Below are positions 1 to 64,000 of a DNA stretch of 64,000 nucleotides, piece after piece. The position numbers and the translations under genes were made by a program. The notes beneath the pieces were generated by a model, which searched no databases, was not told the origin of the DNA, and was given only the letters and a program-made list of their open reading frames with translations. The stretch's first letter is position 1; each line of letters begins with the position of its first letter. Where the stretch lies: positions 45,104 through 109,103 of the forward strand of contig JAJTGY010000009.1 of NCBI GenBank assembly GCA_021298015.1. The letters run 5' to 3'. The DNA comes from Flammeovirgaceae bacterium. GTDB lineage: Bacteria; Bacteroidota; Bacteroidia; Cytophagales; Cyclobacteriaceae.

Positions 1-1975
1 TAAAAAACCAACCACGTGTTTGGTCAACGCCCTCGGCAATGTAATCGGCCGGGTAAGCGTGATTGAAAATGTTCTGGTTTTCAAACGGGTAGTGCCACTG
101 GGCATACGGCATAGCACCGGAGTCGAACCAAACGTCAATCAGATCGGGTTCACGGTACATCGGCTTTCCCAATGGGCTAACTAAAACGACATCATCCACG
201 AACGGGCGATGAAGGTCATTCACCCACGGACCATTTTCCATGGACTCCTTCATGATGCCGGCTTGTATTGCTTTTCGCACTTCCGTTCTCAGTGCCTCAA
301 CTGATCCTACACAAATTTCTTCACGTCCGTCCTGTGTCCTCCAAATGGGCAACGGTGTTCCCCAATAGCGTGAGCGCGATAAGTTCCAATCTACCAGGTT
401 CTCCAGCCAGTTACCAAAACGGCCCGTGCCGGTAGACTCCGGCTTCCAGTTAATCGTTTTGTTTACGTCCACCATTTTATCTTTCAAGGCGGTGGTTTTG
501 ATGAACCAGGCATCCAAAGGATAGTACAGCACCGGCTTATCTGTGCGCCACGAGTGCGGGTAGGTGTGTTCGTACTTCTCCACTTTGAAGGCTTTGTTCT
601 CTTCCTTCAGTATAATAGAGATGATCACATCGGTAGTCTTATAATCCGGGTGCGATTCATCTTCATCGGTGTAGTTTTTGACATAAAAGTCATCGGCACC
701 CAGGGGCTTGTGTGTTTTGATGTTGTATCGGGCTACGCCCTCTTTCAGCTTCTCTCCTATTGCCGATACAAACTTTCCCTTTTTATCTACCGTGGGTACC
801 TCATGATCGCTGTCATCTTTCACCGTGAGCGGAGGAATGCCATTCTGCTTGGCCACACGAAAGTCATCGGCACCAAACGTGGGTGAAGTGTGTACAACTC
901 CTGTTCCGTCTTCGGTGGTAACAAAATCTCCCGCCACTACCTGAAAGGCCTTGTCCGCGTCATACAACGGCTGCACAAACGGCATCAATTGCTCATAGCG
1001 AATGCCCACAAGGTCAGACCCGAGGCATTCAAGTTGAAGTTCATTGCTGGCTAAGTCCAGTACACGATCACCTGCCTTAACAACATGCCGATCACCTTCC
1101 CTTGCTGGCTTAACAAAGTAGGCATCATACCGATCGACCGCAATCAAAACAAATTGACTAACTCCCGTATACTTGTTTCTACAATAAACTCGCCTGTACC
1201 GAATGTTAGCCCCAACTGCCAGGGCTGTGTTTGATGGTAATGTCCAGGGGGTTGTTGTCCAGGCCAGGATAAACAAAGGTTCATTCTCAATTTCAGAAAA
1301 TAGAAACTCCGATCGCTCGTTTCGCTTCACGCGGAACTGCGCCACCACGCTGGTGTCTTTCACTTCCTTGTAGCAGCCGGGTTGGTTGAGTTCATGAGAA
1401 CTCAGCCCCGTGCCATCGGAGGGTGAATAGGGCTGGATGGTGTACCCTTTGTACAGCAACCCTTTGTCGTAAAACTGTTTCAGAATCCACCACAGCGACT
1501 CGATGTACTCCTTCTCGTAGGTGATGTAGGGGTGTTTCAGGTCAACCCAATAGCCCATCTTCTCGGTCAGGTCGTCCCACTGATCCTTATACTTCATCAC
1601 CGTCTCGCGGCACTTGTTGTTGTACTCTTCGATGGAAATTTTTTTGCCAATGTCGTCTTTCGTGATGCCCAGTTCTTTCTCTACCTGCAGCTCAACGGGC
1701 AGGCCATGGGTATCCCATCCGCCTTTACGCTTTACCTGATATCCTTGAAGCGTTTTGAATCGGCAAAAAATATCTTTCACGGTGCGGGCCATCACGTGGT
1801 GAATACCCGGTGTACCGTTGGCCGATGGCGGGCCCTCGTAAAACGTAAAGGTCTCCGCGCCTTCGCGCAGGCTCACGCTTTGCTCGAAGATGTTTTCCTT
1901 CTTCCAAAATTCAAGAACCTCACCCGCCAGTGCGGCCGGATGAGCGTCTTTATACTCCTTGTACTTAGCTGACAT
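1..1975 (-). CDS. ileS: Isoleucyl-tRNA synthetase, N-terminal two thirds (cut by window edge)
   Basis: Charges tRNA-Ile with isoleucine in the cytoplasm. The frame starts with MSAKYKEYKD at 1975 and stays open to the left edge, giving about 658 of the roughly 1,050-1,150 residues usual for this class I synthetase. The HIGH signature appears as GIHH near residue 57 inside PPSANGTPGIHH. The editing (CP1) domain follows, with WTTTPWTLPSN around residue 230, and DVWFDSG and GVDQTRGWFF lie close to the cut. The KMSKS loop and anticodon-binding domain lie outside the window. The exporter gene ends 20 bases upstream, so the two are probably cotranscribed. Identity is certain from the motifs; only the C-terminus is unseen. 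Confidence 0.96.
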   Translation of the reverse strand, partial: MSAKYKEYKDAHPAALAGEVLEFWKKENIFEQSVSLREGAETFTFYEGPPSANGTPGIHHVMARTVKDIFCRFKTLQGYQVKRKGGWDTHGLPVELQVEKELGITKDDIGKKISIEEYNNKCRETVMKYKDQWDDLTEKMGYWVDLKHPYITYEKEYIESLWWILKQFYDKGLLYKGYTIQPYSPSDGTGLSSHELNQPGCYKEVKDTSVVAQFRVKRNERSEFLFSEIENEPLFILAWTTTPWTLPSNTALAVGANIRYRRVYCRNKYTGVSQFVLIAVDRYDAYFVKPAREGDRHVVKAGDRVLDLASNELQLECLGSDLVGIRYEQLMPFVQPLYDADKAFQVVAGDFVTTEDGTGVVHTSPTFGADDFRVAKQNGIPPLTVKDDSDHEVPTVDKKGKFVSAIGEKLKEGVARYNIKTHKPLGADDFYVKNYTDEDESHPDYKTTDVIISIILKEENKAFKVEKYEHTYPHSWRTDKPVLYYPLDAWFIKTTALKDKMVDVNKTINWKPESTGTGRFGNWLENLVDWNLSRSRYWGTPLPIWRTQDGREEICVGSVEALRTEVRKAIQAGIMKESMENGPWVNDLHRPFVDDVVLVSPLGKPMYREPDLIDVWFDSGAMPYAQWHYPFENQNIFNHAYPADYIAEGVDQTRGWFF

Positions 1976-1995
1976 GCGTAAAAACTATTTGGGCA

Positions 1996-4446
1996 CTACT
2001 CGGCCGACCCAACCCGGTCATGAATTTTTATTTTACTCAGGTCGATCGCTTCATCCTCTTGTTCACCATAAAAGGCAGGATCAAAATCGTCAATCAACTG
2101 GCGTTCATACTTTGCTTTCTTCGGCTTATCGAACGTCATGATCAGGGCGGGCAACAAAATCAGATTGGTGAACATCGAGATCACCAACGTTACGGACGTG
2201 AGCAGACCGAGCGCCACCGTGCCGCCAAAATCCGAGAAGGCAAAAATGATGAAGCCCGCGAATAACACGACCGAAGTGTAGATGATGCTCTTACCCGTCT
2301 CCAGAATGCTCTCGCTTACCGAGCGCGGCACGAAAAATCCGGTCGCGAGCAATTCCTGCCGGTACTTGGCCAGAAAACGAATGGAGTTGTCCACCGAAAT
2401 ACCAAAGGTGATACTGAAGATCAAAGCTGTGCTTGCTTTCAACGGAATGCCGAAGTACCCCATGAGCCCGGCTGTAATGGCTAGCGCAATCAGGTTCGGA
2501 ATGAGCGAAATGATGATCATGCGGGCATTCGCAAAGAGGATTCCCATGGATAGCGTGATCAGAACAAACGCCCATACCAGGCTCTCGGTCAGGTTGTTGA
2601 TCAGGAACTTGTTACCCTTTATAAAAATCTTAGACGACCCGGTTGTGGCAAAGGAGACTGAATCTTTGTCCGAGCGCAGGTTATTTTTAAGTTCCGCAAC
2701 CAGCGAGTCGGCCCGCGGTTGAATCACGAAAGTGATCAATGAATCCATGCGCTTCGAGCCGATATCGGCCATTTGCATGCTGATGCGCATCTTACGAAAC
2801 GAGGAGTCAACAAATGATTTAAACAGTCCGCTGTTGTCCGTTTGGCCGCGCATGTAGCGAAGGATGAAGGCCGCCTCCTGTTTGCTGGGCAGATCATAGC
2901 GCTCCGGGTTGTTGTTATAAAACCCCTGCTTGGCCGCTTTGATAAAACTAATAACGGAGATCGGGCGCGAGGTGACCGAAATCGAATCGAGGGAAGCCTC
3001 AAACGCATCAATGGCTTCAATATTCTTGAGGTCCAGCAACGGCCGCCTCCGTTTGGTGTGCACCTCAATCACCATTTCCAGCGGCATGATTCCGCTGAAG
3101 TTATCTTCAAAAAAATGAAGATCCTTTTTCACCTGGCTTTCCTCCGGAATATCATCCACCATGAAAGACAGTGCCTGTAGGCGGGTGATACCCACAATGG
3201 CAAAAAAGGTGACGAGGACAGTCGCCACATAGATGTAGACGCGATGGCGGTGTACCAACAAATCAACTGCTTTCACAAAACCACCCAGTATCTTGAAATC
3301 GAGGTGGCGTAGATGTTTTGGTGAAGGCTCCGGCAGCCACGTGAGCATGCCGGGAATCATGACCAGGCTCACAAAGAACAAAGCCAGAATATTGAGGCCG
3401 GCTACAATTCCAAACTCGCGCAAAATGAGAATGTCGGTTGACAACAAGGTGAGAAACCCGATAGCTACCGTCAGGTTAGTGAGGAAGGTAGCCAGGCCCA
3501 TGCGCTGCACCACTACGCGAATCGCTCCTTCCTTGCTTTTGAGTTTGACATACTCTACGTGATACTTATTCAATAAGTAAATCGCATTGGTAATGCCAAT
3601 GGTGACAATGACGGGGGGGATGAGTCCGCTCAGCAACGTGATTTTAAATCCGAGCAGCGCGATGGTGCCTAATGTCCACACCACCATCACGCCAATCATG
3701 ATCATCGAAAAGATCACCGCGCGCACCGAGCGGAAAAACGCCAGCATGATAACACCGGTAACGATCGCGGACAGGTACAGAAACAACGATAATTCGCTGC
3801 GCACCTGGGTGGCCACCACCGAACGTACAAACGGCAAGCCTGCATAATGCAACTCAACACCCGTTCGCGCAGAAAACTGTGAGCCCAGTTCTACCAATCG
3901 GCTGGTGAGCCCGATTCGCTTCTCCGAGTTGGTGTATTCGCCCTTCATGGACACCAGCAACATGGTTGCCCCGTTGGCCTCGTTCATCAATTGCCCCATG
4001 TAAAACCGCTGGCCTTGCGCAATGCGCAACAGACTGTCAAGGTGCGGTTGGGAATCGACCGAATCCGGGAAGAGGGCTGCGAGAAAGAAACGCGTATTGA
4101 CCGTGTCTTTCTGAATGATCTTGAGGGCCGGGAGCGAAATGACCCCGTTAACACCATCCACCTGACCTAATTCGCGGGTGAGCTGTTGAAAGGCTTTGAA
4201 GTTATTCAGCGTATACAGGGCACTGTCCTTCACGCCAATGGCCACCACGTTTCCGTCCTCGCCAAACTGCTCGCGAAACTTGTTGAGGAATACCATGTCC
4301 GGGTCATTGGGGGGCACGGTACGGGCAAAGTCATAGCTCATTTCAACCCGGCTGGCGTAATATGCCATCACCACCGTAATGAGGCCAATGACCACCATCA
4401 GGAGCAGGCGAAGACGAATAATACCGTCAGCAATGCGGAGCCACAT
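1996..4446 (-). CDS. RND-superfamily (MMPL-type) exporter
   Basis: An 816-residue inner-membrane protein with the RND duplicated plan: a first membrane helix near residues 12-30, a large periplasmic loop to about 215, a bundle of five helices to about 370, a second first-helix near 400, a second periplasmic loop to about 620, and five more helices before an acidic cytoplasmic tail. Small-residue-rich helices such as GIPLKASTALIFSITFGISV and the preceding GLIPPVIVTIGITNAIYLLN fit the MMPL/HpnN-like family, which move lipids or hydrophobic molecules using proton flow. No partner membrane-fusion protein or outer-membrane channel is nearby, which fits this single-component subgroup. It is the gene immediately upstream of ileS. 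The substrate cannot be told from sequence. Confidence 0.88.
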   Translation of the reverse strand: MWLRIADGIIRLRLLLMVVIGLITVVMAYYASRVEMSYDFARTVPPNDPDMVFLNKFREQFGEDGNVVAIGVKDSALYTLNNFKAFQQLTRELGQVDGVNGVISLPALKIIQKDTVNTRFFLAALFPDSVDSQPHLDSLLRIAQGQRFYMGQLMNEANGATMLLVSMKGEYTNSEKRIGLTSRLVELGSQFSARTGVELHYAGLPFVRSVVATQVRSELSLFLYLSAIVTGVIMLAFFRSVRAVIFSMIMIGVMVVWTLGTIALLGFKITLLSGLIPPVIVTIGITNAIYLLNKYHVEYVKLKSKEGAIRVVVQRMGLATFLTNLTVAIGFLTLLSTDILILREFGIVAGLNILALFFVSLVMIPGMLTWLPEPSPKHLRHLDFKILGGFVKAVDLLVHRHRVYIYVATVLVTFFAIVGITRLQALSFMVDDIPEESQVKKDLHFFEDNFSGIMPLEMVIEVHTKRRRPLLDLKNIEAIDAFEASLDSISVTSRPISVISFIKAAKQGFYNNNPERYDLPSKQEAAFILRYMRGQTDNSGLFKSFVDSSFRKMRISMQMADIGSKRMDSLITFVIQPRADSLVAELKNNLRSDKDSVSFATTGSSKIFIKGNKFLINNLTESLVWAFVLITLSMGILFANARMIIISLIPNLIALAITAGLMGYFGIPLKASTALIFSITFGISVDNSIRFLAKYRQELLATGFFVPRSVSESILETGKSIIYTSVVLFAGFIIFAFSDFGGTVALGLLTSVTLVISMFTNLILLPALIMTFDKPKKAKYERQLIDDFDPAFYGEQEDEAIDLSKIKIHDRVGSAE

Positions 4447-4529
4447 GGGTTGCCGAGTTTAGAACCGGCAAAACTAAGGATTTTTGGACAGCGAAAAGGC
4501 CAAAATGGGTTTAATTAGAGGAGCTATGT

Positions 4530-4829
4530 TCAACTTTTTCGGTACTTGAGCCGCGGGTGCCTACGTGAATGAAATACTGCCACAACCCGAATGGATTTAC
4601 GTTGCTTGTTGAACGTATATACAATCGCGTATGGAAACCCATAGATGACAGCCTCCCGAAAATTCTGCTTCCGTTTTGGAAACCGTTCCAGGTTGCTTTG
4701 AATAGCCAGCAATTTGCGTTCGATAGTTGCAATGAACTGTAATCCCAGGCCAGGCTTTTGCTCTTCATCCCATGATGCCGCATCTTGAAACTCAGCGTCA
4801 GCCCGCTCGATAAGGTGAAGGGAATTCAA
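4530..4829 (-). CDS. ParE/RelE-superfamily toxin of a type II toxin-antitoxin pair
   Basis: A 99-residue basic protein with the ParE/RelE fold pattern: an N-terminal strand, two helices (EFQDAASWDEEQKPGLG and the helix around residues 30-45), then paired strands FREAVIYGFPYAIVYTF and IRVVAVFHSRRHPRLKYRK. The RRHP ending is typical of plasmid-stabilisation ParE-like toxins. Known members inhibit gyrase (ParE) or cut mRNA at the ribosome (RelE); which applies here is not visible. It starts 2 bases after the upstream antitoxin gene, so the pair is translated together. The pair follows dgt with a start-stop overlap, so it is probably on the glyS-mtfA-dgt transcript. Confidence 0.82.
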   Translation of the reverse strand: MNSLHLIERADAEFQDAASWDEEQKPGLGLQFIATIERKLLAIQSNLERFPKRKQNFREAVIYGFPYAIVYTFNKQRKSIRVVAVFHSRRHPRLKYRKS

Positions 4830-4831
4830 GT

Positions 4832-5068
4832 TCAGCTTTTCCTTTTTGAACGCACCCTTTTGATGGCTCGCTGAATCGACTCTTGAATCGAAAACTGGGT
4901 ATCTGTAGACTTTGATCTACGAATAAGTTCGTCAATGAAATTCTGATCTTCCCAATGAGCGGACTCTTCAGTCTCATCCTCAACCATGGCATAGATCGCT
5001 TTCAGCTTCTTTTCTTGCGCCTGATCAATGTATCGGTGGAGTTTCTTTCTGATCTGTATGGTGCTCAT
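4832..5068 (-). CDS. Antitoxin partner of the ParE-like toxin
   Basis: A 78-residue protein in the position of an antitoxin directly upstream of the toxin. It resembles the short Bacteroidota and cyanobacterial antitoxins that begin with a helical IRKKLHRYIDQAQEKKLKAI segment and end with a basic tail (RAIKRVRSKRKS). No ribbon-helix-helix or Xre motif is clear, so DNA binding is not evident. Its ATG (5066-5068) overlaps the TGA of dgt as ATGA, which implies translational coupling to the dGTPase gene. Family assignment rests mainly on size, position and general similarity. Confidence 0.72.
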   Translation of the reverse strand: MSTIQIRKKLHRYIDQAQEKKLKAIYAMVEDETEESAHWEDQNFIDELIRRSKSTDTQFSIQESIQRAIKRVRSKRKS

Positions 5069-6381
5069 GCACCCCGAATCTTGCGATACAATCGAATCGC
5101 ATGGGTATCTGTAAGGCCACTGACCAGATCAATTACCTCCCGCACGCGGCCATAGGTGTTATCGGGTTGCTGCTGTACGGCCGAAACCGTTTCCGGTGGC
5201 AACAAGCGGGCCAGGTGCCGGTAGCGCGTAGGCTGATTTTGATGAACCAATTGCTCGGCCGCCAACAGGAAGTCGTGGAGTAGCCCGGGGAGCACTTCAA
5301 AACCGGCTACTTCTTTCTCAACCACAGGGCGCGCGCGGTAAATCCGCTCAATGGAGAGGCTGGCAATGGCACTGAGCGGCTGCGCAAACCGACCGCTGTC
5401 GGTGAGCGCCTGATCAAACGAACCGCTCAGGATATGTTGTTCATGTTCCAGAAACAGGTCAACCGCATCATCAATCAGCTTACCAATAGCCAGCGCCCGG
5501 AGCACACCCACTTTTTCATCCATGCCGGTGATTTGATTTAGCTTTTCGGGTTTGAAATCTCCACCAATTATGGGCGCCAGCAAGTCGATGGTGTCCTGAA
5601 GAGAGACGAGGCCAAGCCGGCACCCGTCTTCCAGATCAATAATGCTGTAACAAATGTCATCGGCTGCCTCCACCAAAAAAGCCATGGGGTGGCGTGCCCA
5701 GACCTCGCCACGTCTGACGAGTTGCAACTGGTCGGCCACTTCTTCAAATACCTGGCGTTCGGTTTGAAAAAACCCAAATTTCTTCTGACTCTTCAACGAT
5801 TTGTTTCGGGCTGGAAAATGAGCCGGGCACGGGTATTTGGTAAAGGCCCCGAGTGTAGCGGCCGTCAGGCGCAGGCCTTGATACTGGCGCTTATTTAAAA
5901 TTCTAAACCCCTGGGCGTTGCCCTCAAACCGAGTGAGATCGGCCCATTCCGGTTCGGTGAAAAAGGGCTTCCATCGCTGACCTTCGCCATACAAAAAATA
6001 ATCGGACAGGCCAGACTCGCCCGAGTGACCAAAGGGCGGATTACCCAGATCGTGTGCCAGCGAGGCCGAAGCCACCACCGTACCAAAGTCATGCGAAGAG
6101 ACCATCTCAGCCAATGGCGGATGCCGCTGCAGGATCACCTCACCTACTTTGCGGCCAAGCGAACGCCCCACGCTGCTTACTTCCAAACTATGGGTAAGCC
6201 GGGTGTGCACAAAATCATGCTCCGGCAGCGGATGCACCTGCGTTTTATCCTGAAGCCTGCGGAAGGGATGGGAAAAGATAATCCGATCAAAATCCATTTC
6301 GAACGCACTTCGCGTCTGATCGCGAGTAGGTGCCTTTTGACCCAACCGCTGTGCAGAAAGCAAGGGTGACCAGTCCATCAT
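5065..6381 (-). CDS. dgt: Deoxyguanosinetriphosphate triphosphohydrolase-like HD protein
   Basis: Hydrolyses dNTPs (classically dGTP) to the nucleoside and triphosphate. The 438-residue protein has the HD-domain metal ligands: FRRLQDKTQVHP, then HTRLTHSLEVSSVGR near residue 60, LAHDLGNPPFGHSGE near residue 110 with the HD pair, and a later conserved segment EAADDICYSIIDLEDG. It is shorter than the E. coli enzyme (505) and matches the shorter class common in other bacteria. Its start overlaps the stop of the MtfA-like gene and its stop overlaps the antitoxin start, both as ATGA. Such enzymes adjust dNTP pools, and some dGTPases restrict phage; the toxin-antitoxin neighbour makes the second role worth testing, but that is only inference. 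Confidence 0.92.
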   Translation of the reverse strand: MMDWSPLLSAQRLGQKAPTRDQTRSAFEMDFDRIIFSHPFRRLQDKTQVHPLPEHDFVHTRLTHSLEVSSVGRSLGRKVGEVILQRHPPLAEMVSSHDFGTVVASASLAHDLGNPPFGHSGESGLSDYFLYGEGQRWKPFFTEPEWADLTRFEGNAQGFRILNKRQYQGLRLTAATLGAFTKYPCPAHFPARNKSLKSQKKFGFFQTERQVFEEVADQLQLVRRGEVWARHPMAFLVEAADDICYSIIDLEDGCRLGLVSLQDTIDLLAPIIGGDFKPEKLNQITGMDEKVGVLRALAIGKLIDDAVDLFLEHEQHILSGSFDQALTDSGRFAQPLSAIASLSIERIYRARPVVEKEVAGFEVLPGLLHDFLLAAEQLVHQNQPTRYRHLARLLPPETVSAVQQQPDNTYGRVREVIDLVSGLTDTHAIRLYRKIRGA

Positions 6382-7190
6382 ACAGCAGCCGGTTGGGTAA
6401 TGGTCATCGGATCTTGATTAAGTAAGCGGGTCATAACGCCATAAAGTTCGGGCAACTCCTTTTTAAATGCTGCCGGACGCTCAAAGAAATTTTCCACGGC
6501 AACCGCAAAAAACTCCTGATGATTCGTGCAGGCATAGGGACGAAAGAAGCGAACCCCGCCATCCTCCATTTGCGCACAAACCCGATCGGCCCACTGATCA
6601 AAAACATCCAGCAGCTCAGCATCAAAAAAATCAAACTCATTCACCCGGATAACATTCTGAAGGCGCAGCGCGTGCGCCATTTCATGAAGGCCTACGTTGG
6701 TTGTGCCGGTTGGCTGCAGGTAGCCCATGACAAAGCTGCGCCACGAGAGTACGATGGTACGGTAGGCCGGATTAACCTCACCCCGGTGATACCGTCTGGT
6801 AATCTCTGAATAATAATCATCCGGGTAAATGAGTATGCGGTTGAAGTGCGCCATAAAAACCCGGGGTAACCCAAACGTAAGCTGAACGGCTGAAGCCGCG
6901 ATCAATACCTTCATCTCATCCGTAACGCCACCGAAGTTTCGCGGAATGAAATACTTGGAGAAAATGAAATACACGAGTTTGCGTTCAAACTTTCGCTTAT
7001 GATCTGGTGTCAACTGATTATAGTAGGGGAAATAGTTTTTCAGGATCTCCTTGAACCGCAAGGGAACCGGTGTAATGATTGTGCGCAGGGGAGCCGCGCG
7101 TTTGCCTACATACCGATAGCCCTCCTGCACCTGGTGGCGGTAGTAGAATCCGGCCGCCAGTACGGCCATCGCCAGCAGGCTCAGCCACAT
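6378..7190 (-). CDS. MtfA-like zinc peptidase (M90 family)
   Basis: A 270-residue protein with one N-terminal membrane helix (residues 2-18) and a metallopeptidase domain. The HExxH zinc motif is HEMAH in GLHEMAHALRLQN near residue 168, and the third ligand is probably the Glu in NHQEFFAVAVENFFE near residue 222, as in MtfA. E. coli MtfA binds the regulator Mlc and has weak peptidase activity; here the N-terminal helix suggests membrane anchoring. The gene sits directly after glyS (stop at 7192-7194, start at 7190) and overlaps dgt by 4 bases. The substrate is unknown. Confidence 0.85.
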   Translation of the reverse strand: MWLSLLAMAVLAAGFYYRHQVQEGYRYVGKRAAPLRTIITPVPLRFKEILKNYFPYYNQLTPDHKRKFERKLVYFIFSKYFIPRNFGGVTDEMKVLIAASAVQLTFGLPRVFMAHFNRILIYPDDYYSEITRRYHRGEVNPAYRTIVLSWRSFVMGYLQPTGTTNVGLHEMAHALRLQNVIRVNEFDFFDAELLDVFDQWADRVCAQMEDGGVRFFRPYACTNHQEFFAVAVENFFERPAAFKKELPELYGVMTRLLNQDPMTITQPAAV

Positions 7191-7191
7191 G

Positions 7192-8745
7192 CTACACCAG
7201 CTTTTGCAGGAGTGATTTCATGGAACACGTTTCGGCCAGAACGTTCTTGACCGCGCTTATGCTGAGGCGTTCCTGCTGCATGGTGTCGCGATGGCGTATG
7301 GTCACCGTATCGTCCTGCAGGGATTGATGATCGACCGTTACACAATAAGGCGTCCCAATGGCATCCATGCGCCTGTACCTGCGCCCGATGGTGTCTTTGT
7401 CTTCGTAATAGCAACGGAAGTCCAGTTTGAGATCGTTGACGATCTTCTCCGCTTTCTCCGGCAGGCCATCTTTCCTCACCAGGGGAAGGACCGCTACTTT
7501 GTGTGGTGCCAGCGCTGGCGGTATGGACAGCACCACGCGCTCATTCTCTTCGCCTCCGGTACCCAGCTTCTCTTCTTTATATCCTTTCGACAGCGTGGCG
7601 AGGAACAGGCGATCCAGACCAACCGAGGTTTCTACCACATAGGGTATGTAACTCTGGTTCAACTCGGGGTCGAAATACTGCAGTTTCTTACCCGAATACT
7701 TCTCATGATTTTTCAAATCGAAATCGGTGCGGCTGTGAATGCCCTCCAATTCCTTGAAGCCCATGGGAAAGTTAAACTGAATGTCGCAGGCCGCATTGGC
7801 GTAATGGGCCAGGTTGAGGTGGTCGTGGAACCGGTAATGGTCCTCCCCGAGTCCCAGCGACTGATGCCATTTCATTCGTTTCGCCTTCCAATACTCATAC
7901 CATTTCATTTCTTCGCCTGGGCGGATGAAGAATTGCATCTCCATCTGCTCAAACTCCCGCATGCGGAAGATGAACTGCCGGGCCACGATTTCATTTCGAA
8001 ATGCCTTTCCGATTTGCGCAATGCCAAATGGAATTTTCATGCGGCCGGTCTTTTGCACATTCAGGAAGTTGACAAAAATACCCTGGGCGGTTTCCGGGCG
8101 CAGATAGATTTTGTTCGCCTCCTCGGCAATGGAGCCCATTTCGGTGGAAAACATCAGGTTGAACTGACGCACGTCAGTCCAGTTTTTGGTGCCGGATATC
8201 GGGTCTGCAATTTCCAGATCCGCAATCAACTGCTTCATGGCCGGCATATCGTTGCTGCCCATCGCGGCTTTCAATCGGGCGTTGGTCTCGTCAATCTTCT
8301 TTTGGTACTCCAGCACACGCGGATTGGTGCTGACGAACATGGCACGATCAAAATTCTCGAACCGTTTGGCAGCCTTTTCTACCTCCTTCTCAATCTTCTC
8401 TTCCATTTTGGCAATGGCATCTTCGATCAGCACATCCGCCCGGTAGCGTTTCTTCGAGTCCTTGTTGTCAATCATGGGGTCGTTAAAGGCATCCACATGG
8501 CCGCTCGCTTTCCAGGTAGTCGGGTGCATGAAGATCGCGGCATCCACCCCTACGATGTTGTCGTGAAGTTGGGTCATAAACCGCCACCAGTATTCTTTTA
8601 TATTGTTCTTTAACTCAACCCCGTTTTGCCCGTAGTCGTACACGGCACTGAGGCCATCATAAATTTCACTGGAAGGAAAAATAAAACCATACTCCTTAGC
8701 ATGGGAAATCACCTTCTTCAGTACGTTGTCATCTTGTTGCGCCAT
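7192..8745 (-). CDS. glyS: Glycyl-tRNA synthetase, dimeric (eukaryote/archaea-like) type
   Basis: Charges tRNA-Gly. From MAQQDDNVLKKV the protein has 517 residues. Class II motifs are visible: YDYGQNGVELKNN near the N-terminus, the motif-2 region GKAFRNEIVARQFIFRMREF, and motif 3 in VETSVGLDRLF. The C-terminal anticodon domain includes VAVLPLVRKDG and DTIGRRYRRMDAIGTPYCV. A longer frame reaches 8961, but those 72 residues read as translated intergenic DNA and the promoter lies inside them, so I start at 8745. It is the homodimeric enzyme, not the alpha2beta2 bacterial form. First gene of the chain with mtfA-like, dgt and the toxin-antitoxin pair. Confidence 0.95.
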   Translation of the reverse strand: MAQQDDNVLKKVISHAKEYGFIFPSSEIYDGLSAVYDYGQNGVELKNNIKEYWWRFMTQLHDNIVGVDAAIFMHPTTWKASGHVDAFNDPMIDNKDSKKRYRADVLIEDAIAKMEEKIEKEVEKAAKRFENFDRAMFVSTNPRVLEYQKKIDETNARLKAAMGSNDMPAMKQLIADLEIADPISGTKNWTDVRQFNLMFSTEMGSIAEEANKIYLRPETAQGIFVNFLNVQKTGRMKIPFGIAQIGKAFRNEIVARQFIFRMREFEQMEMQFFIRPGEEMKWYEYWKAKRMKWHQSLGLGEDHYRFHDHLNLAHYANAACDIQFNFPMGFKELEGIHSRTDFDLKNHEKYSGKKLQYFDPELNQSYIPYVVETSVGLDRLFLATLSKGYKEEKLGTGGEENERVVLSIPPALAPHKVAVLPLVRKDGLPEKAEKIVNDLKLDFRCYYEDKDTIGRRYRRMDAIGTPYCVTVDHQSLQDDTVTIRHRDTMQQERLSISAVKNVLAETCSMKSLLQKLV

Positions 8746-8752
8746 AGGGGCG

Positions 8753-8785
8753 CAAAGGTAGATCGTCTGGAGTGCATTTGCCAAA
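8753..8785 (-). promoter_or_regulatory. Bacteroidota-type promoter of glyS
   Basis: On the minus strand a -33-like TTTG (8782-8785) is followed after 21 bases by a perfect TAnnTTTG element, TACCTTTG (8753-8760). Only 7 bases separate the element from the glyS ATG, so the transcript would have almost no 5' leader. This matches the published consensus for the housekeeping sigma factor of this phylum; the start site itself is inferred. Confidence 0.6.
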
Positions 8786-8885
8786 CAACAAGCCGGATGG
8801 ATCTCCACAAAACGAAAAACGTACGTGATACGCAAAAACGCTACCTTACCATTTGATTTACGGCTCACACCAGAAACGGGCAAGC

Positions 8886-9746
8886 ATGATGACTTGGAAA
8901 CGAATAGGGGTTGCGTTGGCCTTATCACCGACAGCCGGTGGTTTATTGCGGCAAGCTGCACACGTAGCCCGGCTGTTTCAAGCCGAATTGTTTATCATTC
9001 ACGTGGGTAACGTTACACCGGAGGCCCGGTTGGCAATAGAAAATCTGGCTGCCACCACAATCGTTGACAATGAGCCGGCTTATCAGTTCTGCTGGGAGAC
9101 GGGTGATCCGGTTTCGAAGGTGCTGGCCGTGTGCAATAAAAACCATATCGATTTACTGGTAGCCGGAGCGTTAAAAAAAGAAAATATTTTCCGTTATTAC
9201 CTTGGCACTGTTGCACGCAAAATCATGCGCAAGGCAAACTGCTCGGTGTTGATGGTAACCAACCCGGGTGAACGGGTCAGCTATCAGCATCTGGTGTTCA
9301 ATGCCGAGGACAGCCCCTACAGCCGGCAGGCCCTTGAGGCCGCGTGTTGGATCGGGCGAAAAGAAAGAAGCAAATGGCTGCACGTTGTGCGCGAGTTGAA
9401 AATGATGGGGCTTGCACTGGCCTCGTCTGACCAATGCACCGAAGAAGAATACCATGATATCCAGCAAAATCTGCTTTATGATGAAATGAGCGAGGTCGAG
9501 AAGATGCTGGCCACCGTGCCGCACGAAGGCCTCAAGGTGAACGTCAAAGTGCTATCCGGTAAATCAGGTTTTGAACTGGCACGATTTGCCGAGCGGAAGT
9601 CGGCCGATCTTTTAATTGTGGCGGCCCCGGAGCGAAGATTTTCGCTTTTCGATCGTGTGTTTCCGCACGATCTGGAGTACATATTTGCTGATTTACCCGC
9701 TCACCTATTGATTGTGCACAGCCGAAAGGAGGCCCAAAATGGGTAA
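8886..9746 (+). CDS. Universal stress protein with two tandem UspA domains
   Basis: A 286-residue cytoplasmic protein made of two UspA units. The first (about 1-135) begins MTWKRIGVALALSPTAGG and carries a nucleotide-loop-like segment AGALKKENIFRYYLG followed by CSVLMVTNP. The second (about 145-286) ends AAPERRFSLFDRVFP and HLLIVHSRKE, also G/S-containing loops. Whether it binds ATP is uncertain because the G-2X-G-9X-G pattern is only partly kept. The ATG pair at 8886/8889 is preferred over an upstream in-frame ATG at 8853. It overlaps the antiporter gene by 8 bases, and Usp domains commonly regulate CPA2-type transporters, so it probably acts with the next gene product. Confidence 0.88.
   Translation: MMTWKRIGVALALSPTAGGLLRQAAHVARLFQAELFIIHVGNVTPEARLAIENLAATTIVDNEPAYQFCWETGDPVSKVLAVCNKNHIDLLVAGALKKENIFRYYLGTVARKIMRKANCSVLMVTNPGERVSYQHLVFNAEDSPYSRQALEAACWIGRKERSKWLHVVRELKMMGLALASSDQCTEEEYHDIQQNLLYDEMSEVEKMLATVPHEGLKVNVKVLSGKSGFELARFAERKSADLLIVAAPERRFSLFDRVFPHDLEYIFADLPAHLLIVHSRKEAQNG
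9725..9732 (+). promoter_or_regulatory. Strong Shine-Dalgarno sequence for the antiporter gene
   Basis: AAAGGAGG lies 6 bases before the ATG at 9739, within the last codons of the Usp gene. Strong Shine-Dalgarno sequences are rare in this phylum, so this supports 9739 as the start and re-initiation on the overlapping pair. Confidence 0.6.
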
Positions 9747-10986
9747 GCTCGAGCAACTGGACGTGATGCTCTTGTTGATTCAATTAGGCATCATGCTGCT
9801 GGCCGGACGCCTGATGGCCGAAGCTGCGCGCAAATTACATCAACCAACCGTAGTTGGCGAACTACTCGCGGGTATTCTGCTGGGGCCCACCGTGCTCGGA
9901 TTGATTTCGCCAGAATGGTTTCACAGCCTCTTTCCTCACGACAGCAACTCCGGTATTGTGCTCTCCGGTATTGTTCAGATGGCCGTAGTGATGCTGCTGT
10001 TTATAGCCGGCCTTGAGGTTGATTTACACATCGTGTGGCAACAGGGGCGACAGGCCATCTACACCAGCGTATTCGGGTTAATTATTCCGTTCGCCTTTGG
10101 CTTTGTAGTTCCGTATTACTGGCCGGGGCTGTTTGGTGGCGAGGCCGAATCCATGCGGCTGCCCTTTGCCCTGTTTCTCGGAACTTCGATGGCCATTACC
10201 GCCCTGCCCGTCATCGCCCGCGTACTGATGGACCTGGGCCTTTTTAAATCACGGATGGGCATGCTCGTGATTTCTTCGGCTATGATCAATGACGTAGTCG
10301 GCTGGTTGATTTTTTCAGTCATTCTGGGATTGATCGGAAAAGGCAACCAGCACTTGTCGCTGGTCAACACCGTGCTGCTTACGATCGGGTTCACTGCCAT
10401 CATGCTCACCCTCGGTCGCGGCCTGCTCAACCGGGTGCTGCCCTGGGTGAATAAAAAACTCGCCTGGCCGGGTGGTGTTTTATCGTTATCGCTGGCGTTC
10501 TGCTTTCTGGCTTCGGCCTTCACCGAGTTCATCGGCATTCACGCGATATTTGGTGCATTCATTATTGGCATTGCCCTGGGCGATTCAGAACATTTTTCTG
10601 AGCGCGCCAAGGAAATCGTGCACCAGTTTATCAATAACATTTTCGCTCCACTGTTTTTTGTCTCCATTGGCTTGCGGGTAAATTTTCTGGCCAACTTTGA
10701 TCCCTGGCTCACCCTGTTTATTTTATTGATTGCCTATGCGGGTAAAATTATCGGCAGCGGACTCGGTACGCGTTTGGGCGGATTCACCTGGCGAGAATCG
10801 CTCGCTGCCGCGTTTGGCATGAATGCCCGGGGTGCCATGGAAATTATACTGGGTCTGGTGGCGCTGGAGAATGGGCTAATCGGTGAACGTGTTTTTGTCT
10901 CGCTGGTGATTATGGCCCTGCTTACCAGCATCAGCAGTGGCCCGGCAATGAAGTGGATTTTGGGAAAAGAAAAATCCGCGGGTTAG
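9739..10986 (+). CDS. Cation:proton antiporter, CPA2 (Kef/Nha-type) family
   Basis: A 415-residue inner-membrane protein with about 12-13 helices and no C-terminal RCK/TrkA domain. Family marks include QPTVVGELLAGILLGPTVLG near the N-terminus, FIAGLEVDL, and the helix pair around ALPVIARVLMDLGLFKSRMG followed by SSAMINDVVGWLIF, where the conserved Asp of the ion pathway lies. Later GIHAIFGAFIIGIALGD and LFFVSIGLRVNF are standard for the family. It exchanges Na+ or K+ for protons; the ion is not determinable. The upstream Usp gene overlaps it, suggesting regulation by the stress protein in place of an RCK domain. Confidence 0.92.
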   Translation: MGKLEQLDVMLLLIQLGIMLLAGRLMAEAARKLHQPTVVGELLAGILLGPTVLGLISPEWFHSLFPHDSNSGIVLSGIVQMAVVMLLFIAGLEVDLHIVWQQGRQAIYTSVFGLIIPFAFGFVVPYYWPGLFGGEAESMRLPFALFLGTSMAITALPVIARVLMDLGLFKSRMGMLVISSAMINDVVGWLIFSVILGLIGKGNQHLSLVNTVLLTIGFTAIMLTLGRGLLNRVLPWVNKKLAWPGGVLSLSLAFCFLASAFTEFIGIHAIFGAFIIGIALGDSEHFSERAKEIVHQFINNIFAPLFFVSIGLRVNFLANFDPWLTLFILLIAYAGKIIGSGLGTRLGGFTWRESLAAAFGMNARGAMEIILGLVALENGLIGERVFVSLVIMALLTSISSGPAMKWILGKEKSAG

Positions 10987-11020
10987 AATCTGATGTTATG
11001 CAGGAAAGGAATCCCAATCC

Positions 11021-11067
11021 CTTTGCGCCTTCGTGGCGTAAAATCAGGAGCCGCCAAAACGCTAAGT
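11021..11067. repeat. REP-like imperfect palindrome
   Basis: The arm CTTTGCGCCTTCGTGGC (11021-11037) is followed after about 12 bases by GCCGCCAAAACGCTAAG, whose reverse complement matches it at about 12 of 17 positions. A related single arm, CTTGGTGTCTTCGTGGC, sits near 62408. It lies in the 128-base gap between the antiporter gene and the convergent SdpI-like gene, with no T-run, so it reads as a dispersed palindrome and not as a plain terminator. Confidence 0.5.
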
Positions 11068-11114
11068 CATACGAGATTAATCTGATTTTAAAGAGCGCAA
11101 AAATACCTGGCGTA

Positions 11115-11453
11115 TCACGCCTCAGGCGGAAATTGGGTCTTCAATCTTCGCTCGGTAAGTACAATGACGGCAATCAAACCTGCCAATAGAAGGCCAACAC
11201 CCACATTCAATGCTGCCCGGGGCGAGTGCGAGTAGAATGTGACCAATTGGGCGAACGTCACCACAACCGATACCCAAATCCCAACCCAGCCAGAATACTG
11301 GTTGGCTTCATTCCAATGGCGCTGCGAACGCATGGAGCGCGGTGTTCGATAACCATAGAAGTAATTGATCTTCGCTGGCGGCCACCGGTACAAGGCGAAG
11401 CTGACCAGAAAAAACAGTGGACCAATAACCAGGTTAGTTAGCACCAAGTCCAT
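11115..11453 (-). CDS. SdpI-family small membrane protein
   Basis: A 112-residue protein with three probable membrane helices (about 3-20, 50-68, 80-100). The stretch YFYGYRTPRSMRSQRHWNEAN between helices 1 and 2 is the SdpI/YhfL-type signature, where YGxRT and W..AN are conserved. SdpI of Bacillus gives immunity to the SdpC toxin; most distant family members have no known role. The start MDLVLTNLV at 11453 is chosen over an upstream ATG at 11483 because it falls 1 base after the stop of the DUF2461 gene, which implies coupled translation. Confidence 0.78.
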   Translation of the reverse strand: MDLVLTNLVIGPLFFLVSFALYRWPPAKINYFYGYRTPRSMRSQRHWNEANQYSGWVGIWVSVVVTFAQLVTFYSHSPRAALNVGVGLLLAGLIAVIVLTERRLKTQFPPEA

Positions 11454-11454
11454 A

Positions 11455-12114
11455 TCACGCAAGCGCCTCGTTGAGGTAGTCATTTAACGGCTTTGCCGCC
11501 CGGCAAACCTCGGCTACCTTTTTGAAGTAGGTCGGCATTTTCACCTCCGCATCCGTAAAGGCGTGCGAAACAATGAAACTCTTATGCTTCAGAAGATCAA
11601 TCTGCGGATGATCTTTTGGATATCCTTTCGGAGCCGTTTTCACTTTATCGAAATCATCAAAGCCGGCAAAAAATTTTTTGAGTGACCGGGCGGCCATCAC
11701 CTTCTTTAGTTTTTCCGGATTGTAATCGATTTCCTGCCGGATTTTGGCGAGGTTACCGGAGTCAGGCATATAGATGCCAGCCGCAACAAAACAGTTACCC
11801 GGCTCCACATGCAGATAATAGCCGGGCTCCTGCTCCATTTTACCACCGGGCGAAAAGCCAGCGCCCATGTTCACCTTGTAAGGTCGCTTGTCTTTGCTGA
11901 AGCGCACATCGCGATAAATCCGGAATGCCTGCTTGCGCGGATTCAATCCCGCCAGCCCCGGATCAAACTTTACTACCTCGCGGTGAAACAACTCGAGAAA
12001 ATCATCAAAGGCATTTTTTGCTTCGAGGTAGATGGCTTTGTTTTTCTCAAACCACTCGCGGTTGTTGTTCCGCTTCAACGCGGCCAAAAATCTGAGTATG
12101 CCGTTCAGATCCAT
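11455..12114 (-). CDS. DUF2461 (TIGR02453) family protein
   Basis: A 219-residue soluble protein. Family features are NNNREWFEKNKAIYLEAKN near the start, FRIYRDVRFSKDKRPYK in the middle, and the GYYLHVEPGNCFVAAGIYMP segment. The family is widespread in bacteria and some fungi and has no established activity. It lies 10 bases downstream of murF and 1 base upstream of the SdpI-like gene, so the three probably form one transcript led by murF. No link to cell-wall synthesis is visible beyond position. Confidence 0.85.
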   Translation of the reverse strand: MDLNGILRFLAALKRNNNREWFEKNKAIYLEAKNAFDDFLELFHREVVKFDPGLAGLNPRKQAFRIYRDVRFSKDKRPYKVNMGAGFSPGGKMEQEPGYYLHVEPGNCFVAAGIYMPDSGNLAKIRQEIDYNPEKLKKVMAARSLKKFFAGFDDFDKVKTAPKGYPKDHPQIDLLKHKSFIVSHAFTDAEVKMPTYFKKVAEVCRAAKPLNDYLNEALA

Positions 12115-12124
12115 AACAGGCTTT

Positions 12125-13405
12125 TTAAAGATATTCCAAAATCGTTTCCAGACCCATCCCGCGTGAAGCTTTAATCAATACCGTTGTGTGGCCAACGGGG
12201 TTTGCCTGCGCATGCGCAACCAATTTTAACTTGTCCGGAAAGTACAATACAGCAGGATTTACGTGAGCCGTGTGCTGCATATGAGCCCCACATACCCACG
12301 CGGGCAGTCGGAGTTCGGCCAGCAAATGCCCCACGCGCTCATGTTCCGCGACCGTCTCGTCTGCCAACTCATACATATCACCAATGATGGCCAGCTTGTT
12401 TTTGGCCTTCATCAAAGCCAGGTTGCGGAGGGCCGCTTCCATCGAGCTGGGGTTTGCGTTGTAGGCATCCAGAATCACCGTGTTCGTTCCTTTGCCTATC
12501 ACTTGCGAACGCATATTCGATGGAACATACGCAGCAATCGCCTGCTCGGCATCGCTTGGCAGAACACCAAAATATTTTCCGATACATAATGCGGTGGCAA
12601 TATTTTCAAAATTGTAGGCACCCACCAAATGCGTAGCCACCGTGGCGCCCTCTTCTGTACGAACAACCACCGTGGGGTCGGCACTTACCAGTTCGCAGTG
12701 GTAATAGTCGCCCTTGGCCGGGTAGAAGATCGGGTTTCGAAAACGCTTGGCCATATTGGCCAGTATCGGGTTTTGTGAATTGATGAATACGACACCATTG
12801 GTGGTGAGTAAGTGCTGATATAATTCCGATTTACCGCGTATGATATTTTCAAAACCCCCAAACGTACCGATGTGCGCTTTTCCAATGTTGGTGATAAATC
12901 CATGGGTGGGCTGCGCAATGGATGACAACGAAGCAATTTCTCCGAGGTGGTTAGCGCCCATTTCAACAATAGCCAACTCCACGCTGGAGTCAATACTGAG
13001 TATCGTGAGGGGCACACCAATGTGGTTATTCAGATTTCCCACCGTAGCAAACGTTTTGAACTTTTTCGCCAAAACCGCATTCACCAGTTCTTTACTGGTG
13101 GTTTTTCCGTTTGAACCCGTGAGGCCAATTACCGGAATGTGCAACTGGTGGCGGTGGTAACGCGCCAGATCTTGAAGTGCAGCCAGCACATCGGGCACCA
13201 CCACCATGCGCGCATCCGTTGCCCGGGCCGGATCATCGATGATTGCAAAAGCCGCACCCGCGGCCAGCGCATCTGCGGCAAAGGTGTTGGCATCAAACCG
13301 ATCGCCCTTCAGCGCAAAAAACAAGACGCCAGGCCGAATCTTTCGCGTATCGGTGCACACACCGGCCGACTGCCGGTACAACTCGTACAAATCCTGAATC
13401 CGCAT
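12125..13405 (-). CDS. murF: UDP-MurNAc-tripeptide--D-alanyl-D-alanine ligase
   Basis: Adds D-Ala-D-Ala to UDP-MurNAc-tripeptide, the last cytoplasmic amino-acid step in peptidoglycan precursor synthesis. The 426-residue protein has the three Mur-ligase domains: an N-terminal UDP-binding part with GVCTDTRKIRPGVLFFALKG, the ATP-binding domain with P-loop GLTGSNGKTTSKE near residue 95 and VEMGANHLGEI, and a C-terminal domain with LDAYNANPSSMEAAL and IGDMYELAD. Length is normal. It is the first gene of the murF-DUF2461-SdpI-like chain and is divergent from the FG-GAP gene at 13474. Confidence 0.95.
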   Translation of the reverse strand: MRIQDLYELYRQSAGVCTDTRKIRPGVLFFALKGDRFDANTFAADALAAGAAFAIIDDPARATDARMVVVPDVLAALQDLARYHRHQLHIPVIGLTGSNGKTTSKELVNAVLAKKFKTFATVGNLNNHIGVPLTILSIDSSVELAIVEMGANHLGEIASLSSIAQPTHGFITNIGKAHIGTFGGFENIIRGKSELYQHLLTTNGVVFINSQNPILANMAKRFRNPIFYPAKGDYYHCELVSADPTVVVRTEEGATVATHLVGAYNFENIATALCIGKYFGVLPSDAEQAIAAYVPSNMRSQVIGKGTNTVILDAYNANPSSMEAALRNLALMKAKNKLAIIGDMYELADETVAEHERVGHLLAELRLPAWVCGAHMQHTAHVNPAVLYFPDKLKLVAHAQANPVGHTTVLIKASRGMGLETILEYL

Positions 13406-13473
13406 GCCGAATTTTACGGTTAACTTTCGCGCTCAAGATAACAGAAGTTACGCGCGTCCGTTAGGATTTAGAG

Positions 13474-15660
13474 ATGAAATTCCTTGCTGCCATGGCTGCT
13501 GGCCTGCTGTTGATGGCCGTGAACTTCGCAGAAGCGCAGTTTCAATACCGGTTTGATCAATCCATTCCGGTAAAAGTGAACGACCAATGGCTGGCCATGC
13601 CGTGGGCGGGTGGGCTCAACGGCATTCAGCTCAATACCCTGGATTTGAATGGAGATGGCCGGCCCGACCTGGCGGTTTTTGAACGACAAGCGAATAAGGT
13701 ACTGACGTTCATCAACACCGGAACGGAATACGCCTACCAGCCAGAGTATGAAGATTTGTTTCCCGCGGAAGTCACCCAGTGGATGCTGCTGCGCGACTTT
13801 AATTGCGATGGCAAAAAAGATTTATTCACCCGCGACCCCCTTGGTATTCTGGTTTTTGTGAATACGACCCGCCCCGGCCAGCCCATTTCGTGGCGCCCTT
13901 TTTCTGCCGGCACCGTACTCCTGACGGAGGGTAACTCGGGCAACATCAACATTCAACTCGGGTTTGATGATATACCCGCCATTGATGACGTAGATGGTGA
14001 TGGGGATTTGGATGTACTGAACTTTCGATTCTTTGGCTCGGGTACCGTGGAGTATCATCAAAATTTAACCGTTGAACGAACGGGGCGGTGCGATTCCATG
14101 CAAATGAAGCGAGTAACAGCCAACTATGGCAACTTCGAAGAGTGCAGTTGCAACCGCATAGCGTTTGATCAAACATGCGCCCAGCTGGGTGGCGGCCGTA
14201 CTCAACATGCCGTGGGTCGCGTCCTGCTCAACCTTGATGTTGACCAAGACGGTGATCGGGATTTGATTTTCTCTGAACAGAATTGCAACCGCCTTTACCT
14301 GTTGCCCAATGAAGGCTCCGGTGGGGTGGCCGATTTCAACAACTTCAGCCTTTTCCCCGCGAACAACCCGGTGGCGCTGCTTACCTTCCCCAGTCCATTC
14401 GTTGAAGATGTAACATTTGATGGCAAACCTGATCTGGTGGTTTCACCCAATGTATATAACCGCGACTTGATCAACAATAACTTTGAGCAGAGTGTATGGC
14501 TCTACACCAACCAGGGAACAACCGCGGCCCCGCTGTTCAACTTTACGCAATCGGATTTTCTGCAAAGCAACATGGTTGATGTAGGGGACAATGCTGTACC
14601 GGCTTTCTTTGATGCCAATGGTGATGGCGATCTGGACCTGTTCGTGGGCATGAATGGCGACAATAATTTTCGGGCCACCATTCGGGTATTCGAAAATACG
14701 GGCTCAGCCGCTGCCCCCGAGTTTACGCTCGTCAATTCCGACTTTCTCGGTCTTTCGTTTTTTGGTTTTTACAATTTGAAGCCGCAGTTCGCGGACATGA
14801 ACAGCGATGGCAAAGCCGATCTGGTGTTTTCCGCCAGCAGGGCTTCGAATGGCGTAACTGTTCTAGCTTATTTTGCCAACCAGTCCAACACCGGATTAAA
14901 TTTTGCCAACCAGGAGATCACCTACACGGGTTTCTCCTTACCCGCCAGCCGCAGTAGCGAAAACATACTGATGGCCGATGTCAATCAGGATGGCCTGACT
15001 GACCTCGTGTTGGGTACCTCAACCGGCCTCGTACAGCTTTGGAAAAATGTGGGCAGCGGAGGCGTTCCCTCATTTGTTGCCGAGCCTCAACCTTTTCTTG
15101 GCTTGGGGGCCAGCACCAATCGTCAAAGTCCTTCTTTTGCACAAGGTGATCTTAACGGGGACGGAAAAACCGACTTGTTGATGGGTGACCAGGACGGCCG
15201 GTTATTCATTTTTTCCGATTACCGCTCGGGCAACTCAACGGCACAGGCGCTAACAGTCTTTAATCCCATTCGAAACACGTATTTGGAAAAAAACTTTGGC
15301 GGGCGCGTATGGCCGGCCATTGCCGCCCTGCAGCCGATCAGCACACCAACGGTAGTAGTCGGTAACACGTTAGGTGGCCTGCATCTGTTGACCAACACGG
15401 GCAACACGGAACTTCCCGAAGAGCCCCGGCTTCTCGTCTATCCCAATCCGGCCAATTCCGATGCTAACTTTTTTTTGCGCAGCGATCGCGATGGCACCGC
15501 TCAGTTTTACAACCTGGTGGGCCAGCGGTTGAGCAACGCGTATAGTCTGCGGGCGTTCGAGCCTCTTTTGTTTAATGCCAGCGATCTGGCTCCGGGGCTT
15601 TACATCGTCCGGTTCACCGCGCAGGGCAAATCGGTTTCGCAACGGTTGGTCATCCGCTGA
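13474..15660 (+). CDS. Secreted FG-GAP/VCBS-repeat protein with T9SS sorting domain
   Basis: A 728-residue exported protein. Residues 1-22 form a signal peptide ending AEAQF. At least eight calcium-loop repeats of the DxNxDGxxDL type are spread along the chain, for example DLNGDGRPDLAVF, DVDGDGDLDVLNF, DANGDGDLDLFVG, DMNSDGKADLVFS and DLNGDGKTDLLMG, consistent with a beta-propeller like FG-GAP/integrin-alpha proteins. The last 75 residues are a type A T9SS C-terminal domain: LLVYPNPANSDANFFL, GQRLSNAYSL and LAPGLYIVRF, ending SQRLVIR. It is therefore probably carried to the cell surface. Its ligand is unknown. Confidence 0.9.
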   Translation: MKFLAAMAAGLLLMAVNFAEAQFQYRFDQSIPVKVNDQWLAMPWAGGLNGIQLNTLDLNGDGRPDLAVFERQANKVLTFINTGTEYAYQPEYEDLFPAEVTQWMLLRDFNCDGKKDLFTRDPLGILVFVNTTRPGQPISWRPFSAGTVLLTEGNSGNINIQLGFDDIPAIDDVDGDGDLDVLNFRFFGSGTVEYHQNLTVERTGRCDSMQMKRVTANYGNFEECSCNRIAFDQTCAQLGGGRTQHAVGRVLLNLDVDQDGDRDLIFSEQNCNRLYLLPNEGSGGVADFNNFSLFPANNPVALLTFPSPFVEDVTFDGKPDLVVSPNVYNRDLINNNFEQSVWLYTNQGTTAAPLFNFTQSDFLQSNMVDVGDNAVPAFFDANGDGDLDLFVGMNGDNNFRATIRVFENTGSAAAPEFTLVNSDFLGLSFFGFYNLKPQFADMNSDGKADLVFSASRASNGVTVLAYFANQSNTGLNFANQEITYTGFSLPASRSSENILMADVNQDGLTDLVLGTSTGLVQLWKNVGSGGVPSFVAEPQPFLGLGASTNRQSPSFAQGDLNGDGKTDLLMGDQDGRLFIFSDYRSGNSTAQALTVFNPIRNTYLEKNFGGRVWPAIAALQPISTPTVVVGNTLGGLHLLTNTGNTELPEEPRLLVYPNPANSDANFFLRSDRDGTAQFYNLVGQRLSNAYSLRAFEPLLFNASDLAPGLYIVRFTAQGKSVSQRLVIR

Positions 15661-15681
15661 TCTCTGCCTAACATTGCGCCC

Positions 15682-16350
15682 GTGTCAGTAGCATTTGTTT
15701 TCGATATGGACGGGGTGATCATTCACAGCAACCCGTTTCACAAAATTGCCCTTCAACAGTTCTGTACGAAGTACGGATACGATTTGTCAGAGGACGAACT
15801 GGCAAGGCGCATATATGGGCGCACCAATAAGGAGTGGATTACCAATCTCTTCGGCCGGCCATTGCCTCCGCATGAGTTGGCCGCCTATGCCGAAGAAAAA
15901 GAGTCGTTGTTCAGGCGTCTATATGAACGTGACATAACCGAGGTTGCCGGACTTACATCGTTTCTGGAAAAAACCCGGGGGCTGGGCATCCCGTGTGCCA
16001 TCGGCACTTCGGCTCCACTCACCAACGTTGATTTTGTATTGGCCAAAACCGGCATCCGGCATTTCTTTTCCGCCATTCTCCATGAGGCCGATGTCGAGCA
16101 TGGGAAACCGAACCCGGAAATTTACCTGAAAACAGCTGCGAGTCTGGGTAAGGAACCGGGGCAATGTGTCGTGTTTGAAGACTCCATATCGGGTGTAAAA
16201 GCGGGCCTGGCGGCCGGTAGCCCTGTGGTGGGCGTACTTACAACCCACAGTGCGGGTGAATTGTCGGGTACTAAGCTGGCAATCAACGACTTTCAGGGGC
16301 TTGAACCGGCCGAATTAGTGCGTAAAATCTGGCCCTCCATAAAGAATTGA
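15682..16350 (+). CDS. HAD-superfamily hydrolase, beta-phosphoglucomutase/phosphatase-like
   Basis: A 222-residue cytoplasmic HAD enzyme starting at a GTG codon 22 bases after the FG-GAP gene. Motif I is FDMDGVIIHSN with both catalytic aspartates, motif II is the Ser/Thr in AIGTSAPLTN near residue 113, motif III is the Lys in HGKPNPEIY near residue 146, and motif IV is VFEDSISGVKAG near residue 165. The helical cap (about 16-80) places it in subfamily I with beta-phosphoglucomutase and sugar-phosphate phosphatases. The substrate cannot be assigned. Confidence 0.87.
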   Translation: MSVAFVFDMDGVIIHSNPFHKIALQQFCTKYGYDLSEDELARRIYGRTNKEWITNLFGRPLPPHELAAYAEEKESLFRRLYERDITEVAGLTSFLEKTRGLGIPCAIGTSAPLTNVDFVLAKTGIRHFFSAILHEADVEHGKPNPEIYLKTAASLGKEPGQCVVFEDSISGVKAGLAAGSPVVGVLTTHSAGELSGTKLAINDFQGLEPAELVRKIWPSIKN

Positions 16351-16440
16351 GGTATTTTGACGGCCCGGTTGGATAATTGAGGTGCCATTCCCGATATTTG
16401 CAGTCCCTTTTCCAAAAAAGGGGCAAAAACAAAGCGAATT

Positions 16441-16680
16441 ATGGCACGTGTTTGTCAAATAACCGGAAAACGCCCGCAGGTGGGCAACAGCGTTTCGCAC
16501 GCGAACAACAAGACGAAGCGCAGATTCTACCCCAATCTGCAAACCAAGCGATTCTTCATTCCGGAGGAGAATAAGTGGATTACCCTGAAAGTATCCACCA
16601 AGGCAATCAAAACGATCAACGCCAAGGGCATTTCGGCTGTGTTGAAGGAGGCGAAAGCCAAAGGGACATTAGCCATCTAA
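16441..16680 (+). CDS. rpmB: 50S ribosomal protein L28 (zinc-free form)
   Basis: A 79-residue ribosomal protein, [20 protein letters not shown] with basic C-terminal half. In zinc-binding L28 the N-terminus carries CxxC; here only the first Cys remains (CQIT), and the C-terminal pair is also missing, so this is the C-minus form. It leads the L28-L33-DUF4295 cluster with 18 and 2 base gaps. A GATATTTG element at 16393-16400 is a plausible -7 region. Confidence 0.96.
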
Positions 16681-16698
16681 CCGTTAACGACCAGAACC

Positions 16699-16881
16699 AT
16701 GGCAAAAAAAGGTAACCGCATACAGGTGATTCTCGAGTGCACTGAGCATAAGAACAGTGGCCTGCCAGGCATGAGCCGCTACATCACCACGAAGAATCGG
16801 AAAAACACCACCGAGCGCATCGAGTTGAAGAAGTACAACCCGATCATGAAAAAATACACCGTACACAAAGAAATTAAGTAA
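16699..16881 (+). CDS. rpmG: 50S ribosomal protein L33 (zinc-free form)
   Basis: A 60-residue ribosomal protein with the family pattern [32 protein letters not shown] and TVHKEIK. Three of the four Cys of zinc-type L33 are absent (TEHK instead of TECK, and no Cys pair in the [10 protein letters not shown] segment). It lies between rpmB and the DUF4295 gene, the usual arrangement in Bacteroidota. Confidence 0.96.
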
Positions 16882-16883
16882 CC

Positions 16884-17039
16884 ATGGCAAAGAAAGTTGT
16901 TGCTACCCTGAAGAAAGGTGAAGGAAAAAACTTCGCGAAAGTGATCCGGGCCGTGAAGTCTGAAAAGACAGGCGCGTATGTGTTTCGGGAAGAAATTGTT
17001 CCTGCCGAACTGGTGAAGGAAACGCTGGCCAAGAAGTAA
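16884..17039 (+). CDS. DUF4295 small basic protein
   Basis: A 51-residue basic protein beginning MAKKVVATLKKGEGKNFAKV and ending ELVKETLAKK. It is the Bacteroidota-specific DUF4295 protein that regularly follows rpmG, 2 bases after its stop. Size, charge and ribosomal context suggest a ribosome-associated protein; direct function is unproven to my knowledge. A terminator follows at 17061. Confidence 0.9.
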   Translation: MAKKVVATLKKGEGKNFAKVIRAVKSEKTGAYVFREEIVPAELVKETLAKK

Positions 17040-17060
17040 TTCGAAACCAGAATCAATTGA

Positions 17061-17088
17061 AAGTCCCTTCGCGGGACTTTTTGTTTTT
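17061..17088 (+). terminator. Intrinsic terminator after rpmB-rpmG-DUF4295
   Basis: AAGTCCC (17061-17067), loop TTCGC, GGGACTT (17073-17079), then a T-rich tail. It ends the ribosomal cluster 21 bases after the DUF4295 stop, just before ftsY. Confidence 0.85.
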
Positions 17089-17104
17089 CTAACCCTTCCG
17101 TTTT

Positions 17105-18064
17105 ATGTCGCTCTTTTCGTCCTTGTTCTCGTCTGAAAAAAAGGAATCCCTGAATAAGGGATTGCAAAAAACGAACGACAGCTTTTTGGGCAAGCTGGGC
17201 AAAGCGGTTTTGGGTAAATCCACCATTGATGACGAGGTGCTCGATGAACTGGAGGAAATCCTCGTCTCTTCGGATGTGGGGATTGAAACCACCCTCAAGA
17301 TTATTGACCGCATCAAAACACGCGTGGCCCGCGACAAATATCTGGGTGCCCGTGAACTTGATCGTTTGCTGCGCGAAGAAATTGCCTTATTGTTAAACGA
17401 GGGGCCCACTGCCGAATACAAAAGCTTTGAGCCGCCCGCAGGGGTCAAGCCCTATGTGCTGATGGTGGTCGGTGTCAATGGCGTAGGCAAAACGACAACT
17501 ATCGGCAAGCTGGCCGCACACTACAAACGCGCAGGCCAAAACGTGGTCCTCGGTGCAGCCGATACGTTTCGGGCCGCAGCCGTTGACCAACTCAAACTTT
17601 GGGGCGAACGCGTGGGTGTGCCGGTGGTGGCCAAAGGCATGAACACCGATCCCTCCGCTGTGGCCTATGAGGCGGTGCGGCAGGGTGTGGAGGAAAAAGC
17701 GGATGTGATTATCATTGACACGGCCGGCCGGCTGCACACCAAAGTCAACCTGATGGCGGAACTCTCCAAGATTAAGCGGGTAATGCAAAAAGTAATACCC
17801 GATGCTCCCCACGATGTACTGTTGGTGCTGGACGGAAGCACCGGGCAGAATGCCGTGATTCAGGCGCGTGAGTTTACGAAAGCGACCGAAGTAAGTTGCC
17901 TGGCCATTACCAAACTGGACGGCACCGCGAAAGGTGGCGTAGTCATCGGCATTTCAGACGAATTCAAAATTCCCGTTCGCTACATCGGGGTTGGCGAACA
18001 GGTTGATGACTTGCAACTATTCGACAGGGCCGAATTTGTCGATTCGCTGTTTCAAAAAAAATGA
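17105..18064 (+). CDS. ftsY: Signal recognition particle receptor
   Basis: SRP GTPase that docks ribosome-SRP complexes at the membrane. The 319-residue protein has the short N-region typical of the phylum (no long acidic A domain), a four-helix N domain (about 20-110), and the G domain with [15 protein letters not shown] near residue 122, [34 protein letters not shown] and [12 protein letters not shown] at the end. It lies beyond the terminator of the ribosomal cluster and so needs some read-through or its own promoter, which I did not locate with confidence. Confidence 0.96.
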
Positions 18065-18073
18065 ATTATTGCT

Positions 18074-20020
18074 TCAAAATCTCCAGCGAAAGCCGATCTG
18101 CAAAAAAAGCGAACTGAACCAGTTCAGGTTTTGTGATGTGATCGTTTGACCGTTTTGCGTAACACTGGCGTTTGACTCTTCCAACGGCAGACTTCGAAAC
18201 TGTCGAAATAGAAAAAACCCGGAGCGATCTTCTAAAAAGAGCATGTTATGCTGTTTTAGCGGCAGGAAGTAACCCGCATCCAGAAAAACCCACCTCAAGC
18301 CATGAAGCTTTTTCTCAAGTGCCAGCGAAGGGAGCAGGTACGCCACTCGCTCACCAACATAAAATCGTAACCGGTCATCAGTTACCGTTTTGCCGTCAAA
18401 AACAATGCCTCCGGGATTATCAAACACTTCGCCCCCAACCCCCATTAACATAGCCCCATAGGCAAGGGATGGCCTGAGCAAAAGGGAATTTCCGCGTGTA
18501 TTCAATTTCAAGCTGTAGCGGATACCGAGACTAACACCCCGGAATTCATACCGGGGAGAAAAGTCGCCAGATAGGTTTGCGAAAGCCTGCAGTCTTCTGT
18601 TAATAGCAAAAGCTGCTTCGCCAGAGAAGAGTAAAGGAAAATCAGATTGGCTCACAGGCATTACAAACGAAAGCGACTGACTTTCGATCGGGTACTGCAT
18701 CTGAACATCCGCACCGCGAGGTATGACGGGTAAAAGTGTTAACCCCAAACCCTGACCAAAGCGGGTTAGGAAGCGAACCTTACGCTGGAGTTTTTCAAAA
18801 TTCTCGATTTGTTTTTCTTTGCCCTCTTCCAGAACATCATTTTTTGTAAGCGGTAACGGCACTGAGTCCATCAAGGGCTTCAATTGCGCTTGTAGGCTTG
18901 AGTCCGGAAGAAGTGTGCTTGAGCCTTTCCAGAAGTCGCTTGAGAAAGCGTTTTGAAGCTGCGAAAAAATACCCGTGTATTCCAGTTCATCATCAAATCT
19001 TATCCTTTTTGCGGAGTCGGAAATAATCTCGCTGGTGCTGAATTCACCCGTAATTGCGGTGTGTTTTTTTAGTCGCGTATTAAATTGTGTTTTTCGAATG
19101 CCACTGTAGGCCAAAAACCATTTTCCACCATTCCGAACATAAGTGTTTTGCACAGTCGTGTTGATGTCGTGCACTCTGGACCATGAGCTTCGGTTGGCCG
19201 AGTCCTTATATGCCCGCGTTATCTCGGTACGGACGTATGCTTTACTGTCCTTTTCCACATACAACTTTCCACGAATCGTGCCGTCTTTTTTTGTGAACGT
19301 TATCACCCAAATTTCATTACCCAGGTTTTTCTCAGTACCTATAAGCTGGTAAGTAAAGTCTTTCTTGTCCGGGCGGAGCAACTCCGGCCGGTATTTTACC
19401 AGGTCATTAGAGATACCAATAAAGGGACCTCCATAATAAAGAACAGCCCGAATTGAATCAGCCGGAGCAAAATGATTGATTCGGGATTTCAGCACCTTGA
19501 CAGTTCCATTTTCGGATGTAAACTGGTACCCGCTCCCCTGTACAAGCAGCTCGGCCTCACCAAAATAGTAGTAGGAACCAGTTCTTAACTTCAGCGACTC
19601 CCGGTAAAAGCCCCGAAGCTGGTAGGGTTCAGTCGTGTAGTTGGATTCAATATTCCGATAGGCTTCCCTCAGGAACATAAGCAGGGAACTATCCGGCATT
19701 ACAACTACCTCTTTCAATTGCCGACTTTCCGGTGCGAGCCGCACAACACGAGGTATTTTTTGAACCGACTGTTTGAATAGTCCGTAACCGATGTAGGAGA
19801 TCAGCAGGTTACGATCCCGAAATTCATTCGGAACAAAGAGGCTAAAGTATCCCTCAACGTTGGTATTTGTGCCCAATCGGGTGCCTTCAATCTGCAGGTT
19901 AGCAAAAGGCAAGGGTTTCCCTGTCTCGGCATCAAGCACCCGGCCATCGACCTGCAAGCCCTGCGCAAAAACGGTCAGTGGAGCCAAAATGAAGCATAAA
20001 ACCGAAAAATGGACGCGCAT
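18074..20020 (-). CDS. Exported protein with carboxypeptidase-regulatory-like domain and probable barrel
   Basis: A 648-residue envelope protein. Signal peptide residues 1-18 (MRVHFSVLCFILAPLTVFAQ) precede a CarboxypepD-regulatory-like domain: VDGRVLDAETGKPLPFANLQ, GTNTNVEGYFSLFVP and LISYIGYG, about residues 20-105. The middle (about 110-330) contains FYRESLKLRTGSYYYFGEAE, as in DUF5686-type proteins. The C-terminal 250 residues alternate polar and hydrophobic residues and end in an aromatic, LQIGFRWRF, which fits an outer-membrane barrel. An ATG at 20038 would lengthen the signal peptide unfavourably, so I use 20020. Role unknown; it lies on the opposite strand between ftsY and rimO. Confidence 0.75.
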   Translation of the reverse strand: MRVHFSVLCFILAPLTVFAQGLQVDGRVLDAETGKPLPFANLQIEGTRLGTNTNVEGYFSLFVPNEFRDRNLLISYIGYGLFKQSVQKIPRVVRLAPESRQLKEVVVMPDSSLLMFLREAYRNIESNYTTEPYQLRGFYRESLKLRTGSYYYFGEAELLVQGSGYQFTSENGTVKVLKSRINHFAPADSIRAVLYYGGPFIGISNDLVKYRPELLRPDKKDFTYQLIGTEKNLGNEIWVITFTKKDGTIRGKLYVEKDSKAYVRTEITRAYKDSANRSSWSRVHDINTTVQNTYVRNGGKWFLAYSGIRKTQFNTRLKKHTAITGEFSTSEIISDSAKRIRFDDELEYTGIFSQLQNAFSSDFWKGSSTLLPDSSLQAQLKPLMDSVPLPLTKNDVLEEGKEKQIENFEKLQRKVRFLTRFGQGLGLTLLPVIPRGADVQMQYPIESQSLSFVMPVSQSDFPLLFSGEAAFAINRRLQAFANLSGDFSPRYEFRGVSLGIRYSLKLNTRGNSLLLRPSLAYGAMLMGVGGEVFDNPGGIVFDGKTVTDDRLRFYVGERVAYLLPSLALEKKLHGLRWVFLDAGYFLPLKQHNMLFLEDRSGFFLFRQFRSLPLEESNASVTQNGQTITSQNLNWFSSLFLQIGFRWRF

Positions 20021-20078
20021 GGGGGCCAAAATAACCAATCCTTACCAGTTTACATTGAGTTAAACTTAAACAAGAAAT

Positions 20079-20159
20079 CTAGCGCTTGTCCATCAACAGC
20101 GCGGAAACGCAAATGAGCAGGGTCATCAAAGGAGTGAAGATGATGCCGATCACCATCAT
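20079..20159 (-). CDS. Small hydrophobic reading frame, second half of a possible split gene
   Basis: Starts at the ATG overlapping the stop of the frame at 20156-20254 (ATGA). It encodes 26 residues, MMVIGIIFTPLMTLLICVSA followed by a basic tail, one membrane helix. In the same frame, upstream of the ATG, the codons read GAERGLSYFD, which resembles the middle of common two-helix small membrane proteins of this phylum. This suggests that it and the preceding frame were once one gene of about 57 residues. It could also be a real overlapping pair. Confidence 0.35.
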   Translation of the reverse strand: MMVIGIIFTPLMTLLICVSALLMDKR

Positions 20160-20254
20160 GTCAAAATAACTGAGGCCGCGCTCGGCCCCAGCATGGCATT
20201 AATAACGGCCGCAATAGCGCCAAATCCAACGATGATCAGAAAGAAGAGTAGCAT
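20156..20254 (-). CDS. Small hydrophobic reading frame, first half of a possible split gene
   Basis: A 32-residue frame, MLLFFLIIVGFGAIAAVINA then a short polar end, with one membrane helix. It overlaps the next small frame by an ATGA junction. It fills the 260-base gap between the DUF6048 gene and the exported carboxypeptidase-regulatory-like protein. Whether it is expressed is unknown. Confidence 0.35.
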   Translation of the reverse strand: MLLFFLIIVGFGAIAAVINAMLGPSAASVILT

Positions 20255-20297
20255 AGGTTGATAGGTTTCTGGTTATGTGGTTCGAATAACGAAAAAG

Positions 20298-20972
20298 TCA
20301 TTTAGGATGCAAACCCCTCGCTGAACGAAGTGGTATACGCCAAAAGACCTGATAGTTAAATCCCCAATAGGACTTATCCTCGAAAATGCCGTAACCCGGT
20401 ATCTCGTACACGGCCCAGTCATCGGGTGTGGCCGATGATCCCGGAGCAAATTTGAACCGCGCGGTATAGCCCATCCACAAGCCCTTCCACACTTTCACCC
20501 GCAAACCGGTTACCAGCTCTCCCCAGCCGCGCGTGAGGCCCGTGTGGGCGCGCTCGTTGGTATAATCACCAAACACGGTATCGGTAGCCGTATAATTCAA
20601 ACGCTCATCAAACCGGCTGCGGCCATACCGAAAACCCATAAAAAACATATTGCCCTCGGGGTCTTTGGTGAGGAAGTTAACATCCACGCCCAACCGGAAA
20701 TACTGACCGTTGTTGCTATACGTTCCGTCCAAAGTCTGGTGCTCCCGTTGCCATTGTCCGACATCCAGCGCCAGGTAGTAACGGTAGAAATCGATGTCGG
20801 CATTCAGTTCAAAACCCTGCAAACTGGACCCCGCCATCGTTTTACCCAGTTGAATCAAATCGGTGCCCAGGCGCAACCCGGTAGGCCGAAAATCCTTGCG
20901 GGCGAGCGAGTCGGTCGTCTGGGCGTGGGCCGCCACGGCTATTAGCCAGCAACTACAAACGTATCTCCACAT
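20298..20972 (-). CDS. DUF6048 family outer-membrane-type protein
   Basis: About 224 residues with a signal peptide (MWRYVCSCWLIAVAAHAQ). The body reads as amphipathic strands: FELNADIDFYRYYLALDVG, QYFRLGVDVNFL, NMFFMGFRYGRSRFDE, and an end YWGFNYQVFWRIPL, compatible with a small barrel. It matches the Bacteroidota DUF6048 family, which is usually paired with DUF6452 as here; the genes overlap by about 20 bases. ATG at 20984 is the alternative start. No function is known. Confidence 0.75.
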   Translation of the reverse strand: MWRYVCSCWLIAVAAHAQTTDSLARKDFRPTGLRLGTDLIQLGKTMAGSSLQGFELNADIDFYRYYLALDVGQWQREHQTLDGTYSNNGQYFRLGVDVNFLTKDPEGNMFFMGFRYGRSRFDERLNYTATDTVFGDYTNERAHTGLTRGWGELVTGLRVKVWKGLWMGYTARFKFAPGSSATPDDWAVYEIPGYGIFEDKSYWGFNYQVFWRIPLRSARGLHPK

Positions 20973-21429
20973 GCACGGCACCATTATTCAAAACAACCGG
21001 ATTCAAAACGAGTACCTGACCATCGCCAAACGAACTGGACACTACCGCCAAATCCAGGAAATACGTCTGCACCGGGCACTCCGGTGAAATCAACTGCAAT
21101 TCGGTGGTGTAGGAAAGCGTGAGATTCTTCACCAACCCCTCATACTCGAAGGTATAACTCACTTCGCGCGTGTTGGCATTCAACGGAAGTTGAAGGCTAC
21201 TCACTTTCTGGTTGGCATAAAAGGTTTCAGCCGAACCCGCTACTGTGATGCGTGTAAACGTGACTTCGCGCACAGCCGAGCCATTTGCTGTTTTCAGCGC
21301 CAGGGTCACCTGAGAGGTGGCGTCTTGCACACAATCGGGATACGAAAAGCATTGGACACCCAGCACAGCCAGGCAGGGGAACCAGAACAATCGCCACGTT
21401 TTTATTCCCAAGCTACGCACGCCCGTCAT
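20953..21429 (-). CDS. DUF6452 family exported protein
   Basis: A 158-residue protein with an N-terminal hydrophobic stretch (WRLFWFPCLAVLGVQC) that could be a signal peptide; a lipoprotein cysteine is possible but the box GVQC is poor. The mature part has Cys at DCVQ and PECP and an immunoglobulin-like strand pattern (QVTLALKT, EVSYTFEYEG). It fits DUF6452, the usual partner of DUF6048. The short intergenic space to rimO (divergent) must hold both promoters. Confidence 0.72.
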   Translation of the reverse strand: MTGVRSLGIKTWRLFWFPCLAVLGVQCFSYPDCVQDATSQVTLALKTANGSAVREVTFTRITVAGSAETFYANQKVSSLQLPLNANTREVSYTFEYEGLVKNLTLSYTTELQLISPECPVQTYFLDLAVVSSSFGDGQVLVLNPVVLNNGAVHVEIRL

Positions 21430-21439
21430 TGCTTTCTTT

Positions 21440-21447
21440 TACCTTTG
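21440..21447 (+). promoter_or_regulatory. -7 element for rimO
   Basis: TACCTTTG, a perfect TAnnTTTG, lies 18 bases before the TTG start of rimO. No convincing -33 TTG at the usual distance was found. Confidence 0.45.
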
Positions 21448-21465
21448 CAAGTTGTTTAAAAGACG

Positions 21466-22776
21466 TTGAAAACCAAAGGCAATCGAAAGGCTCGCGTAAA
21501 CCTGGTGACGCTGGGCTGCTCCAAGAACCAGGTGGACAGTGAAGTGCTGCTGACGCAGCTTCGCGGTAATGGCATTGATGCCACGCACGAGTCCAAAACC
21601 GATGACGCCAACATTGTAATCATCAACACCTGTGGCTTTATCGACAACGCCAAACAAGAATCCATCGATACCATTTTGCGCTACGTAGATGCCAAGGAGG
21701 AAGGCGTGGTGGAAAAAGTGTATGTGACGGGTTGTTTGTCGCAGCGGTACAAGGACGATCTGGAAAAAGAAATACCGGAAGTAGACGCCTGGTTCGGCAC
21801 GCGCGATTTGTCGCGATTGCTGAAACAGCTGAATGCCAACTACAAACACGAATTGGTTGGAGAGCGCATTCTCACTAACCCCGCACACTTTGCCTATCTG
21901 AAAATTTCGGAAGGATGCGACCGCCCCTGTTCGTTTTGCGCCATACCGCTGATGCGCGGCAAGCACGTGTCGCGGCCAATGGAAGAACTAGTAAAGGAAG
22001 CGCAGCACCTGGCGCGCAACGGCACCCGCGAACTATTGCTGATTGCGCAGGACTCTACCTACTACGGTCTTGATCTATACAAAAAACGAAATCTGAGCGA
22101 ACTGCTACTCCGGTTGTCCGATGTCGAGGGTATTTCCTGGATTCGTCTGCACTATGCTTTCCCTACCGGCTTTCCGCTTGACGTTTTAGATGTGATGGCG
22201 AGCCGCCCGAACATTTGCAACTACCTCGACATACCTCTTCAACACGGGTCCACCCGCATGCTGCAGCTCATGCGCAGAGGCACGACTCGTGAAAAAACCG
22301 AGCAACTGCTGGCTACGATCCGCGAAAAAGCACCCGGCATCGCCATTCGCACCACGCTGATTGGGGGCCACCCGGGCGAAACGGAAGAGGACTTTGCCGA
22401 GATGATGGGCTTTGTGGAACGATCGCGCTTCGACCGACTCGGCATTTTCAGTTACTCACACGAGGAGAACACGCATGCCTACTCGATGGCAGACGATGTG
22501 CCGGCCGAAGTAAAGCAACAACGCGTGGATGCCATTATGGAATTGCAACAAGGTATTTCGCTCGAACTCAACCAACAGAAAGTTGGCCAGACATTTAAGG
22601 TATTGGTAGACCGCAAGGAAGAGGGCCAATACATCGGGCGAACCGAGTTTGACTCTCCCGGGGTGGATAATGAAGTAATTATTGACTCGGACGACCAGTA
22701 CCTGCGGGTAGGCGATTTTGTGCAAGTAAAAATTGAGTCGGCTTCGGAATTTGATTTGCACGGTCGGGCAATCTGA
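21466..22776 (+). CDS. rimO: Ribosomal protein S12 methylthiotransferase
   Basis: Radical-SAM enzyme that methylthiolates the conserved aspartate of ribosomal protein S12. The 436-residue protein has an N-terminal UPF0004 domain (VNLVTLGCSKNQVDSE, with Cys, then INTCGFIDNAKQES and VTGCLSQRY holding the second cluster's Cys), the radical-SAM CxxxCxxC as CDRPCSFC near residue 145, and a C-terminal TRAM domain (about 365-436, with VLVDRKEEGQYIGRTEFDSP). The start is a TTG at 21466, because no ATG or GTG lies before the conserved N-terminal motif at a better position. In many relatives rimO follows ftsY; here about 3.4 kb of minus-strand genes separate them. Confidence 0.94.
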   Translation: MKTKGNRKARVNLVTLGCSKNQVDSEVLLTQLRGNGIDATHESKTDDANIVIINTCGFIDNAKQESIDTILRYVDAKEEGVVEKVYVTGCLSQRYKDDLEKEIPEVDAWFGTRDLSRLLKQLNANYKHELVGERILTNPAHFAYLKISEGCDRPCSFCAIPLMRGKHVSRPMEELVKEAQHLARNGTRELLLIAQDSTYYGLDLYKKRNLSELLLRLSDVEGISWIRLHYAFPTGFPLDVLDVMASRPNICNYLDIPLQHGSTRMLQLMRRGTTREKTEQLLATIREKAPGIAIRTTLIGGHPGETEEDFAEMMGFVERSRFDRLGIFSYSHEENTHAYSMADDVPAEVKQQRVDAIMELQQGISLELNQQKVGQTFKVLVDRKEEGQYIGRTEFDSPGVDNEVIIDSDDQYLRVGDFVQVKIESASEFDLHGRAI

Positions 22777-22843
22777 CCAGAGGCGCTAACGATATGCGCA
22801 GCCTTTACGTTATTTGCACTATGTGTTGTCACTACATTACTGC

Positions 22844-24406
22844 ATGAAGGCTGAAAAAATTGATCTGCAAGACACGCACACCTTCACCTCCTTTTTTTTG
22901 GATTATGTAGCGGGCCGCGAAAATCTGCGCCCGTTCTACGGACATCCGCCCAGCCTCAACTCTTTTGCAGCTCAGATTGTTGATAAAAAATCCTTTTCCC
23001 CTGAGCATCGTCTATTGCTGCAGAAGGCTCTCGAAGCCCATTATGCCCAACTCAAGTTGCCCCAGCCGGTGGCCGCGAACCTGGCGCTTCTGGCCCAACC
23101 CAACACCTTCACCGTTACAACCGGGCATCAATTAAACGTATTCACGGGGCCGCTGTACTTTGTCTTTAAAATTGTCACCGTCATTAATGCGTGCCGGCAA
23201 TTAGCTGCCGCATACCCGGGATTTCATTTTGTTCCGGTATACTGGATGGCCAGCGAAGACCACGACTATGAGGAGATCAAGTCCTTCCGGCTGTACGGAA
23301 AAAAGCATACGTGGGAAACCCAACAGAGCGGGGCCGTGGGCCGTTTCGATACAACGGGGTTAGCTGATCTGGCCAATGCGCTGCCCGGAGATAACCGCAC
23401 TTTTGCGGAAGCGTATTCGAAAAACAAACGGCTGAGCGATGCCGTGCGATCATATGTCAATGCGCTGTTTGGCGAATATGGCTTGCTGGTAGTGGATGGG
23501 GATGACGCCCAACTGAAAAAAGTCTTCGTGCCGGCCATCGAACAGGATGTACTGCATCAGGCCTTTCACAAACGGGTTGAAGCCCAAACCCAAAAACTCC
23601 AATCGCTGGGCTACCACACACAGGTAAATGCGCGTGAGATTAACTTCTTCTACCTGCGCAATAACTTGCGAAGCCGGATTGAACGAACGGGCACTGGATT
23701 TAAGGTGATCGATACTTCGCTGAGTTTTTCGGCTGCAGAAATGAATAAGCTCATTCAGACAGAGCCCGAAGTCTTTAGCCCGAATGTAGTGTTGCGGCCC
23801 CTGTACCAAGAGATGATTCTGCCCAATCTCGCCTACGTGGGCGGCCCTGCCGAAATGGTTTATTGGCTTCAACTCAAACCTGTGTTTGATGACATGAAGG
23901 TGCCGTTCCCCATACTGTTGCCGCGCAATTTCGGATTGATCATTGATCCGGTAATTGAGCGAAAGATGAAGAAGACCGGCCTCACGCACAACGAAGTCTT
24001 TCTCGATACGGCCACGCTCACGAATTCCTTCACGCGCAAACTCTCCGATCATTCACTATCGCTTGAGGAAGAACAGGTTCGCCTGCGCGAGCAATTTGAT
24101 TCGATTCGCCTCAAAACGAGTCGCATCGACAGCAGTCTTGATCGGCTGGTGGATGCTGAACATCATCGGGCCGAAAAAAGCCTGGCGAAGATTGAAAAGA
24201 AAATGCTGAAAGCCGAGAAGCGGAAGCATGCCGACACCCTGCGTCAACTGGAGGAAATCAAATCCACCCTGTTCCCCAATGGAGGATTGCAAGAACGAAC
24301 CGACAACGTCCTGAATTTCCTTCATACCAGGCCCCAGTTGCTCCGCGAGCTGGTCGATACTCTCAATGCGTTTGACATCCGCATGCATGTGATGTGGTAT
24401 GACTAA
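22844..24406 (+). CDS. bshC: Putative cysteine ligase of bacillithiol biosynthesis
   Basis: Adds cysteine to glucosaminyl-malate to complete bacillithiol, the low-molecular-weight thiol used in Firmicutes and many Bacteroidota. The 520-residue protein fits BshC length. Family marks are FTVTTGHQLNVFTGPLYFVFK near residue 90, YWMASEDHDYEEI near 135, and VVDGDDAQLKKVF near 220. A coiled coil lies near 405-480 (EEEQVRLREQF through KMLKAEKRKHADTL), as in crystal structures of the family. Start MKAEKIDLQD is chosen; an in-frame ATG 30 bases upstream gives a poor extension. It overlaps the next gene by 8 bases. ytxJ at 35068 is the other bacillithiol gene in the window. Confidence 0.92.
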   Translation: MKAEKIDLQDTHTFTSFFLDYVAGRENLRPFYGHPPSLNSFAAQIVDKKSFSPEHRLLLQKALEAHYAQLKLPQPVAANLALLAQPNTFTVTTGHQLNVFTGPLYFVFKIVTVINACRQLAAAYPGFHFVPVYWMASEDHDYEEIKSFRLYGKKHTWETQQSGAVGRFDTTGLADLANALPGDNRTFAEAYSKNKRLSDAVRSYVNALFGEYGLLVVDGDDAQLKKVFVPAIEQDVLHQAFHKRVEAQTQKLQSLGYHTQVNAREINFFYLRNNLRSRIERTGTGFKVIDTSLSFSAAEMNKLIQTEPEVFSPNVVLRPLYQEMILPNLAYVGGPAEMVYWLQLKPVFDDMKVPFPILLPRNFGLIIDPVIERKMKKTGLTHNEVFLDTATLTNSFTRKLSDHSLSLEEEQVRLREQFDSIRLKTSRIDSSLDRLVDAEHHRAEKSLAKIEKKMLKAEKRKHADTLRQLEEIKSTLFPNGGLQERTDNVLNFLHTRPQLLRELVDTLNAFDIRMHVMWYD

Positions 24407-24965
24407 GACAGAAGCCCGATCGCATTACCTGGCGCAACGAAACCTTCTTGGCGATGCCGTGCGCTCAGATTACGATTTGCGCCTGTATAATCACTTCTTT
24501 CAAAAGGTGGATCTGAATGGCGTCCATATCCTTCATCTTTATCTCCCGATTCCGGCACGTCACGAACCCGATACCTGGGCCATTCTTGACCGGCTGCGCA
24601 GAGAGTTTGGTCACATCCGGCTGGTGGTGCCCAAGGTGTCGGCCAATGGTGAGTTGCAGCATATTTTTTTTGAAGGCCTCCACCAGCTCAAAGAAAACGC
24701 CTGGGGCATACCCGAGCCGCAAACGGGTGTACCGGCTGATCCCGCGAGACTAGATCTCGTCATCGTTCCGCTACTGGCCTTTGCTGCAAATGGTCAGCGC
24801 GTTGGCTACGGAAAAGGATTTTATGACCGGTTCCTGGCGCAGTGTAAACGCCATTGCCGTAAAGTGGGGCTTAGCTATTTTGAAGCAGCAGCCATTGAGG
24901 GATTTGATGATACGGATGTTGCGTTGGATGCCGTGATAACACCCAACGGGCTCATCACCTTTTAA
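24399..24965 (+). CDS. 5-formyltetrahydrofolate cyclo-ligase
   Basis: Converts 5-formyl-THF to 5,10-methenyl-THF using ATP. The 188-residue protein has RSHYLAQRNLL at the N-terminus (the R..Y..R pattern), LVVPKVSANGELQHIFF, WGIPEPQTG near residue 98, and the signature LLAFAANGQRVGYGKGFYDRFL near residue 125 containing GxGKGFYDR. Its start lies inside the end of bshC (8-base overlap), so the two are cotranslated. Its stop overlaps the convergent mnmD end by 11 bases. Confidence 0.92.
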   Translation: MTKTEARSHYLAQRNLLGDAVRSDYDLRLYNHFFQKVDLNGVHILHLYLPIPARHEPDTWAILDRLRREFGHIRLVVPKVSANGELQHIFFEGLHQLKENAWGIPEPQTGVPADPARLDLVIVPLLAFAANGQRVGYGKGFYDRFLAQCKRHCRKVGLSYFEAAAIEGFDDTDVALDAVITPNGLITF

Positions 24966-25611
24966 TCGCGCGGATCATTTCACGCTTTCCGGGCGGGCCC
25001 GGCACGGCCTCCACATCGAATCCTGAACTGCGCAGGTCGCGCTTTACCTGGCCCTTGGCACAATAGGTTACGAATACGCCATCAGGACGCATGGCCTGAG
25101 CTATCTTGGCTAATACCGGTTGTGCCCACATCTCGGGTTGCTTATTCGGTGCAAAAGCATCGAAATACACCAAATGATACGTTGATTCCGGCAACACACA
25201 ACTTAGCAACGAGACTTCTCTTTTGTGTAAGGAAAAGAAAGAATCAAGCACTACCGAAGTCCCCCAGTCTGCTTCGTGAATGCGCTGAAAATCGACTTGG
25301 CGACCCTCGGCCGCATAGTTCAACAACTTCCAAATACCCGAAGCCAGCGGCTGTGTTTCCAGCGTATCATATTGAACCACCAACTTCCGGGAGGCAGCCG
25401 CCTGCCAGGTTAGCCACGCATTAAGGCCCGTTCCAAATCCAATTTCCAGAATGCGAGCAGATGGCAGGTCAAGCAGATCGAACCCCTGACGAATGAATAC
25501 ATGATTGGACTCCTGAACTGCCCCATGTCGCGAATGATAGGTTTCATCAAGCTCGCGATTGATCAGCGAGTGTGAGCCATCACCGGTTACCAGCAGTTCC
25601 AGGTTACTCAT
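24955..25611 (-). CDS. mnmD: tRNA (5-methylaminomethyl-2-thiouridine) methyltransferase, MnmD type
   Basis: SAM-dependent methylation at wobble uridine of certain tRNAs; equals the N-terminal domain of E. coli MnmC without the FAD domain. The 218-residue protein has QESNHVFIRQGFD near residue 32, the SAM-binding ILEIGFGTGLNAWLTW near 52, and the catalytic-region LVYFDAFAPNKQPEMW near 155, with VTYCAKGQVKRDLRSSGF near the end. The start at 25611 overlaps the ispF stop as ATGA; a longer frame to 25797 would lie inside ispF and is rejected. Confidence 0.9.
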   Translation of the reverse strand: MSNLELLVTGDGSHSLINRELDETYHSRHGAVQESNHVFIRQGFDLLDLPSARILEIGFGTGLNAWLTWQAAASRKLVVQYDTLETQPLASGIWKLLNYAAEGRQVDFQRIHEADWGTSVVLDSFFSLHKREVSLLSCVLPESTYHLVYFDAFAPNKQPEMWAQPVLAKIAQAMRPDGVFVTYCAKGQVKRDLRSSGFDVEAVPGPPGKREMIRAIKR

Positions 25612-26090
25612 GTCTTGGCGATGAGGACGACCGCCATGGCATTGACACCTTCTTCGCGGCCCACATACCCCAATGTCTCGGTTGTAGTCGCCTTGATCGA
25701 GACCTCTTCCTCGGTGATATCCATGAGCGGGGCCAGTGATTTTTTCATGGCTGGAATATGCGGATTCACTTTCGGTTTCTCCAGGCAGAGCGTGCAATCC
25801 ACGTTCACTACTTTCCAGCCACGCTCGTGGATCATGCGTGTTACCTCTCGTAAAAAGAATTTACTATCCATACCCTTCCAACGGTTATCCGTGTTGGCAA
25901 AGTGGAAGCCAATGTCGCGCAGGTTAGCGGCACCCAGCAGCGCATCGCAAATGGCGTGAATCAGCACATCGGCATCGGAGTGCCCTACCGCGCCCTTTGG
26001 GGCGCCTGGCAACTCAACACCGCCAAGAAAAAACGGCCTTCCAGCCTCTAATTGATGCACGTCATACCCCAGGCCAACTCGTAAATTCAT
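25608..26090 (-). CDS. ispF: 2-C-methyl-D-erythritol 2,4-cyclodiphosphate synthase
   Basis: Fifth enzyme of the MEP isoprenoid pathway. The 160-residue trimeric enzyme has the zinc ligands in GYDVHQL (Asp and His near residues 9-11) and a further His near 43 in DVLIHAICDALLGAA; SDADVLIH and IGFHFANTD are conserved, and the C-terminal part ends TTTETLGYVGREEG. Length is normal. It overlaps the mnmD start by 3 bases (ATGA). Confidence 0.96.
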   Translation of the reverse strand: MNLRVGLGYDVHQLEAGRPFFLGGVELPGAPKGAVGHSDADVLIHAICDALLGAANLRDIGFHFANTDNRWKGMDSKFFLREVTRMIHERGWKVVNVDCTLCLEKPKVNPHIPAMKKSLAPLMDITEEEVSIKATTTETLGYVGREEGVNAMAVVLIAKT

Positions 26091-26207
26091 CTTTTTTTGG
26101 TAATGGATACAAAGGTAGTGTTTGCAACTGGCACAATTTTGCTGCCAATAAACGCTGAAATCTTACACGACCGCCTTCGGTTTTTGATATTTAGCTAATA
26201 TTGACGC

Positions 26208-27920
26208 ATGCCGTTGTCGTCATCCGTGCGCAGTCTGCTTTTGGGGAGCAAACGTATCCCTGATCGGAGAACTTATAAATACGCACTGTTACGGTCGCAA
26301 ATCGCCATCCTGATCATTGCGGTAACTGTACTCAACATCGGGCTCGACCTCCACCACGGAATATCCGTATTCCTACCCTATTACGCAATCCTGATCGGTT
26401 TTTCCGGAGTGTCGCTGTTCCTTACACGGCTTGGCAACTATGCGCAATCGACTCTGGTATTAGTAATACTGGTCAACATCGTGGTTTTCGTGCTTGCCGA
26501 TGTTGATCACCCCTATGGGGGCATGTACTTTTATTTTATTAGCTCCGCCTTGTTAGCCCTGGTGCTGTTTGGCTATCGGCAACGTGGATTTGGAATTGGC
26601 TTTGCCGCCTTATCCATGTGTTTGGGGTTTTTGGCCTATTTTGTTGACTTGGGTATCATTGAATCACCGGTTTATGAACCGGGGGTTCCGGAGCAAATGT
26701 TCATGATTAACTTTTTGGTTGGCACCTTTTGCAGCACGTTTGTCATTTTCTTTTTGATCAAACGAAATCATGATTCGGAAGGAGCCCTTGTGGATAGCGC
26801 AGCGCAGTTAACCCAAACGGCCCGGGAGCTCGAAAAGAGTCAGCAACGATTCGCTCTTGCCATTCGGGGAACCAAAGCCGGAATTTATGAATGGCAGGTG
26901 AGCTGCAACAAGATGTTTATCAGCCCGGCCTATAAGAACATGTTGGGTTATGCCGAGGGGGAACTGGCCGATCTGGATTTCGGATATTACCTAGCCCACA
27001 TCATCCACCCCGAAGATCGCGACCGTATGCAGGAAAACATGACTCACCCCGAGCGGGTAGAGCCTGCTTACCAGAGTGAACTGCGGCTGAAAACTAAATC
27101 GGGTGAGTATAAATGGTTTTTGGATAGTGGCGTGCTAAAGCGATCACCCACGGGCGCTGTGGAAATGGTCGTGGGTTCCATTATCGATATGGATGAACGA
27201 AAAAAAGCCGAGGAGGAAATCCGAAAAAAGAATGTACAACTAGCCAAGACCAACGAAGAGCTCGATCGGTTTGTATACAGCGCTTCGCACGATATGCGGG
27301 CTCCGTTGAGTTCGCTGTTAGGTCTCATTCACCTCTCTGAAAAAACCAACCAGCCGGAGGAACTGCATTTGTACCTGGCCATGATGAAGGAGCGAATAAA
27401 AACGATGGAAGGATTTATCCGGGAAGTCACCGATTACTCGCGAAACGCGCGACTTGACATCACACCATCCGAAATCATCCTTAAACCTCTGCTGCGCGAA
27501 ATTGCCAATGCGTTGGCCTACTCCGTTGAGAACAAAAAAGTAAGGTTGCTTTGGCACGTGCCGGATGATTTGATTATGACTACCGATGCGAGCCGGTTAA
27601 AAGTGGTTCTCAATAACCTGATCTCCAATGCCTATAAGTACCACGATCAAAAAAAGTCAGAACGATTTATCAAAATATCTGCGGGCCGGATGGATGGCAA
27701 AACGTGGATTCACATTGAGGACAATGGCATCGGCATTGCACCCGAACACCAGCATCGCATTTTTGATATGTTCTACCGGGCGTCTGAAACCTCCGAAGGC
27801 TCTGGGTTAGGGCTCTATATCGTGAAAGAAACGCTGCAGAAGCTAGGCGGCACCATCTCCGTTAGTTCAGAACCGGAGCAGGGTACTACGTTCTCGTTTT
27901 CCGTTCCTGACCTTAGCTGA
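26208..27920 (+). CDS. Orphan membrane sensor histidine kinase with PAS domain
   Basis: A 570-residue inner-membrane kinase. About six helices fill residues 25-185. A PAS domain with PAC follows (about 215-335: AGIYEWQVSCNKMF, GYAEGELADL, HPEDRDRM, GEYKWFLDSGV). The dimerisation domain has the phospho-acceptor His near residue 361 in SASHDMRAPLSSLLG. The ATP-binding domain shows the N box LNNLISNAYKYHD, the G1 box IEDNGIGIAP and the G2 box SGLGLYIVKE. No response regulator gene is adjacent, so its partner is unknown. Stop overlaps the end of the convergent M16 peptidase gene by 8 bases. Confidence 0.9.
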   Translation: MPLSSSVRSLLLGSKRIPDRRTYKYALLRSQIAILIIAVTVLNIGLDLHHGISVFLPYYAILIGFSGVSLFLTRLGNYAQSTLVLVILVNIVVFVLADVDHPYGGMYFYFISSALLALVLFGYRQRGFGIGFAALSMCLGFLAYFVDLGIIESPVYEPGVPEQMFMINFLVGTFCSTFVIFFLIKRNHDSEGALVDSAAQLTQTARELEKSQQRFALAIRGTKAGIYEWQVSCNKMFISPAYKNMLGYAEGELADLDFGYYLAHIIHPEDRDRMQENMTHPERVEPAYQSELRLKTKSGEYKWFLDSGVLKRSPTGAVEMVVGSIIDMDERKKAEEEIRKKNVQLAKTNEELDRFVYSASHDMRAPLSSLLGLIHLSEKTNQPEELHLYLAMMKERIKTMEGFIREVTDYSRNARLDITPSEIILKPLLREIANALAYSVENKKVRLLWHVPDDLIMTTDASRLKVVLNNLISNAYKYHDQKKSERFIKISAGRMDGKTWIHIEDNGIGIAPEHQHRIFDMFYRASETSEGSGLGLYIVKETLQKLGGTISVSSEPEQGTTFSFSVPDLS

Positions 27921-29151
27921 CGCGCGTGTAGTATAGTATGCTGGCATTGCGTTCTTGCAGTATCTCATCAGCCACGCGCATGACATCTTCGCGGGTAACC
28001 CGGTTAATCAATTCTTCTTCGCGGTTCACCAAATCCGCATTGCCCGATAAGCCGGCAAAGGCCAGATTCATGGCGCGGTTGATGACTTCCACATCGCCAA
28101 AGGCAATGGAGGATATGGCGAGGTTTTTCACTTTCTGAAGTTCCTCGGCACGGGGGCCTTCGCGCAGCAAGTCATGTAAAATTTGGTCAACCTCATACTC
28201 GGCATCCTGCGCGGATATGCCTTCATTGACACGGCCGCTGATCACCAGCATGCCCGGATCCACCGTGCCCATGTTGTAGGCCGAAAGGGTTGAGAAAATC
28301 TCCTTTTCCATCACCAGGCGGTGGTACAACCGGCTGGAATGACCCCGCCCGAGAATATCGCCCAAGAGATCAGTCGCATAGTAATCCGAGTGAAAGCGCC
28401 CCGGCACATGCCAGGTTTTGTACAAGGCGTGGGCGGGCACATTGGCCTCAACCGTCAACTGGCGTTTTTGCTCCTGACGTGGCTCGGCAGGCAGATTTCG
28501 CTGTGGCCGGTTTCCGGCCGGAATCGGTCCAAACCATTTTTCGGCCAGTTGCCTAACCTGATTCACCTTGACGTGGCCTGCCACTACAAGCACGGCATTG
28601 CTGGGCACGTAATGTCGAAAGAAAAAATTCTTAACATCCTCAAGGGTCGCCTGTTCAATATGCGCCACTTCCTTTCCAATGGTGGCCCATTGATAGGGGT
28701 GTGTTTTATACGCCAGCGGGCGCAATTTTAACCACACATCTCCGTAGGGTTGGTCGAGGTAGCGTTGTTTGAATTCTTCAATCACCACCTTTCGTTGAAC
28801 CTCCAGAACTTCGGGATCAAACGACAAACTCAGCATGCGGTCGCTCTCCAGCCAAAAACCTGTTTCCAGATTGGCAGCCGGCACGGTGAGATAGTAGTTG
28901 GTGATGTCCGTGCTCGTAAAGGCATTGTTCTCGCCCCCTACCCGTTGCAGGGGCTCATCATAACTCGGTATGTGTTTCGATCCGCCAAACATGAGATGCT
29001 CAAACAAATGAGCAAAACCCGTTTTATCGGGATGTTCATCGCGCGAGCCCACATCGTAGAGCACATTCATCACGGCAATCTGCACTGAAGGATCTTCGTG
29101 AACGATCACACGAAGTCCGTTATCAAGCGTGAACGAGGAAAAGTTAATCAT
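27913..29151 (-). CDS. M16-family zinc peptidase
   Basis: A 412-residue pitrilysin-family protein. The inverted zinc motif HxxEH is HLFEH in TGFAHLFEHLMFGGSKH near residue 50, with the distal Glu in the VVIEEFKQR segment about 75 residues on. FYNMGTVDP-like and SGRVNEGIS segments follow in the C-terminal half, which is the non-catalytic M16 repeat. No signal peptide is seen from the chosen start MINFSSFTLDNG, so it is probably cytoplasmic. Related proteins process peptides or precursor proteins; the substrate is unknown. Confidence 0.9.
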   Translation of the reverse strand: MINFSSFTLDNGLRVIVHEDPSVQIAVMNVLYDVGSRDEHPDKTGFAHLFEHLMFGGSKHIPSYDEPLQRVGGENNAFTSTDITNYYLTVPAANLETGFWLESDRMLSLSFDPEVLEVQRKVVIEEFKQRYLDQPYGDVWLKLRPLAYKTHPYQWATIGKEVAHIEQATLEDVKNFFFRHYVPSNAVLVVAGHVKVNQVRQLAEKWFGPIPAGNRPQRNLPAEPRQEQKRQLTVEANVPAHALYKTWHVPGRFHSDYYATDLLGDILGRGHSSRLYHRLVMEKEIFSTLSAYNMGTVDPGMLVISGRVNEGISAQDAEYEVDQILHDLLREGPRAEELQKVKNLAISSIAFGDVEVINRAMNLAFAGLSGNADLVNREEELINRVTREDVMRVADEILQERNASILYYTRVS

Positions 29152-29252
29152 GTGGTAAAAGTCCAAAATTACGGAAAGAAGAGCACCCCGGGGCCCCCGT
29201 GCGTAATCGATTTTCCAAGTAACTTGCGCCCTTCGAGCCTATTCTGCAAGCC

Positions 29253-31232
29253 ATGAAATTTAACCGCAAAAAATACAGCGACCCCGTATTGATTCAGTTA
29301 TACGAAGCCCTAGTTAAACCGCGCCTGATCGAGGAAAAGATGTTGATCCTGCTGCGGCAGAACCGCATCAGCAAGTGGTTTAGCGGCATTGGTCAGGAGG
29401 CTATTTCGGTCGGCCTTACGCAAGCGCTCGACCCGGACGAATACATTTTGCCGATGCACCGCAATCTGGGCGTGTTCACCGGCCGCAACATGCCCTTTGA
29501 GCGGTTGTTTGCCCAATGGCAAGGTACACCTATGGGGTATACCAAGGGTCGCGATCGTTCGTTTCATTTCGGCTCGAACGAACATCACATCGTAGGCATG
29601 ATCTCGCACCTGGGGCCACAAAACGGGGTTGCGGATGGTATTGCGCTCGCCTCCAAACTGAAAAAAGAAAAAAAGGTGACGGCCGTGTTCAACGGAGATG
29701 GCGGCACCAGCGAGGGCGACTTTCACGAAGCGGTGAACGTTGCCGCAGTCTGGGATTTGCCCGTGATCTTCATCATTGAAAACAACGGCTACGGGCTCTC
29801 GACACCCAGCCAGGAACAGTTTAGATGCAAACAGTTTATCGACAAAGCCATCGGGTATGGCATTGAAGGCATTCAGGTGGATGGAAATAACGTACTCGAA
29901 GTGTATGACACCGTGAAGACGATCACCGAGAGTCTGCGCAAAAGTCCCCGGCCGGTGTTACTGGAATGCCTCACCTTTCGCATGCGCGGGCACGAGGAAG
30001 CCAGCGGAACGAAGTACGTTCCCAAAAAACTGATGGAGGACTGGGCGAAGAAAGATCCCGTAGAAAATTATGAGCGTTACCTCCTCGACCAAAAAGTAAT
30101 ATCAACAGCCTTCGTTGACGAAACCCGCAAGCGAATCAAAAAAGAAATCGAAGCCGGCCTGGAGGTGGCTTTCCGCGAAACGCACCCGGTCCCTGACACC
30201 GATCTGGAACTGAGGGATATGTACGCTCCGGGCGAATCGGTTGTAGTTACCCCCAGTGATTCCTCACAAAGCGAAAAACGATTTATTGATGCCATTAGTG
30301 ACGGATTGCGACAAGGCATGGAGCGCCACCCTAATCTGGTGCTCATGGGCCAGGATATCGCAGAGTATGGTGGCGTATTCAAGATCACCGAAGGGTTTGT
30401 GGAAAAATTTGGCAAGGACCGCGTGCGGAATACCCCTCTCTGTGAAGCCGCGATAGTGGGAGCAGGTTTAGGATTGTCGGTGAAGGGAATGAAGGCAATG
30501 GTCGAAATGCAGTTTGCCGATTTTGTCACCGAAGGATTCAATCAGATCGTGAATAATCTGGCGAAAGCCCATTGGCGGTGGGGCCAGGCCGCTGACGTAG
30601 TGGTGCGGATGCCAACCGGTGCCGGCACGGCCGCAGGCCCATTCCACAGCCAAAGCAATGAAGCCTGGTTTTTTCACACACCTGGATTGAAGATTGTCTA
30701 TCCGTCCAACCCGTACGATGCCAAAGGGCTGCTGACGGCAGCACTGGCTGATCCAAATCCCTACCTCTATTTTGAACACAAACTTTTGTACCGATCGGTA
30801 AAAGATACCATCCCGGACGACTATTACACCGTGGAGATTGGCAAAGCCAAACTGGTGAACGAAGGCAATGACCTTTCGATTATCACCTACGGCATGGGTG
30901 TACACTGGGCCAAAGAAGCATTAGCCTCAATGCCCAACCTGAAAGCCGATGTACTCGATTTGCGCACGTTACTACCTTGGGATAAAGAAGCCGTGGCTGC
31001 CACCGTGAAGAAAACCAACCGTGTGCTTATCCTGCATGAGGATACGCTAACCGGTGGCATCGGGGGCGAGATCAGCGCGTGGATTAGCGAACACTGCTTC
31101 GAATACCTCGATGCCCCTGTGATGCGGGTGGCCAGCCTGGACACGGCCATCCCGTTTGCGCCTACGTTGGAACGGAATTTTATGCCCACTGATAGATTAA
31201 AACCGTGCATCAAGCGTTTGACGCAGTATTAG
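29253..31232 (+). CDS. 2-oxoacid dehydrogenase E1, alpha and beta subunits fused
   Basis: Thiamine-diphosphate decarboxylase component of a branched-chain-type 2-oxoacid dehydrogenase complex. Residues 1 to about 320 are the alpha part, with the ThDP motif NGDGGTSEGDFHEA through FIIENNGYG (GDG...NN). Residues about 340-659 are the beta part: LMGQDIAEYGGVFKITEGF, TPLCEAAIVGAGLGLS, VEMQFADFVTEGFNQIVNN, and GAGTAAGPFHSQSNEAWF. In most bacteria these are two genes; a fused form is common in Bacteroidota. No E2 or E3 gene lies nearby. Substrate (branched-chain oxoacids or pyruvate) is not settled by sequence alone. Confidence 0.92.
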   Translation: MKFNRKKYSDPVLIQLYEALVKPRLIEEKMLILLRQNRISKWFSGIGQEAISVGLTQALDPDEYILPMHRNLGVFTGRNMPFERLFAQWQGTPMGYTKGRDRSFHFGSNEHHIVGMISHLGPQNGVADGIALASKLKKEKKVTAVFNGDGGTSEGDFHEAVNVAAVWDLPVIFIIENNGYGLSTPSQEQFRCKQFIDKAIGYGIEGIQVDGNNVLEVYDTVKTITESLRKSPRPVLLECLTFRMRGHEEASGTKYVPKKLMEDWAKKDPVENYERYLLDQKVISTAFVDETRKRIKKEIEAGLEVAFRETHPVPDTDLELRDMYAPGESVVVTPSDSSQSEKRFIDAISDGLRQGMERHPNLVLMGQDIAEYGGVFKITEGFVEKFGKDRVRNTPLCEAAIVGAGLGLSVKGMKAMVEMQFADFVTEGFNQIVNNLAKAHWRWGQAADVVVRMPTGAGTAAGPFHSQSNEAWFFHTPGLKIVYPSNPYDAKGLLTAALADPNPYLYFEHKLLYRSVKDTIPDDYYTVEIGKAKLVNEGNDLSIITYGMGVHWAKEALASMPNLKADVLDLRTLLPWDKEAVAATVKKTNRVLILHEDTLTGGIGGEISAWISEHCFEYLDAPVMRVASLDTAIPFAPTLERNFMPTDRLKPCIKRLTQY

Positions 31233-31274
31233 GGTAGCCAACGTTATCAAGTGGTTTTTCGTACCTTGGTCGGT

Positions 31275-31312
31275 CAAGTGCACCGATCCGCGTCACATTG
31301 AATGCTGGTTAG
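31275..31312 (+). repeat. Direct repeat copy A (leader-like)
   Basis: Matches 32218-32255 at 29 of 38 positions, with the first 14 bases CAAGTGCACCGATC identical. Read from the GTG at 31278 it encodes VHRSASH then a stop, whereas copy B encodes the first codons of the basic repeat protein, VHRSPSYRSR. Confidence 0.65.
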
Positions 31313-31344
31313 TTTGATGGCTTTAAATTTTTCTTTTATCTTTG
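31313..31344 (+). promoter_or_regulatory. Bacteroidota-type promoter of the lipoprotein gene
   Basis: TTTG (31313-31316), 20-base spacer, then a perfect TATCTTTG (31337-31344), 32 bases before the ATG at 31377. Both elements and the spacing fit the phylum consensus. Confidence 0.7.
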
Positions 31345-31376
31345 GCAAGAAATAACTACTAACCTAATAGAGTATT

Positions 31377-32150
31377 ATGAGAAAGAGTTTGTGTGTGTTC
31401 GTTGTTGGCTCATTATTTTTTCTTGCTGGTTGTGGTGATGATGATCCGACACCGGTTCAGTGCCTGGTTACCAAAATCACCAACGTATTGGCGTTGGACG
31501 GCACCGGTTCTTTGGAGTTTACCTATGCTAACAATCAATTAACCACCATCACCTTGAAGACAGATGAGGATGGTGTAATTGAAACTATTCCCCTAAGCGT
31601 AACTTATACGGGCAATAACATTACGCGGCTGACAGCCCAGCGCGACTTAATCGTCATCACATTTACCTATGATGGTTCAAATCGAATTACTTCTTTATTG
31701 GAGTCGATCGATGACGTTGAATTCAAGCGAGAATATTCTTACAATTCGAATGGTCAGCTGTCTCGAAGCAACTTTCTTTTCAAAGACGGATCCACATTTG
31801 TTCTTGACAATTACAGCACTTTCACATACGCCAACACAACTACAAAAAATCCCGCCACTCGTATGAATTTTTTTCAGGATGGCTCTACAGCTATATTGTT
31901 AAACACCATCACGTACGAGTATGATACAAACAATTCTATTTCGAAGGATGTACCGGTTATTGATTATCTCTTCAACTTCACTTTTGGAGAAAATAACGTG
32001 ACAAAAATCACAGAAACATCGCCAGGTGGCTCGTCAGCCGTAACGAATATTTCGTACCAATATAATGATCGCAACTACCCTACCAGGTTTACCATATCAG
32101 CGGCTGGTGATCCTCCAACCACTGGCACGGCTGAATACATTTGTCAATAG
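31377..32150 (+). CDS. Lipoprotein with YD/RHS-like strand repeats, function unknown
   Basis: A 257-residue lipoprotein. The signal peptide ends in the lipobox LAGC at about residue 19, followed by acidic GDDDPTP. The mature part repeats short beta patterns of the kind found in DUF4595 and YD-repeat proteins: LEFTYANNQLTTITL, ITFTYDGSNRITSLLE, REYSYNSNGQLSRSNF, ISYQYNDRNYPTRF. It is noticeably richer in A and T than neighbouring genes and uses different codons, hinting at acquisition. It has its own promoter and terminator, and lies between two copies of a degenerate direct repeat. Confidence 0.75.
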   Translation: MRKSLCVFVVGSLFFLAGCGDDDPTPVQCLVTKITNVLALDGTGSLEFTYANNQLTTITLKTDEDGVIETIPLSVTYTGNNITRLTAQRDLIVITFTYDGSNRITSLLESIDDVEFKREYSYNSNGQLSRSNFLFKDGSTFVLDNYSTFTYANTTTKNPATRMNFFQDGSTAILLNTITYEYDTNNSISKDVPVIDYLFNFTFGENNVTKITETSPGGSSAVTNISYQYNDRNYPTRFTISAAGDPPTTGTAEYICQ

Positions 32151-32172
32151 GCTACAGAAGACCCACACGTAC

Positions 32173-32204
32173 TGAAGCGCTTTTCGGAGCGCTTCATTTT
32201 TTTT
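32173..32204 (+). terminator. Intrinsic terminator after the lipoprotein gene
   Basis: TGAAGCGCT (32173-32181), loop TTTCGG, AGCGCTTCA (32188-32196), then eight T. Stem is perfect over 9 pairs. Confidence 0.9.
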
Positions 32205-32217
32205 AACTTAGGCGACC

Positions 32218-32255
32218 CAAGTGCACCGATCTCCGTCATATCGAAGCCGACTTAG
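32218..32255 (+). repeat. Direct repeat copy B (leader/start of the basic repeat protein)
   Basis: Second copy of the 38-base element at 31275-31312. It covers the possible GTG start at 32221 of the basic repeat protein, or its 5' leader if the ATG at 32269 is the true start. Confidence 0.65.
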
Positions 32256-35061
32256 CCCATCGCTAGTGATGACTGCTGTTATGGTGCTGTTCGTAGCCGA
32301 AGGCTTTTCGCAAGATCGGGCCCAAAACAACCGCCAGCAGATACGGACGACACGAGCCAAGTCGGTGAAGAAATCGGGTAAAGCCACCACCAAAGATATT
32401 GCCGGTAAACGCTTGCGTACGCGCAACGCCTCCTCGGCAGGACGTGCTGTTTTTTCAATCTCCAGTTCGAACACCTACCGCAAGCGATCTCCCGCAGGCC
32501 GTGAACGAGCGTGGCGGGGTGGCCGGGACGGGCAGGCGCAACGCATCCGGTCTGTTACTGCTCAACAGTCCCGTAACAATGTTTTCCCTCAGAAAGGCCG
32601 CTTCGTCAACGCATCGACCAAAGCACCGCCAAGGCCCCACGGAAATCGCAGTGAGTTGGCGCGGGCGTCACGGATGCAACGCGGCCCCATTTCGTATCCT
32701 CCGGGCCGCAAGCGCATTAACAATCAGTCCGCCTCTCGGGCCTATGTGGTACGCGGCCGAAAAAATGTTTACTGGGGCAAGTATTCCAAAGGTGAGCGGG
32801 CCATTACCACCGACCTGGCGGGTGCACCGCTTCGTAGGCGTAACTTCCGCTCGCCCGAAAAGGGATTTATCGCCCAACCGGACACGTACCGGGGCCGAAA
32901 GCGAACCGGAGACCGTGCGTACAGGGGATCGTTCCAGTCCGGTTATTCCAGCCGTACGCGAACCGGGCGTGCGTGGAAGGGCGATGTTGCGGGGCTTCCC
33001 ATTCGCAAACCCGGCTCTGGCAAAAGCGTTGAATTGGCGGGCGAGCGTCCGTTGCGCAAGCGTATTCGGTCCGAAGCGCGGGCAAGCCAAGAGCCGGTGC
33101 CCGTAAAAGCACCTGGCCGGGAAACCCAGGAAATTGGCCGATTTTTTTCAGGGGCGTTCAAGGGTGTGAAGCCAAAAAAGAAAAGCGGGCTAGCCGCCAC
33201 ACAGCAATCTGCCCGCCTTCGGCTGAAAAAAAGTGCCAAAGTGAGCACGACTCCCGTGCCTGTAAAAACACCCGGGCCACAAACACAAGAAATTCAACGT
33301 TTCTTCAGCGGCCCGTTCAAAGGCGTGAAACCCAAAACAAAAAGTGGTGGCCGGGCTGCCCAGGCTTCGCGCAAGCATGGCAAGCGCCTGTCGGGCAAAA
33401 TCAGTGGGCCGGTGCCCGTAAAGCCGCCCGGAAAACAAACACAGGAAATCGGACGCTTTTTTGGTAAGCCGTTTAAGGGAGTAAGCCCGGATCAAGCCCG
33501 AAACTTCAACTACGCTGGCCTCTCCTACTCCGGCAATATTCGAGTTCCCCGTGGGGGAAAGGCGAAGGAGTATGGAGGCCAGGGTCTCAATTACTCGGGT
33601 AACCTGAAAGCAAGACGATCGCCAAAAGGTGGTGGTTCAGTGGCCCGAAACAACCGGAATAATCAGGGCCAACCCGTGGCGGGGAGAGTCCCTTCAGCGA
33701 ATACACTTCGGATGGGTGGCTATTCGGGGTCTATCCGCAGTTCGGGAAAAGCCCGTGTGTTCAGCAACCAAGGCTTGAGTTACTCAGGCAACATACGCGT
33801 ACCCCGTGGAACCAAGGTTAAAGTGTTTGGCAATCAGGGCCTAAGTTATTCCGGATCGATTAAGGCCAGACGCCAGCCCAGAGGCGGTGGAAGTTTAGCC
33901 CGCAAAGATTGGAACAACCAAGGCCAGCCGGTGGTGGGCCGGCTGCCTTCGGCTACTACACTGCGCATGGGCCGCTACTCGGGCTCTATCCGAAGTACAG
34001 GAAAAGCGCGGGTGTTTAGCAACCTGGGCTACGACTATACCGGCAACATCCGCGGGGGAAAAAAAACGTTCTCGGTCGAGTGGGCAGGATATCGCGGTGA
34101 TATCCGGCAGCGTGGCAAAAAATCACTCAGTCGTGAAGGGTTCAACTTTGCAGGAAACCTGAAAACCAAGCGGCCTGAAAAAGGTGGTGGCAGCGTGAGC
34201 GGTCGTTTGTGGAACAACAACGAAACGGCCATTGTCGGAAAACCTCCGACCGGGGAAGAAGTCCGGGCCTTGTCTTTTTCCGGTAACATCCGGCAGTCGC
34301 GCATGCGTAAGTCATACATTCAAAACCCCAATGCCGCACGCGAGTCGTTGAAGAAGAAAAAGCCAAGCGAACAAGATTACAAAGTTGACGGCCTTCAGAT
34401 TGCCGTGAAGCCCAAAGAATACGCCCGCAACGATCGGTCAGCGAAAGAGGCACTGTTGAACATCAAGCCAACGGCCGGATACGGGAAGGTGGGCGGCATA
34501 CCCGCCAGCACCCGTTTCCGGAAATCGTATGACCATAATAAGCGAAGCGCCCGGGAAGCGCTGGATGGCACAGCCCCATCCAAGTCTTCCATTAACGCCA
34601 GTGCGTATGCGCGGGGTATGAAGCAATACTGGGAAACCCGGCATAACCCCAGCTCAGCCAAAGCCGCTCTGGATGTGCGCGCAGGTGGGCGATCGTTCCG
34701 CGAGGCTACGGAGTTCTCGGGTAAAGCAAGACTCCGGGCCAATTACCGGCACAACCCAAACAGTGATCGGGATGCTCTAAAAGTATTGGCCCCCGCCAAA
34801 GCCTACGCGCGCCTGGGCGACTATCAGGGCAACGTGAAAATGAAAAAGCAATATGACCGCAATGCTCACCCGGATGGGCGCTATGCCAACTCGCGGCAAG
34901 ACAACGTCAAGAGCGAACGAACTTTGATGATGAATATGAAACTCATGTTCTCCAAAATATTCAAGCGCAACGCCAATCAACCCAGCGTTGTCAAAGATCC
35001 CGTACGCAAACCCAAGTATGACAAGCGTGAGCGGGAACTTTGGAAAGATTTATATCATTAG
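32221..35061 (+). CDS. Very basic exported repeat protein of unknown function
   Basis: A 946-residue protein, unrecognised. The start is GTG at 32221 or ATG at 32269; either gives a signal-peptide-like segment ending FVAEGFSQ. The rest is dominated by R, K, G, S and N with few acidic residues and no visible globular domain. Three repeat classes occur in order: three copies of about 52 residues built on VPVK.PG..TQEI.RFF...FKGV (33097-33480); at least ten YSGNIR-like units (Y/F-S/T/A-G-N/S-I/L-R/K) inside a higher-order unit of 85-100 residues marked GGGS and WNNxGQPVxG (33500-34300); and five or six units of the NPxSAxEAL type (34320-34880). ytxJ follows 6 bases later. A cell-surface, periplasmic or nucleic-acid-binding scaffold is possible, but nothing proves it. 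Confidence 0.8.
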   Translation: MHRSPSYRSRLSPSLVMTAVMVLFVAEGFSQDRAQNNRQQIRTTRAKSVKKSGKATTKDIAGKRLRTRNASSAGRAVFSISSSNTYRKRSPAGRERAWRGGRDGQAQRIRSVTAQQSRNNVFPQKGRFVNASTKAPPRPHGNRSELARASRMQRGPISYPPGRKRINNQSASRAYVVRGRKNVYWGKYSKGERAITTDLAGAPLRRRNFRSPEKGFIAQPDTYRGRKRTGDRAYRGSFQSGYSSRTRTGRAWKGDVAGLPIRKPGSGKSVELAGERPLRKRIRSEARASQEPVPVKAPGRETQEIGRFFSGAFKGVKPKKKSGLAATQQSARLRLKKSAKVSTTPVPVKTPGPQTQEIQRFFSGPFKGVKPKTKSGGRAAQASRKHGKRLSGKISGPVPVKPPGKQTQEIGRFFGKPFKGVSPDQARNFNYAGLSYSGNIRVPRGGKAKEYGGQGLNYSGNLKARRSPKGGGSVARNNRNNQGQPVAGRVPSANTLRMGGYSGSIRSSGKARVFSNQGLSYSGNIRVPRGTKVKVFGNQGLSYSGSIKARRQPRGGGSLARKDWNNQGQPVVGRLPSATTLRMGRYSGSIRSTGKARVFSNLGYDYTGNIRGGKKTFSVEWAGYRGDIRQRGKKSLSREGFNFAGNLKTKRPEKGGGSVSGRLWNNNETAIVGKPPTGEEVRALSFSGNIRQSRMRKSYIQNPNAARESLKKKKPSEQDYKVDGLQIAVKPKEYARNDRSAKEALLNIKPTAGYGKVGGIPASTRFRKSYDHNKRSAREALDGTAPSKSSINASAYARGMKQYWETRHNPSSAKAALDVRAGGRSFREATEFSGKARLRANYRHNPNSDRDALKVLAPAKAYARLGDYQGNVKMKKQYDRNAHPDGRYANSRQDNVKSERTLMMNMKLMFSKIFKRNANQPSVVKDPVRKPKYDKRERELWKDLYH

Positions 35062-35067
35062 GTATAC

Positions 35068-35421
35068 ATGATCTGGAAACACCTTACCACGCTGGACGAG
35101 CTTGAGCAGGCCCGGGAGCAGTCATTCAACCACCCGGTTTTATTTTTCAAACACAGCACCACATGCTCCATCAGCCGGGCAGCATTAGACCGGCTGGAGC
35201 GAAACTGGGATAAAGCCGAAGCAACCGACCTGGAGCCCTTTTTTATTGACTTAAAACGATATCGGGATGTTTCAAAAACGGTGGCGGAGCAGTTTGGTGT
35301 AGTTCACGAGTCACCGCAGGCTATCGTGATTCGCGAGGGCCGGGTCGTTTATCATGCCTCACACTTTTCGATTGACTGGACCTCGCTAACAAAGGCGGCC
35401 CGGGGTCGTGTTAAAACTTGA
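35068..35421 (+). CDS. ytxJ: Bacillithiol-system redox protein YtxJ
   Basis: A 117-residue thioredoxin-fold protein. The monothiol site is HSTTCSISRAALDRLE near residue 30, with the TCxxS pattern of YtxJ/bacilliredoxin-like proteins, and the cis-Pro is in ESPQAIVIREG near residue 85. The family is predicted to act with bacillithiol, which agrees with bshC at 22844. It follows the basic repeat gene by 6 bases, so the two are probably on one transcript, and it overlaps the end of the convergent osmC gene by 11 bases. Confidence 0.9.
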   Translation: MIWKHLTTLDELEQAREQSFNHPVLFFKHSTTCSISRAALDRLERNWDKAEATDLEPFFIDLKRYRDVSKTVAEQFGVVHESPQAIVIREGRVVYHASHFSIDWTSLTKAARGRVKT

Positions 35422-35815
35422 ATTCCACCGTCTGCTTCACATCGGCTCCCAGACTGAGGGCAACCGGGCATGTTAAGGCAGCCCGCTGTAGTTTAAGCTT
35501 TTGCTCGGGCGTTGCCGCCAGGTTTTCGTGAGCAAACCGAATCTGAATTTCTCCGATCTTCCGCGGGTTGGAGGTCATGATTTTAACAATCTCGGAGCGA
35601 AGTCCCGTCAAGGCAATGCCTTCACGCTCGGCTAAAATACCCATTAGCGTCATCATGCAACTGCTTAAGGCTGCACAGGCCAGATCGGTTGGGCTAAACG
35701 CTTCGCCCCGTCCATTATTGTCAGGTGGTGCATCCGTTACCACCCTATTCCCCGATTTTAAATGTTGAACCTGTGTACGTAGTCCACCCAAATACTCGCC
35801 TTTCATCGAAACCAT
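35411..35815 (-). CDS. OsmC-family peroxiredoxin
   Basis: A 134-residue protein of the OsmC/Ohr superfamily, which reduces organic hydroperoxides with a two-cysteine mechanism. Both catalytic Cys are present: one in CAALSSCMMTLMGIL near residue 53 and one in ALTCPVALSL near 115. AFSPTDLACAALSSC is the usual signature. It resembles the OsmC-like subfamily (YhfA type) more than Ohr. Head start at MVSMKGEYLG; the second Met is equally possible. Confidence 0.88.
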   Translation of the reverse strand: MVSMKGEYLGGLRTQVQHLKSGNRVVTDAPPDNNGRGEAFSPTDLACAALSSCMMTLMGILAEREGIALTGLRSEIVKIMTSNPRKIGEIQIRFAHENLAATPEQKLKLQRAALTCPVALSLGADVKQTVEFKF

Positions 35816-35875
35816 AGAACCGGGTTACAATTTTTGTGTTACAATATTAACCTTTAACTTTCGCTTTTGCCGAGC

Positions 35876-36610
35876 ATGAAAATACGCCTGTTTTGCCTGG
35901 TTCTTGTATCCGCCTTTTTTACGATCGGCCATGCGCAGCCCAGCGATACGTACGAATACAACTCGGAATTCACATGGGGAATCAACAAGAATTCTTCGGG
36001 TGGCCTCATTGGCGGACTGGTTTTCAAAAAAGCCCGCAAGTTGGATGATCGGATGCTGGAAACGTTTGGCCTCGAAGTCATGAACGTCAAGCATCCGCAG
36101 GAGGTGCGGTACAACTCCTTTCAAACGGGCAACATGTTCATTTATGGAAAAAGTAACTACCTCTATGCCATCCGCCTGCAATATGGGCGCGACTTTATAC
36201 TGTTTACAAAAGCTCCCCAGCAGGGTGTTGAAATCAAGGCAGTAGGTGCCCTTGGGCCGTCAATCGGCATCGTGGCTCCCTATTTTATTGAGCGATCCCT
36301 CGATGGTAACAGTCTTTTCTCTACTGTTCGGGAGCAGTACGATCCAAACAATCCCAAGCACATTTTTCCAAACATTCTGGGTACAGGCGGGCTGTTGGAG
36401 GGCATCGGCAGTTCACAAATTCAGTTTGGGGGAAACATCAAACTGGGCATCAATTTTGAGCTTGGTACATTTAAAACGCAGGTAACCGGTTTTGAAGTGG
36501 GTATGCTGCTGGACGCCTATCTGAATAAAATTGAGTTGATGCCTAGCACCAATAATTATTCGGTTTTCCCCACGGTTTATTTCACCCTATTCTACGGCAC
36601 CCGGAAATAG
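35876..36610 (+). CDS. Exported barrel-like protein of unknown function
   Basis: A 244-residue protein with a clear signal peptide (MKIRLFCLVLVSAFFTIGHAQ). The mature part has glycine- and aromatic-rich alternating strands (GGLIGGLVFKKARK, YLYAIRLQYGRDFILF, GNIKLGINFELGTFKTQ) and a terminal strand VFPTVYFTLFYGTRK, which fits an outer-membrane barrel. Many Bacteroidota carry such a single-copy protein; I cannot name the family. The start MKIRLF at 35876 is chosen over MPSM nine bases upstream. A strong terminator follows directly, so it is a single-gene unit. Confidence 0.75.
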   Translation: MKIRLFCLVLVSAFFTIGHAQPSDTYEYNSEFTWGINKNSSGGLIGGLVFKKARKLDDRMLETFGLEVMNVKHPQEVRYNSFQTGNMFIYGKSNYLYAIRLQYGRDFILFTKAPQQGVEIKAVGALGPSIGIVAPYFIERSLDGNSLFSTVREQYDPNNPKHIFPNILGTGGLLEGIGSSQIQFGGNIKLGINFELGTFKTQVTGFEVGMLLDAYLNKIELMPSTNNYSVFPTVYFTLFYGTRK

Positions 36611-36633
36611 GGCCAAAAAATTTGGCCTTTTTT
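36611..36633 (+). terminator. Intrinsic terminator after the barrel-like gene
   Basis: GGCCAAA, loop AAA, TTTGGCC (36611-36627) followed by six T, starting right after the stop codon. Confidence 0.88.
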
Positions 36634-36641
36634 GTGACGGG

Positions 36642-36673
36642 TTGGGCATGCGCGCATTCAATTGTTATATTTG
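36642..36673 (+). promoter_or_regulatory. Bacteroidota-type promoter of the tonB gene
   Basis: TTG (36642-36644), 21-base spacer, perfect TATATTTG (36666-36673), then 20 bases to the ATG at 36694. This fixes the start at MEVKKTENAD and excludes an in-frame ATG at 36622 that lies upstream of the promoter. Confidence 0.7.
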
Positions 36674-36693
36674 GAACACTAAACTGCGGAAGA

Positions 36694-37374
36694 ATGGAAG
36701 TTAAAAAGACCGAAAATGCCGATTTAACAAAAAAAACAGGGCTTTTTTTCAGCATCGGCCTGCTGGTGACCATGTCAATCGTACTCTATGCGTTCGAGCG
36801 CAAACAGTACGATGAGAACCTTATCGAACTGCAAGGCAAGAACTCCAATACCTTTGAAGAGGTAATTGAAGTGCCGCCCACAGAGCAGCCCCCGCCACCG
36901 GCACCTGTCATCCAGCAGCCGCAAATTGTGGAAGTGCCGGATGAAGAAGAAATCAAGGAAGATATCCAGATCAAATTTGACACCGAGGTAACGGAAGATA
37001 CCAAGGTGGAAGAGGTGATTGTTGATACCAAAGTGGAAGAAGAAGACACCGAGCAGATCTTTTCGGTGGTAGAAGAATCAGCCGCGCCTAAGGGAGGTAT
37101 GCAGGCCTTTTACAAGTACGTTGGTGAAAAAATGAAGTACCCCGCTCAGGCCCGAAGGATGGGTGTAGAAGGCCGTGTTTTTGTGCAATTTGTGGTTGAA
37201 CGCGATGGCCGCCTTACCGATGTGAAAGTGGTGGACGGTCGCGGCATTGGTGCGGGCTGCGATGAAGAAGCTGTGCGCGTGGTGCAGAGCGCTCCGCCCT
37301 GGAACCCCGGGAAACAGCGTGGTAAAGCCGTTCGCCAGCGTTACACGATTCCGATTAACTTTAAGTTGGGATAA
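36694..37374 (+). CDS. TonB-family energy transducer
   Basis: A 226-residue protein that couples the proton gradient to outer-membrane transporters. One N-terminal helix (residues 15-35) anchors it in the inner membrane. A proline-rich stretch follows (PPTEQPPPPAPVIQQPQIVE, about 60-80), then an acidic linker, and the C-terminal TonB domain (about 150-226): YPAQARRMGVEGRVFVQFVV, VKVVDGRGIGAGCDEEAVRV and RQRYTIPINFKL. No exbB or exbD is nearby. It is a single-gene unit with its own promoter and terminator, one of several tonB paralogues typical in the phylum. Confidence 0.92.
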   Translation: MEVKKTENADLTKKTGLFFSIGLLVTMSIVLYAFERKQYDENLIELQGKNSNTFEEVIEVPPTEQPPPPAPVIQQPQIVEVPDEEEIKEDIQIKFDTEVTEDTKVEEVIVDTKVEEEDTEQIFSVVEESAAPKGGMQAFYKYVGEKMKYPAQARRMGVEGRVFVQFVVERDGRLTDVKVVDGRGIGAGCDEEAVRVVQSAPPWNPGKQRGKAVRQRYTIPINFKLG

Positions 37375-37394
37375 CCTTCCCGCAGAAGGTATAA

Positions 37395-37424
37395 AAAAGC
37401 CTCACCACCCGCGGGGCTTTTTTT
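37395..37424. terminator. Bidirectional terminator between tonB and chrA genes
   Basis: AAAAGCC (37395-37401) pairs with GGCTTTT (37415-37421) around a C-rich loop, with T-runs on both strands. It ends two convergent genes. Confidence 0.75.
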
Positions 37425-38610
37425 ACAGCAGCACGCCCAGCACCAATCCCAACACGATGACCAACCACGAGGGGATCTTGGTAAACACCAGAAGGCTAAA
37501 CGTGCCAAAGGCAAAACTGAAGTTTAGAATACTCATGTTCAGCGGCTGGTACAACAATACAGCCGCAGCAGCTACCAGCCCGGTGTTAGCCGCATTTAAT
37601 CCCTCCAATGATGCCCGAATGGGGCGAAATTTTTTTAAACTTTCCCAAATACGGATCACAAAAAACACGAAAAACGTTCCGGGCAAAAAAATACCAACAG
37701 CCGACATGAAGGCGCCCAACACCTGCCCGCTGATGCCGTGGTCGCGCATGGACAAAGCACCCAGGTACGAACTGAACGAGAACACGGGCCCGGGCAATGC
37801 CTGCACAAAGGCGTAGCCCGTCAAAAACTCATGGTGTGATGTGGGGTGATGCAAGGGCTTCGCATACTGAACAAACTCGCTATACAAAAGCGGAGCTAAC
37901 ACCTGACCGCCCCCAAACACCAGGCTGCCGTTTCGGTAAAAATTTTCAAACAATTTGATCGGCAGCGCTTGTGTAATTCCGCCCAGTGCAGCGGCCACAA
38001 TCAAGACCCCTGCCCACAAAAAGAAATTTGACCATGGCACATCCATCTTGACCTTTCCTTCTTTGGGGTGCGCCCGATACTTCAAGGCTGTCAGCCCCCC
38101 AGCCGACAGCAAAATGAAGGGCAGAATGAAGGGGCTGGGGAAAAAGAACGACACAACCGCGGCCAGAAGCATGATCACCACACCGGCCTTTGTCCTTACC
38201 GTCTTCAGTCCAATGGAGTACGCAGCAAAAGCAATAAACCCGACTGCCATCGGCTGAATGAACTTGGTGAACTCAAGCGAAATATTCTTTGAGGCGAACA
38301 GACTGATGATGATGCCCGCCACCGTCATGATCACAACTGACGGCAACATCCACAGCAGTAACGTGAGATAAGCCAGATTAGGGCCACCCAATTTATAGCC
38401 GATGGCCGTTAACGTCTGGGTGGAGGTGGGCCCGGGCAATACCTGACACAACGCATTTAGCTCAATCAATTCACCTTCCGATATGTACTTCCTTTTGTCT
38501 ACCAGCCGATGTTGAAAATGAGCAATATGGGCCTGGGGGCCTCCAAAACAGGTGATGGAGAGATACGCCACCTCCCGAAGGAATACCCGGTATCGGATGC
38601 GCTGTATCAT
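37423..38610 (-). CDS. chrA: Chromate transporter, long (two-domain) ChrA type
   Basis: A 395-residue inner-membrane protein of the CHR family, which exports chromate by proton-coupled antiport in studied members. Two homologous halves each begin with the family motif: FGGPQAHIAHFQHRLVDKRK near residue 22 with CQVLPGPTSTQTLTAIGY after it, and FGGGQVLAPLLYSEFVQ near 230 with ALPGPVFSFSSYLGAL after it. About 10-12 helices are visible. Real substrates outside chromate-resistant species are often unknown. It starts 10 bases after the upstream oxygenase gene and is probably cotranscribed. Confidence 0.92.
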   Translation of the reverse strand: MIQRIRYRVFLREVAYLSITCFGGPQAHIAHFQHRLVDKRKYISEGELIELNALCQVLPGPTSTQTLTAIGYKLGGPNLAYLTLLLWMLPSVVIMTVAGIIISLFASKNISLEFTKFIQPMAVGFIAFAAYSIGLKTVRTKAGVVIMLLAAVVSFFFPSPFILPFILLSAGGLTALKYRAHPKEGKVKMDVPWSNFFLWAGVLIVAAALGGITQALPIKLFENFYRNGSLVFGGGQVLAPLLYSEFVQYAKPLHHPTSHHEFLTGYAFVQALPGPVFSFSSYLGALSMRDHGISGQVLGAFMSAVGIFLPGTFFVFFVIRIWESLKKFRPIRASLEGLNAANTGLVAAAAVLLYQPLNMSILNFSFAFGTFSLLVFTKIPSWLVIVLGLVLGVLL

Positions 38611-38620
38611 CCGGAGCGCT

Positions 38621-39595
38621 CTATTTTTTTAGTCCGATTTCGCGAAGACGCTGATTCAGAAAGTCACCCGCAGTAATATCATCCCAAAGCTTAGGGTGCT
38701 GCGCATCAAGGCAGGATGGCAGGGCGGCCAGGCTCATTTCGCTTCGTGGGTGCATAAAAAACGGAATGGAGTAGCGTGGCGTGTTCATTAATTCGCGCGG
38801 TGGATTCACCACGCGGTGAATGGTCGACTTCAGCTTCTTGTTGGTCAGGCGCTCCAGCATATCACCTACGTTTACCACCAGTTGTTCGGGTAGTGCGGTG
38901 ATCGGTATCCACTTTCCATCGCGTCTAAGTACCTGCAGTCCATCGGCACTGGCACCCATCAGCAAGGTGATCAGGTTTATATCACCGTGTTCGGCTGCCC
39001 GAACGGCATCGGCTGGCACGGCATCCGGATTCTCGATTGGAAAATAGTGTATCGGCCGTAGAATGCTGTTACCGAATTTGACCTTCCGGTCAAAGTAACT
39101 TTCTTCCAGTCCCAGGTACAGGGCAATTGCCTTTAGCATTTGGACACCGGTTTGTTCAAGCCTGCGGAATACGTCCAATCCAGTCTCCTTCATCTCCGGC
39201 ACTTCGGCCGGCCACACATTATCCGGATACTCGTGCTTCACGGGATCGTGCGGATCGGTAACTTCCTGGCCGATATGATAAAATTCCTTGAGGTCTCCGG
39301 TGTTACGGCCTTTGGCGTGTTCTCTCCCTTTGCCGATGTACCCGCGCTGGCCGGCCAGGCCGGAGATCTCATATTTCTGCTTCACGGCATCCGGCAAGGC
39401 GTAGAATTTTTTGATGGCCGCGTAAAGGCGCGAGGATAACTCATCGGTGAGATAGTGATTTCGAATGGCCACAAACCCGATGTTATGGTAGGCCGTTCCT
39501 AGCTCATCAACAAATTTTTTCCGCTTTTGCGGATCGCCCGAGGTGAAGTCAGCCAGGTCCAGGGAGGGGATGGTGTCATATAGAATTTCAGCCAT
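38621..39595 (-). CDS. 2-oxoglutarate/Fe(II) oxygenase, isopenicillin N synthase-like
   Basis: A 324-residue cytoplasmic oxygenase. The N-terminal DIOX_N region has IGFVAIRNHYL. The iron ligands are His and Asp in AEHGDINLITLLMG near residue 210 and His in STIHRVVNPP near residue 265; the co-substrate motif RxS is in NTPRYSIPFFMHP near 282. All catalytic residues are present. It resembles the bacterial clade annotated as isopenicillin N synthase family or flavanone-like oxygenases, whose substrates are mostly unknown. It is cotranscribed with chrA (10-base gap). Confidence 0.9.
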   Translation of the reverse strand: MAEILYDTIPSLDLADFTSGDPQKRKKFVDELGTAYHNIGFVAIRNHYLTDELSSRLYAAIKKFYALPDAVKQKYEISGLAGQRGYIGKGREHAKGRNTGDLKEFYHIGQEVTDPHDPVKHEYPDNVWPAEVPEMKETGLDVFRRLEQTGVQMLKAIALYLGLEESYFDRKVKFGNSILRPIHYFPIENPDAVPADAVRAAEHGDINLITLLMGASADGLQVLRRDGKWIPITALPEQLVVNVGDMLERLTNKKLKSTIHRVVNPPRELMNTPRYSIPFFMHPRSEMSLAALPSCLDAQHPKLWDDITAGDFLNQRLREIGLKK

Positions 39596-39692
39596 GGGAA
39601 ATGGTTTGGAGGGTATGGCAAGCTACTGAATTTTACCTAATTTTAACGAAGGCATGGTCTTTGCCTACATTGACGAACCAAATTTATGCGGT

Positions 39693-40382
39693 ATGGATAG
39701 AAGAACATTTGTTGAGCAATCGGTAAAACTGGCAGCCTTCACGGCTCTGGCAGGAGATGTGTTGGGTGCGCCCTTAAACGCGCTGTCTTTTTCGCAGGTA
39801 CCTCTGCCCTACACGAAAAACGCCCTGGAGCCATCCATCGATGCGATGACGATGGATATCCATTACAGTAAGCATCATGCCGCCTACGTGAAAAATGTGA
39901 ATGATGCCATAAACGAGGAAAAAATTACGGATGCTTCGGAGGTAGACTTTTTTTCGAACATTCAGAAATACTCGGCTAAGGCACGCAACAATGGCGGTGG
40001 CGCCTGGAACCACAATTTCTTCTGGCTCAATCTCGCGCCCGCGCAAGCCGGCAATGCACCGGGCGGAAAGATACTGGATGCCATTAATGGATCGTTCGGT
40101 TCATTCGATAAGTTCAAAGAGCAATTCACCCTGGCTGCGATGACGCGTTTTGGATCAGGCTGGGCGTGGCTGGTGAAAGAGGGAAACCAGTTAAAAGTGG
40201 GCAGCACACCCAATCAGGATAATCCGTTGATGAGTGTGAGCGATCTCAAGGGTACTCCTTTGTTGGCTTTGGACGTTTGGGAACACGCCTATTATCTGAA
40301 ATACCAGAACAAGCGAAATGAATACGTAGCCAACTGGTGGAACGTGGTGAACTGGAATGAAGTGGCAAGCCGCTTAGGCTAA
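39693..40382 (+). CDS. Superoxide dismutase (Mn/Fe type) with probable Tat signal
   Basis: A 229-residue dismutase. Metal ligands: His in [12 protein letters not shown] near residue 63, His in [11 protein letters not shown] near 110, and Asp and His in [13 protein letters not shown]. The outer-sphere Gln lies in TPNQDNPLM, and the equivalent of the FeSOD Gln is Gly, which is the Mn or cambialistic arrangement. The start [21 protein letters not shown] looks like a twin-arginine signal (RRTF then a weakly hydrophobic stretch), so the enzyme is probably exported. An ATG 39 bases upstream exists and is disfavoured. Stop overlaps the rocD end by 9 bases. Confidence 0.9.
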
Positions 40383-41609
40383 CTCCATCACACTTTTCTC
40401 AATAATGTCACAGCACTCGTGCAACTGCTCCTCCGTGATTACCAGGGGTGGTGCCAATCGAATGATATTGCCGTGCGTGGGTTTAGCTAACAAGCCGTTG
40501 GCTGCAAATTTCAGGCACAGGTTCCAGGCGGTTTCACTTTCGGGCGTATCGTTGATCACAATAGCATTCAACAGGCCTTTACCGCGAACCAGCTTTACCC
40601 ATTTGGTTTTCTGAGCCAGCCGGCCCATGCGCTGGCGGAAGATTTGCCCGAGTCGGTCCGCATTTTCTGCCAACCGTTCATCTTTTATTACTTCGAGGGC
40701 CTCCATGACGATGGCTGCGGCAAGCGGGTTGCCGCCAAATGTTGAACCGTGCTCGCCCGGTTTGATCACCAGCATAATGTCATCATCGGCTAACGCGACC
40801 GAAATAGGGAACACGCCACCGGAAAGAGCTTTCCCCAAAATCAGAATATCGGCACGAACGCCCTCATGGTCACTGGCCAGCATTTTTCCTGTCCGGGCGA
40901 TACCGGTCTGGATTTCATCCATCATCAGCAGTACGTTGTATTTTTTGCAGAGGGCAGCGGCAGCCGCCAGATAACCTTCTGCCGGCACATAAACCCCGGC
41001 CTCCCCTTGGATCGGCTCAATCCATAAGCCGCACACGTTCGGGTTGGCAAGCGCCTTCTCCAATGCAGGCGCATCATCATAATCCACAATCTCAAATCCG
41101 GGCATAAACGGACCGAACCCTTTGCGGGATGAAGGATCGGTTGAAGCCGAAATGATGGTGGTCGTCCGGCCATGAAAGTTTTTGCGGGCCGCCACAATCA
41201 CGGCTTCATTCTCCGGAATATTCTTTTTCGTGTATCCCCATTTGCGGGCCAGTTTGATAGCCGTTTCGTTGGCCTCCGCTCCACTGTTCATGAACAGCGC
41301 CTTGTCATAGCCGAACGTCTCACATACATACTTTTCGGCCAGCCCGAGTTTATCGTTATAGAAGGCGCGGGAGGTAAGTGTCAATTCTTTTGCCTGTTGT
41401 ACCAAAGCCTGAATAATGCGGGGGTGACAGTGACCTTGGTTGACAGCACTGTAGGCCGAGAGAAAATCATAGTAGCGCTTGCCTTCAACATCCCACAGGT
41501 AAACGCCCTCCCCCTTACACAGCACCACCGGCAACGGGTGGTAGTTGTGGGCACCATATTGATCTTCAAGGGCAATGGCTTGCTGGCTGCTGCTGATTGT
41601 GTCTACCAT
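40374..41609 (-). CDS. rocD: Ornithine--oxo-acid transaminase
   Basis: PLP enzyme converting ornithine and 2-oxoglutarate to glutamate semialdehyde and glutamate. The 411-residue protein has [19 protein letters not shown] near residue 48, [19 protein letters not shown] near 106, the [13 protein letters not shown] segment, [26 protein letters not shown], and the PLP lysine in [16 protein letters not shown] near 255. Length and motifs match class III ornithine aminotransferases, nearer than acetylornithine types. No other arginine genes are close. Confidence 0.93.
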
Positions 41610-41731
41610 AACGACTGATTTGAGCTGGCAAGTTAGCTAAATCCGGTCAGAAGCCCGACCTCGACCAGTGGTGGAAAATGTTAGGTCGATAAACAGATCA
41701 ACTCGTATTTTCGGGAATTAATGAATGTAAC

Positions 41732-42469
41732 ATGAAACACGTTGTGATTTCTGCCTTATGCTTTACCACGTTGCTGGGACATGCGCAAAACCGCGATGCC
41801 TTCGATCCCAAGGTTACCGAACTGTGGGAGCCGAAACCGAAGAAAGTTACGGCTATGCCCGTAATGTCAACAGCCCCCTCAGATGCCATCGTACTCTTCA
41901 ATGGCAAAGACTTGGGTGAATGGACGTCAGGCGATGGCGGCCCTGCGCAATGGGAAGTAAAAGATGGTGCCATGACCGTAGTAAAAGGAAAAGGTGACAT
42001 TAAGACAAAACGTCAATTTGGCGATGTGCAGTTGCACCTGGAATGGCGAACACCGGCTGAAATTGAAAGTGAAGGTCAGGGCCGCGGAAACAGTGGTGTA
42101 TTTCTGCAAGAACGCTATGAGTTGCAGGTGCTCGATAGCTATGAGAGTACGACCTACTCCAACGGGCAGGCAGGCTCAATTTACAAACAGCATATTCCGC
42201 TGGTAAACGCCACGGGCAAACCCGGTGAATGGCAGTCATACGACATTATCTACACGGCACCCCGTTTTGGAGACAGTGGCCGAATGGTTACGCCAGCCTA
42301 CATGACGGTGTTGCACAACGGGGTAGTGATCCAAAATCACGCAGCCATTTGGGGACCCACAGAATTTAAGGGCCTTCCCTTCTATGTTGCGCATGGTAAG
42401 GGATCGATTAAGTTACAAGATCACGGCAACCCAGTGAGCTACAAAAACATTTGGATACGCGAACTGTAA
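41732..42469 (+). CDS. Secreted DUF1080 (3-keto-disaccharide hydrolase-like) protein
   Basis: A 245-residue exported protein, signal peptide MKHVVISALCFTTLLGHAQ. The DUF1080 domain spans about residues 45-245: IVLFNGKDLGEWTSGDG, WEVKDGAMTVVKGKGDI, DVQLHLEWRTP, NSGVFLQERYELQVLDSYES, and the final YKNIWIREL strand. The fold is a concanavalin-like beta sandwich, and some members hydrolyse 3-keto-glycosides. A bidirectional terminator follows. Confidence 0.9.
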   Translation: MKHVVISALCFTTLLGHAQNRDAFDPKVTELWEPKPKKVTAMPVMSTAPSDAIVLFNGKDLGEWTSGDGGPAQWEVKDGAMTVVKGKGDIKTKRQFGDVQLHLEWRTPAEIESEGQGRGNSGVFLQERYELQVLDSYESTTYSNGQAGSIYKQHIPLVNATGKPGEWQSYDIIYTAPRFGDSGRMVTPAYMTVLHNGVVIQNHAAIWGPTEFKGLPFYVAHGKGSIKLQDHGNPVSYKNIWIREL

Positions 42470-42490
42470 AGCTCACACGCCCGAAATAAA

Positions 42491-42520
42491 AAAAGGTCGC
42501 CCATTCAAGCGACCTTTTTT
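42491..42520. terminator. Bidirectional terminator between DUF1080 and DUF1573 genes
   Basis: AAAAGGTCGC (42491-42500), loop CCATTCAA, GCGACCTTTT (42509-42518), with T-runs on both strands. It serves the two convergent genes. Confidence 0.88.
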
Positions 42521-42537
42521 GTTTGGTGTTTTTAAAA

Positions 42538-42954
42538 TCAGTTATTCGGCACACTGGGCATTTCCACTTCACCCTTAATGCGCAACGACACAAATCCTTC
42601 TTCCACGTTTGCCGTCACCGTTACAGACTTATCAAACGCCCCACTAGAAGCTGCACTGTAGGTAGCTTTGATAAAGCCTTTTCCGCCCGGCATTACAGGC
42701 GCTTTTGACCAATCGGGCGTAGTGCAGCCGCAAGACGCCTGAACGTTTGTAATCACCAGCGGTACCGAACCACTGTTGGTAAACGTAAACTCATGAGTAA
42801 CGGGTACGCCTTGCTTAATTTTTCCAAAATCATGCACCTGGGTAGTCCAGGTAAAGGCGGCTACATCGCCTTTTGGAGCTGTACCGGCAGCCACTTGCGC
42901 ATAGGCAAAGGCCGCCACCAACATCCCAAAAACAAGCAAAAATGATTTTTTCAT
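42538..42954 (-). CDS. DUF1573 exported protein
   Basis: A 138-residue exported protein with signal peptide MKKSFLLVFGMLVAAFAYAQ. The single DUF1573 immunoglobulin-like domain has HDFGKIKQGVPVTHEFTFTN, ITNVQASCGCTTPDWSKAPV and GGKGFIKATYSA; the paired Cys in SCGCT are family features. These proteins are common in the periplasm of Bacteroidota, without a settled role. The gene is divergent from the two-component genes, and the intervening 157 bases hold four phased repeats that may regulate either side. Confidence 0.9.
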   Translation of the reverse strand: MKKSFLLVFGMLVAAFAYAQVAAGTAPKGDVAAFTWTTQVHDFGKIKQGVPVTHEFTFTNSGSVPLVITNVQASCGCTTPDWSKAPVMPGGKGFIKATYSAASSGAFDKSVTVTANVEEGFVSLRIKGEVEMPSVPNN

Positions 42955-43033
42955 TTGGATTCTATATTTAACGGTATAAAAATACGGGCTTAGTAAAGAG
43001 AATACAAACCTATCAACACTTTACCTGCGGTTT

Positions 43034-43071
43034 TGTTAACCTATTGGTAAATGGTGTTAATAACATGTTAA
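43034..43071 (+). promoter_or_regulatory. Four phased TGTTAA-type repeats, probable response-regulator operator
   Basis: TGTTAA at 43034, TGGTAA at 43045, TGTTAA at 43055 and TGTTAA at 43066, spaced 11, 10 and 11 bases. This is the tandem geometry bound by OmpR/PhoB-family regulators. The last also forms the 10-base palindrome TAACATGTTA. The block ends about 10 bases upstream of a possible -33/-7 pair (TTG 43081, TATTTTTA 43100) of the kinase-regulator operon. Binding is inferred. Confidence 0.6.
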
Positions 43072-43111
43072 ATGCCCCTTTTGAACGTCAAAAACGCGGT
43101 ATTTTTACTAC

Positions 43112-44380
43112 GTGAGTCGATCCGCCCTTCGCTTCGTCATTGTATTGGCTACCATGAGCATCGTTGGCATCGTGACTACCCAGGTTTACTGGGTGCGCAA
43201 AGCGTTTGATCTTCGTGAAAATCAATTTTACCGCGATGTGAATACGGCACTGACGAATGTCGCGCTCAAGGTGTACGAGGTAAACAAAACACCCTCGCCC
43301 AGTAACAATCCGGTTTCACAAATTTCCGGTAACTATTTTGTTGTTGCGCTTAATAGCCCGGTTGACGCGGGGCTTTTGGAATTTTTGTTAGTCAATGAGT
43401 TTGAGAAGCGCCACGTTACAGCCGAATTTGAGTATAGCATCTATGATTGCATGGACAAATGCATGGTGGGCACCACCTACATTTCTCCAAAAAAAACGAA
43501 GGTAGCCTCCACACTCCCGGAGACTCCCAGACTGGATGCGGATGGCTACTATTTTGCAGTTCACTTTCCTTTACTCCAAGCCGACCTGATCAGTCAAATG
43601 GGCATCTGGGGCTTTTCCTCGGCCGTCATGCTGGTGGTGATTTTCTTTTTTGTCTATACATTGCTGGTCATTCTTCGGCAAAAAAGACTTTCGGAGGTGC
43701 AGAAAGATTTTATCAATAACATGACCCATGAATTCAAGACTCCGATTGCAACCATTGCGCTATCAGCCGAAGTTTTGAAACAACCGGATATTATCGAAAA
43801 TCCGGAACGACTTCAACTATACACGGCCATTATCGAAAAAGAAAATTCCCGCCTTCGCGACCAGGTGGAGCGGGTGCTACAAATCGCCACACTTGATCAA
43901 CGGGAGGCCTCCCTCAAGTGCGATCAGGTGGATATGCACCAGGTGATCGAAGAGGCCACTAAGCAGGTTCTGTCAACCCTTGAATGGCGGGCAGGCCAGC
44001 TGGTCAACGATTTGAAGGCGAAACAATTCGTTGTGCCAGGCGACCCTCTTCATCTGGGCAATATCATTCGCAATCTTCTGGATAATGCCGTCAAATACAG
44101 TTTAGAAAAGCCTGTAGTAAAAGTTGTTACGGCTAACCGCAACGGAAAACTGTTGATCTCCGTATCCGACAAGGGAATGGGCATCTCAACCGAAGATCAA
44201 AAACGAATTTTTGAACAGTTTTACCGAGTACACACGGGCAATGTGCACGATGTGAAGGGATTCGGGCTGGGCTTGTATTATGTCAAACGAATGGTTGAAC
44301 TTCACCAGGGCCGGGTTTCGGTTGAGAGCCGCAAAGGCGAAGGAACCACATTCACCATCGAACTTCCACTCACAGCATGA
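43112..44380 (+). CDS. Membrane sensor histidine kinase, RprX-like
   Basis: A 422-residue inner-membrane kinase starting at a GTG codon. Two helices (about 5-25 and 165-190) enclose a periplasmic sensor of about 140 residues that contains two Cys (YDCMDKCMV near 110-117). The dimerisation domain has the phospho-acceptor His near residue 206 in NNMTHEFKTPIATIALS; the ATPase part has IRNLLDNAVKYS, SVSDKGMGIS and GFGLGLYYVKRM. The stop overlaps the regulator start as ATGA. Layout matches the RprX/RprY pair of Bacteroides. The stimulus is unknown. Confidence 0.92.
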   Translation: MSRSALRFVIVLATMSIVGIVTTQVYWVRKAFDLRENQFYRDVNTALTNVALKVYEVNKTPSPSNNPVSQISGNYFVVALNSPVDAGLLEFLLVNEFEKRHVTAEFEYSIYDCMDKCMVGTTYISPKKTKVASTLPETPRLDADGYYFAVHFPLLQADLISQMGIWGFSSAVMLVVIFFFVYTLLVILRQKRLSEVQKDFINNMTHEFKTPIATIALSAEVLKQPDIIENPERLQLYTAIIEKENSRLRDQVERVLQIATLDQREASLKCDQVDMHQVIEEATKQVLSTLEWRAGQLVNDLKAKQFVVPGDPLHLGNIIRNLLDNAVKYSLEKPVVKVVTANRNGKLLISVSDKGMGISTEDQKRIFEQFYRVHTGNVHDVKGFGLGLYYVKRMVELHQGRVSVESRKGEGTTFTIELPLTA

Positions 44381-45072
44381 TCAACGGCAGTAAGAAGCGT
44401 ATTCTGCTGGTTGAGGACGATCCCAGCCTCGGGTTTGTCATGAAAGATAACTTATCGCGTAGCGGGTTTGATGTAACCTTATGCACGGATGGCTATTCGG
44501 GCCTCAAAACGTTTCAGAATGACGTGTTCGATTTATGCATTTTTGATGTTATGCTGCCGAGGCAGGATGGATTTGCAGTGGCGGAAGCCGTGCGCTCCAA
44601 AAATCAGCAGGTCCCCATTCTGTTTGTGACGGCCAAAGGCATGCTGGAGGATCGGCTTTCGGGCTTCAGGGCCGGAGGTGACGATTATATTGTGAAGCCA
44701 TTTAGCATGGAGGAGCTATTGCACCGGATTGATGTGTTTCTTAAGCGGTCGATCATCGCAGCTCCGCCCAACGTCCGTTACTCCATCGGGAGCTATGAAT
44801 TTAATCACCGGAACTTAACGCTGACACAGGCCGGCCTGGAAAAAGTATTGACACAAAAGGAGGCGGATGTTCTCAACCTGCTGTGCCGCCACCAAGATCG
44901 GGTGCTGAAACGCGAGGAAATCCTAAAGGCTGTTTGGGGAGACGATGATTACTTCATGGGTCGCAGTATGGACGTGTTCATTTCGAAATTACGGAAGTAC
45001 TTAAAACGCGACCCGCGCATTCAGATTACCAACTACCATGGAGTAGGTTTCCGGCTCGAGCTACATGACTAA
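44377..45072 (+). CDS. OmpR-family response regulator, RprY-like
   Basis: A 231-residue DNA-binding regulator. Receiver domain (about 8-122): LVEDDPSLGFV, phospho-acceptor Asp near residue 57 in CIFDVMLPRQDG, and the conserved Thr and Lys in FVTAKG and DYIVKPF. Winged-helix domain (about 135-231): LTQKEADVLNLLCRHQDRVL, EILKAVWGDDDYFMGRSMDV and ITNYHGVGFRLE. Cotranslated with the kinase. The phased repeats upstream of the operon suit this protein family, so self-regulation is likely. Overlaps the recO end by 4 bases. Confidence 0.93.
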   Translation: MINGSKKRILLVEDDPSLGFVMKDNLSRSGFDVTLCTDGYSGLKTFQNDVFDLCIFDVMLPRQDGFAVAEAVRSKNQQVPILFVTAKGMLEDRLSGFRAGGDDYIVKPFSMEELLHRIDVFLKRSIIAAPPNVRYSIGSYEFNHRNLTLTQAGLEKVLTQKEADVLNLLCRHQDRVLKREEILKAVWGDDDYFMGRSMDVFISKLRKYLKRDPRIQITNYHGVGFRLELHD

Positions 45073-45734
45073 CTCATCACTTCGCGCAACACAGCTACCG
45101 ATTTCATCTCGCCAAAACCCTCCAGGTGGCACCGAAAGAACAACAATAACTCATCGAGCAGCACTCTCCGCTGTGCGTGGCTTAACTTTACCTGGGCGTG
45201 ATTGGAGGCCCCTAATAACTGCTGTAATGACTTCTCGCCTAAATCATCAATCCATCGCCCTTCCAGTATCTCCTGTGGAGTATGCGCACCAAAGCCCAGG
45301 TGACGGGCCAGTTGAATAAGAAAATAAAGATGAAAATTCTCCGGAACATCTGTTTGATCAAGCGCAATCAACGACTCCATGAGGAAGGTGGCCAGTTCCT
45401 GTGTATGACTTTGCTCCCGCACCGCTTTGTTCATCACTTCATCCAGAAAAAGCGCGATGGAGGTTTTACGCATATCCTTGCCGATATGTTGATACGCATA
45501 CCAACAACGTGCTTCCTTGATGCGCATGATATTTCCGTTCTCTTTATGATACACCACCATGTCGAGTAGCGTCAACGGTTGATAGAGGGCAGCCTTTCCT
45601 TTGGCTGAACGGCTGCGCACACCATTCACTAAATAGCTTTGCAGTCCGAAGGCCTCAGTAAAAACATTAACAATTACCGAGGTATCCCCGAAACGGGTCA
45701 CCCGAAAAACGACACCACGGGTTTTATGAATCAT
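45069..45734 (-). CDS. recO: DNA repair protein RecO
   Basis: Mediator that loads RecA through the RecFOR pathway. The 221-residue protein starts MIHKTRGVVFRVTRFGDTSV, which is the OB-fold domain with the GVRSRSAKGKAALYQPL loop, followed by a helical C-terminal domain (LFLDEVMNKAVREQ, FHLYFLIQLARHLGFG). The four-Cys zinc site of many RecO proteins is absent, and the protein is slightly short of the usual 230-260 residues. It starts 3 bases after the tdk stop. Confidence 0.88.
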   Translation of the reverse strand: MIHKTRGVVFRVTRFGDTSVIVNVFTEAFGLQSYLVNGVRSRSAKGKAALYQPLTLLDMVVYHKENGNIMRIKEARCWYAYQHIGKDMRKTSIALFLDEVMNKAVREQSHTQELATFLMESLIALDQTDVPENFHLYFLIQLARHLGFGAHTPQEILEGRWIDDLGEKSLQQLLGASNHAQVKLSHAQRRVLLDELLLFFRCHLEGFGEMKSVAVLREVMS

Positions 45735-45737
45735 GTG

Positions 45738-46337
45738 TTACTGGGCATCCCGCGCTTTCATTCCATCCCCAAAAGCCTTTCGGCTTCGTGCCTCATAGGC
45801 ATCCTTCTCACCTAGCAATACTTTTGACTTATCGTCTGCGAGGCGAAATGAAAAGGAAGCGAGTTCCCCGGTTTGCGCACAAATCGCATGTACTTTGGTG
45901 ACAAATTCGGCTACGGCCAGCAAGAATGGCATGGGCCCAAACGGTTTGCCTTCGTAGTCCATATCCAGCCCAGCCACAATCACACGTTTACCGCTGTTGG
46001 CCAGTTTATTACAAACCTCCACAATCGCGTCATCGAAAAACTGTGCTTCGTCAATACCCACAACATCACAATCGCCCGCCAGCAACAAGATATCGGAAGC
46101 AAATTGAACAGGAGTTGATCGAATTTCGCGTTCCGCATGCGATACAATCTTCTCCTCGTGATACCGTTTGTCAACCGCGGGCTTAAAGATTTCAACTTTT
46201 TGCCGGGCGATCAGGGCCCGGTTAAGTCTGCGGATCAGTTCTTCGGTTTTGCCCGAAAACATGCAACCGCAGATCACCTCAATCCAACCGCTCCGGTGAG
46301 GCTCCTGCGGATTCGGCAGCCGGGGTTCAACAAACAT
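45738..46337 (-). CDS. tdk: Thymidine kinase (type II), zinc-cysteine-poor form
   Basis: Phosphorylates thymidine for dTTP salvage. The 199-residue protein has the P-loop [14 protein letters not shown] near residue 24, the DEAQFFDD Walker B-like region near 95 and the [14 protein letters not shown] lasso segment near 122. In most members four Cys hold a structural zinc: CxxC near residue 150 and another pair near the C-terminus. Here the segments read [11 protein letters not shown] and YEARSRKAF, so only one Cys is left. The fold must be stable without zinc. recO follows after 3 bases. Confidence 0.93.
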
Positions 46338-46405
46338 GTGTGCAAATTAGGCAAACCCTGTGTTTTTGCCACACCGGGTGGTTTTTAGGGGTTACCGCCA
46401 ATCGT

Positions 46406-46413
46406 TATCTTTA
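46406..46413 (+). promoter_or_regulatory. -7-like element before the 323-residue protein
   Basis: TATCTTTA, one mismatch to TAnnTTTG, ends 5 bases before the ATG at 46419. If used, the message would be leaderless or nearly so. No clear -33 element was found. Confidence 0.4.
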
Positions 46414-46418
46414 CCCGC

Positions 46419-47390
46419 ATGGATGAAAAAATCAGTATAAAGGCCCTGGACGACTACAGTGATGACTATGCCAGCAAGGTAACCGCAGGCTTTTTCGCTC
46501 AAGATGCCCGTATCACCGGTCCGGAAATTTTGAAGCTTTCAGGTGTTGCTCAGGTTAATCTCTTTGTCGTGAGCGAACTGCTTAACGCCTGGAAGCGCGA
46601 ATTGCAGAAATTGCGCAGTCCTTATTTCGACTATACGCACCCGGATGTGGCTGCCGAATTATCGAGATTTCAAAACCTGCTGTCCAACCATATTTCCATT
46701 GCGCGGGAAAACTTTCAACCACTATTGAAAAAAGCCACCAGTCAAACACTTTACCTGATTCTTGATCCATATGATTTTTACGCGCGCGTACTGGAAAAGC
46801 CCGGTCGGGATCATTTGGATGTGGACGAATTGAAGCAGGAGGTGAAGTACCTTCGAATAAACCGGGCACCGCTTGAAAAACTATTACAAAAGATTGAGGC
46901 AAGTAACCGGGCCACTGTCACTAGCGGAGAAGCATTCAGCCTGCTCGACAAGATTCTGGAAGAGGTGAATTTTGCTCCCGAAGACGTGGAGGGTTATATC
47001 TCCAAATTCAGCGAAGTGGTGGCCGTTCCGTTCGAGCGTTTCTATGACGCGCCCGTTAAAGCAAAAAAGCCGAAGGTACAGCCCGCAGTTGCCAACGTGC
47101 CTTTGTTTGAGGAACCCGCGCGGGAAACGAAAGCTTCATTGGCCGATAGCTTTCAAAAAGAGAAAGTCCGGAAGATCAAGGATAGTCTGACCATTAATCA
47201 GAAATTCATGTTCACCAAGATTCTTTTTCATGGCGACTTTGAAATTTTTACCCAGGCCATTGACCGGCTGGATTCCTGTGACAACCTCCATCAGGCATTG
47301 AAATACATCGAGGCATCATACCCGGAATGGGATCTGAAAAGCGAGGAATACGAGGAGTTTCTGGATATCCTGAAGATGCGGTACGCCTAA
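46419..47390 (+). CDS. Conserved protein of unknown function
   Basis: A 323-residue cytoplasmic protein, unrecognised by name. It is helical throughout, without signal peptide or membrane segments. A charged linker with KAKKPKVQPAVANVPLFEEP (about 218-238) separates a longer N-terminal helical domain from a C-terminal segment, LTINQKFMFTKILFHGDFEI then the AIDRLDSCDNLHQALKYIEA helix and YPEWD, a module seen at the end of several Bacteroidota proteins. Its stop overlaps the end of rodA by 4 bases (convergent). Confidence 0.75.
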   Translation: MDEKISIKALDDYSDDYASKVTAGFFAQDARITGPEILKLSGVAQVNLFVVSELLNAWKRELQKLRSPYFDYTHPDVAAELSRFQNLLSNHISIARENFQPLLKKATSQTLYLILDPYDFYARVLEKPGRDHLDVDELKQEVKYLRINRAPLEKLLQKIEASNRATVTSGEAFSLLDKILEEVNFAPEDVEGYISKFSEVVAVPFERFYDAPVKAKKPKVQPAVANVPLFEEPARETKASLADSFQKEKVRKIKDSLTINQKFMFTKILFHGDFEIFTQAIDRLDSCDNLHQALKYIEASYPEWDLKSEEYEEFLDILKMRYA

Positions 47391-48655
47391 ATCCGCTGCA
47401 GTACCTCGCCCCGGTGGGAATCCAATTTCAGGAGAACGAAAAGCAATACGGTGAAACCCCACAAGGACGAACCACCGTAGCTAAAAAAGGGTAGTGGAAT
47501 TCCAATTACCGGAAAAAGCCCGATGGTCATTCCGATGTTGATTGTGAAATGAAAGAAAAATATAACCAGAACACCATAGGCATACGCACGTGTAAACCGG
47601 TTTTTTTGCCGCTCTGCCAAATGAACAATACGCAAAAGTAACGCGACAAAAAGGCTCACCACCAAAAACGTTCCCACCCAGCCGTGTTCTTCACCGATGG
47701 TACAGAAGATAAAATCTGTGCTCTGCTCCGGTACAAAGTCAAACTTGGTTTGCGTTCCCTCCAAAAATCCCTTACCCCAAAAACCTCCGCTGCCGATGGC
47801 AATCTTGGATTGCGTCACATTCCAGCCATATCCCAGCGGGTCAGCATCGGGATTAATGAGTGCCTTTATTCGGTTTTGTTGGTGGGGTTTCAGTACATCG
47901 GAGATCACATAATCCACGCTGGCTATTACCCCGGATATCAGGCAGGCCCCCAGAGTAACCCATGCGATGCGCCATGCTTTCTTTTTACCGAGCAAGATGA
48001 TTACCAACGCGATAACGGCTACACCTGCATACAGGTAGATTTGATTGGGTACAAGCAAGGTCAAGATAAAAATAACTGCTGCACCGACACCCAAAATGAT
48101 GAGGAAAGGCGACATACCCTCGCGGTAAAAAACCAAAATAAAAGATGTAAACACAAGAGCTGTCCCGGTATCTTTTTGAAGTAAAATGAGCGCCATGGGC
48201 AGGCCGATAATAAAAAACAGCACCGCCTGATTTCGAAAATTGTCCATCTTAAACCCCACGGTGGCAATGTACTTGGCAACTGCGAGTGCGGTAATAAATT
48301 TGGCAAACTCCGAGGGCTGCACGCCAAACGACCCAATGCCGAGCCAGGCTTTGTTGCCGCCCACTTCCTTGCCAATCACCGGCACCAGCACAAGCAGTAT
48401 CACAATAAAACCATAGCCAACATAAGCGAAGGCTTCATAGAAACGAAGGTCCATGATAACAATCACCATGATGATGATGAACGAGGCCCCGATGAAAATC
48501 AATTGCCGGCCCGAATTAAGGCCGAGATCCCAGATGCTGCGACCCGCTGCCTCATCGTACACCACCGCGTAGATATTGAACCAACCCATCGCTACCATCA
48601 TCAGGTAGATCAGAATGGTAACCCAATCCAAGTTGCTGATTTCGTTTCGTCTCAT
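47387..48655 (-). CDS. rodA: Rod-shape SEDS glycosyltransferase
   Basis: Polymerises peptidoglycan glycan strands during side-wall growth together with PBP2. The 422-residue protein has about ten helices and SEDS signatures: WLGIGSFGVQPSEFAKFITA near residue 105, LQKDTGTALVF near 160, QSKIAIGSGGFWGKGFLEGT near 285, FVPEQSTDFIFCTIGEEHGW near 310, and PLPFFSYGGSS near the end. ATG shares one base with the TGA of the PBP2 gene. Last gene of the mreBCD-pbp2-rodA chain. Confidence 0.96.
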   Translation of the reverse strand: MRRNEISNLDWVTILIYLMMVAMGWFNIYAVVYDEAAGRSIWDLGLNSGRQLIFIGASFIIIMVIVIMDLRFYEAFAYVGYGFIVILLVLVPVIGKEVGGNKAWLGIGSFGVQPSEFAKFITALAVAKYIATVGFKMDNFRNQAVLFFIIGLPMALILLQKDTGTALVFTSFILVFYREGMSPFLIILGVGAAVIFILTLLVPNQIYLYAGVAVIALVIILLGKKKAWRIAWVTLGACLISGVIASVDYVISDVLKPHQQNRIKALINPDADPLGYGWNVTQSKIAIGSGGFWGKGFLEGTQTKFDFVPEQSTDFIFCTIGEEHGWVGTFLVVSLFVALLLRIVHLAERQKNRFTRAYAYGVLVIFFFHFTINIGMTIGLFPVIGIPLPFFSYGGSSLWGFTVLLFVLLKLDSHRGEVLQRI

Positions 48656-50469
48656 CAGTCAAATTTTCCGGCTAACACATAGGCCTCCATCAACGGTCGC
48701 TGGGTTTCGCCCAGCAGATACTTTTCAATCATGAGACTGGCAATCGATGCGGCCGCACGCCCGCCAAAACCGGCATCCTCTACATATACTGCGATGGCAA
48801 TTTTTGGATTTTCACGGGGTGCAAAACAAATAAACACCGCGTGGTCTTTCAGTGGCGGCTCGTTCTGAACCGTTCCGGTCTTGCCGCAAATCACAATATC
48901 CTGAAGCTTGGCCCGGTACGAGGCCGTTCCCGACTCGACTACTTCTTGCATGGCATCAACGGCAACATTAAAAAAGGAAGAGTCGATGGTTGTATAGTGC
49001 CTTTCCAGAAACTGCGGCAAAGGTTTGCCGTCTTGACCAACAGCCTTGACCATATGGGGCGTATAAAAAAATCCCCGATTGGCAATTGTAGCTGCAAAAT
49101 TGGCCATTTGCAGGGGTACAACGAGGTTTTCGCCTTCACCAATCGAGAGAGAAAAAATGTTTGAGAATTTCCAGGCCGTGCTACGGTATGCCTTGTCGTA
49201 ATAGCGGGGTGTGGGAATCAAACCTTCTTTTTCATTTGGCAGATCTACACCCAGCTTTTTTCCAAAACCAAAACTTTCGATGTGTGCATGCCATTCGGCC
49301 AATCCCAAATGGCTATCGGTGAACGGATCGTCCGCCTTGCCCTTCTGGATCATCCTGCGAAAGACCTGATGAAAATAAGGGTTACAGGAATTGGCGATCG
49401 CGCCACGTAAATCTTCATTTGTATGCCGGCCATGACACGCGATGACCGAGCGATCGCAGCGGATTCGGGTATCTGGTGTAATTACGCCCTGTTGGAGTGC
49501 GGTCATTGCTTGTGCTATTTTAAAAATCGACCCTGGTCGGTACTGGGCCATGAGCGCGCGATTAAAAAGTGGTTTGTTCGTATCTGCGCTTACCAGTCTG
49601 AAGTTGGCGCTAAAATCTTTTCCCGTCAACAGACCGGGGTCGTAGGATGGACCCGATACCAGAGCAAGAATCTCCCCCGTGGCAGGTTCAATCGCTACCG
49701 CGCTTCCGGCCTTCCCCTTCATGAGCAGCTCGGTGTACTGTTGCAACTTCAAATCAATGCCCGTGATCAGGTCAAGACCTGGCCGCGAAAGGGTATCGAA
49801 TTTGCCTTTGTTAAACGACCCTTGCACAATTCCCTTGGCGTTGCGCAGTTTGAAGCGAACACCCCGGGTGCCGCTCAGCTCGGCCTCATAAAATTGTTCG
49901 ATTCCGCTTTGGCCAATATAATCGCCCTGCCGATAAAGTTTCAGCGAATCACGCGCCAATTGCTCCTTACTGATTTCGCTCACGTAGCCGAGCGCATTAG
50001 CAAGCGAGGGTGTGCTGTACGATCGTGTCGTTCGTGCCTGTATGAAAAATCCTGGCAATTCATCCAACCGATCCTGAATTTTAGCGAAATCAACATTTGA
50101 AAGCTGCTTCAAAAAGAGTGTGGGCTTAAAGGGCTTATACTCTTTTCGCATCTTCAACTCGCGAAAGGCAAGGCAGAGCTGTTCGCGGGTCATGTCAAAA
50201 ACATGGCAAAACCGGGCTGAATCAAAGGGATGCGTATCTTTTACGACCACGTACAGATCATATTCAGGTGAGTTATGTACGATCAGCTCGCCATGGCGGT
50301 CGTAGATAAGACCGCGCACCGGGTACTCCACCTCGCGCAGAAGCGCATTGCTATCGGCCAACTGCGCATACTTGTTATCGGCAACCTGGATGAAAAAAAG
50401 CTTGACGATGAAGACAATCCCGGCCAGCACGACCAACACGTTAAGGAGATGTTTACGCGCATCATTCAT
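48655..50469 (-). CDS. mrdA: Penicillin-binding protein 2
   Basis: Transpeptidase of the elongasome, anchored in the inner membrane. From MNDARKHLLNVLV the protein has 604 residues with one helix (about 8-28), a dimerisation domain (PVRGLIYDRHGELIVHN near 54), and the transpeptidase domain: SxxK as RPGSIFKIAQAM near residue 313, SxN as ANSCNPYFHQ near 360, and KTG as ICGKTGTVQN near 530. An in-frame extension to 50643 overlaps mreD and is rejected. Start overlaps the mreD stop as ATGA. Confidence 0.95.
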   Translation of the reverse strand: MNDARKHLLNVLVVLAGIVFIVKLFFIQVADNKYAQLADSNALLREVEYPVRGLIYDRHGELIVHNSPEYDLYVVVKDTHPFDSARFCHVFDMTREQLCLAFRELKMRKEYKPFKPTLFLKQLSNVDFAKIQDRLDELPGFFIQARTTRSYSTPSLANALGYVSEISKEQLARDSLKLYRQGDYIGQSGIEQFYEAELSGTRGVRFKLRNAKGIVQGSFNKGKFDTLSRPGLDLITGIDLKLQQYTELLMKGKAGSAVAIEPATGEILALVSGPSYDPGLLTGKDFSANFRLVSADTNKPLFNRALMAQYRPGSIFKIAQAMTALQQGVITPDTRIRCDRSVIACHGRHTNEDLRGAIANSCNPYFHQVFRRMIQKGKADDPFTDSHLGLAEWHAHIESFGFGKKLGVDLPNEKEGLIPTPRYYDKAYRSTAWKFSNIFSLSIGEGENLVVPLQMANFAATIANRGFFYTPHMVKAVGQDGKPLPQFLERHYTTIDSSFFNVAVDAMQEVVESGTASYRAKLQDIVICGKTGTVQNEPPLKDHAVFICFAPRENPKIAIAVYVEDAGFGGRAAASIASLMIEKYLLGETQRPLMEAYVLAGKFD

Positions 50470-50978
50470 CGCCTGCTGCCTCCTGCTAAATACTGCAATA
50501 CGATAATCATACCGGAGGTAAAGACCGTGCTCGCCATAATCTTCAGCACAGTGAACCAGAACAAGCCAAAGCCACCGGCTTCGGTAAAAAATAAAATGGT
50601 GTGATGAAGGAATACCAACGGAATGGTATAAACCATGAACCATTGGAGCCCATTGGCGGCCAAGGTAGGGGCTAACCCGGCATCATAGCCTCCTTGCGGG
50701 GTAATAACGCCAAGCCAATAGTTACGCAGGTACGCCACCATAACCAAAGACGAAGCGTGGATACCCAGGCTGTTATAAAACATGTCCACGAACAACCCCA
50801 GGATAAAACCAAGTATCATCAGGGTCAGTGAATTGGTCTCCATCGGCAGGAGCAGGATGTAGGCTACATAAATAAGACAGAAGGCGTAGCGAAACAGCAC
50901 AAGTTCCTGAAACAGCATCACCTGCAACAGGGCGTAAACCAGAAAACCAATAACCGATGTTAGAAACCCGCGTGTCAT
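50466..50978 (-). CDS. mreD: Rod-shape protein MreD
   Basis: A 170-residue inner-membrane protein with five or six helices. The LGFILGLFVDMFYNSLGIHA stretch near residue 58 is the MreD signature (G..DxF...G.HA). It links MreC with the rest of the elongasome. Both ends overlap neighbours as ATGA (mreC upstream, PBP2 downstream), a clear sign of one translational unit. Confidence 0.93.
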   Translation of the reverse strand: MTRGFLTSVIGFLVYALLQVMLFQELVLFRYAFCLIYVAYILLLPMETNSLTLMILGFILGLFVDMFYNSLGIHASSLVMVAYLRNYWLGVITPQGGYDAGLAPTLAANGLQWFMVYTIPLVFLHHTILFFTEAGGFGLFWFTVLKIMASTVFTSGMIIVLQYLAGGSRR

Positions 50979-51820
50979 TTTGGTTCACCGATGATGATAT
51001 TTTCCAACGAATCCTTTTCCCTTTTCAGGCGGCTCTTGACCACCTGAACATACGCCAGTTTGCCAAAGTCCTGCGCTAACTCAACGTCAATTTCATGAAA
51101 CTGATCCGACTCGCTCAGGCGCGTTTGCCGGATGATACCCACGAACACATTGGGCGGAAACACTGCATTAAAATCCGAAGTGACGATGGAATCGCCAACC
51201 AACGGAACAACATGCCGGGGGATATACTTCAGGTCAATAAACCGGGGATCAGTTCCGTCCCACTGCACCGTACCGAAATGGCCGGTGCGCTTGATCAGCA
51301 CAGAAGACTGTTCATCAATGTTAAGCAGCGAGATGATCACTGAATAGTGATCTGACACCGCCTTTACCTTGCCCACCGCCCGGTTATCATTAATCACCGC
51401 CATGCCCGGTTCAACGCCTTCTTCCGCACCCCGGTTGATGGTAATGAAATTCTTAAACCGTGCAGTCGAGTTATTCACCACCTTGGCATTCACAAACTCA
51501 AAGCGCTCCACAATGTCGGTATCAAAAACAGAATCCCGTTTCAGCGTGAGGTATTGGATGGCCTGCTCGCGTTGCTCCAGCTTCTGGCGCAGCGACTTGT
51601 TTTCCTCAGACAGTTCATCGTTGATTCTGCGTAGGGCAAAATAGTTTTTAACATCCTGCGTGGTACCCGAAACACCAGCAGCCACCCGGTTTGATGTATT
51701 GAAAAACTGTGCCCCTTGGTACTGATTGTTTTGCACAATCATCCAGACGCACAACAACTGTAAAATTAGAAATGTGAAGAAGGCCCGGTACTCGTAAAGA
51801 AAATGGAGGAGTCGCTGCAT
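50975..51820 (-). CDS. mreC: Rod-shape protein MreC
   Basis: A 281-residue periplasmic protein anchored by one N-terminal helix (about 12-30). A coiled coil (about 62-95, INDELSEENKSLRQKLEQRE) precedes two beta domains: ITINRGAEEGVEPGMAVIND and AVGKVKAVSDHYSVIISLLN near residues 130-165, as in structures of the family. It bridges MreB/MreD and PBP2. It begins 4 bases after mreB. Confidence 0.95.
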   Translation of the reverse strand: MQRLLHFLYEYRAFFTFLILQLLCVWMIVQNNQYQGAQFFNTSNRVAAGVSGTTQDVKNYFALRRINDELSEENKSLRQKLEQREQAIQYLTLKRDSVFDTDIVERFEFVNAKVVNNSTARFKNFITINRGAEEGVEPGMAVINDNRAVGKVKAVSDHYSVIISLLNIDEQSSVLIKRTGHFGTVQWDGTDPRFIDLKYIPRHVVPLVGDSIVTSDFNAVFPPNVFVGIIRQTRLSESDQFHEIDVELAQDFGKLAYVQVVKSRLKREKDSLENIIIGEPK

Positions 51821-51824
51821 TCCG

Positions 51825-52850
51825 TCACGTCATCAATACTTTTCGGTAATGGTTCAATTTCTTAAGCGCTGCCCCAGTGCCGCGCACGACAGCGCGCAGT
51901 GGATCATCGGCAACGTGCACAGGCAATTTGGTTTTAAGCGACAGGCGCTTGTCCAGCCCACGCAATAAGGCGCCACCTCCCGTTAGGTAAATGCCCCGCT
52001 CGTAAATATCGGCCGAAAGTTCAGGTGGAGACAACTCGAGCGCCTTCAATACAGCTTCTTCCAATTTGCTGATGGACTTGTCAAGGGCAAAGGCAACTTC
52101 AGAATACGATATCTTGATCGTCTTGGGGATACCCGTCATCAGGTCGCGACCACGGATCTCGTAGTCATCTGGGCCGTCATCCAACTCCGTGAGAGCCGAT
52201 CCCACCTCAATCTTCACCCGTTCGGCCGAGCGCTCACCAATCAACAGATTGTGTTGCCTCCGCATGTAGTCCAGAATGTCACGATTGAACGTATCACCTG
52301 CAATACGGATGGACTGGTCACAAACAATGCCAGAAAGGGCAATCACGGCAATGTCAGCTGTTCCGCCACCGATGTCGACAATCATGTTGCCTACCGGCTG
52401 TTCAATATCAATACCTATTCCGATCGCAGCTGCAATAGGTTCATGGATCATATACACTTCCTTCGCATTGGCATGCTCGGCTGAGTCGCGCACGGCACGC
52501 TTCTCGACTTCCGTAATTGCAGAGGGTATACAGATCACCATCCGCAGCGAGGGCGGGAAAAGCCGCCTGCCCGTGTCAATCATCTTAATCATGCCGCGAA
52601 TCATCATTTCGGCTGCATGAAAATCGGCAATAACGCCTTCCTTTAGCGGACGGATGGTCTTGATGTTGTCGTGCGTTTTCTCATGCATTTGCATGGCCTC
52701 GCGGCCGATGGCCAACACTTTGCCATTAACGCGATCTAAAGCAATAATGGAGGGTTCATCCACCACCACTTTATCTTTATGTATGATCAGCGTATTCGCA
52801 GTACCCAGGTCAATAGCTATGTCGCTGGTGAAAAAGTCAAATAATCCCAT
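51825..52850 (-). CDS. mreB: Actin-like rod-shape protein MreB
   Basis: Forms membrane-bound filaments that guide wall synthesis. The 341-residue protein has phosphate-1 DIAIDLGTANTLI at residues 9-21, phosphate-2 IVDIGGGTADIAVIALSG near 160, and the adenosine motif YLTGGGALLRGLDKRL near 290. The N-terminus MGLFDFFTSD is amphipathic. It lies 28 bases after vapC, so part of its expression may come from the purH-vapBC transcript. Confidence 0.97.
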   Translation of the reverse strand: MGLFDFFTSDIAIDLGTANTLIIHKDKVVVDEPSIIALDRVNGKVLAIGREAMQMHEKTHDNIKTIRPLKEGVIADFHAAEMMIRGMIKMIDTGRRLFPPSLRMVICIPSAITEVEKRAVRDSAEHANAKEVYMIHEPIAAAIGIGIDIEQPVGNMIVDIGGGTADIAVIALSGIVCDQSIRIAGDTFNRDILDYMRRQHNLLIGERSAERVKIEVGSALTELDDGPDDYEIRGRDLMTGIPKTIKISYSEVAFALDKSISKLEEAVLKALELSPPELSADIYERGIYLTGGGALLRGLDKRLSLKTKLPVHVADDPLRAVVRGTGAALKKLNHYRKVLMT

Positions 52851-52878
52851 CTTTGAAAATAAGTCTGAAAATTAGGAA

Positions 52879-53250
52879 TTAAAGGACATATTGTATTAAG
52901 GTAACTCCCCGAACTTTTGAAAGTACCCGATCAGCCGACACCAGCGGCAGGTCATACCGGGTAGCGGTCGCCACAATTATCGCATCCGGTACTTCCAATC
53001 CATACTGACGCCTCAGTCGGGTAGCGTTGTTAGTTAATTCAGCATCGCTGTGTAATACTGTCCCCGCCTGAAGCACCTGGCGAATCGCTTGTTCCTCGCG
53101 CTGCGTCAGCCTTTTGAAGCTCAATAGTTCTATTTCAGTGATGAAAGAGAAATAAAGTCGGCAATCGGTGAGCAGATCGGCCGCACTGCGTTGCCCGTCA
53201 AGAAGATAAATCAGAACATTGGTGTCAACCGGAACGCTTTTTCCATCCAT
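52879..53250 (-). CDS. PIN-domain toxin, VapC type
   Basis: A 123-residue ribonuclease-fold protein. The acidic metal-binding residues of the PIN domain are present: Asp in PVDTNVLIYLL near residue 9, Glu in ITEIELLS near 39, and Asp in EVPDAIIVATA and LVSADRVL near 90 and 107. VapC toxins cut tRNA or rRNA. The gene overlaps its antitoxin by 26 bases and lies between purH and mreB. Confidence 0.87.
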   Translation of the reverse strand: MDGKSVPVDTNVLIYLLDGQRSAADLLTDCRLYFSFITEIELLSFKRLTQREEQAIRQVLQAGTVLHSDAELTNNATRLRRQYGLEVPDAIIVATATRYDLPLVSADRVLSKVRGVTLIQYVL

Positions 53251-53398
53251 GGCGAAGTCTTTTCTGGATCGTCAACCCATCGCCCTCAGCCTTGACCTTT
53301 CCCAGGAATTTGTGGGCAGCAAAGCCCTTATGACGAAGCGATTTTAGTTTCTTTACAATCGTCTTTCGGGAGTCCTTTTTGGAGATAACTACGGTCAT
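53225..53398 (-). CDS. Antitoxin partner of the PIN-domain toxin
   Basis: A 57-residue basic protein beginning MTVVISKKDSRKTIVKKLKS and ending KRLRHGWKKRSG. It has the pattern of the short Bacteroidota antitoxins found before PIN toxins (a VVIxKxDSxxxIxKKLK start and an IQKRxRxxW end). The 26-base overlap with vapC supports a pair. The ATG at 53398 is the only start that excludes the purH antisense region; it lies 31 bases after purH. Confidence 0.75.
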   Translation of the reverse strand: MTVVISKKDSRKTIVKKLKSLRHKGFAAHKFLGKVKAEGDGLTIQKRLRHGWKKRSG

Positions 53399-53429
53399 AG
53401 CGCTATGGCTAACAAAAATACGACAAAAA

Positions 53430-54956
53430 TCAGTGCTTGAAATGCCGGAAGCCGGTGAAGACCATAGCCATGCCCTGCCGGTTGCAGAAGTCGATGGAAT
53501 CCTGGTCTTTGACCGAGCCGCCCGGCTGAATGACCGCGCGAATACCCTGCGCGTGGGCAATTTCCACACAATCCGGGAAAGGGAAGAATGCATCGGAAGC
53601 CATGACAGCCCCCTGCAGGGATAACCCAAATGACTTAGCCTTTTCAATGGCTTGCTTGAGCGCATCCACCCGGCTGGTTTGGCCCACTCCGCTGGCAATC
53701 AGCTGACCGTTGACGGCCAATACGATGGTGTTACTTTTCGTGTGTTTACACACTTTGCTAGCAAACAGCAGCGCTTTGATCTCTTCTGCCGAAGGCTGCC
53801 GCTGGGTTACCAACTTGAGGTCCGCCTCTGAATCGGTTTTCCAGTCCACGTCCTGCTCTAAAATGCCATTCAGAATTGTTTTGACCTGCCGCCCTCCGGC
53901 CAGCGGCTGCTTTTGCACCAGCAACATGCGGTTTTTCTTGGACTTCAGAATATCCAATGCTTCGGCTTCAAATGCCGGGGCCACCAGAATTTCAAAAAAG
54001 AGGCTATTCATCTCCGCGGCCGTCTGCCGGTCAACCGGCCGGTTGGTTGCCAACACCCCTCCAAACGCAGATAGCGTATCGGCCTGAAAGGCTTTTTGGT
54101 ACGCCTCTTTTACGGTGGCACCGGTTGCCACTCCGCAGGCGTTCGTGTGCTTAATGATGACAAATGCTGTTTCGGAGGCGAATTCGGACAACAATTGCAG
54201 CGCTGCGTCAACATCAACCAGGTTGTTATACGAAAGCTCTTTGCCGTGCAGTTGCTCAAACTGGGCGTTGAGGTCACCATAAAACACTGCCTGTTGATGG
54301 GGGTTTTCTCCATACCGCAGCACGGTGGCCTTTTGGATGCTCGATTTGTATCGTTCCATCTTCTCCTGCCGGTTGAAATAATGGAAGATCGCAGTATCAT
54401 AGTGGGATGAGGTGTCGAAAGCCAGAGCTGCAAAATGCCTGCGATCGGCCAGCTCCGTGTGGCCATCCTTTGAATTCAACAGGGCCAGCAGATCGGGGTA
54501 CTGCGTGCGGGACGAGACGATCAGCACATCCTGATAATTTTTGGCAGCCGCCCGAATGAGCGAAATTCCGCCAATGTCAATTTTTTCAATGATGTCCTCC
54601 TCCGTGCCCCCTTTTGCCACGGTCTCTTCAAAAGGATACAAATCAACAATAACCAGGTCGATGGGTGGGATGAAGTACGTAGCGGCTTGCCGTTGATGAT
54701 CAGCTTCTTCGCGCCTGAATAGAATCCCCCCAAAAACAGCCGGGTGCAATGTTTTGACGCGGCCGCCAAAAATGGAGGGATAGCCCGTCAACTGTTCAAC
54801 CGGCACCACGGCATAACCCAGTTTCTCAATAAAGTCCTGGGTGCCTCCGGTAGAAACAAATTCAACTCCGCTTTTGGCCAGCAGGTGAATAATGGGTTCC
54901 AGATTGTCCTTGTAATAAACTGAAATGAGGGCCCGGGAGATTTTCTTGCGCGACAT
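53430..54956 (-). CDS. purH: Bifunctional AICAR transformylase/IMP cyclohydrolase
   Basis: Last two steps of de novo IMP synthesis. The 508-residue protein has the MGS-like cyclohydrolase domain (about 1-190: RALISVYYKDNLEPIIHLL, STGGTQDFIEKLGY, GGRVKTLHPAVFGGIL) and the transformylase domain (about 195-508: LRYGENPHQQAVFY, IIKHTNACGVATGATVKEAY, SAFGGVLATNRPVD, and the end VIQPGGSVKDQDSIDFCNRQ). MSRKKISRALIS at 54956 is chosen; ten more in-frame residues upstream look like intergenic DNA. Confidence 0.96.
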   Translation of the reverse strand: MSRKKISRALISVYYKDNLEPIIHLLAKSGVEFVSTGGTQDFIEKLGYAVVPVEQLTGYPSIFGGRVKTLHPAVFGGILFRREEADHQRQAATYFIPPIDLVIVDLYPFEETVAKGGTEEDIIEKIDIGGISLIRAAAKNYQDVLIVSSRTQYPDLLALLNSKDGHTELADRRHFAALAFDTSSHYDTAIFHYFNRQEKMERYKSSIQKATVLRYGENPHQQAVFYGDLNAQFEQLHGKELSYNNLVDVDAALQLLSEFASETAFVIIKHTNACGVATGATVKEAYQKAFQADTLSAFGGVLATNRPVDRQTAAEMNSLFFEILVAPAFEAEALDILKSKKNRMLLVQKQPLAGGRQVKTILNGILEQDVDWKTDSEADLKLVTQRQPSAEEIKALLFASKVCKHTKSNTIVLAVNGQLIASGVGQTSRVDALKQAIEKAKSFGLSLQGAVMASDAFFPFPDCVEIAHAQGIRAVIQPGGSVKDQDSIDFCNRQGMAMVFTGFRHFKH

Positions 54957-54986
54957 GAGGGAAAAGTGAGTCGCAAAGCTACACAA

Positions 54987-55820
54987 TCAACTCAAGCCGA
55001 GCAGGTCGCGTTCCTCAAATTCACCCATTTCCAACGTGAAGTCATCGGCATCCAGCAAGGCCGGAAAGCGATCGCGATAGGCCTGCAGTGCATTTGCGCT
55101 AAGAGCAATCGTTTTCGTTGCTTCCACGCCTTCTGCGGTAAAAATGGTATCGCCCTTAGGCCCCACCACGGCCGAGTGCCCTTGATATTCAACACCATTT
55201 CCATCCACACCAACGCGGTTAACACCTACCACGTAGCTGAGGTTTTCAATAGCCCTTGCCCGCAGCAACGTGTCCCAGGCAGAAATGCGCACCTCGGGCC
55301 AGTTGGCCACATACACCAGCACATCGTACAACGGCTTTTTCAGGGAAGCGTTCCAACGGTTGCGGCTCCAAACCGGAAAACGCAGGTCGTAGCAGATTAG
55401 CGGGCAAATTTTCCAACCCTTCCAGTGCCCCACCAGCAGGCTTTCACCCGGGGTATACACCTGGTGTTCCTCCGCCATTCGAAACAGGTGACGTTTGTCG
55501 TACGTCTTGAACTGACCACCCGGCTCCATCCACAGCAGGCGGTTGTAATACCGGTCGTGCACGTGGGCTATGAAACTGCCCAGCACCAGCGCCCCGGTTT
55601 GATCCGCCATTTGACGCATCCACTTGAAGGTGCGCATGTTCATCATCTCGGCCATTTTGCGGGCATTCATCGAAAAACCGGTGGTGAACATTTCAGGGAG
55701 CACAATCACATCGGTTTCGCCCCCGATTTGCCAGATTTTTTCCTCAAACGTGGCCAGGTTAGCCGTGGGGTCCTCCCAGTGCAAATCGGCTTGTAAGAGT
55801 GTGATTTTTAGGTCTTGCAT
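54987..55820 (-). CDS. Carbon-nitrogen hydrolase, omega-amidase (YafV) type
   Basis: A 277-residue nitrilase-superfamily enzyme. The catalytic triad is present: Glu in VIVLPEMFTTGFSMN near residue 40, Lys in TYDKRHLFRMAEEH near 107, and Cys in CPLICYDLRFPVWSRN near 143. The FSMN and RFPVWSRN stretches match omega-amidases that hydrolyse 2-oxoglutaramate or 2-oxosuccinamate, acting after methionine-cycle aminotransferases. A methionine-type aminotransferase gene lies 590 bases upstream, separated only by a toxin-antitoxin pair, which supports that role. Confidence 0.88.
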   Translation of the reverse strand: MQDLKITLLQADLHWEDPTANLATFEEKIWQIGGETDVIVLPEMFTTGFSMNARKMAEMMNMRTFKWMRQMADQTGALVLGSFIAHVHDRYYNRLLWMEPGGQFKTYDKRHLFRMAEEHQVYTPGESLLVGHWKGWKICPLICYDLRFPVWSRNRWNASLKKPLYDVLVYVANWPEVRISAWDTLLRARAIENLSYVVGVNRVGVDGNGVEYQGHSAVVGPKGDTIFTAEGVEATKTIALSANALQAYRDRFPALLDADDFTLEMGEFEERDLLGLS

Positions 55821-55875
55821 GGCGAAATAAGGCTGCAAAGAAAGTCAAACCGTGTGGAAAATCAATCGCAACCAT

Positions 55876-56166
55876 TTAAATGTCTAATCGCTCAGGATTT
55901 TGTTGCGCCAGCCAAAATGTGATGAGCTCAATCTGATCTTGTTTGATCCTGTAATACAGTGTGATCTTTCGGTTCACCACGCAACGTCTGATGTCAGGAA
56001 ATGAAGTGGAGGCAACAAACATCCGAGGATTGGCTGTAATTTGATCAATAAGCCGGATGCAACGATCAAAGAACTTTCTCGCAACTGACTCACCCCATTC
56101 GACTCTCAAAAAAGTCAGGTGGTATTCAAAATCAGCTTGGGCGCGTGGCGACCAAACAACTTTCAT
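55876..56166 (-). CDS. ParE/RelE-superfamily toxin (second pair)
   Basis: A 96-residue protein with the ParE-like pattern: MKVVWSPRAQADFEYHLTFL helix, a second helix with VARKFFDRCIRLIDQI, then the strands RRCVVNRKITLYYRI and IELITFWLAQQNPERLD. The end WLAQQNP is typical of this toxin group. It overlaps its antitoxin by 4 bases (ATGA) and lies between the aminotransferase and omega-amidase genes. Cellular target is unknown. Confidence 0.84.
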   Translation of the reverse strand: MKVVWSPRAQADFEYHLTFLRVEWGESVARKFFDRCIRLIDQITANPRMFVASTSFPDIRRCVVNRKITLYYRIKQDQIELITFWLAQQNPERLDI

Positions 56167-56399
56167 TTCAAAAACATATACTTCTCTTTAAGGGACCGAA
56201 CAACTGACTCATGCGGAACCCCCAATCCGGCATCAAGTTGACGGACTCCATCCTCAATAGCCAATTTCTCTCGAGCATCTAGTCTGTCCCACCAGTCGCG
56301 CTCCGGTTGAAGAAAGTCCCTGATTTGGTCTAAAACAGCCTCTTCTTCCGTAGCCAAAATCAGCTTCACTAACTCCTTTTTGGCTTCAGATATGTTCAT
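56163..56399 (-). CDS. Antitoxin partner of the second ParE-like toxin
   Basis: A 78-residue acidic helical protein. The first half (EAKKELVKLILATEEEAVLD) and the segment DWWDRLDAREKLAIEDGVRQ with the LDAGLGVPHESVV end are found in the antitoxin that goes with this toxin class in Bacteroidota. It starts 12 bases after the aminotransferase gene and overlaps the toxin as ATGA. Confidence 0.8.
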   Translation of the reverse strand: MNISEAKKELVKLILATEEEAVLDQIRDFLQPERDWWDRLDAREKLAIEDGVRQLDAGLGVPHESVVRSLKEKYMFLK

Positions 56400-56411
56400 G
56401 GTCTAAAAGTA

Positions 56412-57554
56412 CTAAAGTTCCCGCAAAATTTCCGTTGCCCGCGCCAGTGTCTCTTCCCGCTTCGCGAAACAAAAACGAAGCAACTGATGGTCCGTGCCAT
56501 CCTGATAAAACACACTGACCGGAATAGCCGCCAGTTTCTTCTCGCGTGTCATCCAGGCTGCCACTTCCACATCGGACTTCCCAAGGTGGCGCGGATAAGC
56601 CATTACCTGAAAGTAGCTACCCGAACAACGCAGCGCGCGAAAGGACGAGCCCTTCACCTGTTCCAGAAAAAAGTCACGCTTTTGCTGATAGAACCGGCCG
56701 AGGTGCAGGTAATGATCGGGGTTAGCCATGTACTCGGCCAAAGCCAGTTGCACGGGCGTGTTCACCGCAAACGTGATGAACTGATGCGCCTTACGGATTT
56801 CGGTCGTTATCGCAGGTGACGCCACCGCATAGCCCACCTTCCAACCCGTAGCGTGAAAGCTTTTTCCAAACGAATAAACGGCCACGCTGCGATCGGCCAA
56901 CGAGGGAAAACTGAGCACGCTGTGGTGCCTCAGCCCATCAAAAATCAATCGCTCGTATACTTCATCGCTGATCACGACCAGATTGTGCTTCAACGCCAAT
57001 GCTTCCAGTTCCCGCCAGTCAGCCTCATGCATTACCGCCCCTGACGGGTTGTGCGGAGTGTTGACCATAATGATCCTGGTGCGCGGGGAGATCCGTGCTT
57101 TAACCGCTTGCCAATCAATGTGGAAATCAGGGGGAGCCAGGTTGAGGTGCACCGGTACGCCACCGTTTAACCGAATGGCCGGGTCGTACGAGTCATAAGC
57201 CGGATCGAACAAGATAACTTCATCGCCCGGGTGAACCAGAGCAGCAAGCGCGGAGAACAGGGCCTCCGTGCCCCCGGCTGTCACCGTAACTTCGGTTTCC
57301 GGATCGACCGCGCGCCCGTACGTTTCTTGCGCAGTTTGGGCAATTGCCTGCCGCAGCGGCAACACGCCCGGCATGGGCGCATATTGGTTATGACCTTCCA
57401 CCATTTTTTGATGGATAAGATCAATCAACACCCGGTCCACCGGGAAATCCGGGAAACCTTGAGACAAGTTAATGGCCCCGTGTTCCAGTGCCATCTTGGA
57501 CATCACGGAAAAGATGGACGTGCCGGTGCCGGGAAGTCGGGAAGATACTTTCAC
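56412..57554 (-). CDS. Methionine-type aminotransferase (class I/II, YbdL-like)
   Basis: A 380-residue PLP enzyme. Visible features are INLSQGFPDFPVD near residue 29, NQYAPMPGVLPLRQAIA near 57, TVTAGGTEALFSAL near 90, NTPHNPSGAVM near 165, ISDEVYERLIFDG near 197, and the PLP lysine in VYSFGKSFHATGWKVGY near 232. SFGKSFHATGWK places it in the methionine aminotransferase group, which uses 4-methylthio-2-oxobutanoate with glutamine and pairs functionally with omega-amidase. Starts 5 bases after def. Confidence 0.9.
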   Translation of the reverse strand: MKVSSRLPGTGTSIFSVMSKMALEHGAINLSQGFPDFPVDRVLIDLIHQKMVEGHNQYAPMPGVLPLRQAIAQTAQETYGRAVDPETEVTVTAGGTEALFSALAALVHPGDEVILFDPAYDSYDPAIRLNGGVPVHLNLAPPDFHIDWQAVKARISPRTRIIMVNTPHNPSGAVMHEADWRELEALALKHNLVVISDEVYERLIFDGLRHHSVLSFPSLADRSVAVYSFGKSFHATGWKVGYAVASPAITTEIRKAHQFITFAVNTPVQLALAEYMANPDHYLHLGRFYQQKRDFFLEQVKGSSFRALRCSGSYFQVMAYPRHLGKSDVEVAAWMTREKKLAAIPVSVFYQDGTDHQLLRFCFAKREETLARATEILREL

Positions 57555-57559
57555 AAAAC

Positions 57560-58114
57560 CTACTTTCGGAGTGGCGCCAGAATGCGGTACTCGGTATCAA
57601 CATCGCCCTTGCTGATGTTGGCCAACTTTCCCTTCAGTAATCTTTTCTTCAGCGGTGTGAGGTAGTCGATGAATAGCTTTCCTTCAATATGATCATACTC
57701 ATGCTGAATGATCCGGGCCTTCATGCCATCAAACTTCTCGGTGAATTCATTCCAGTTCTCGTCAAAATAGTGAAGGGTGAGTTTAGCCCTTCGGCTGACA
57801 TTTTCACGTATGTTCGGAATGCTGAGGCAGCCTTCTTCAAATTCCCACGGCTCGTCAAATTCCTCCAGCACGGTGGGATTGACAAATACCTTGCGAAAGG
57901 TTTCCATGCCCGGCTCATCTTCCAAAACGGTGCCATCGACCACGAACAACCGAACACTTTTTCCGATCTGGGGGGCCGCCAGCCCGATGCCATTGGCTGC
58001 CGCCATGGTTTCAAACATATCGGCCACTAACGGGGCAATATCGCTGCCCTTCTCAATATCGGTTGCCCGCTTGCGCAGCACGGGGTCGCCATACATGATA
58101 ATCGGGTAAACCAT
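57560..58114 (-). CDS. def: Peptide deformylase
   Basis: Removes the formyl group from nascent proteins. The 184-residue metalloenzyme has all three motifs: GIGLAAPQIG near residue 42, EEGCLSIP near 105 with the metal-binding Cys, and the HEYDH motif as QHEYDHIEGKLFID near 147. Length is normal. No fmt gene is adjacent. Downstream aminotransferase gene is 5 bases away; upstream ruvX is 93 bases away, with a weak hairpin in the gap. Confidence 0.96.
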   Translation of the reverse strand: MVYPIIMYGDPVLRKRATDIEKGSDIAPLVADMFETMAAANGIGLAAPQIGKSVRLFVVDGTVLEDEPGMETFRKVFVNPTVLEEFDEPWEFEEGCLSIPNIRENVSRRAKLTLHYFDENWNEFTEKFDGMKARIIQHEYDHIEGKLFIDYLTPLKKRLLKGKLANISKGDVDTEYRILAPLRK

Positions 58115-58207
58115 GGCGCAAAAATAAGAAATTGCTTACTGCACTCCGGGTTTCAGACTACAAATCCAAAATTTCAAACTCAGAAGTTTTGAGTCAAAAA
58201 TCCCGTG

Positions 58208-58621
58208 TCACCTGCGGCTCTCCATAAATGTCTGCAAAATCAACACCGCACTAATCTTATCCACGTTGCCTTTCACCTGGCGGTCCTTCTTTTTCATGCC
58301 CCCGCTGATCATCGCTTGTTGGGCCATAGAGGAAGTAAAGCGCTCGTCTGCCTCGTGTAGGGGCTTGGTCGGGAATTTTTGTTTGAGTTTTTCAATCAAC
58401 TGGCGCACCTGCGGGGCAATTTCAGAATCTTGCCCGTTCAGTTTTCTCGGCATCCCCACCACGAACTCATCTACGGTTTCGTTTTTACAATAGGTCTCCA
58501 GGTAGCTCAGCAACTGGCCCGACTCCACCGTGTCCAGGGCGGTGGCAATGATGCGCAGGGGGTCAGTAACGGCCAGGCCGGTTCGCTTCAAACCGTAGTC
58601 AATAGCCAACAGGCGGCCCAT
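58208..58621 (-). CDS. ruvX: Putative pre-16S rRNA nuclease / Holliday junction resolvase-like protein
   Basis: A 137-residue YqgF/RuvX-family RNase H-fold protein. MGRLLAIDYGLKRTGLAVTD holds the first acidic residue, FVVGMPRKLNGQD and LHEADERFTSSMAQQAM the central motifs, and VDKISAVLILQTFME the last Asp. In E. coli YqgF matures the 5' end of 16S rRNA. It starts 1 base after the stop of the RIC gene. Confidence 0.93.
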   Translation of the reverse strand: MGRLLAIDYGLKRTGLAVTDPLRIIATALDTVESGQLLSYLETYCKNETVDEFVVGMPRKLNGQDSEIAPQVRQLIEKLKQKFPTKPLHEADERFTSSMAQQAMISGGMKKKDRQVKGNVDKISAVLILQTFMESRR

Positions 58622-58622
58622 G

Positions 58623-59378
58623 TCAATTATGGCGAACGGTATTGAACAACCGCGCCCTCACCTGGCTCTCCAGGGTCATTGCTTTCGGAAACAGCACATC
58701 ATTTTCTACCCGCGCGTGGGCCTGCAGGGCCGCTTCAAATTGCTGCAACTCGGTGTACAAAACTTTGACGTGCAGCGGTGCCGTGTCGGTAAGGCGGTAA
58801 TTCTGTGTGATGTGACGAATCCCGGCCATTTCATCATCGTGCACCTCGTGGTCAAGCGCCAGTTGCTGCAGCGAGTAGCGTTCAAGTTTGAAAAACAAAC
58901 GTGTGGCGGGTGACTGATGGCGGACCGCGCGATCAAGCTCCAGAATATAGGAAAACAGCGTGTCCTCCTCCTGGTAAATGTGGTGAATGAAGTCCTCCCG
59001 AAACAGCGGGTAAAGCACTTTCATATCCCTCGCGATGGAGTCGTACTCGGGGTGATGCGCCTGAAAACTTTCCACCAGCCGCCCGATGTAGGGCAATTTA
59101 TGTTTGACAAAAATCGTATGGGTGTATCGCAGGTACTGAATGATGAGTTCCACCGGAACCCCCGCGAGCGGCACATCACCACTCTCCCACCCGAAGCGGG
59201 GCTGCTGCCACTCCTGCTCTACCTGCTCAGGACGGATGCCCAACGGCTGACACGCTTGCGCCAAGGTGTGATCCCACTGACGGTAAAATGGTATGCCGAG
59301 GTAATGAAGCACATACGCTCGTTCGTGGTCATCGCTAACCAACTGGTGCAGGGACTGGTGGTGAAGAGCCGTGTTCAT
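58623..59378 (-). CDS. Hemerythrin-domain (RIC/ScdA-like) protein with Cys-less N-domain
   Basis: A 251-residue protein. The C-terminal hemerythrin-like domain carries its metal ligands: HTIFVKHKLPYIGRL near residue 90, FIHHIYQEEDTLFSYI near 135, DHEVHDDEMAGI near 180 and HARVENDVLFPKAM near 225, suiting a di-iron site as in RIC proteins that repair iron-sulphur clusters under nitrosative stress. The N-terminal part (YLGIPFYRQWDHTLAQACQP) aligns with the DUF542/ScdA N-domain, but the diagnostic CC pair is replaced by FY. The start at 59378 is preferred; MTAS at 59390 is possible. Confidence 0.82.
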   Translation of the reverse strand: MNTALHHQSLHQLVSDDHERAYVLHYLGIPFYRQWDHTLAQACQPLGIRPEQVEQEWQQPRFGWESGDVPLAGVPVELIIQYLRYTHTIFVKHKLPYIGRLVESFQAHHPEYDSIARDMKVLYPLFREDFIHHIYQEEDTLFSYILELDRAVRHQSPATRLFFKLERYSLQQLALDHEVHDDEMAGIRHITQNYRLTDTAPLHVKVLYTELQQFEAALQAHARVENDVLFPKAMTLESQVRARLFNTVRHN

Positions 59379-59501
59379 CGATGCGGTCAAAGATAGAGGT
59401 TGTGATGGTAGCGGTCAACGGAAAAATCCGCCATCTTTGGGCCCGTTCCGACAGGAACTTTTCATTCTCAAACCCGTTAAGGTGTAACACGTTAGCCTGC
59501 T

Positions 59502-61118
59502 ATGAGCGATCAGCCCAATTCCCCCTTTCAGATCAAATTACCGTTGGTTCTATTCATTGGCCTGGCCGCGGGCGTCTTGATTGGCTCAAACATCACCAGC
59601 CGGAAGGCCAGCCCCGGCACCGGGGACGATATGCAAAAACTGCGCGAAGTGCTGGGTTTGATCAAAGAAGACTATGTGGATACAACCAATACGGCACCAT
59701 TGGTAGAGGAAGCCATCAACCTGATGCTGGAAAAGCTTGACCCCCACTCGGTGTACATCCCCGCTTCGGAAAAAGTGCAGGCGAACGAAAGCCTGCAAGG
59801 CAATTTCGAAGGCATCGGCATTGAGTTCAATATTTTTCAGGATACGCTAGTGGTGGTGGCGGCCCTGCCAGGCGGACCGAGCGAAGCTGTGGGCTTGCGG
59901 GCCGGTGACCGCATTGTTAAAGTGAACGATAAGAACATCGCGAGCATCAAACTCACCAACCGCGATGTGCAAAAACTGCTGAAGGGCCCGAAAGGAACGG
60001 AAGTCAACATCGAGGTCTTGCGAAGAGCTTCGCGCACACCCATTCAATTCCGCATTATCCGGGATAAAATTCCGCAGTACTCGATCGATGCCGCCTACAT
60101 GGTGGGGCCAGATGTCGGTTACATCGGGATACAGACGTTTGCTAAAACGACCCACGAGGAGTTTCGCAAGGCGCTTAAAGAACTTCGGAGCAAAGGCATG
60201 AAAAAACTGATCCTCGACTTGCAAAACAACGGAGGCGGATACATGGATCAGGTCATCGCGATTGCCGATGACTTTCTGCCGGCCGGCCAAAAAATCGTGT
60301 ATACTGATGGACAGGAAAAAAAGTATAACCAGGATGCCATCGCCACATCCGAAGGCGATTTTGAACAAGGCGATCTCATTGTGCTGGTAAATGAAAACTC
60401 CGCATCGGCATCCGAGATTGTGGCCGGTGCGCTGCAAGACAATGACCGCGCCTTGCTGGTTGGCCGTAGATCGTTCGGCAAAGGATTGGTGCAACGCCCT
60501 TTTGAGTTGTCAGACGGTTCGGAGCTTCGCCTTACTATCTCGCGTTACTACACCCCCAGTGGCCGCTCCATTCAAAAACCCTACAATGAATATGACAGCG
60601 ACTGGCTTAATCGTTTCAACCACGGTGAATTCTTCACAGCCGACAGCATTAAAGTGAAAGATTCACTTCGTTACAAAACGGCTAACGGCCGAACGGTATT
60701 TGGAGGTGGCGGCATTATGCCGGATTACTTTGTGCCCCTGGACACCTCGAACTCGAGCGCCTATTTCAACAGGCTGTTTCAGGCCAACGTGCTGCGCGAA
60801 TTCGCCTTTAACTATGCCGAACAAAACAAAGCTACGCTGGAGCCTAAAGGTTTCGACTGGTATACCCAGAACTTTGTGATTACCGATGCCATGCTAAACG
60901 AAGTGGTGGCTATGGGAAAACGTAACAACGTGGAACCCGACAGGAAAGACCTCAACAAGAACAGAATGCGCTTCCAGATTTTCCTGAAAGCTGAAATCGC
61001 TTCTCGCGTGTGGGGCCGACCTCAATTCTTTCCGATCTACAACGAGACGAACGAGGCACTTCAAAAAGCCTTGACGCTTTTCGACCGGATACCGGAATTG
61101 GCCGGCAGGAAAATGTAG
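59502..61118 (+). CDS. C-terminal processing serine protease (S41 family)
   Basis: A 538-residue envelope protease. One N-terminal helix (about 12-30) anchors it; LDPHSVYIPASE precedes a PDZ domain (about 90-175: GIGIEFNIFQDTLVVVA, GLRAGDRIVKVND). The S41 domain has YIGIQTFAKTTHEEF, LDLQNNGGGYMDQ, the catalytic Ser in NENSASASEIVAGAL near residue 305 and Lys in GRRSFGKGLVQRP near 330. The C-terminal 150 residues are an extra domain seen in Bacteroidota members. CATCTTTG near 59432 may be its -7 element. Confidence 0.93.
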   Translation: MSDQPNSPFQIKLPLVLFIGLAAGVLIGSNITSRKASPGTGDDMQKLREVLGLIKEDYVDTTNTAPLVEEAINLMLEKLDPHSVYIPASEKVQANESLQGNFEGIGIEFNIFQDTLVVVAALPGGPSEAVGLRAGDRIVKVNDKNIASIKLTNRDVQKLLKGPKGTEVNIEVLRRASRTPIQFRIIRDKIPQYSIDAAYMVGPDVGYIGIQTFAKTTHEEFRKALKELRSKGMKKLILDLQNNGGGYMDQVIAIADDFLPAGQKIVYTDGQEKKYNQDAIATSEGDFEQGDLIVLVNENSASASEIVAGALQDNDRALLVGRRSFGKGLVQRPFELSDGSELRLTISRYYTPSGRSIQKPYNEYDSDWLNRFNHGEFFTADSIKVKDSLRYKTANGRTVFGGGGIMPDYFVPLDTSNSSAYFNRLFQANVLREFAFNYAEQNKATLEPKGFDWYTQNFVITDAMLNEVVAMGKRNNVEPDRKDLNKNRMRFQIFLKAEIASRVWGRPQFFPIYNETNEALQKALTLFDRIPELAGRKM

Positions 61119-61199
61119 TGCCGTTCTCTTCTGCGTTACCCGCAGCCCAGCTTTTCATTGCTGAAATTTCATAATTTGAAGCCATAAAGAACTGAAGCT

Positions 61200-62393
61200 A
61201 TGTACTACCACAAACTGGGCCATATTCCGCCCAAACGCCACACGCAATTTCGCCAACCCGATGGCTCCTTGTATAAGGAAGAACTTGTGAGCTCGGAGGG
61301 ATTTTCGGGCATCTACTCCAACTTGTATCATATTTATCCGCCCACGCGCATCAAAGCCGTGCTGGAATCGGTTAAATATGGACCCAAACGGCTTGATGAC
61401 TACACCCTGAAACAAACACATCTCAATACTTCGAAAGTGGGCGCCACGGGTAACGATTTTCTGGAAGCACGTAAAGTGTTAATGACCAATAACGACTGCT
61501 CCATTTCCATTTGTTCGCCCACCAGTCGCAAAATGGATTACTTCTATAAAAATGCGGAAGGCGATGAAGTCATCTTTATTCACGATGGCAAAGGCGTGCT
61601 GATTTCGCCCTTTGGCAAATTGGAGATCCGGCAAGGCGACTACGTAGTCATTCCCCGAACGGTAATCTACAAGCTGGAGTTTGAGGAGGGCCCGTTGCGC
61701 CTGTTGATTGTCGAGTCGGCATCTCCGGTGGAAACGGTGAAGCGGTATCGCAATGAATTAGGGCAATTGCTGGAACACTCCCCTTATTGTGAACGTGACA
61801 TTCGGCCCCCGCACGAATTGATTACCGACAGCCGCATCGGGGAGTTTCGGATGAAAATCAAGAAGCAGGGCTACCTGCACAATTATGTGTACGAACACAG
61901 TGCGTTGGATCTGGTGGGTTGGGATGGCTTTCTCTGGCCCTACGCGTTCTCCATCCATGATTTTGAGCCCATCACCGGGCGCATCCACCAGCCACCGCCC
62001 GTGCACCAGACGTTCCAGGCACGCAATTTTGTGATCTGCTCGTTTGTGCCCCGCTTGTTTGACTATCACCCGCAGGCCATACCGGCCCCCTATAACCACA
62101 GCAACATCGACAGTGATGAGGTGCTGTACTACGCAGAAGGAAACTTCATGAGCCGAAGAGGTATTGAGCGGGGATCCTTTACGCTTCACCCGGGCGGCCT
62201 GCCGCATGGCCCGCACCCCGGCACCGTGGAAAAGAGTATCGGGGCAAAAGAAACACATGAGCTGGCGGTGATGATTGACGCATTTCACCCGCTGCACCTG
62301 ACCACCGATGCCCTTGAGTTTTTGGACAAAAACTACCCCATGAGCTGGACCGACAAAACAGAGGGCGGGTTTAATGAAATCAATACGCCTTAG
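61200..62393 (+). CDS. hmgA: Homogentisate 1,2-dioxygenase
   Basis: Opens the ring of homogentisate in tyrosine/phenylalanine breakdown. The 397-residue protein starts MYYHKLGHIPPKRHTQFR, as in the Bacteroidota form, with GKLEIRQGDYVVIPR near 145, the family's DLVGWDGFLWPYAFSIHDFE near 235, and iron ligands in the C-terminal cupin region: NHSNIDSDEVLYYAEGNF near 300 (Glu) and SFTLHPGGLPHGPHPG near 325 (His residues). Other pathway genes (hpd, fahA, maiA) are not in the window. Confidence 0.93.
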   Translation: MYYHKLGHIPPKRHTQFRQPDGSLYKEELVSSEGFSGIYSNLYHIYPPTRIKAVLESVKYGPKRLDDYTLKQTHLNTSKVGATGNDFLEARKVLMTNNDCSISICSPTSRKMDYFYKNAEGDEVIFIHDGKGVLISPFGKLEIRQGDYVVIPRTVIYKLEFEEGPLRLLIVESASPVETVKRYRNELGQLLEHSPYCERDIRPPHELITDSRIGEFRMKIKKQGYLHNYVYEHSALDLVGWDGFLWPYAFSIHDFEPITGRIHQPPPVHQTFQARNFVICSFVPRLFDYHPQAIPAPYNHSNIDSDEVLYYAEGNFMSRRGIERGSFTLHPGGLPHGPHPGTVEKSIGAKETHELAVMIDAFHPLHLTTDALEFLDKNYPMSWTDKTEGGFNEINTP

Positions 62394-62407
62394 CGTAATC
62401 GTTGTGT

Positions 62408-62424
62408 CTTGGTGTCTTCGTGGC
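62408..62424 (+). repeat. Single arm of the REP-like element
   Basis: CTTGGTGTCTTCGTGGC differs from the left arm of the palindrome at 11021 at 3 of 17 positions. It sits in the 45-base gap between hmgA and the next gene. Confidence 0.35.
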
Positions 62425-62438
62425 AAATCATAACTGAA

Positions 62439-63140
62439 ATGAAAATGAAAACTCCACTATTGATTGCTTTGCTCTTGCTCTCGCATATTGTGCTTGCACA
62501 AGAATTAGTTGGGGCCTGGCAAACCGGCCCGGACGACAATCGCACGGTTATGATTGTTTCACCAAAACATTTTGCTGTAACGGTCTACAACCTGAAAGAG
62601 AAAACGTTTACCGGGACGTATGGCGGAAGTTGGCGGGTAGAAAAAGATCAGCTCGTTAGCCTTCATGAATTCAATACCATGAATGCCGGCCAAGTCGGCA
62701 GTGAGACACGACAGTTGATAAACGTGAAGAATGACAAACTCAAATTAGGCGATGTGGAGTTCACGCGAATCGACAACGGCACTCCGGGCGCATTGGCGGG
62801 TGCGTGGCTGATCACCGGCCGCGTCACCGAAAAAGGCCAGCAGACCATTACACCAGGCGCACGCAAAACCATGAAGATTCTCTCCGGCACACGGTTTCAG
62901 TGGATTGCCTACAACAGCGAAACCAAAGAGTTTTTCGGAACGGGAGGCGGAACCTACACCACGGAAGCCGGCAAGTACACCGAAGCAATCGAATTCTTCT
63001 CGCGCGATAATACCCGCGTAGGCATGAAGCTGGAATTCAATTTTGAACTGCCTGAGGGCAACTGGCGCCACAGCGGCAAAAGCAGCAAGGGCGAGCCGAT
63101 TGATGAAATCTGGACCAAACGAGAGAAGATTGGAATCTAG
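62439..63140 (+). CDS. Exported DUF4488-like protein
   Basis: A 233-residue protein with signal peptide MKMKTPLLIALLLLSHIVLAQ. The mature part is two similar lipocalin-like halves. The first starts ELVGAWQTGPDDNRTVM and FTGTYGGSWRVEKDQL; the second repeats the pattern with LAGAWLITGRV, FQWIAYNSETKEFFGTGGGT and IEFFSRDNTRVGMKL. This resembles DUF4488/lipocalin-like proteins of Bacteroidota, whose role is unknown. An ATG 30 bases upstream is rejected because it would precede the signal peptide. Confidence 0.7.
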   Translation: MKMKTPLLIALLLLSHIVLAQELVGAWQTGPDDNRTVMIVSPKHFAVTVYNLKEKTFTGTYGGSWRVEKDQLVSLHEFNTMNAGQVGSETRQLINVKNDKLKLGDVEFTRIDNGTPGALAGAWLITGRVTEKGQQTITPGARKTMKILSGTRFQWIAYNSETKEFFGTGGGTYTTEAGKYTEAIEFFSRDNTRVGMKLEFNFELPEGNWRHSGKSSKGEPIDEIWTKREKIGI

Positions 63141-63162
63141 TTCGTAATCAACTCAGCCAGCT

Positions 63163-63471
63163 ATGATGGGTTTTGGCGGCTTTTGGAAACAGATGGCCGA
63201 GACGAACCGGGTAAACCGGGAAATGCTGAAAGGTGGCCGGAAGAAAAAATTTGACCGGCAGGGAATGGATAGCTCGTACAGACGAGGTGAGCACCTGTTT
63301 ACCACAAAAGCTTACGACCCGAATGCAATAAAACTAATCCGGAAGTCACTAGACGATCAAAGGCGTTCGGAGAAAATCAGAACGGTCATTAAGTTTTGCT
63401 TATCGATTTTGATAACCGCTATGCTTTTTGCCATGGTTTTTGAACTGATCAAGCGTTACGTAAACACATAG
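63163..63471 (+). CDS. Small single-helix membrane protein of unknown function
   Basis: A 102-residue protein, unrecognised. The first 70 residues are charged and basic (REMLKGGRKKKFDRQGMDSS, RKSLDDQRRSEKIRT), followed by one membrane helix (FCLSILITAMLFAMVFELI, about 78-96) and a short tail, so it is probably tail-anchored with the N-terminus in the cytoplasm. It starts 22 bases after the preceding gene, likely on the same transcript. Two adjacent ATGs (63163, 63166) are possible starts. Confidence 0.6.
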   Translation: MMGFGGFWKQMAETNRVNREMLKGGRKKKFDRQGMDSSYRRGEHLFTTKAYDPNAIKLIRKSLDDQRRSEKIRTVIKFCLSILITAMLFAMVFELIKRYVNT

Positions 63472-63483
63472 TTCACATAGAAC

Positions 63484-63912
63484 TTAAGCTTCAGCGGTTT
63501 TTTTCACATTCACCAAAAACCCAAAGGCAGCCGCAGTAAAGAACATCAGCAGACTGTACACAGCCGGGGGCACACTCATGGTGGCATTGTTAATCACGTT
63601 GAGGGCAATGAAAATCGCCAGCGTGCCGTTATGAATTCCGATCTCCATGCCAATGGCAATAGACTGCCGCTTGTCGATGCCAAACAGCTGCGGCAGAAAA
63701 TAACCCACGGCCATACTCAGCACGTTGAACAACAACACCGGCAACCCGAGTACGCTGAAGTTGTCGATCAGCACCTGCTTCTCGCGCACCGTCACCGAAA
63801 CAATGATCAGGATCAGTAATAAAGAGGAAATTATCTTTACCGGCTTGTCCATTTTAAGCGCGAAAGCGGGTGCTTTGCTCTTGATGATCATGCCCAGGGT
63901 AACCGGCATAAG
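63484..63912 (-). CDS. Bile acid:sodium symporter-family transporter, 3' exon
   Basis: C-terminal 142 residues of a BASS-family membrane protein: LMPVTLGMIIKSKAPAFALK, a helix near SSLLLILIIVSV, the LGLPVLLFNVLSMAVGYFL helix, and the conserved EIGIHNGTLAIFIAL motif with the NV..NN segment. Homologues continue upstream without a break, but here the sequence changes to a group II intron at 63913. The remaining gene (N-terminal half) must lie beyond the intron, outside the window. An open frame continues to 63999, but its first 29 residues are intron-encoded. Confidence 0.82.
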   Translation of the reverse strand, partial: LMPVTLGMIIKSKAPAFALKMDKPVKIISSLLLILIIVSVTVREKQVLIDNFSVLGLPVLLFNVLSMAVGYFLPQLFGIDKRQSIAIGMEIGIHNGTLAIFIALNVINNATMSVPPAVYSLLMFFTAAAFGFLVNVKKTAEA

Positions 63913-64000
63913 ATCGAGTAGGTAAGGGAGAATTTCACTCCCAAACCTCTCACAGAACCGTGCTTGATAGTCTCCCATCACACGGCTCTTCATGATCAAG
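63913..64000 (-). mobile_element. 3' end of a group II intron (domains V and VI)
   Basis: Read on the minus strand. Domain V (63955-63988) is 34 bases: an 8-pair stem GAGCCGTG/CACGGTTC containing the catalytic AGC triad, a two-base AG bulge, a 6-pair stem TGATGG/CTATCA and a GAGA tetraloop. Domain VI follows (63913-63951): GAG pairs with CTC, an unpaired A at 63919 as the branch point, AGGT with ACCT, then GGGAG with CTCCC. The branch A is 7 bases from the 3' end, which reads GAT, the expected AY ending. The next base starts codon CTT of the symporter exon (phase 0). The rest of the intron, including any reverse transcriptase, is outside the window. Confidence 0.88.

Follow-up and report, generated by a model that had tools for sequence, protein, structure and literature searches.

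Does a group II intron interrupt a transporter gene at the edge of this contig, and is the gene still able to produce its protein? The question is raised by one end of the window, by which we mean the whole 64,000-nucleotide stretch analysed here (contig C10, positions 45104-109103, of genome G000). The window stops at 64000 because contig C10 ends there, at 109103, inside the intron. The two halves of the gene had to be sought on either side of an assembly break.

A group II intron end and the two halves of a transporter gene

A covariance search of the whole window with cmscan gave a single match above the gathering score of 40: RF00029, at 63913-63990 of the minus strand (65.5 bits, E 1.3e-10), which covered the model in full (1-77). 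On the minus strand, 63913-64000 constitutes the final 88 nt of a group II intron, as judged from this match and from an empty site in a close relative, described below. Its minimum free energy is -39.7 kcal/mol (z -5.05), and none of 200 dinucleotide shuffles folded equally well. The domain V hairpin (63954-63989, minus strand) carries an AGC triad, a GAGA tetraloop and a 2-nt bulge, AA, and the domain VI helix (63915-63952, minus strand) comes next on the 3' side. Read from the sequence, the triad is the AGC of GAGCC opposite GUUC. In domain VI, the A at 63919 is bulged out and is the predicted branch point; it lies 7 nt from the 3' splice site (...CCU-A-CUCGAU), and the terminus, ...CGAU, fits the AY 3' end typical of group II introns. 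A preliminary description of this DNA, made from the letters alone, had recognized domain V and a domain VI with an A bulged 7 bases from the 3' end; the fold and the Rfam alignment agree with it on both, and the covariance search that it had suggested places the boundary at 63913, as claimed.

Immediately downstream, the 3' exon of an SBF/BASS-type transporter gene occupies 63484-63912 of the minus strand (142 codons and a stop). At the end of another contig, C48, lay both features that the preliminary description had expected if its reading held: the 5' exon, and an intron 5' end of the GUGYG type. There, an open frame runs from ATG to GCC ATT GTG and is followed by an intron start, GTGTGCCCTGAATG, and by further intron sequence up to the contig end. 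The intron portion on C48 spans bases 1-87 of the minus strand, and was taken by collinearity as the first 87 nt of the intron. GTGTG stands immediately 3' of codon 146, at the empty-site base. The 5' exon terminates with ...GTGTTTGCCATTGTG and the first base of the 3' exon is C, so that the exon junction reads ...GCC ATT GTG | CTT ATG CCG.... The interruption is in phase 0: the 5' exon measures 438 nt, or 146 codons, and the 3' exon opens in frame at 63912 with CTT ATG CCG.

Joined, the exons encode a 288-residue protein, with no stops or frameshift. The 5' exon alone matched PF01758 well above the cut-off of 24.3 bits (C48:79-492, minus strand; model 1-142, 96.3 bits), and the 3' exon alone matched it slightly below (C10:108869-109015, minus strand; model 140-189, 23.1 bits). 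Residues 15-279 of the joined protein also resemble SBF/BASS structures (PDB 28sv, 4n7w and 3zux; phmmer E down to 1.3e-30). The preliminary description had exon sequence resuming at a codon boundary of a bile acid:sodium symporter-family gene, and both the PF01758 family and the phase are borne out. Against the bile acid:sodium symporter subfamily model TIGR00841, the joined protein scored 194.5 bits, below the curated cut-off of 326.3, and we therefore keep the label SBF/BASS-type without assigning a substrate.

The closest relative found, Cyclobacteriaceae bacterium MAG-345 (JAEUUC010000006.1, locus L060, whose match coordinates equal those of genome G007), is about 97% identical in DNA at this locus and has no intron there. 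The comparison took in 4000 bases from C48 and 12000 from C10: C48 aligned through base 6438 of the relative and C10 starting from base 6439, with both sides collinear (96.5% and 97.0% identity, respectively). No bases were duplicated or lost at the insertion site, as expected of a group II intron. C48 and C10 are thus very likely joined through one intron, a reading that we draw from collinearity and not from one contiguous sequence. Elsewhere in the compared region, 80 unaligned bases of the window (61117-61196) face about 1.29 kb of the relative (9154-10441); this stretch is flanked by an S41 peptidase gene and a homogentisate-dioxygenase-like gene, and holds a 422-codon frame that looks membrane-protein-like by eye.

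The search for relatives gave a match in 28 of 39 genomes, G000 counted. In all of the best 80 of 366 homologous loci found, a single alignment runs across the junction (residues 139-155) with no inserted residue. Homologues containing the residues encoded at 63913-63999, to which the preliminary description had pointed as evidence against an intron, were absent from these 80 loci, and the empty site of MAG-345 is exact. Moreover, each of 12 orthologues of at least 68% identity gave one match spanning the junction. One of them (G014:C458:28306-29160, 68% identical) has a single in-frame TGA, explained either by a disrupted gene or by an error in sequencing.

State of the interrupted gene

We consider it probable that one intron lies between codons 146 and 147 of a gene that has 288 codons in the closest relative found, that it removes itself from the mRNA and that the transporter is still made. 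Retrohoming or retrotransposition would be the most likely route of insertion. Splicing would then proceed with the bulged A at 63919 as the branch point, aided by a maturase, either the intron's own or one from a related copy; excision by the ribozyme activity of the intron would leave a working spliced message from which the transporter could be translated. On an unspliced message, a ribosome would halt early, at a TAG reached after 19 intron codons.

If the intron splices poorly or not at all, its recent insertion has in effect inactivated the gene, and the product of 146 plus 19 codons would be useless. To what extent do the exons speak to this? Compared with MAG-345, they differ at 28 synonymous and 3 non-synonymous bases (11 and 0 in the 5' exon, 17 and 3 in the 3' exon). 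Polarised with 9 outgroups, 12 synonymous and 2 non-synonymous changes fall on the G000 branch, both of the latter in codon 176, and 13 synonymous and 1 non-synonymous on the MAG-345 branch; 3 synonymous changes are unclear. No relaxed constraint is seen, and by these counts it looks as if the gene is constrained or the insertion very recent. The exon comparison is blind to a recent loss, because a very recent insertion gives the same pattern, and the closest relative found has no intron. Moreover, G000 has a second, intact SBF gene (C49:30960, a 322-aa frame), so that a loss might be tolerated and the host need not depend on the split transporter. Related introns are also found at sites without a spanning open frame of at least 90 aa (6 of the 10 introns placed below). 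However, domains V and VI and both splice-site sequences are intact, the exons carry neither stop nor frameshift, and the changes on the G000 branch stand at 12 synonymous to 2 non-synonymous. We regard inactivation as rather unlikely, though it is the most serious of the alternatives.

A stronger version of the spliced reading is that this chromosomal transporter gene, an ordinary metabolic gene, now retains the intron and depends on splicing, and that the mobile ribozyme acts as a switch of its host gene. Since other introns are present in the genome, the output of the transporter would in that case be tied to the supply of maturase. Such a regulatory role is conceivable, but we hold it to be improbable.

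One intron or pieces of two

The pieces on C48 and C10 could also belong to different elements, for example to a composite or truncated insertion, given that the middle of the intron is absent from the assembly. We found no RVT_1 match in the G000 assembly, which lacks this middle, and no match to the Rfam models of domains D1-D4 on the C48 stretch, which carries only the first 87 nt of the intron. The search proposed in the preliminary description thus yielded the 5' end and the 5' exon but neither a reverse transcriptase nor domains I-IV, the intron middle being unassembled. The EBS loops, expected to pair with the IBS sequences of the exons, would fall in the same missing part.

The genome is also rich in similar sequences: among 239 candidates, of which 150 were scored, at least 18 RF00029-like places were found, each near a contig end. 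Of these, 17 lie at most 12 nt away, and the one on C44 lies 133 nt away. We infer that contigs broke at introns in the way that short-read assemblies behave at repeats. Two of the 18 places, on C10 and C85, belong together as a family, sharing 90% identity over 79 nt. The C85 copy is antisense to a 290-aa open frame and ends 3 nt beyond its stop. The other 16 (L003-L018, on C21, C30, C39, C44, C47, C60, C62, C63, C66, C67, C81, C88, C91, C95, C109 and C110) form a second family, family B, scoring 38-38.6 bits, under the Rfam gathering score of 40. Like the transporter intron, they have an RF00029-like 3' end that ends in CTACTCGAT. Their 3' exons start with T in all 16 cases. For nine of the 16 insertion sites, an empty counterpart was identified in G007; for the other seven, and for the C85 copy, there was no collinear site among the loci listed. 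As judged by eye and from folds, a hairpin and a T run precede seven of the nine mapped sites (L004, L005, L009, L010, L013, L017 and L018) but not L008 and L014. Family B thus appears to be of the class C (IIC) type, for which insertion at terminators is described as habitual in the part of the literature consulted (PMC4424553). At one of its empty sites, three similar copies stand in tandem, about 91-92 nt apart (G007:C9:111088-111374; L189, L192 and L195). In contrast to the mostly post-terminator sites of family B, the transporter intron sits mid-gene. The 40 nt upstream of it fold at -10.8 kcal/mol with no T run, and we rejected a placement after a terminator for it.

Several observations nevertheless argue that the two pieces are one intron. 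Both ends meet at adjacent empty-site bases in MAG-345. A scan of G000 for intron 5' ends with GTGYGCCCNGNATG gave three matches, and the intron is the one on C48, whose sequence was seen once in the genome (two of the three candidates scored). The other two, C10:26411 and C85:25582, are contig-internal and look like ordinary coding sequence by eye. The 5' and 3' pieces, moreover, align to the same lineage. On the other side, the 5' piece (87 nt) had no DNA-level match in 390 genomes of the order except in its own genome, and it folds only slightly better than shuffled sequence (z -1.34, with 18 of 200 shuffles as good). Aligned with nine intron 5' ends of the lineage, it shares GTGTGCC, GA and GATG, invariant in 10 of 10 rows; L177, the start of which reads identically to that of L176, was left out. 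The last 87 nt of the intron matched in 31 of the 390 genomes, G000 counted. The closer 3' ends (L172, L173, L178, L181 and others) are 85-94% identical over 75-79 nt, and introns of this lineage in the order have the same GTGTGCC...GATG start as the C48 piece.

Both ends were placed together in 10 of 13 intron stretches retrieved; in L175 and L184 the 5' end could not be located, and in L182 the sequence stops at a contig end. The 10 placed introns measure 1843-1912 nt (six, full-length), 1393 nt (one) and 651-684 nt (three). Both of the intron-encoded proteins scanned contain RVT_1 and GIIM domains, and D1-D4-2 (RF01999) was detected in five of seven sources scanned, with none in L175 or in the C48 stretch. 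The three short introns, L176, L177 and L179, are too short for a reverse transcriptase and may depend on a maturase supplied by another source. In L172 (G179, oriented 3143-4426), the reverse transcriptase frame extends some 10 nt into the domain V match before reaching its stop codon. Given relatives of 651-1912 nt with both ends together, pieces of different elements seem very unlikely at the transporter site.

Weaker still is the reading of 63913-63999 as transporter coding sequence with an accidental likeness to domain V: the frame is open there, but the Rfam E-value, the lack of these residues in the homologues and the empty site rule it out to near certainty. The open frame itself (171 aa, 63484-63999, minus strand, from the list of open reading frames), which crosses from intron sequence to the 3' exon, is a trap for annotation, as the preliminary description had warned. 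That description had the intron hidden in an open frame, and here a correction is needed. We read it as fortuitous because 29 stop-free codons have a chance of about 0.25, (61/64)^29, and because the equivalent frame (the last 28 codons) is open in only 1 of the 12 related introns compared, a set that includes some near-copies. We thus take the frame across the junction for an accident peculiar to this copy, as far as such comparisons tell.

An intron within a protein gene

In the sources consulted, such a location is described as uncommon. Most bacterial group II introns are described as lying outside housekeeping genes (PMC4424553), which they are said to interrupt seldom (PMC6003770); entry into coding sequences is mentioned (PMC8919778), and the introns reportedly show no preference for conserved sites (PMC2814812). 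Some have entered housekeeping genes, notably in cyanobacteria and in the CL and ML lineages (PMC4424553). As at our locus, the intron there lies inside a host protein gene and, according to the same passage, has to be spliced for the gene to be expressed (PMC4424553); for the transporter intron, in contrast, splicing is a prediction from sequence. Within the lineage itself, the L178 intron splits an IS66-type transposase gene and the L181 intron a DUF4134 gene, and at L176 and L177 an open frame with no Pfam match spans the site. Unlike those introns, the transporter intron sits in a region that is collinear with a relative. Among the open-access papers retrieved, none described a group II intron insertion in a sodium symporter gene, as judged by titles and abstract openings. 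An intron in a bacterial protein gene is thus uncommon but already known from other genes, and this case is unusually well resolved because of its exact empty site.

A fragmented genome conceals such genes, with their halves at contig ends and the tail of the intron readable as protein. Here, a second intron family that is mostly terminator-sited (seven of nine mapped) provides a contrast inside one genome. Moreover, only about 3% divergence separates the filled locus from the empty one, which would allow the burden that a newly arrived intron places on a functioning gene to be examined shortly after insertion.
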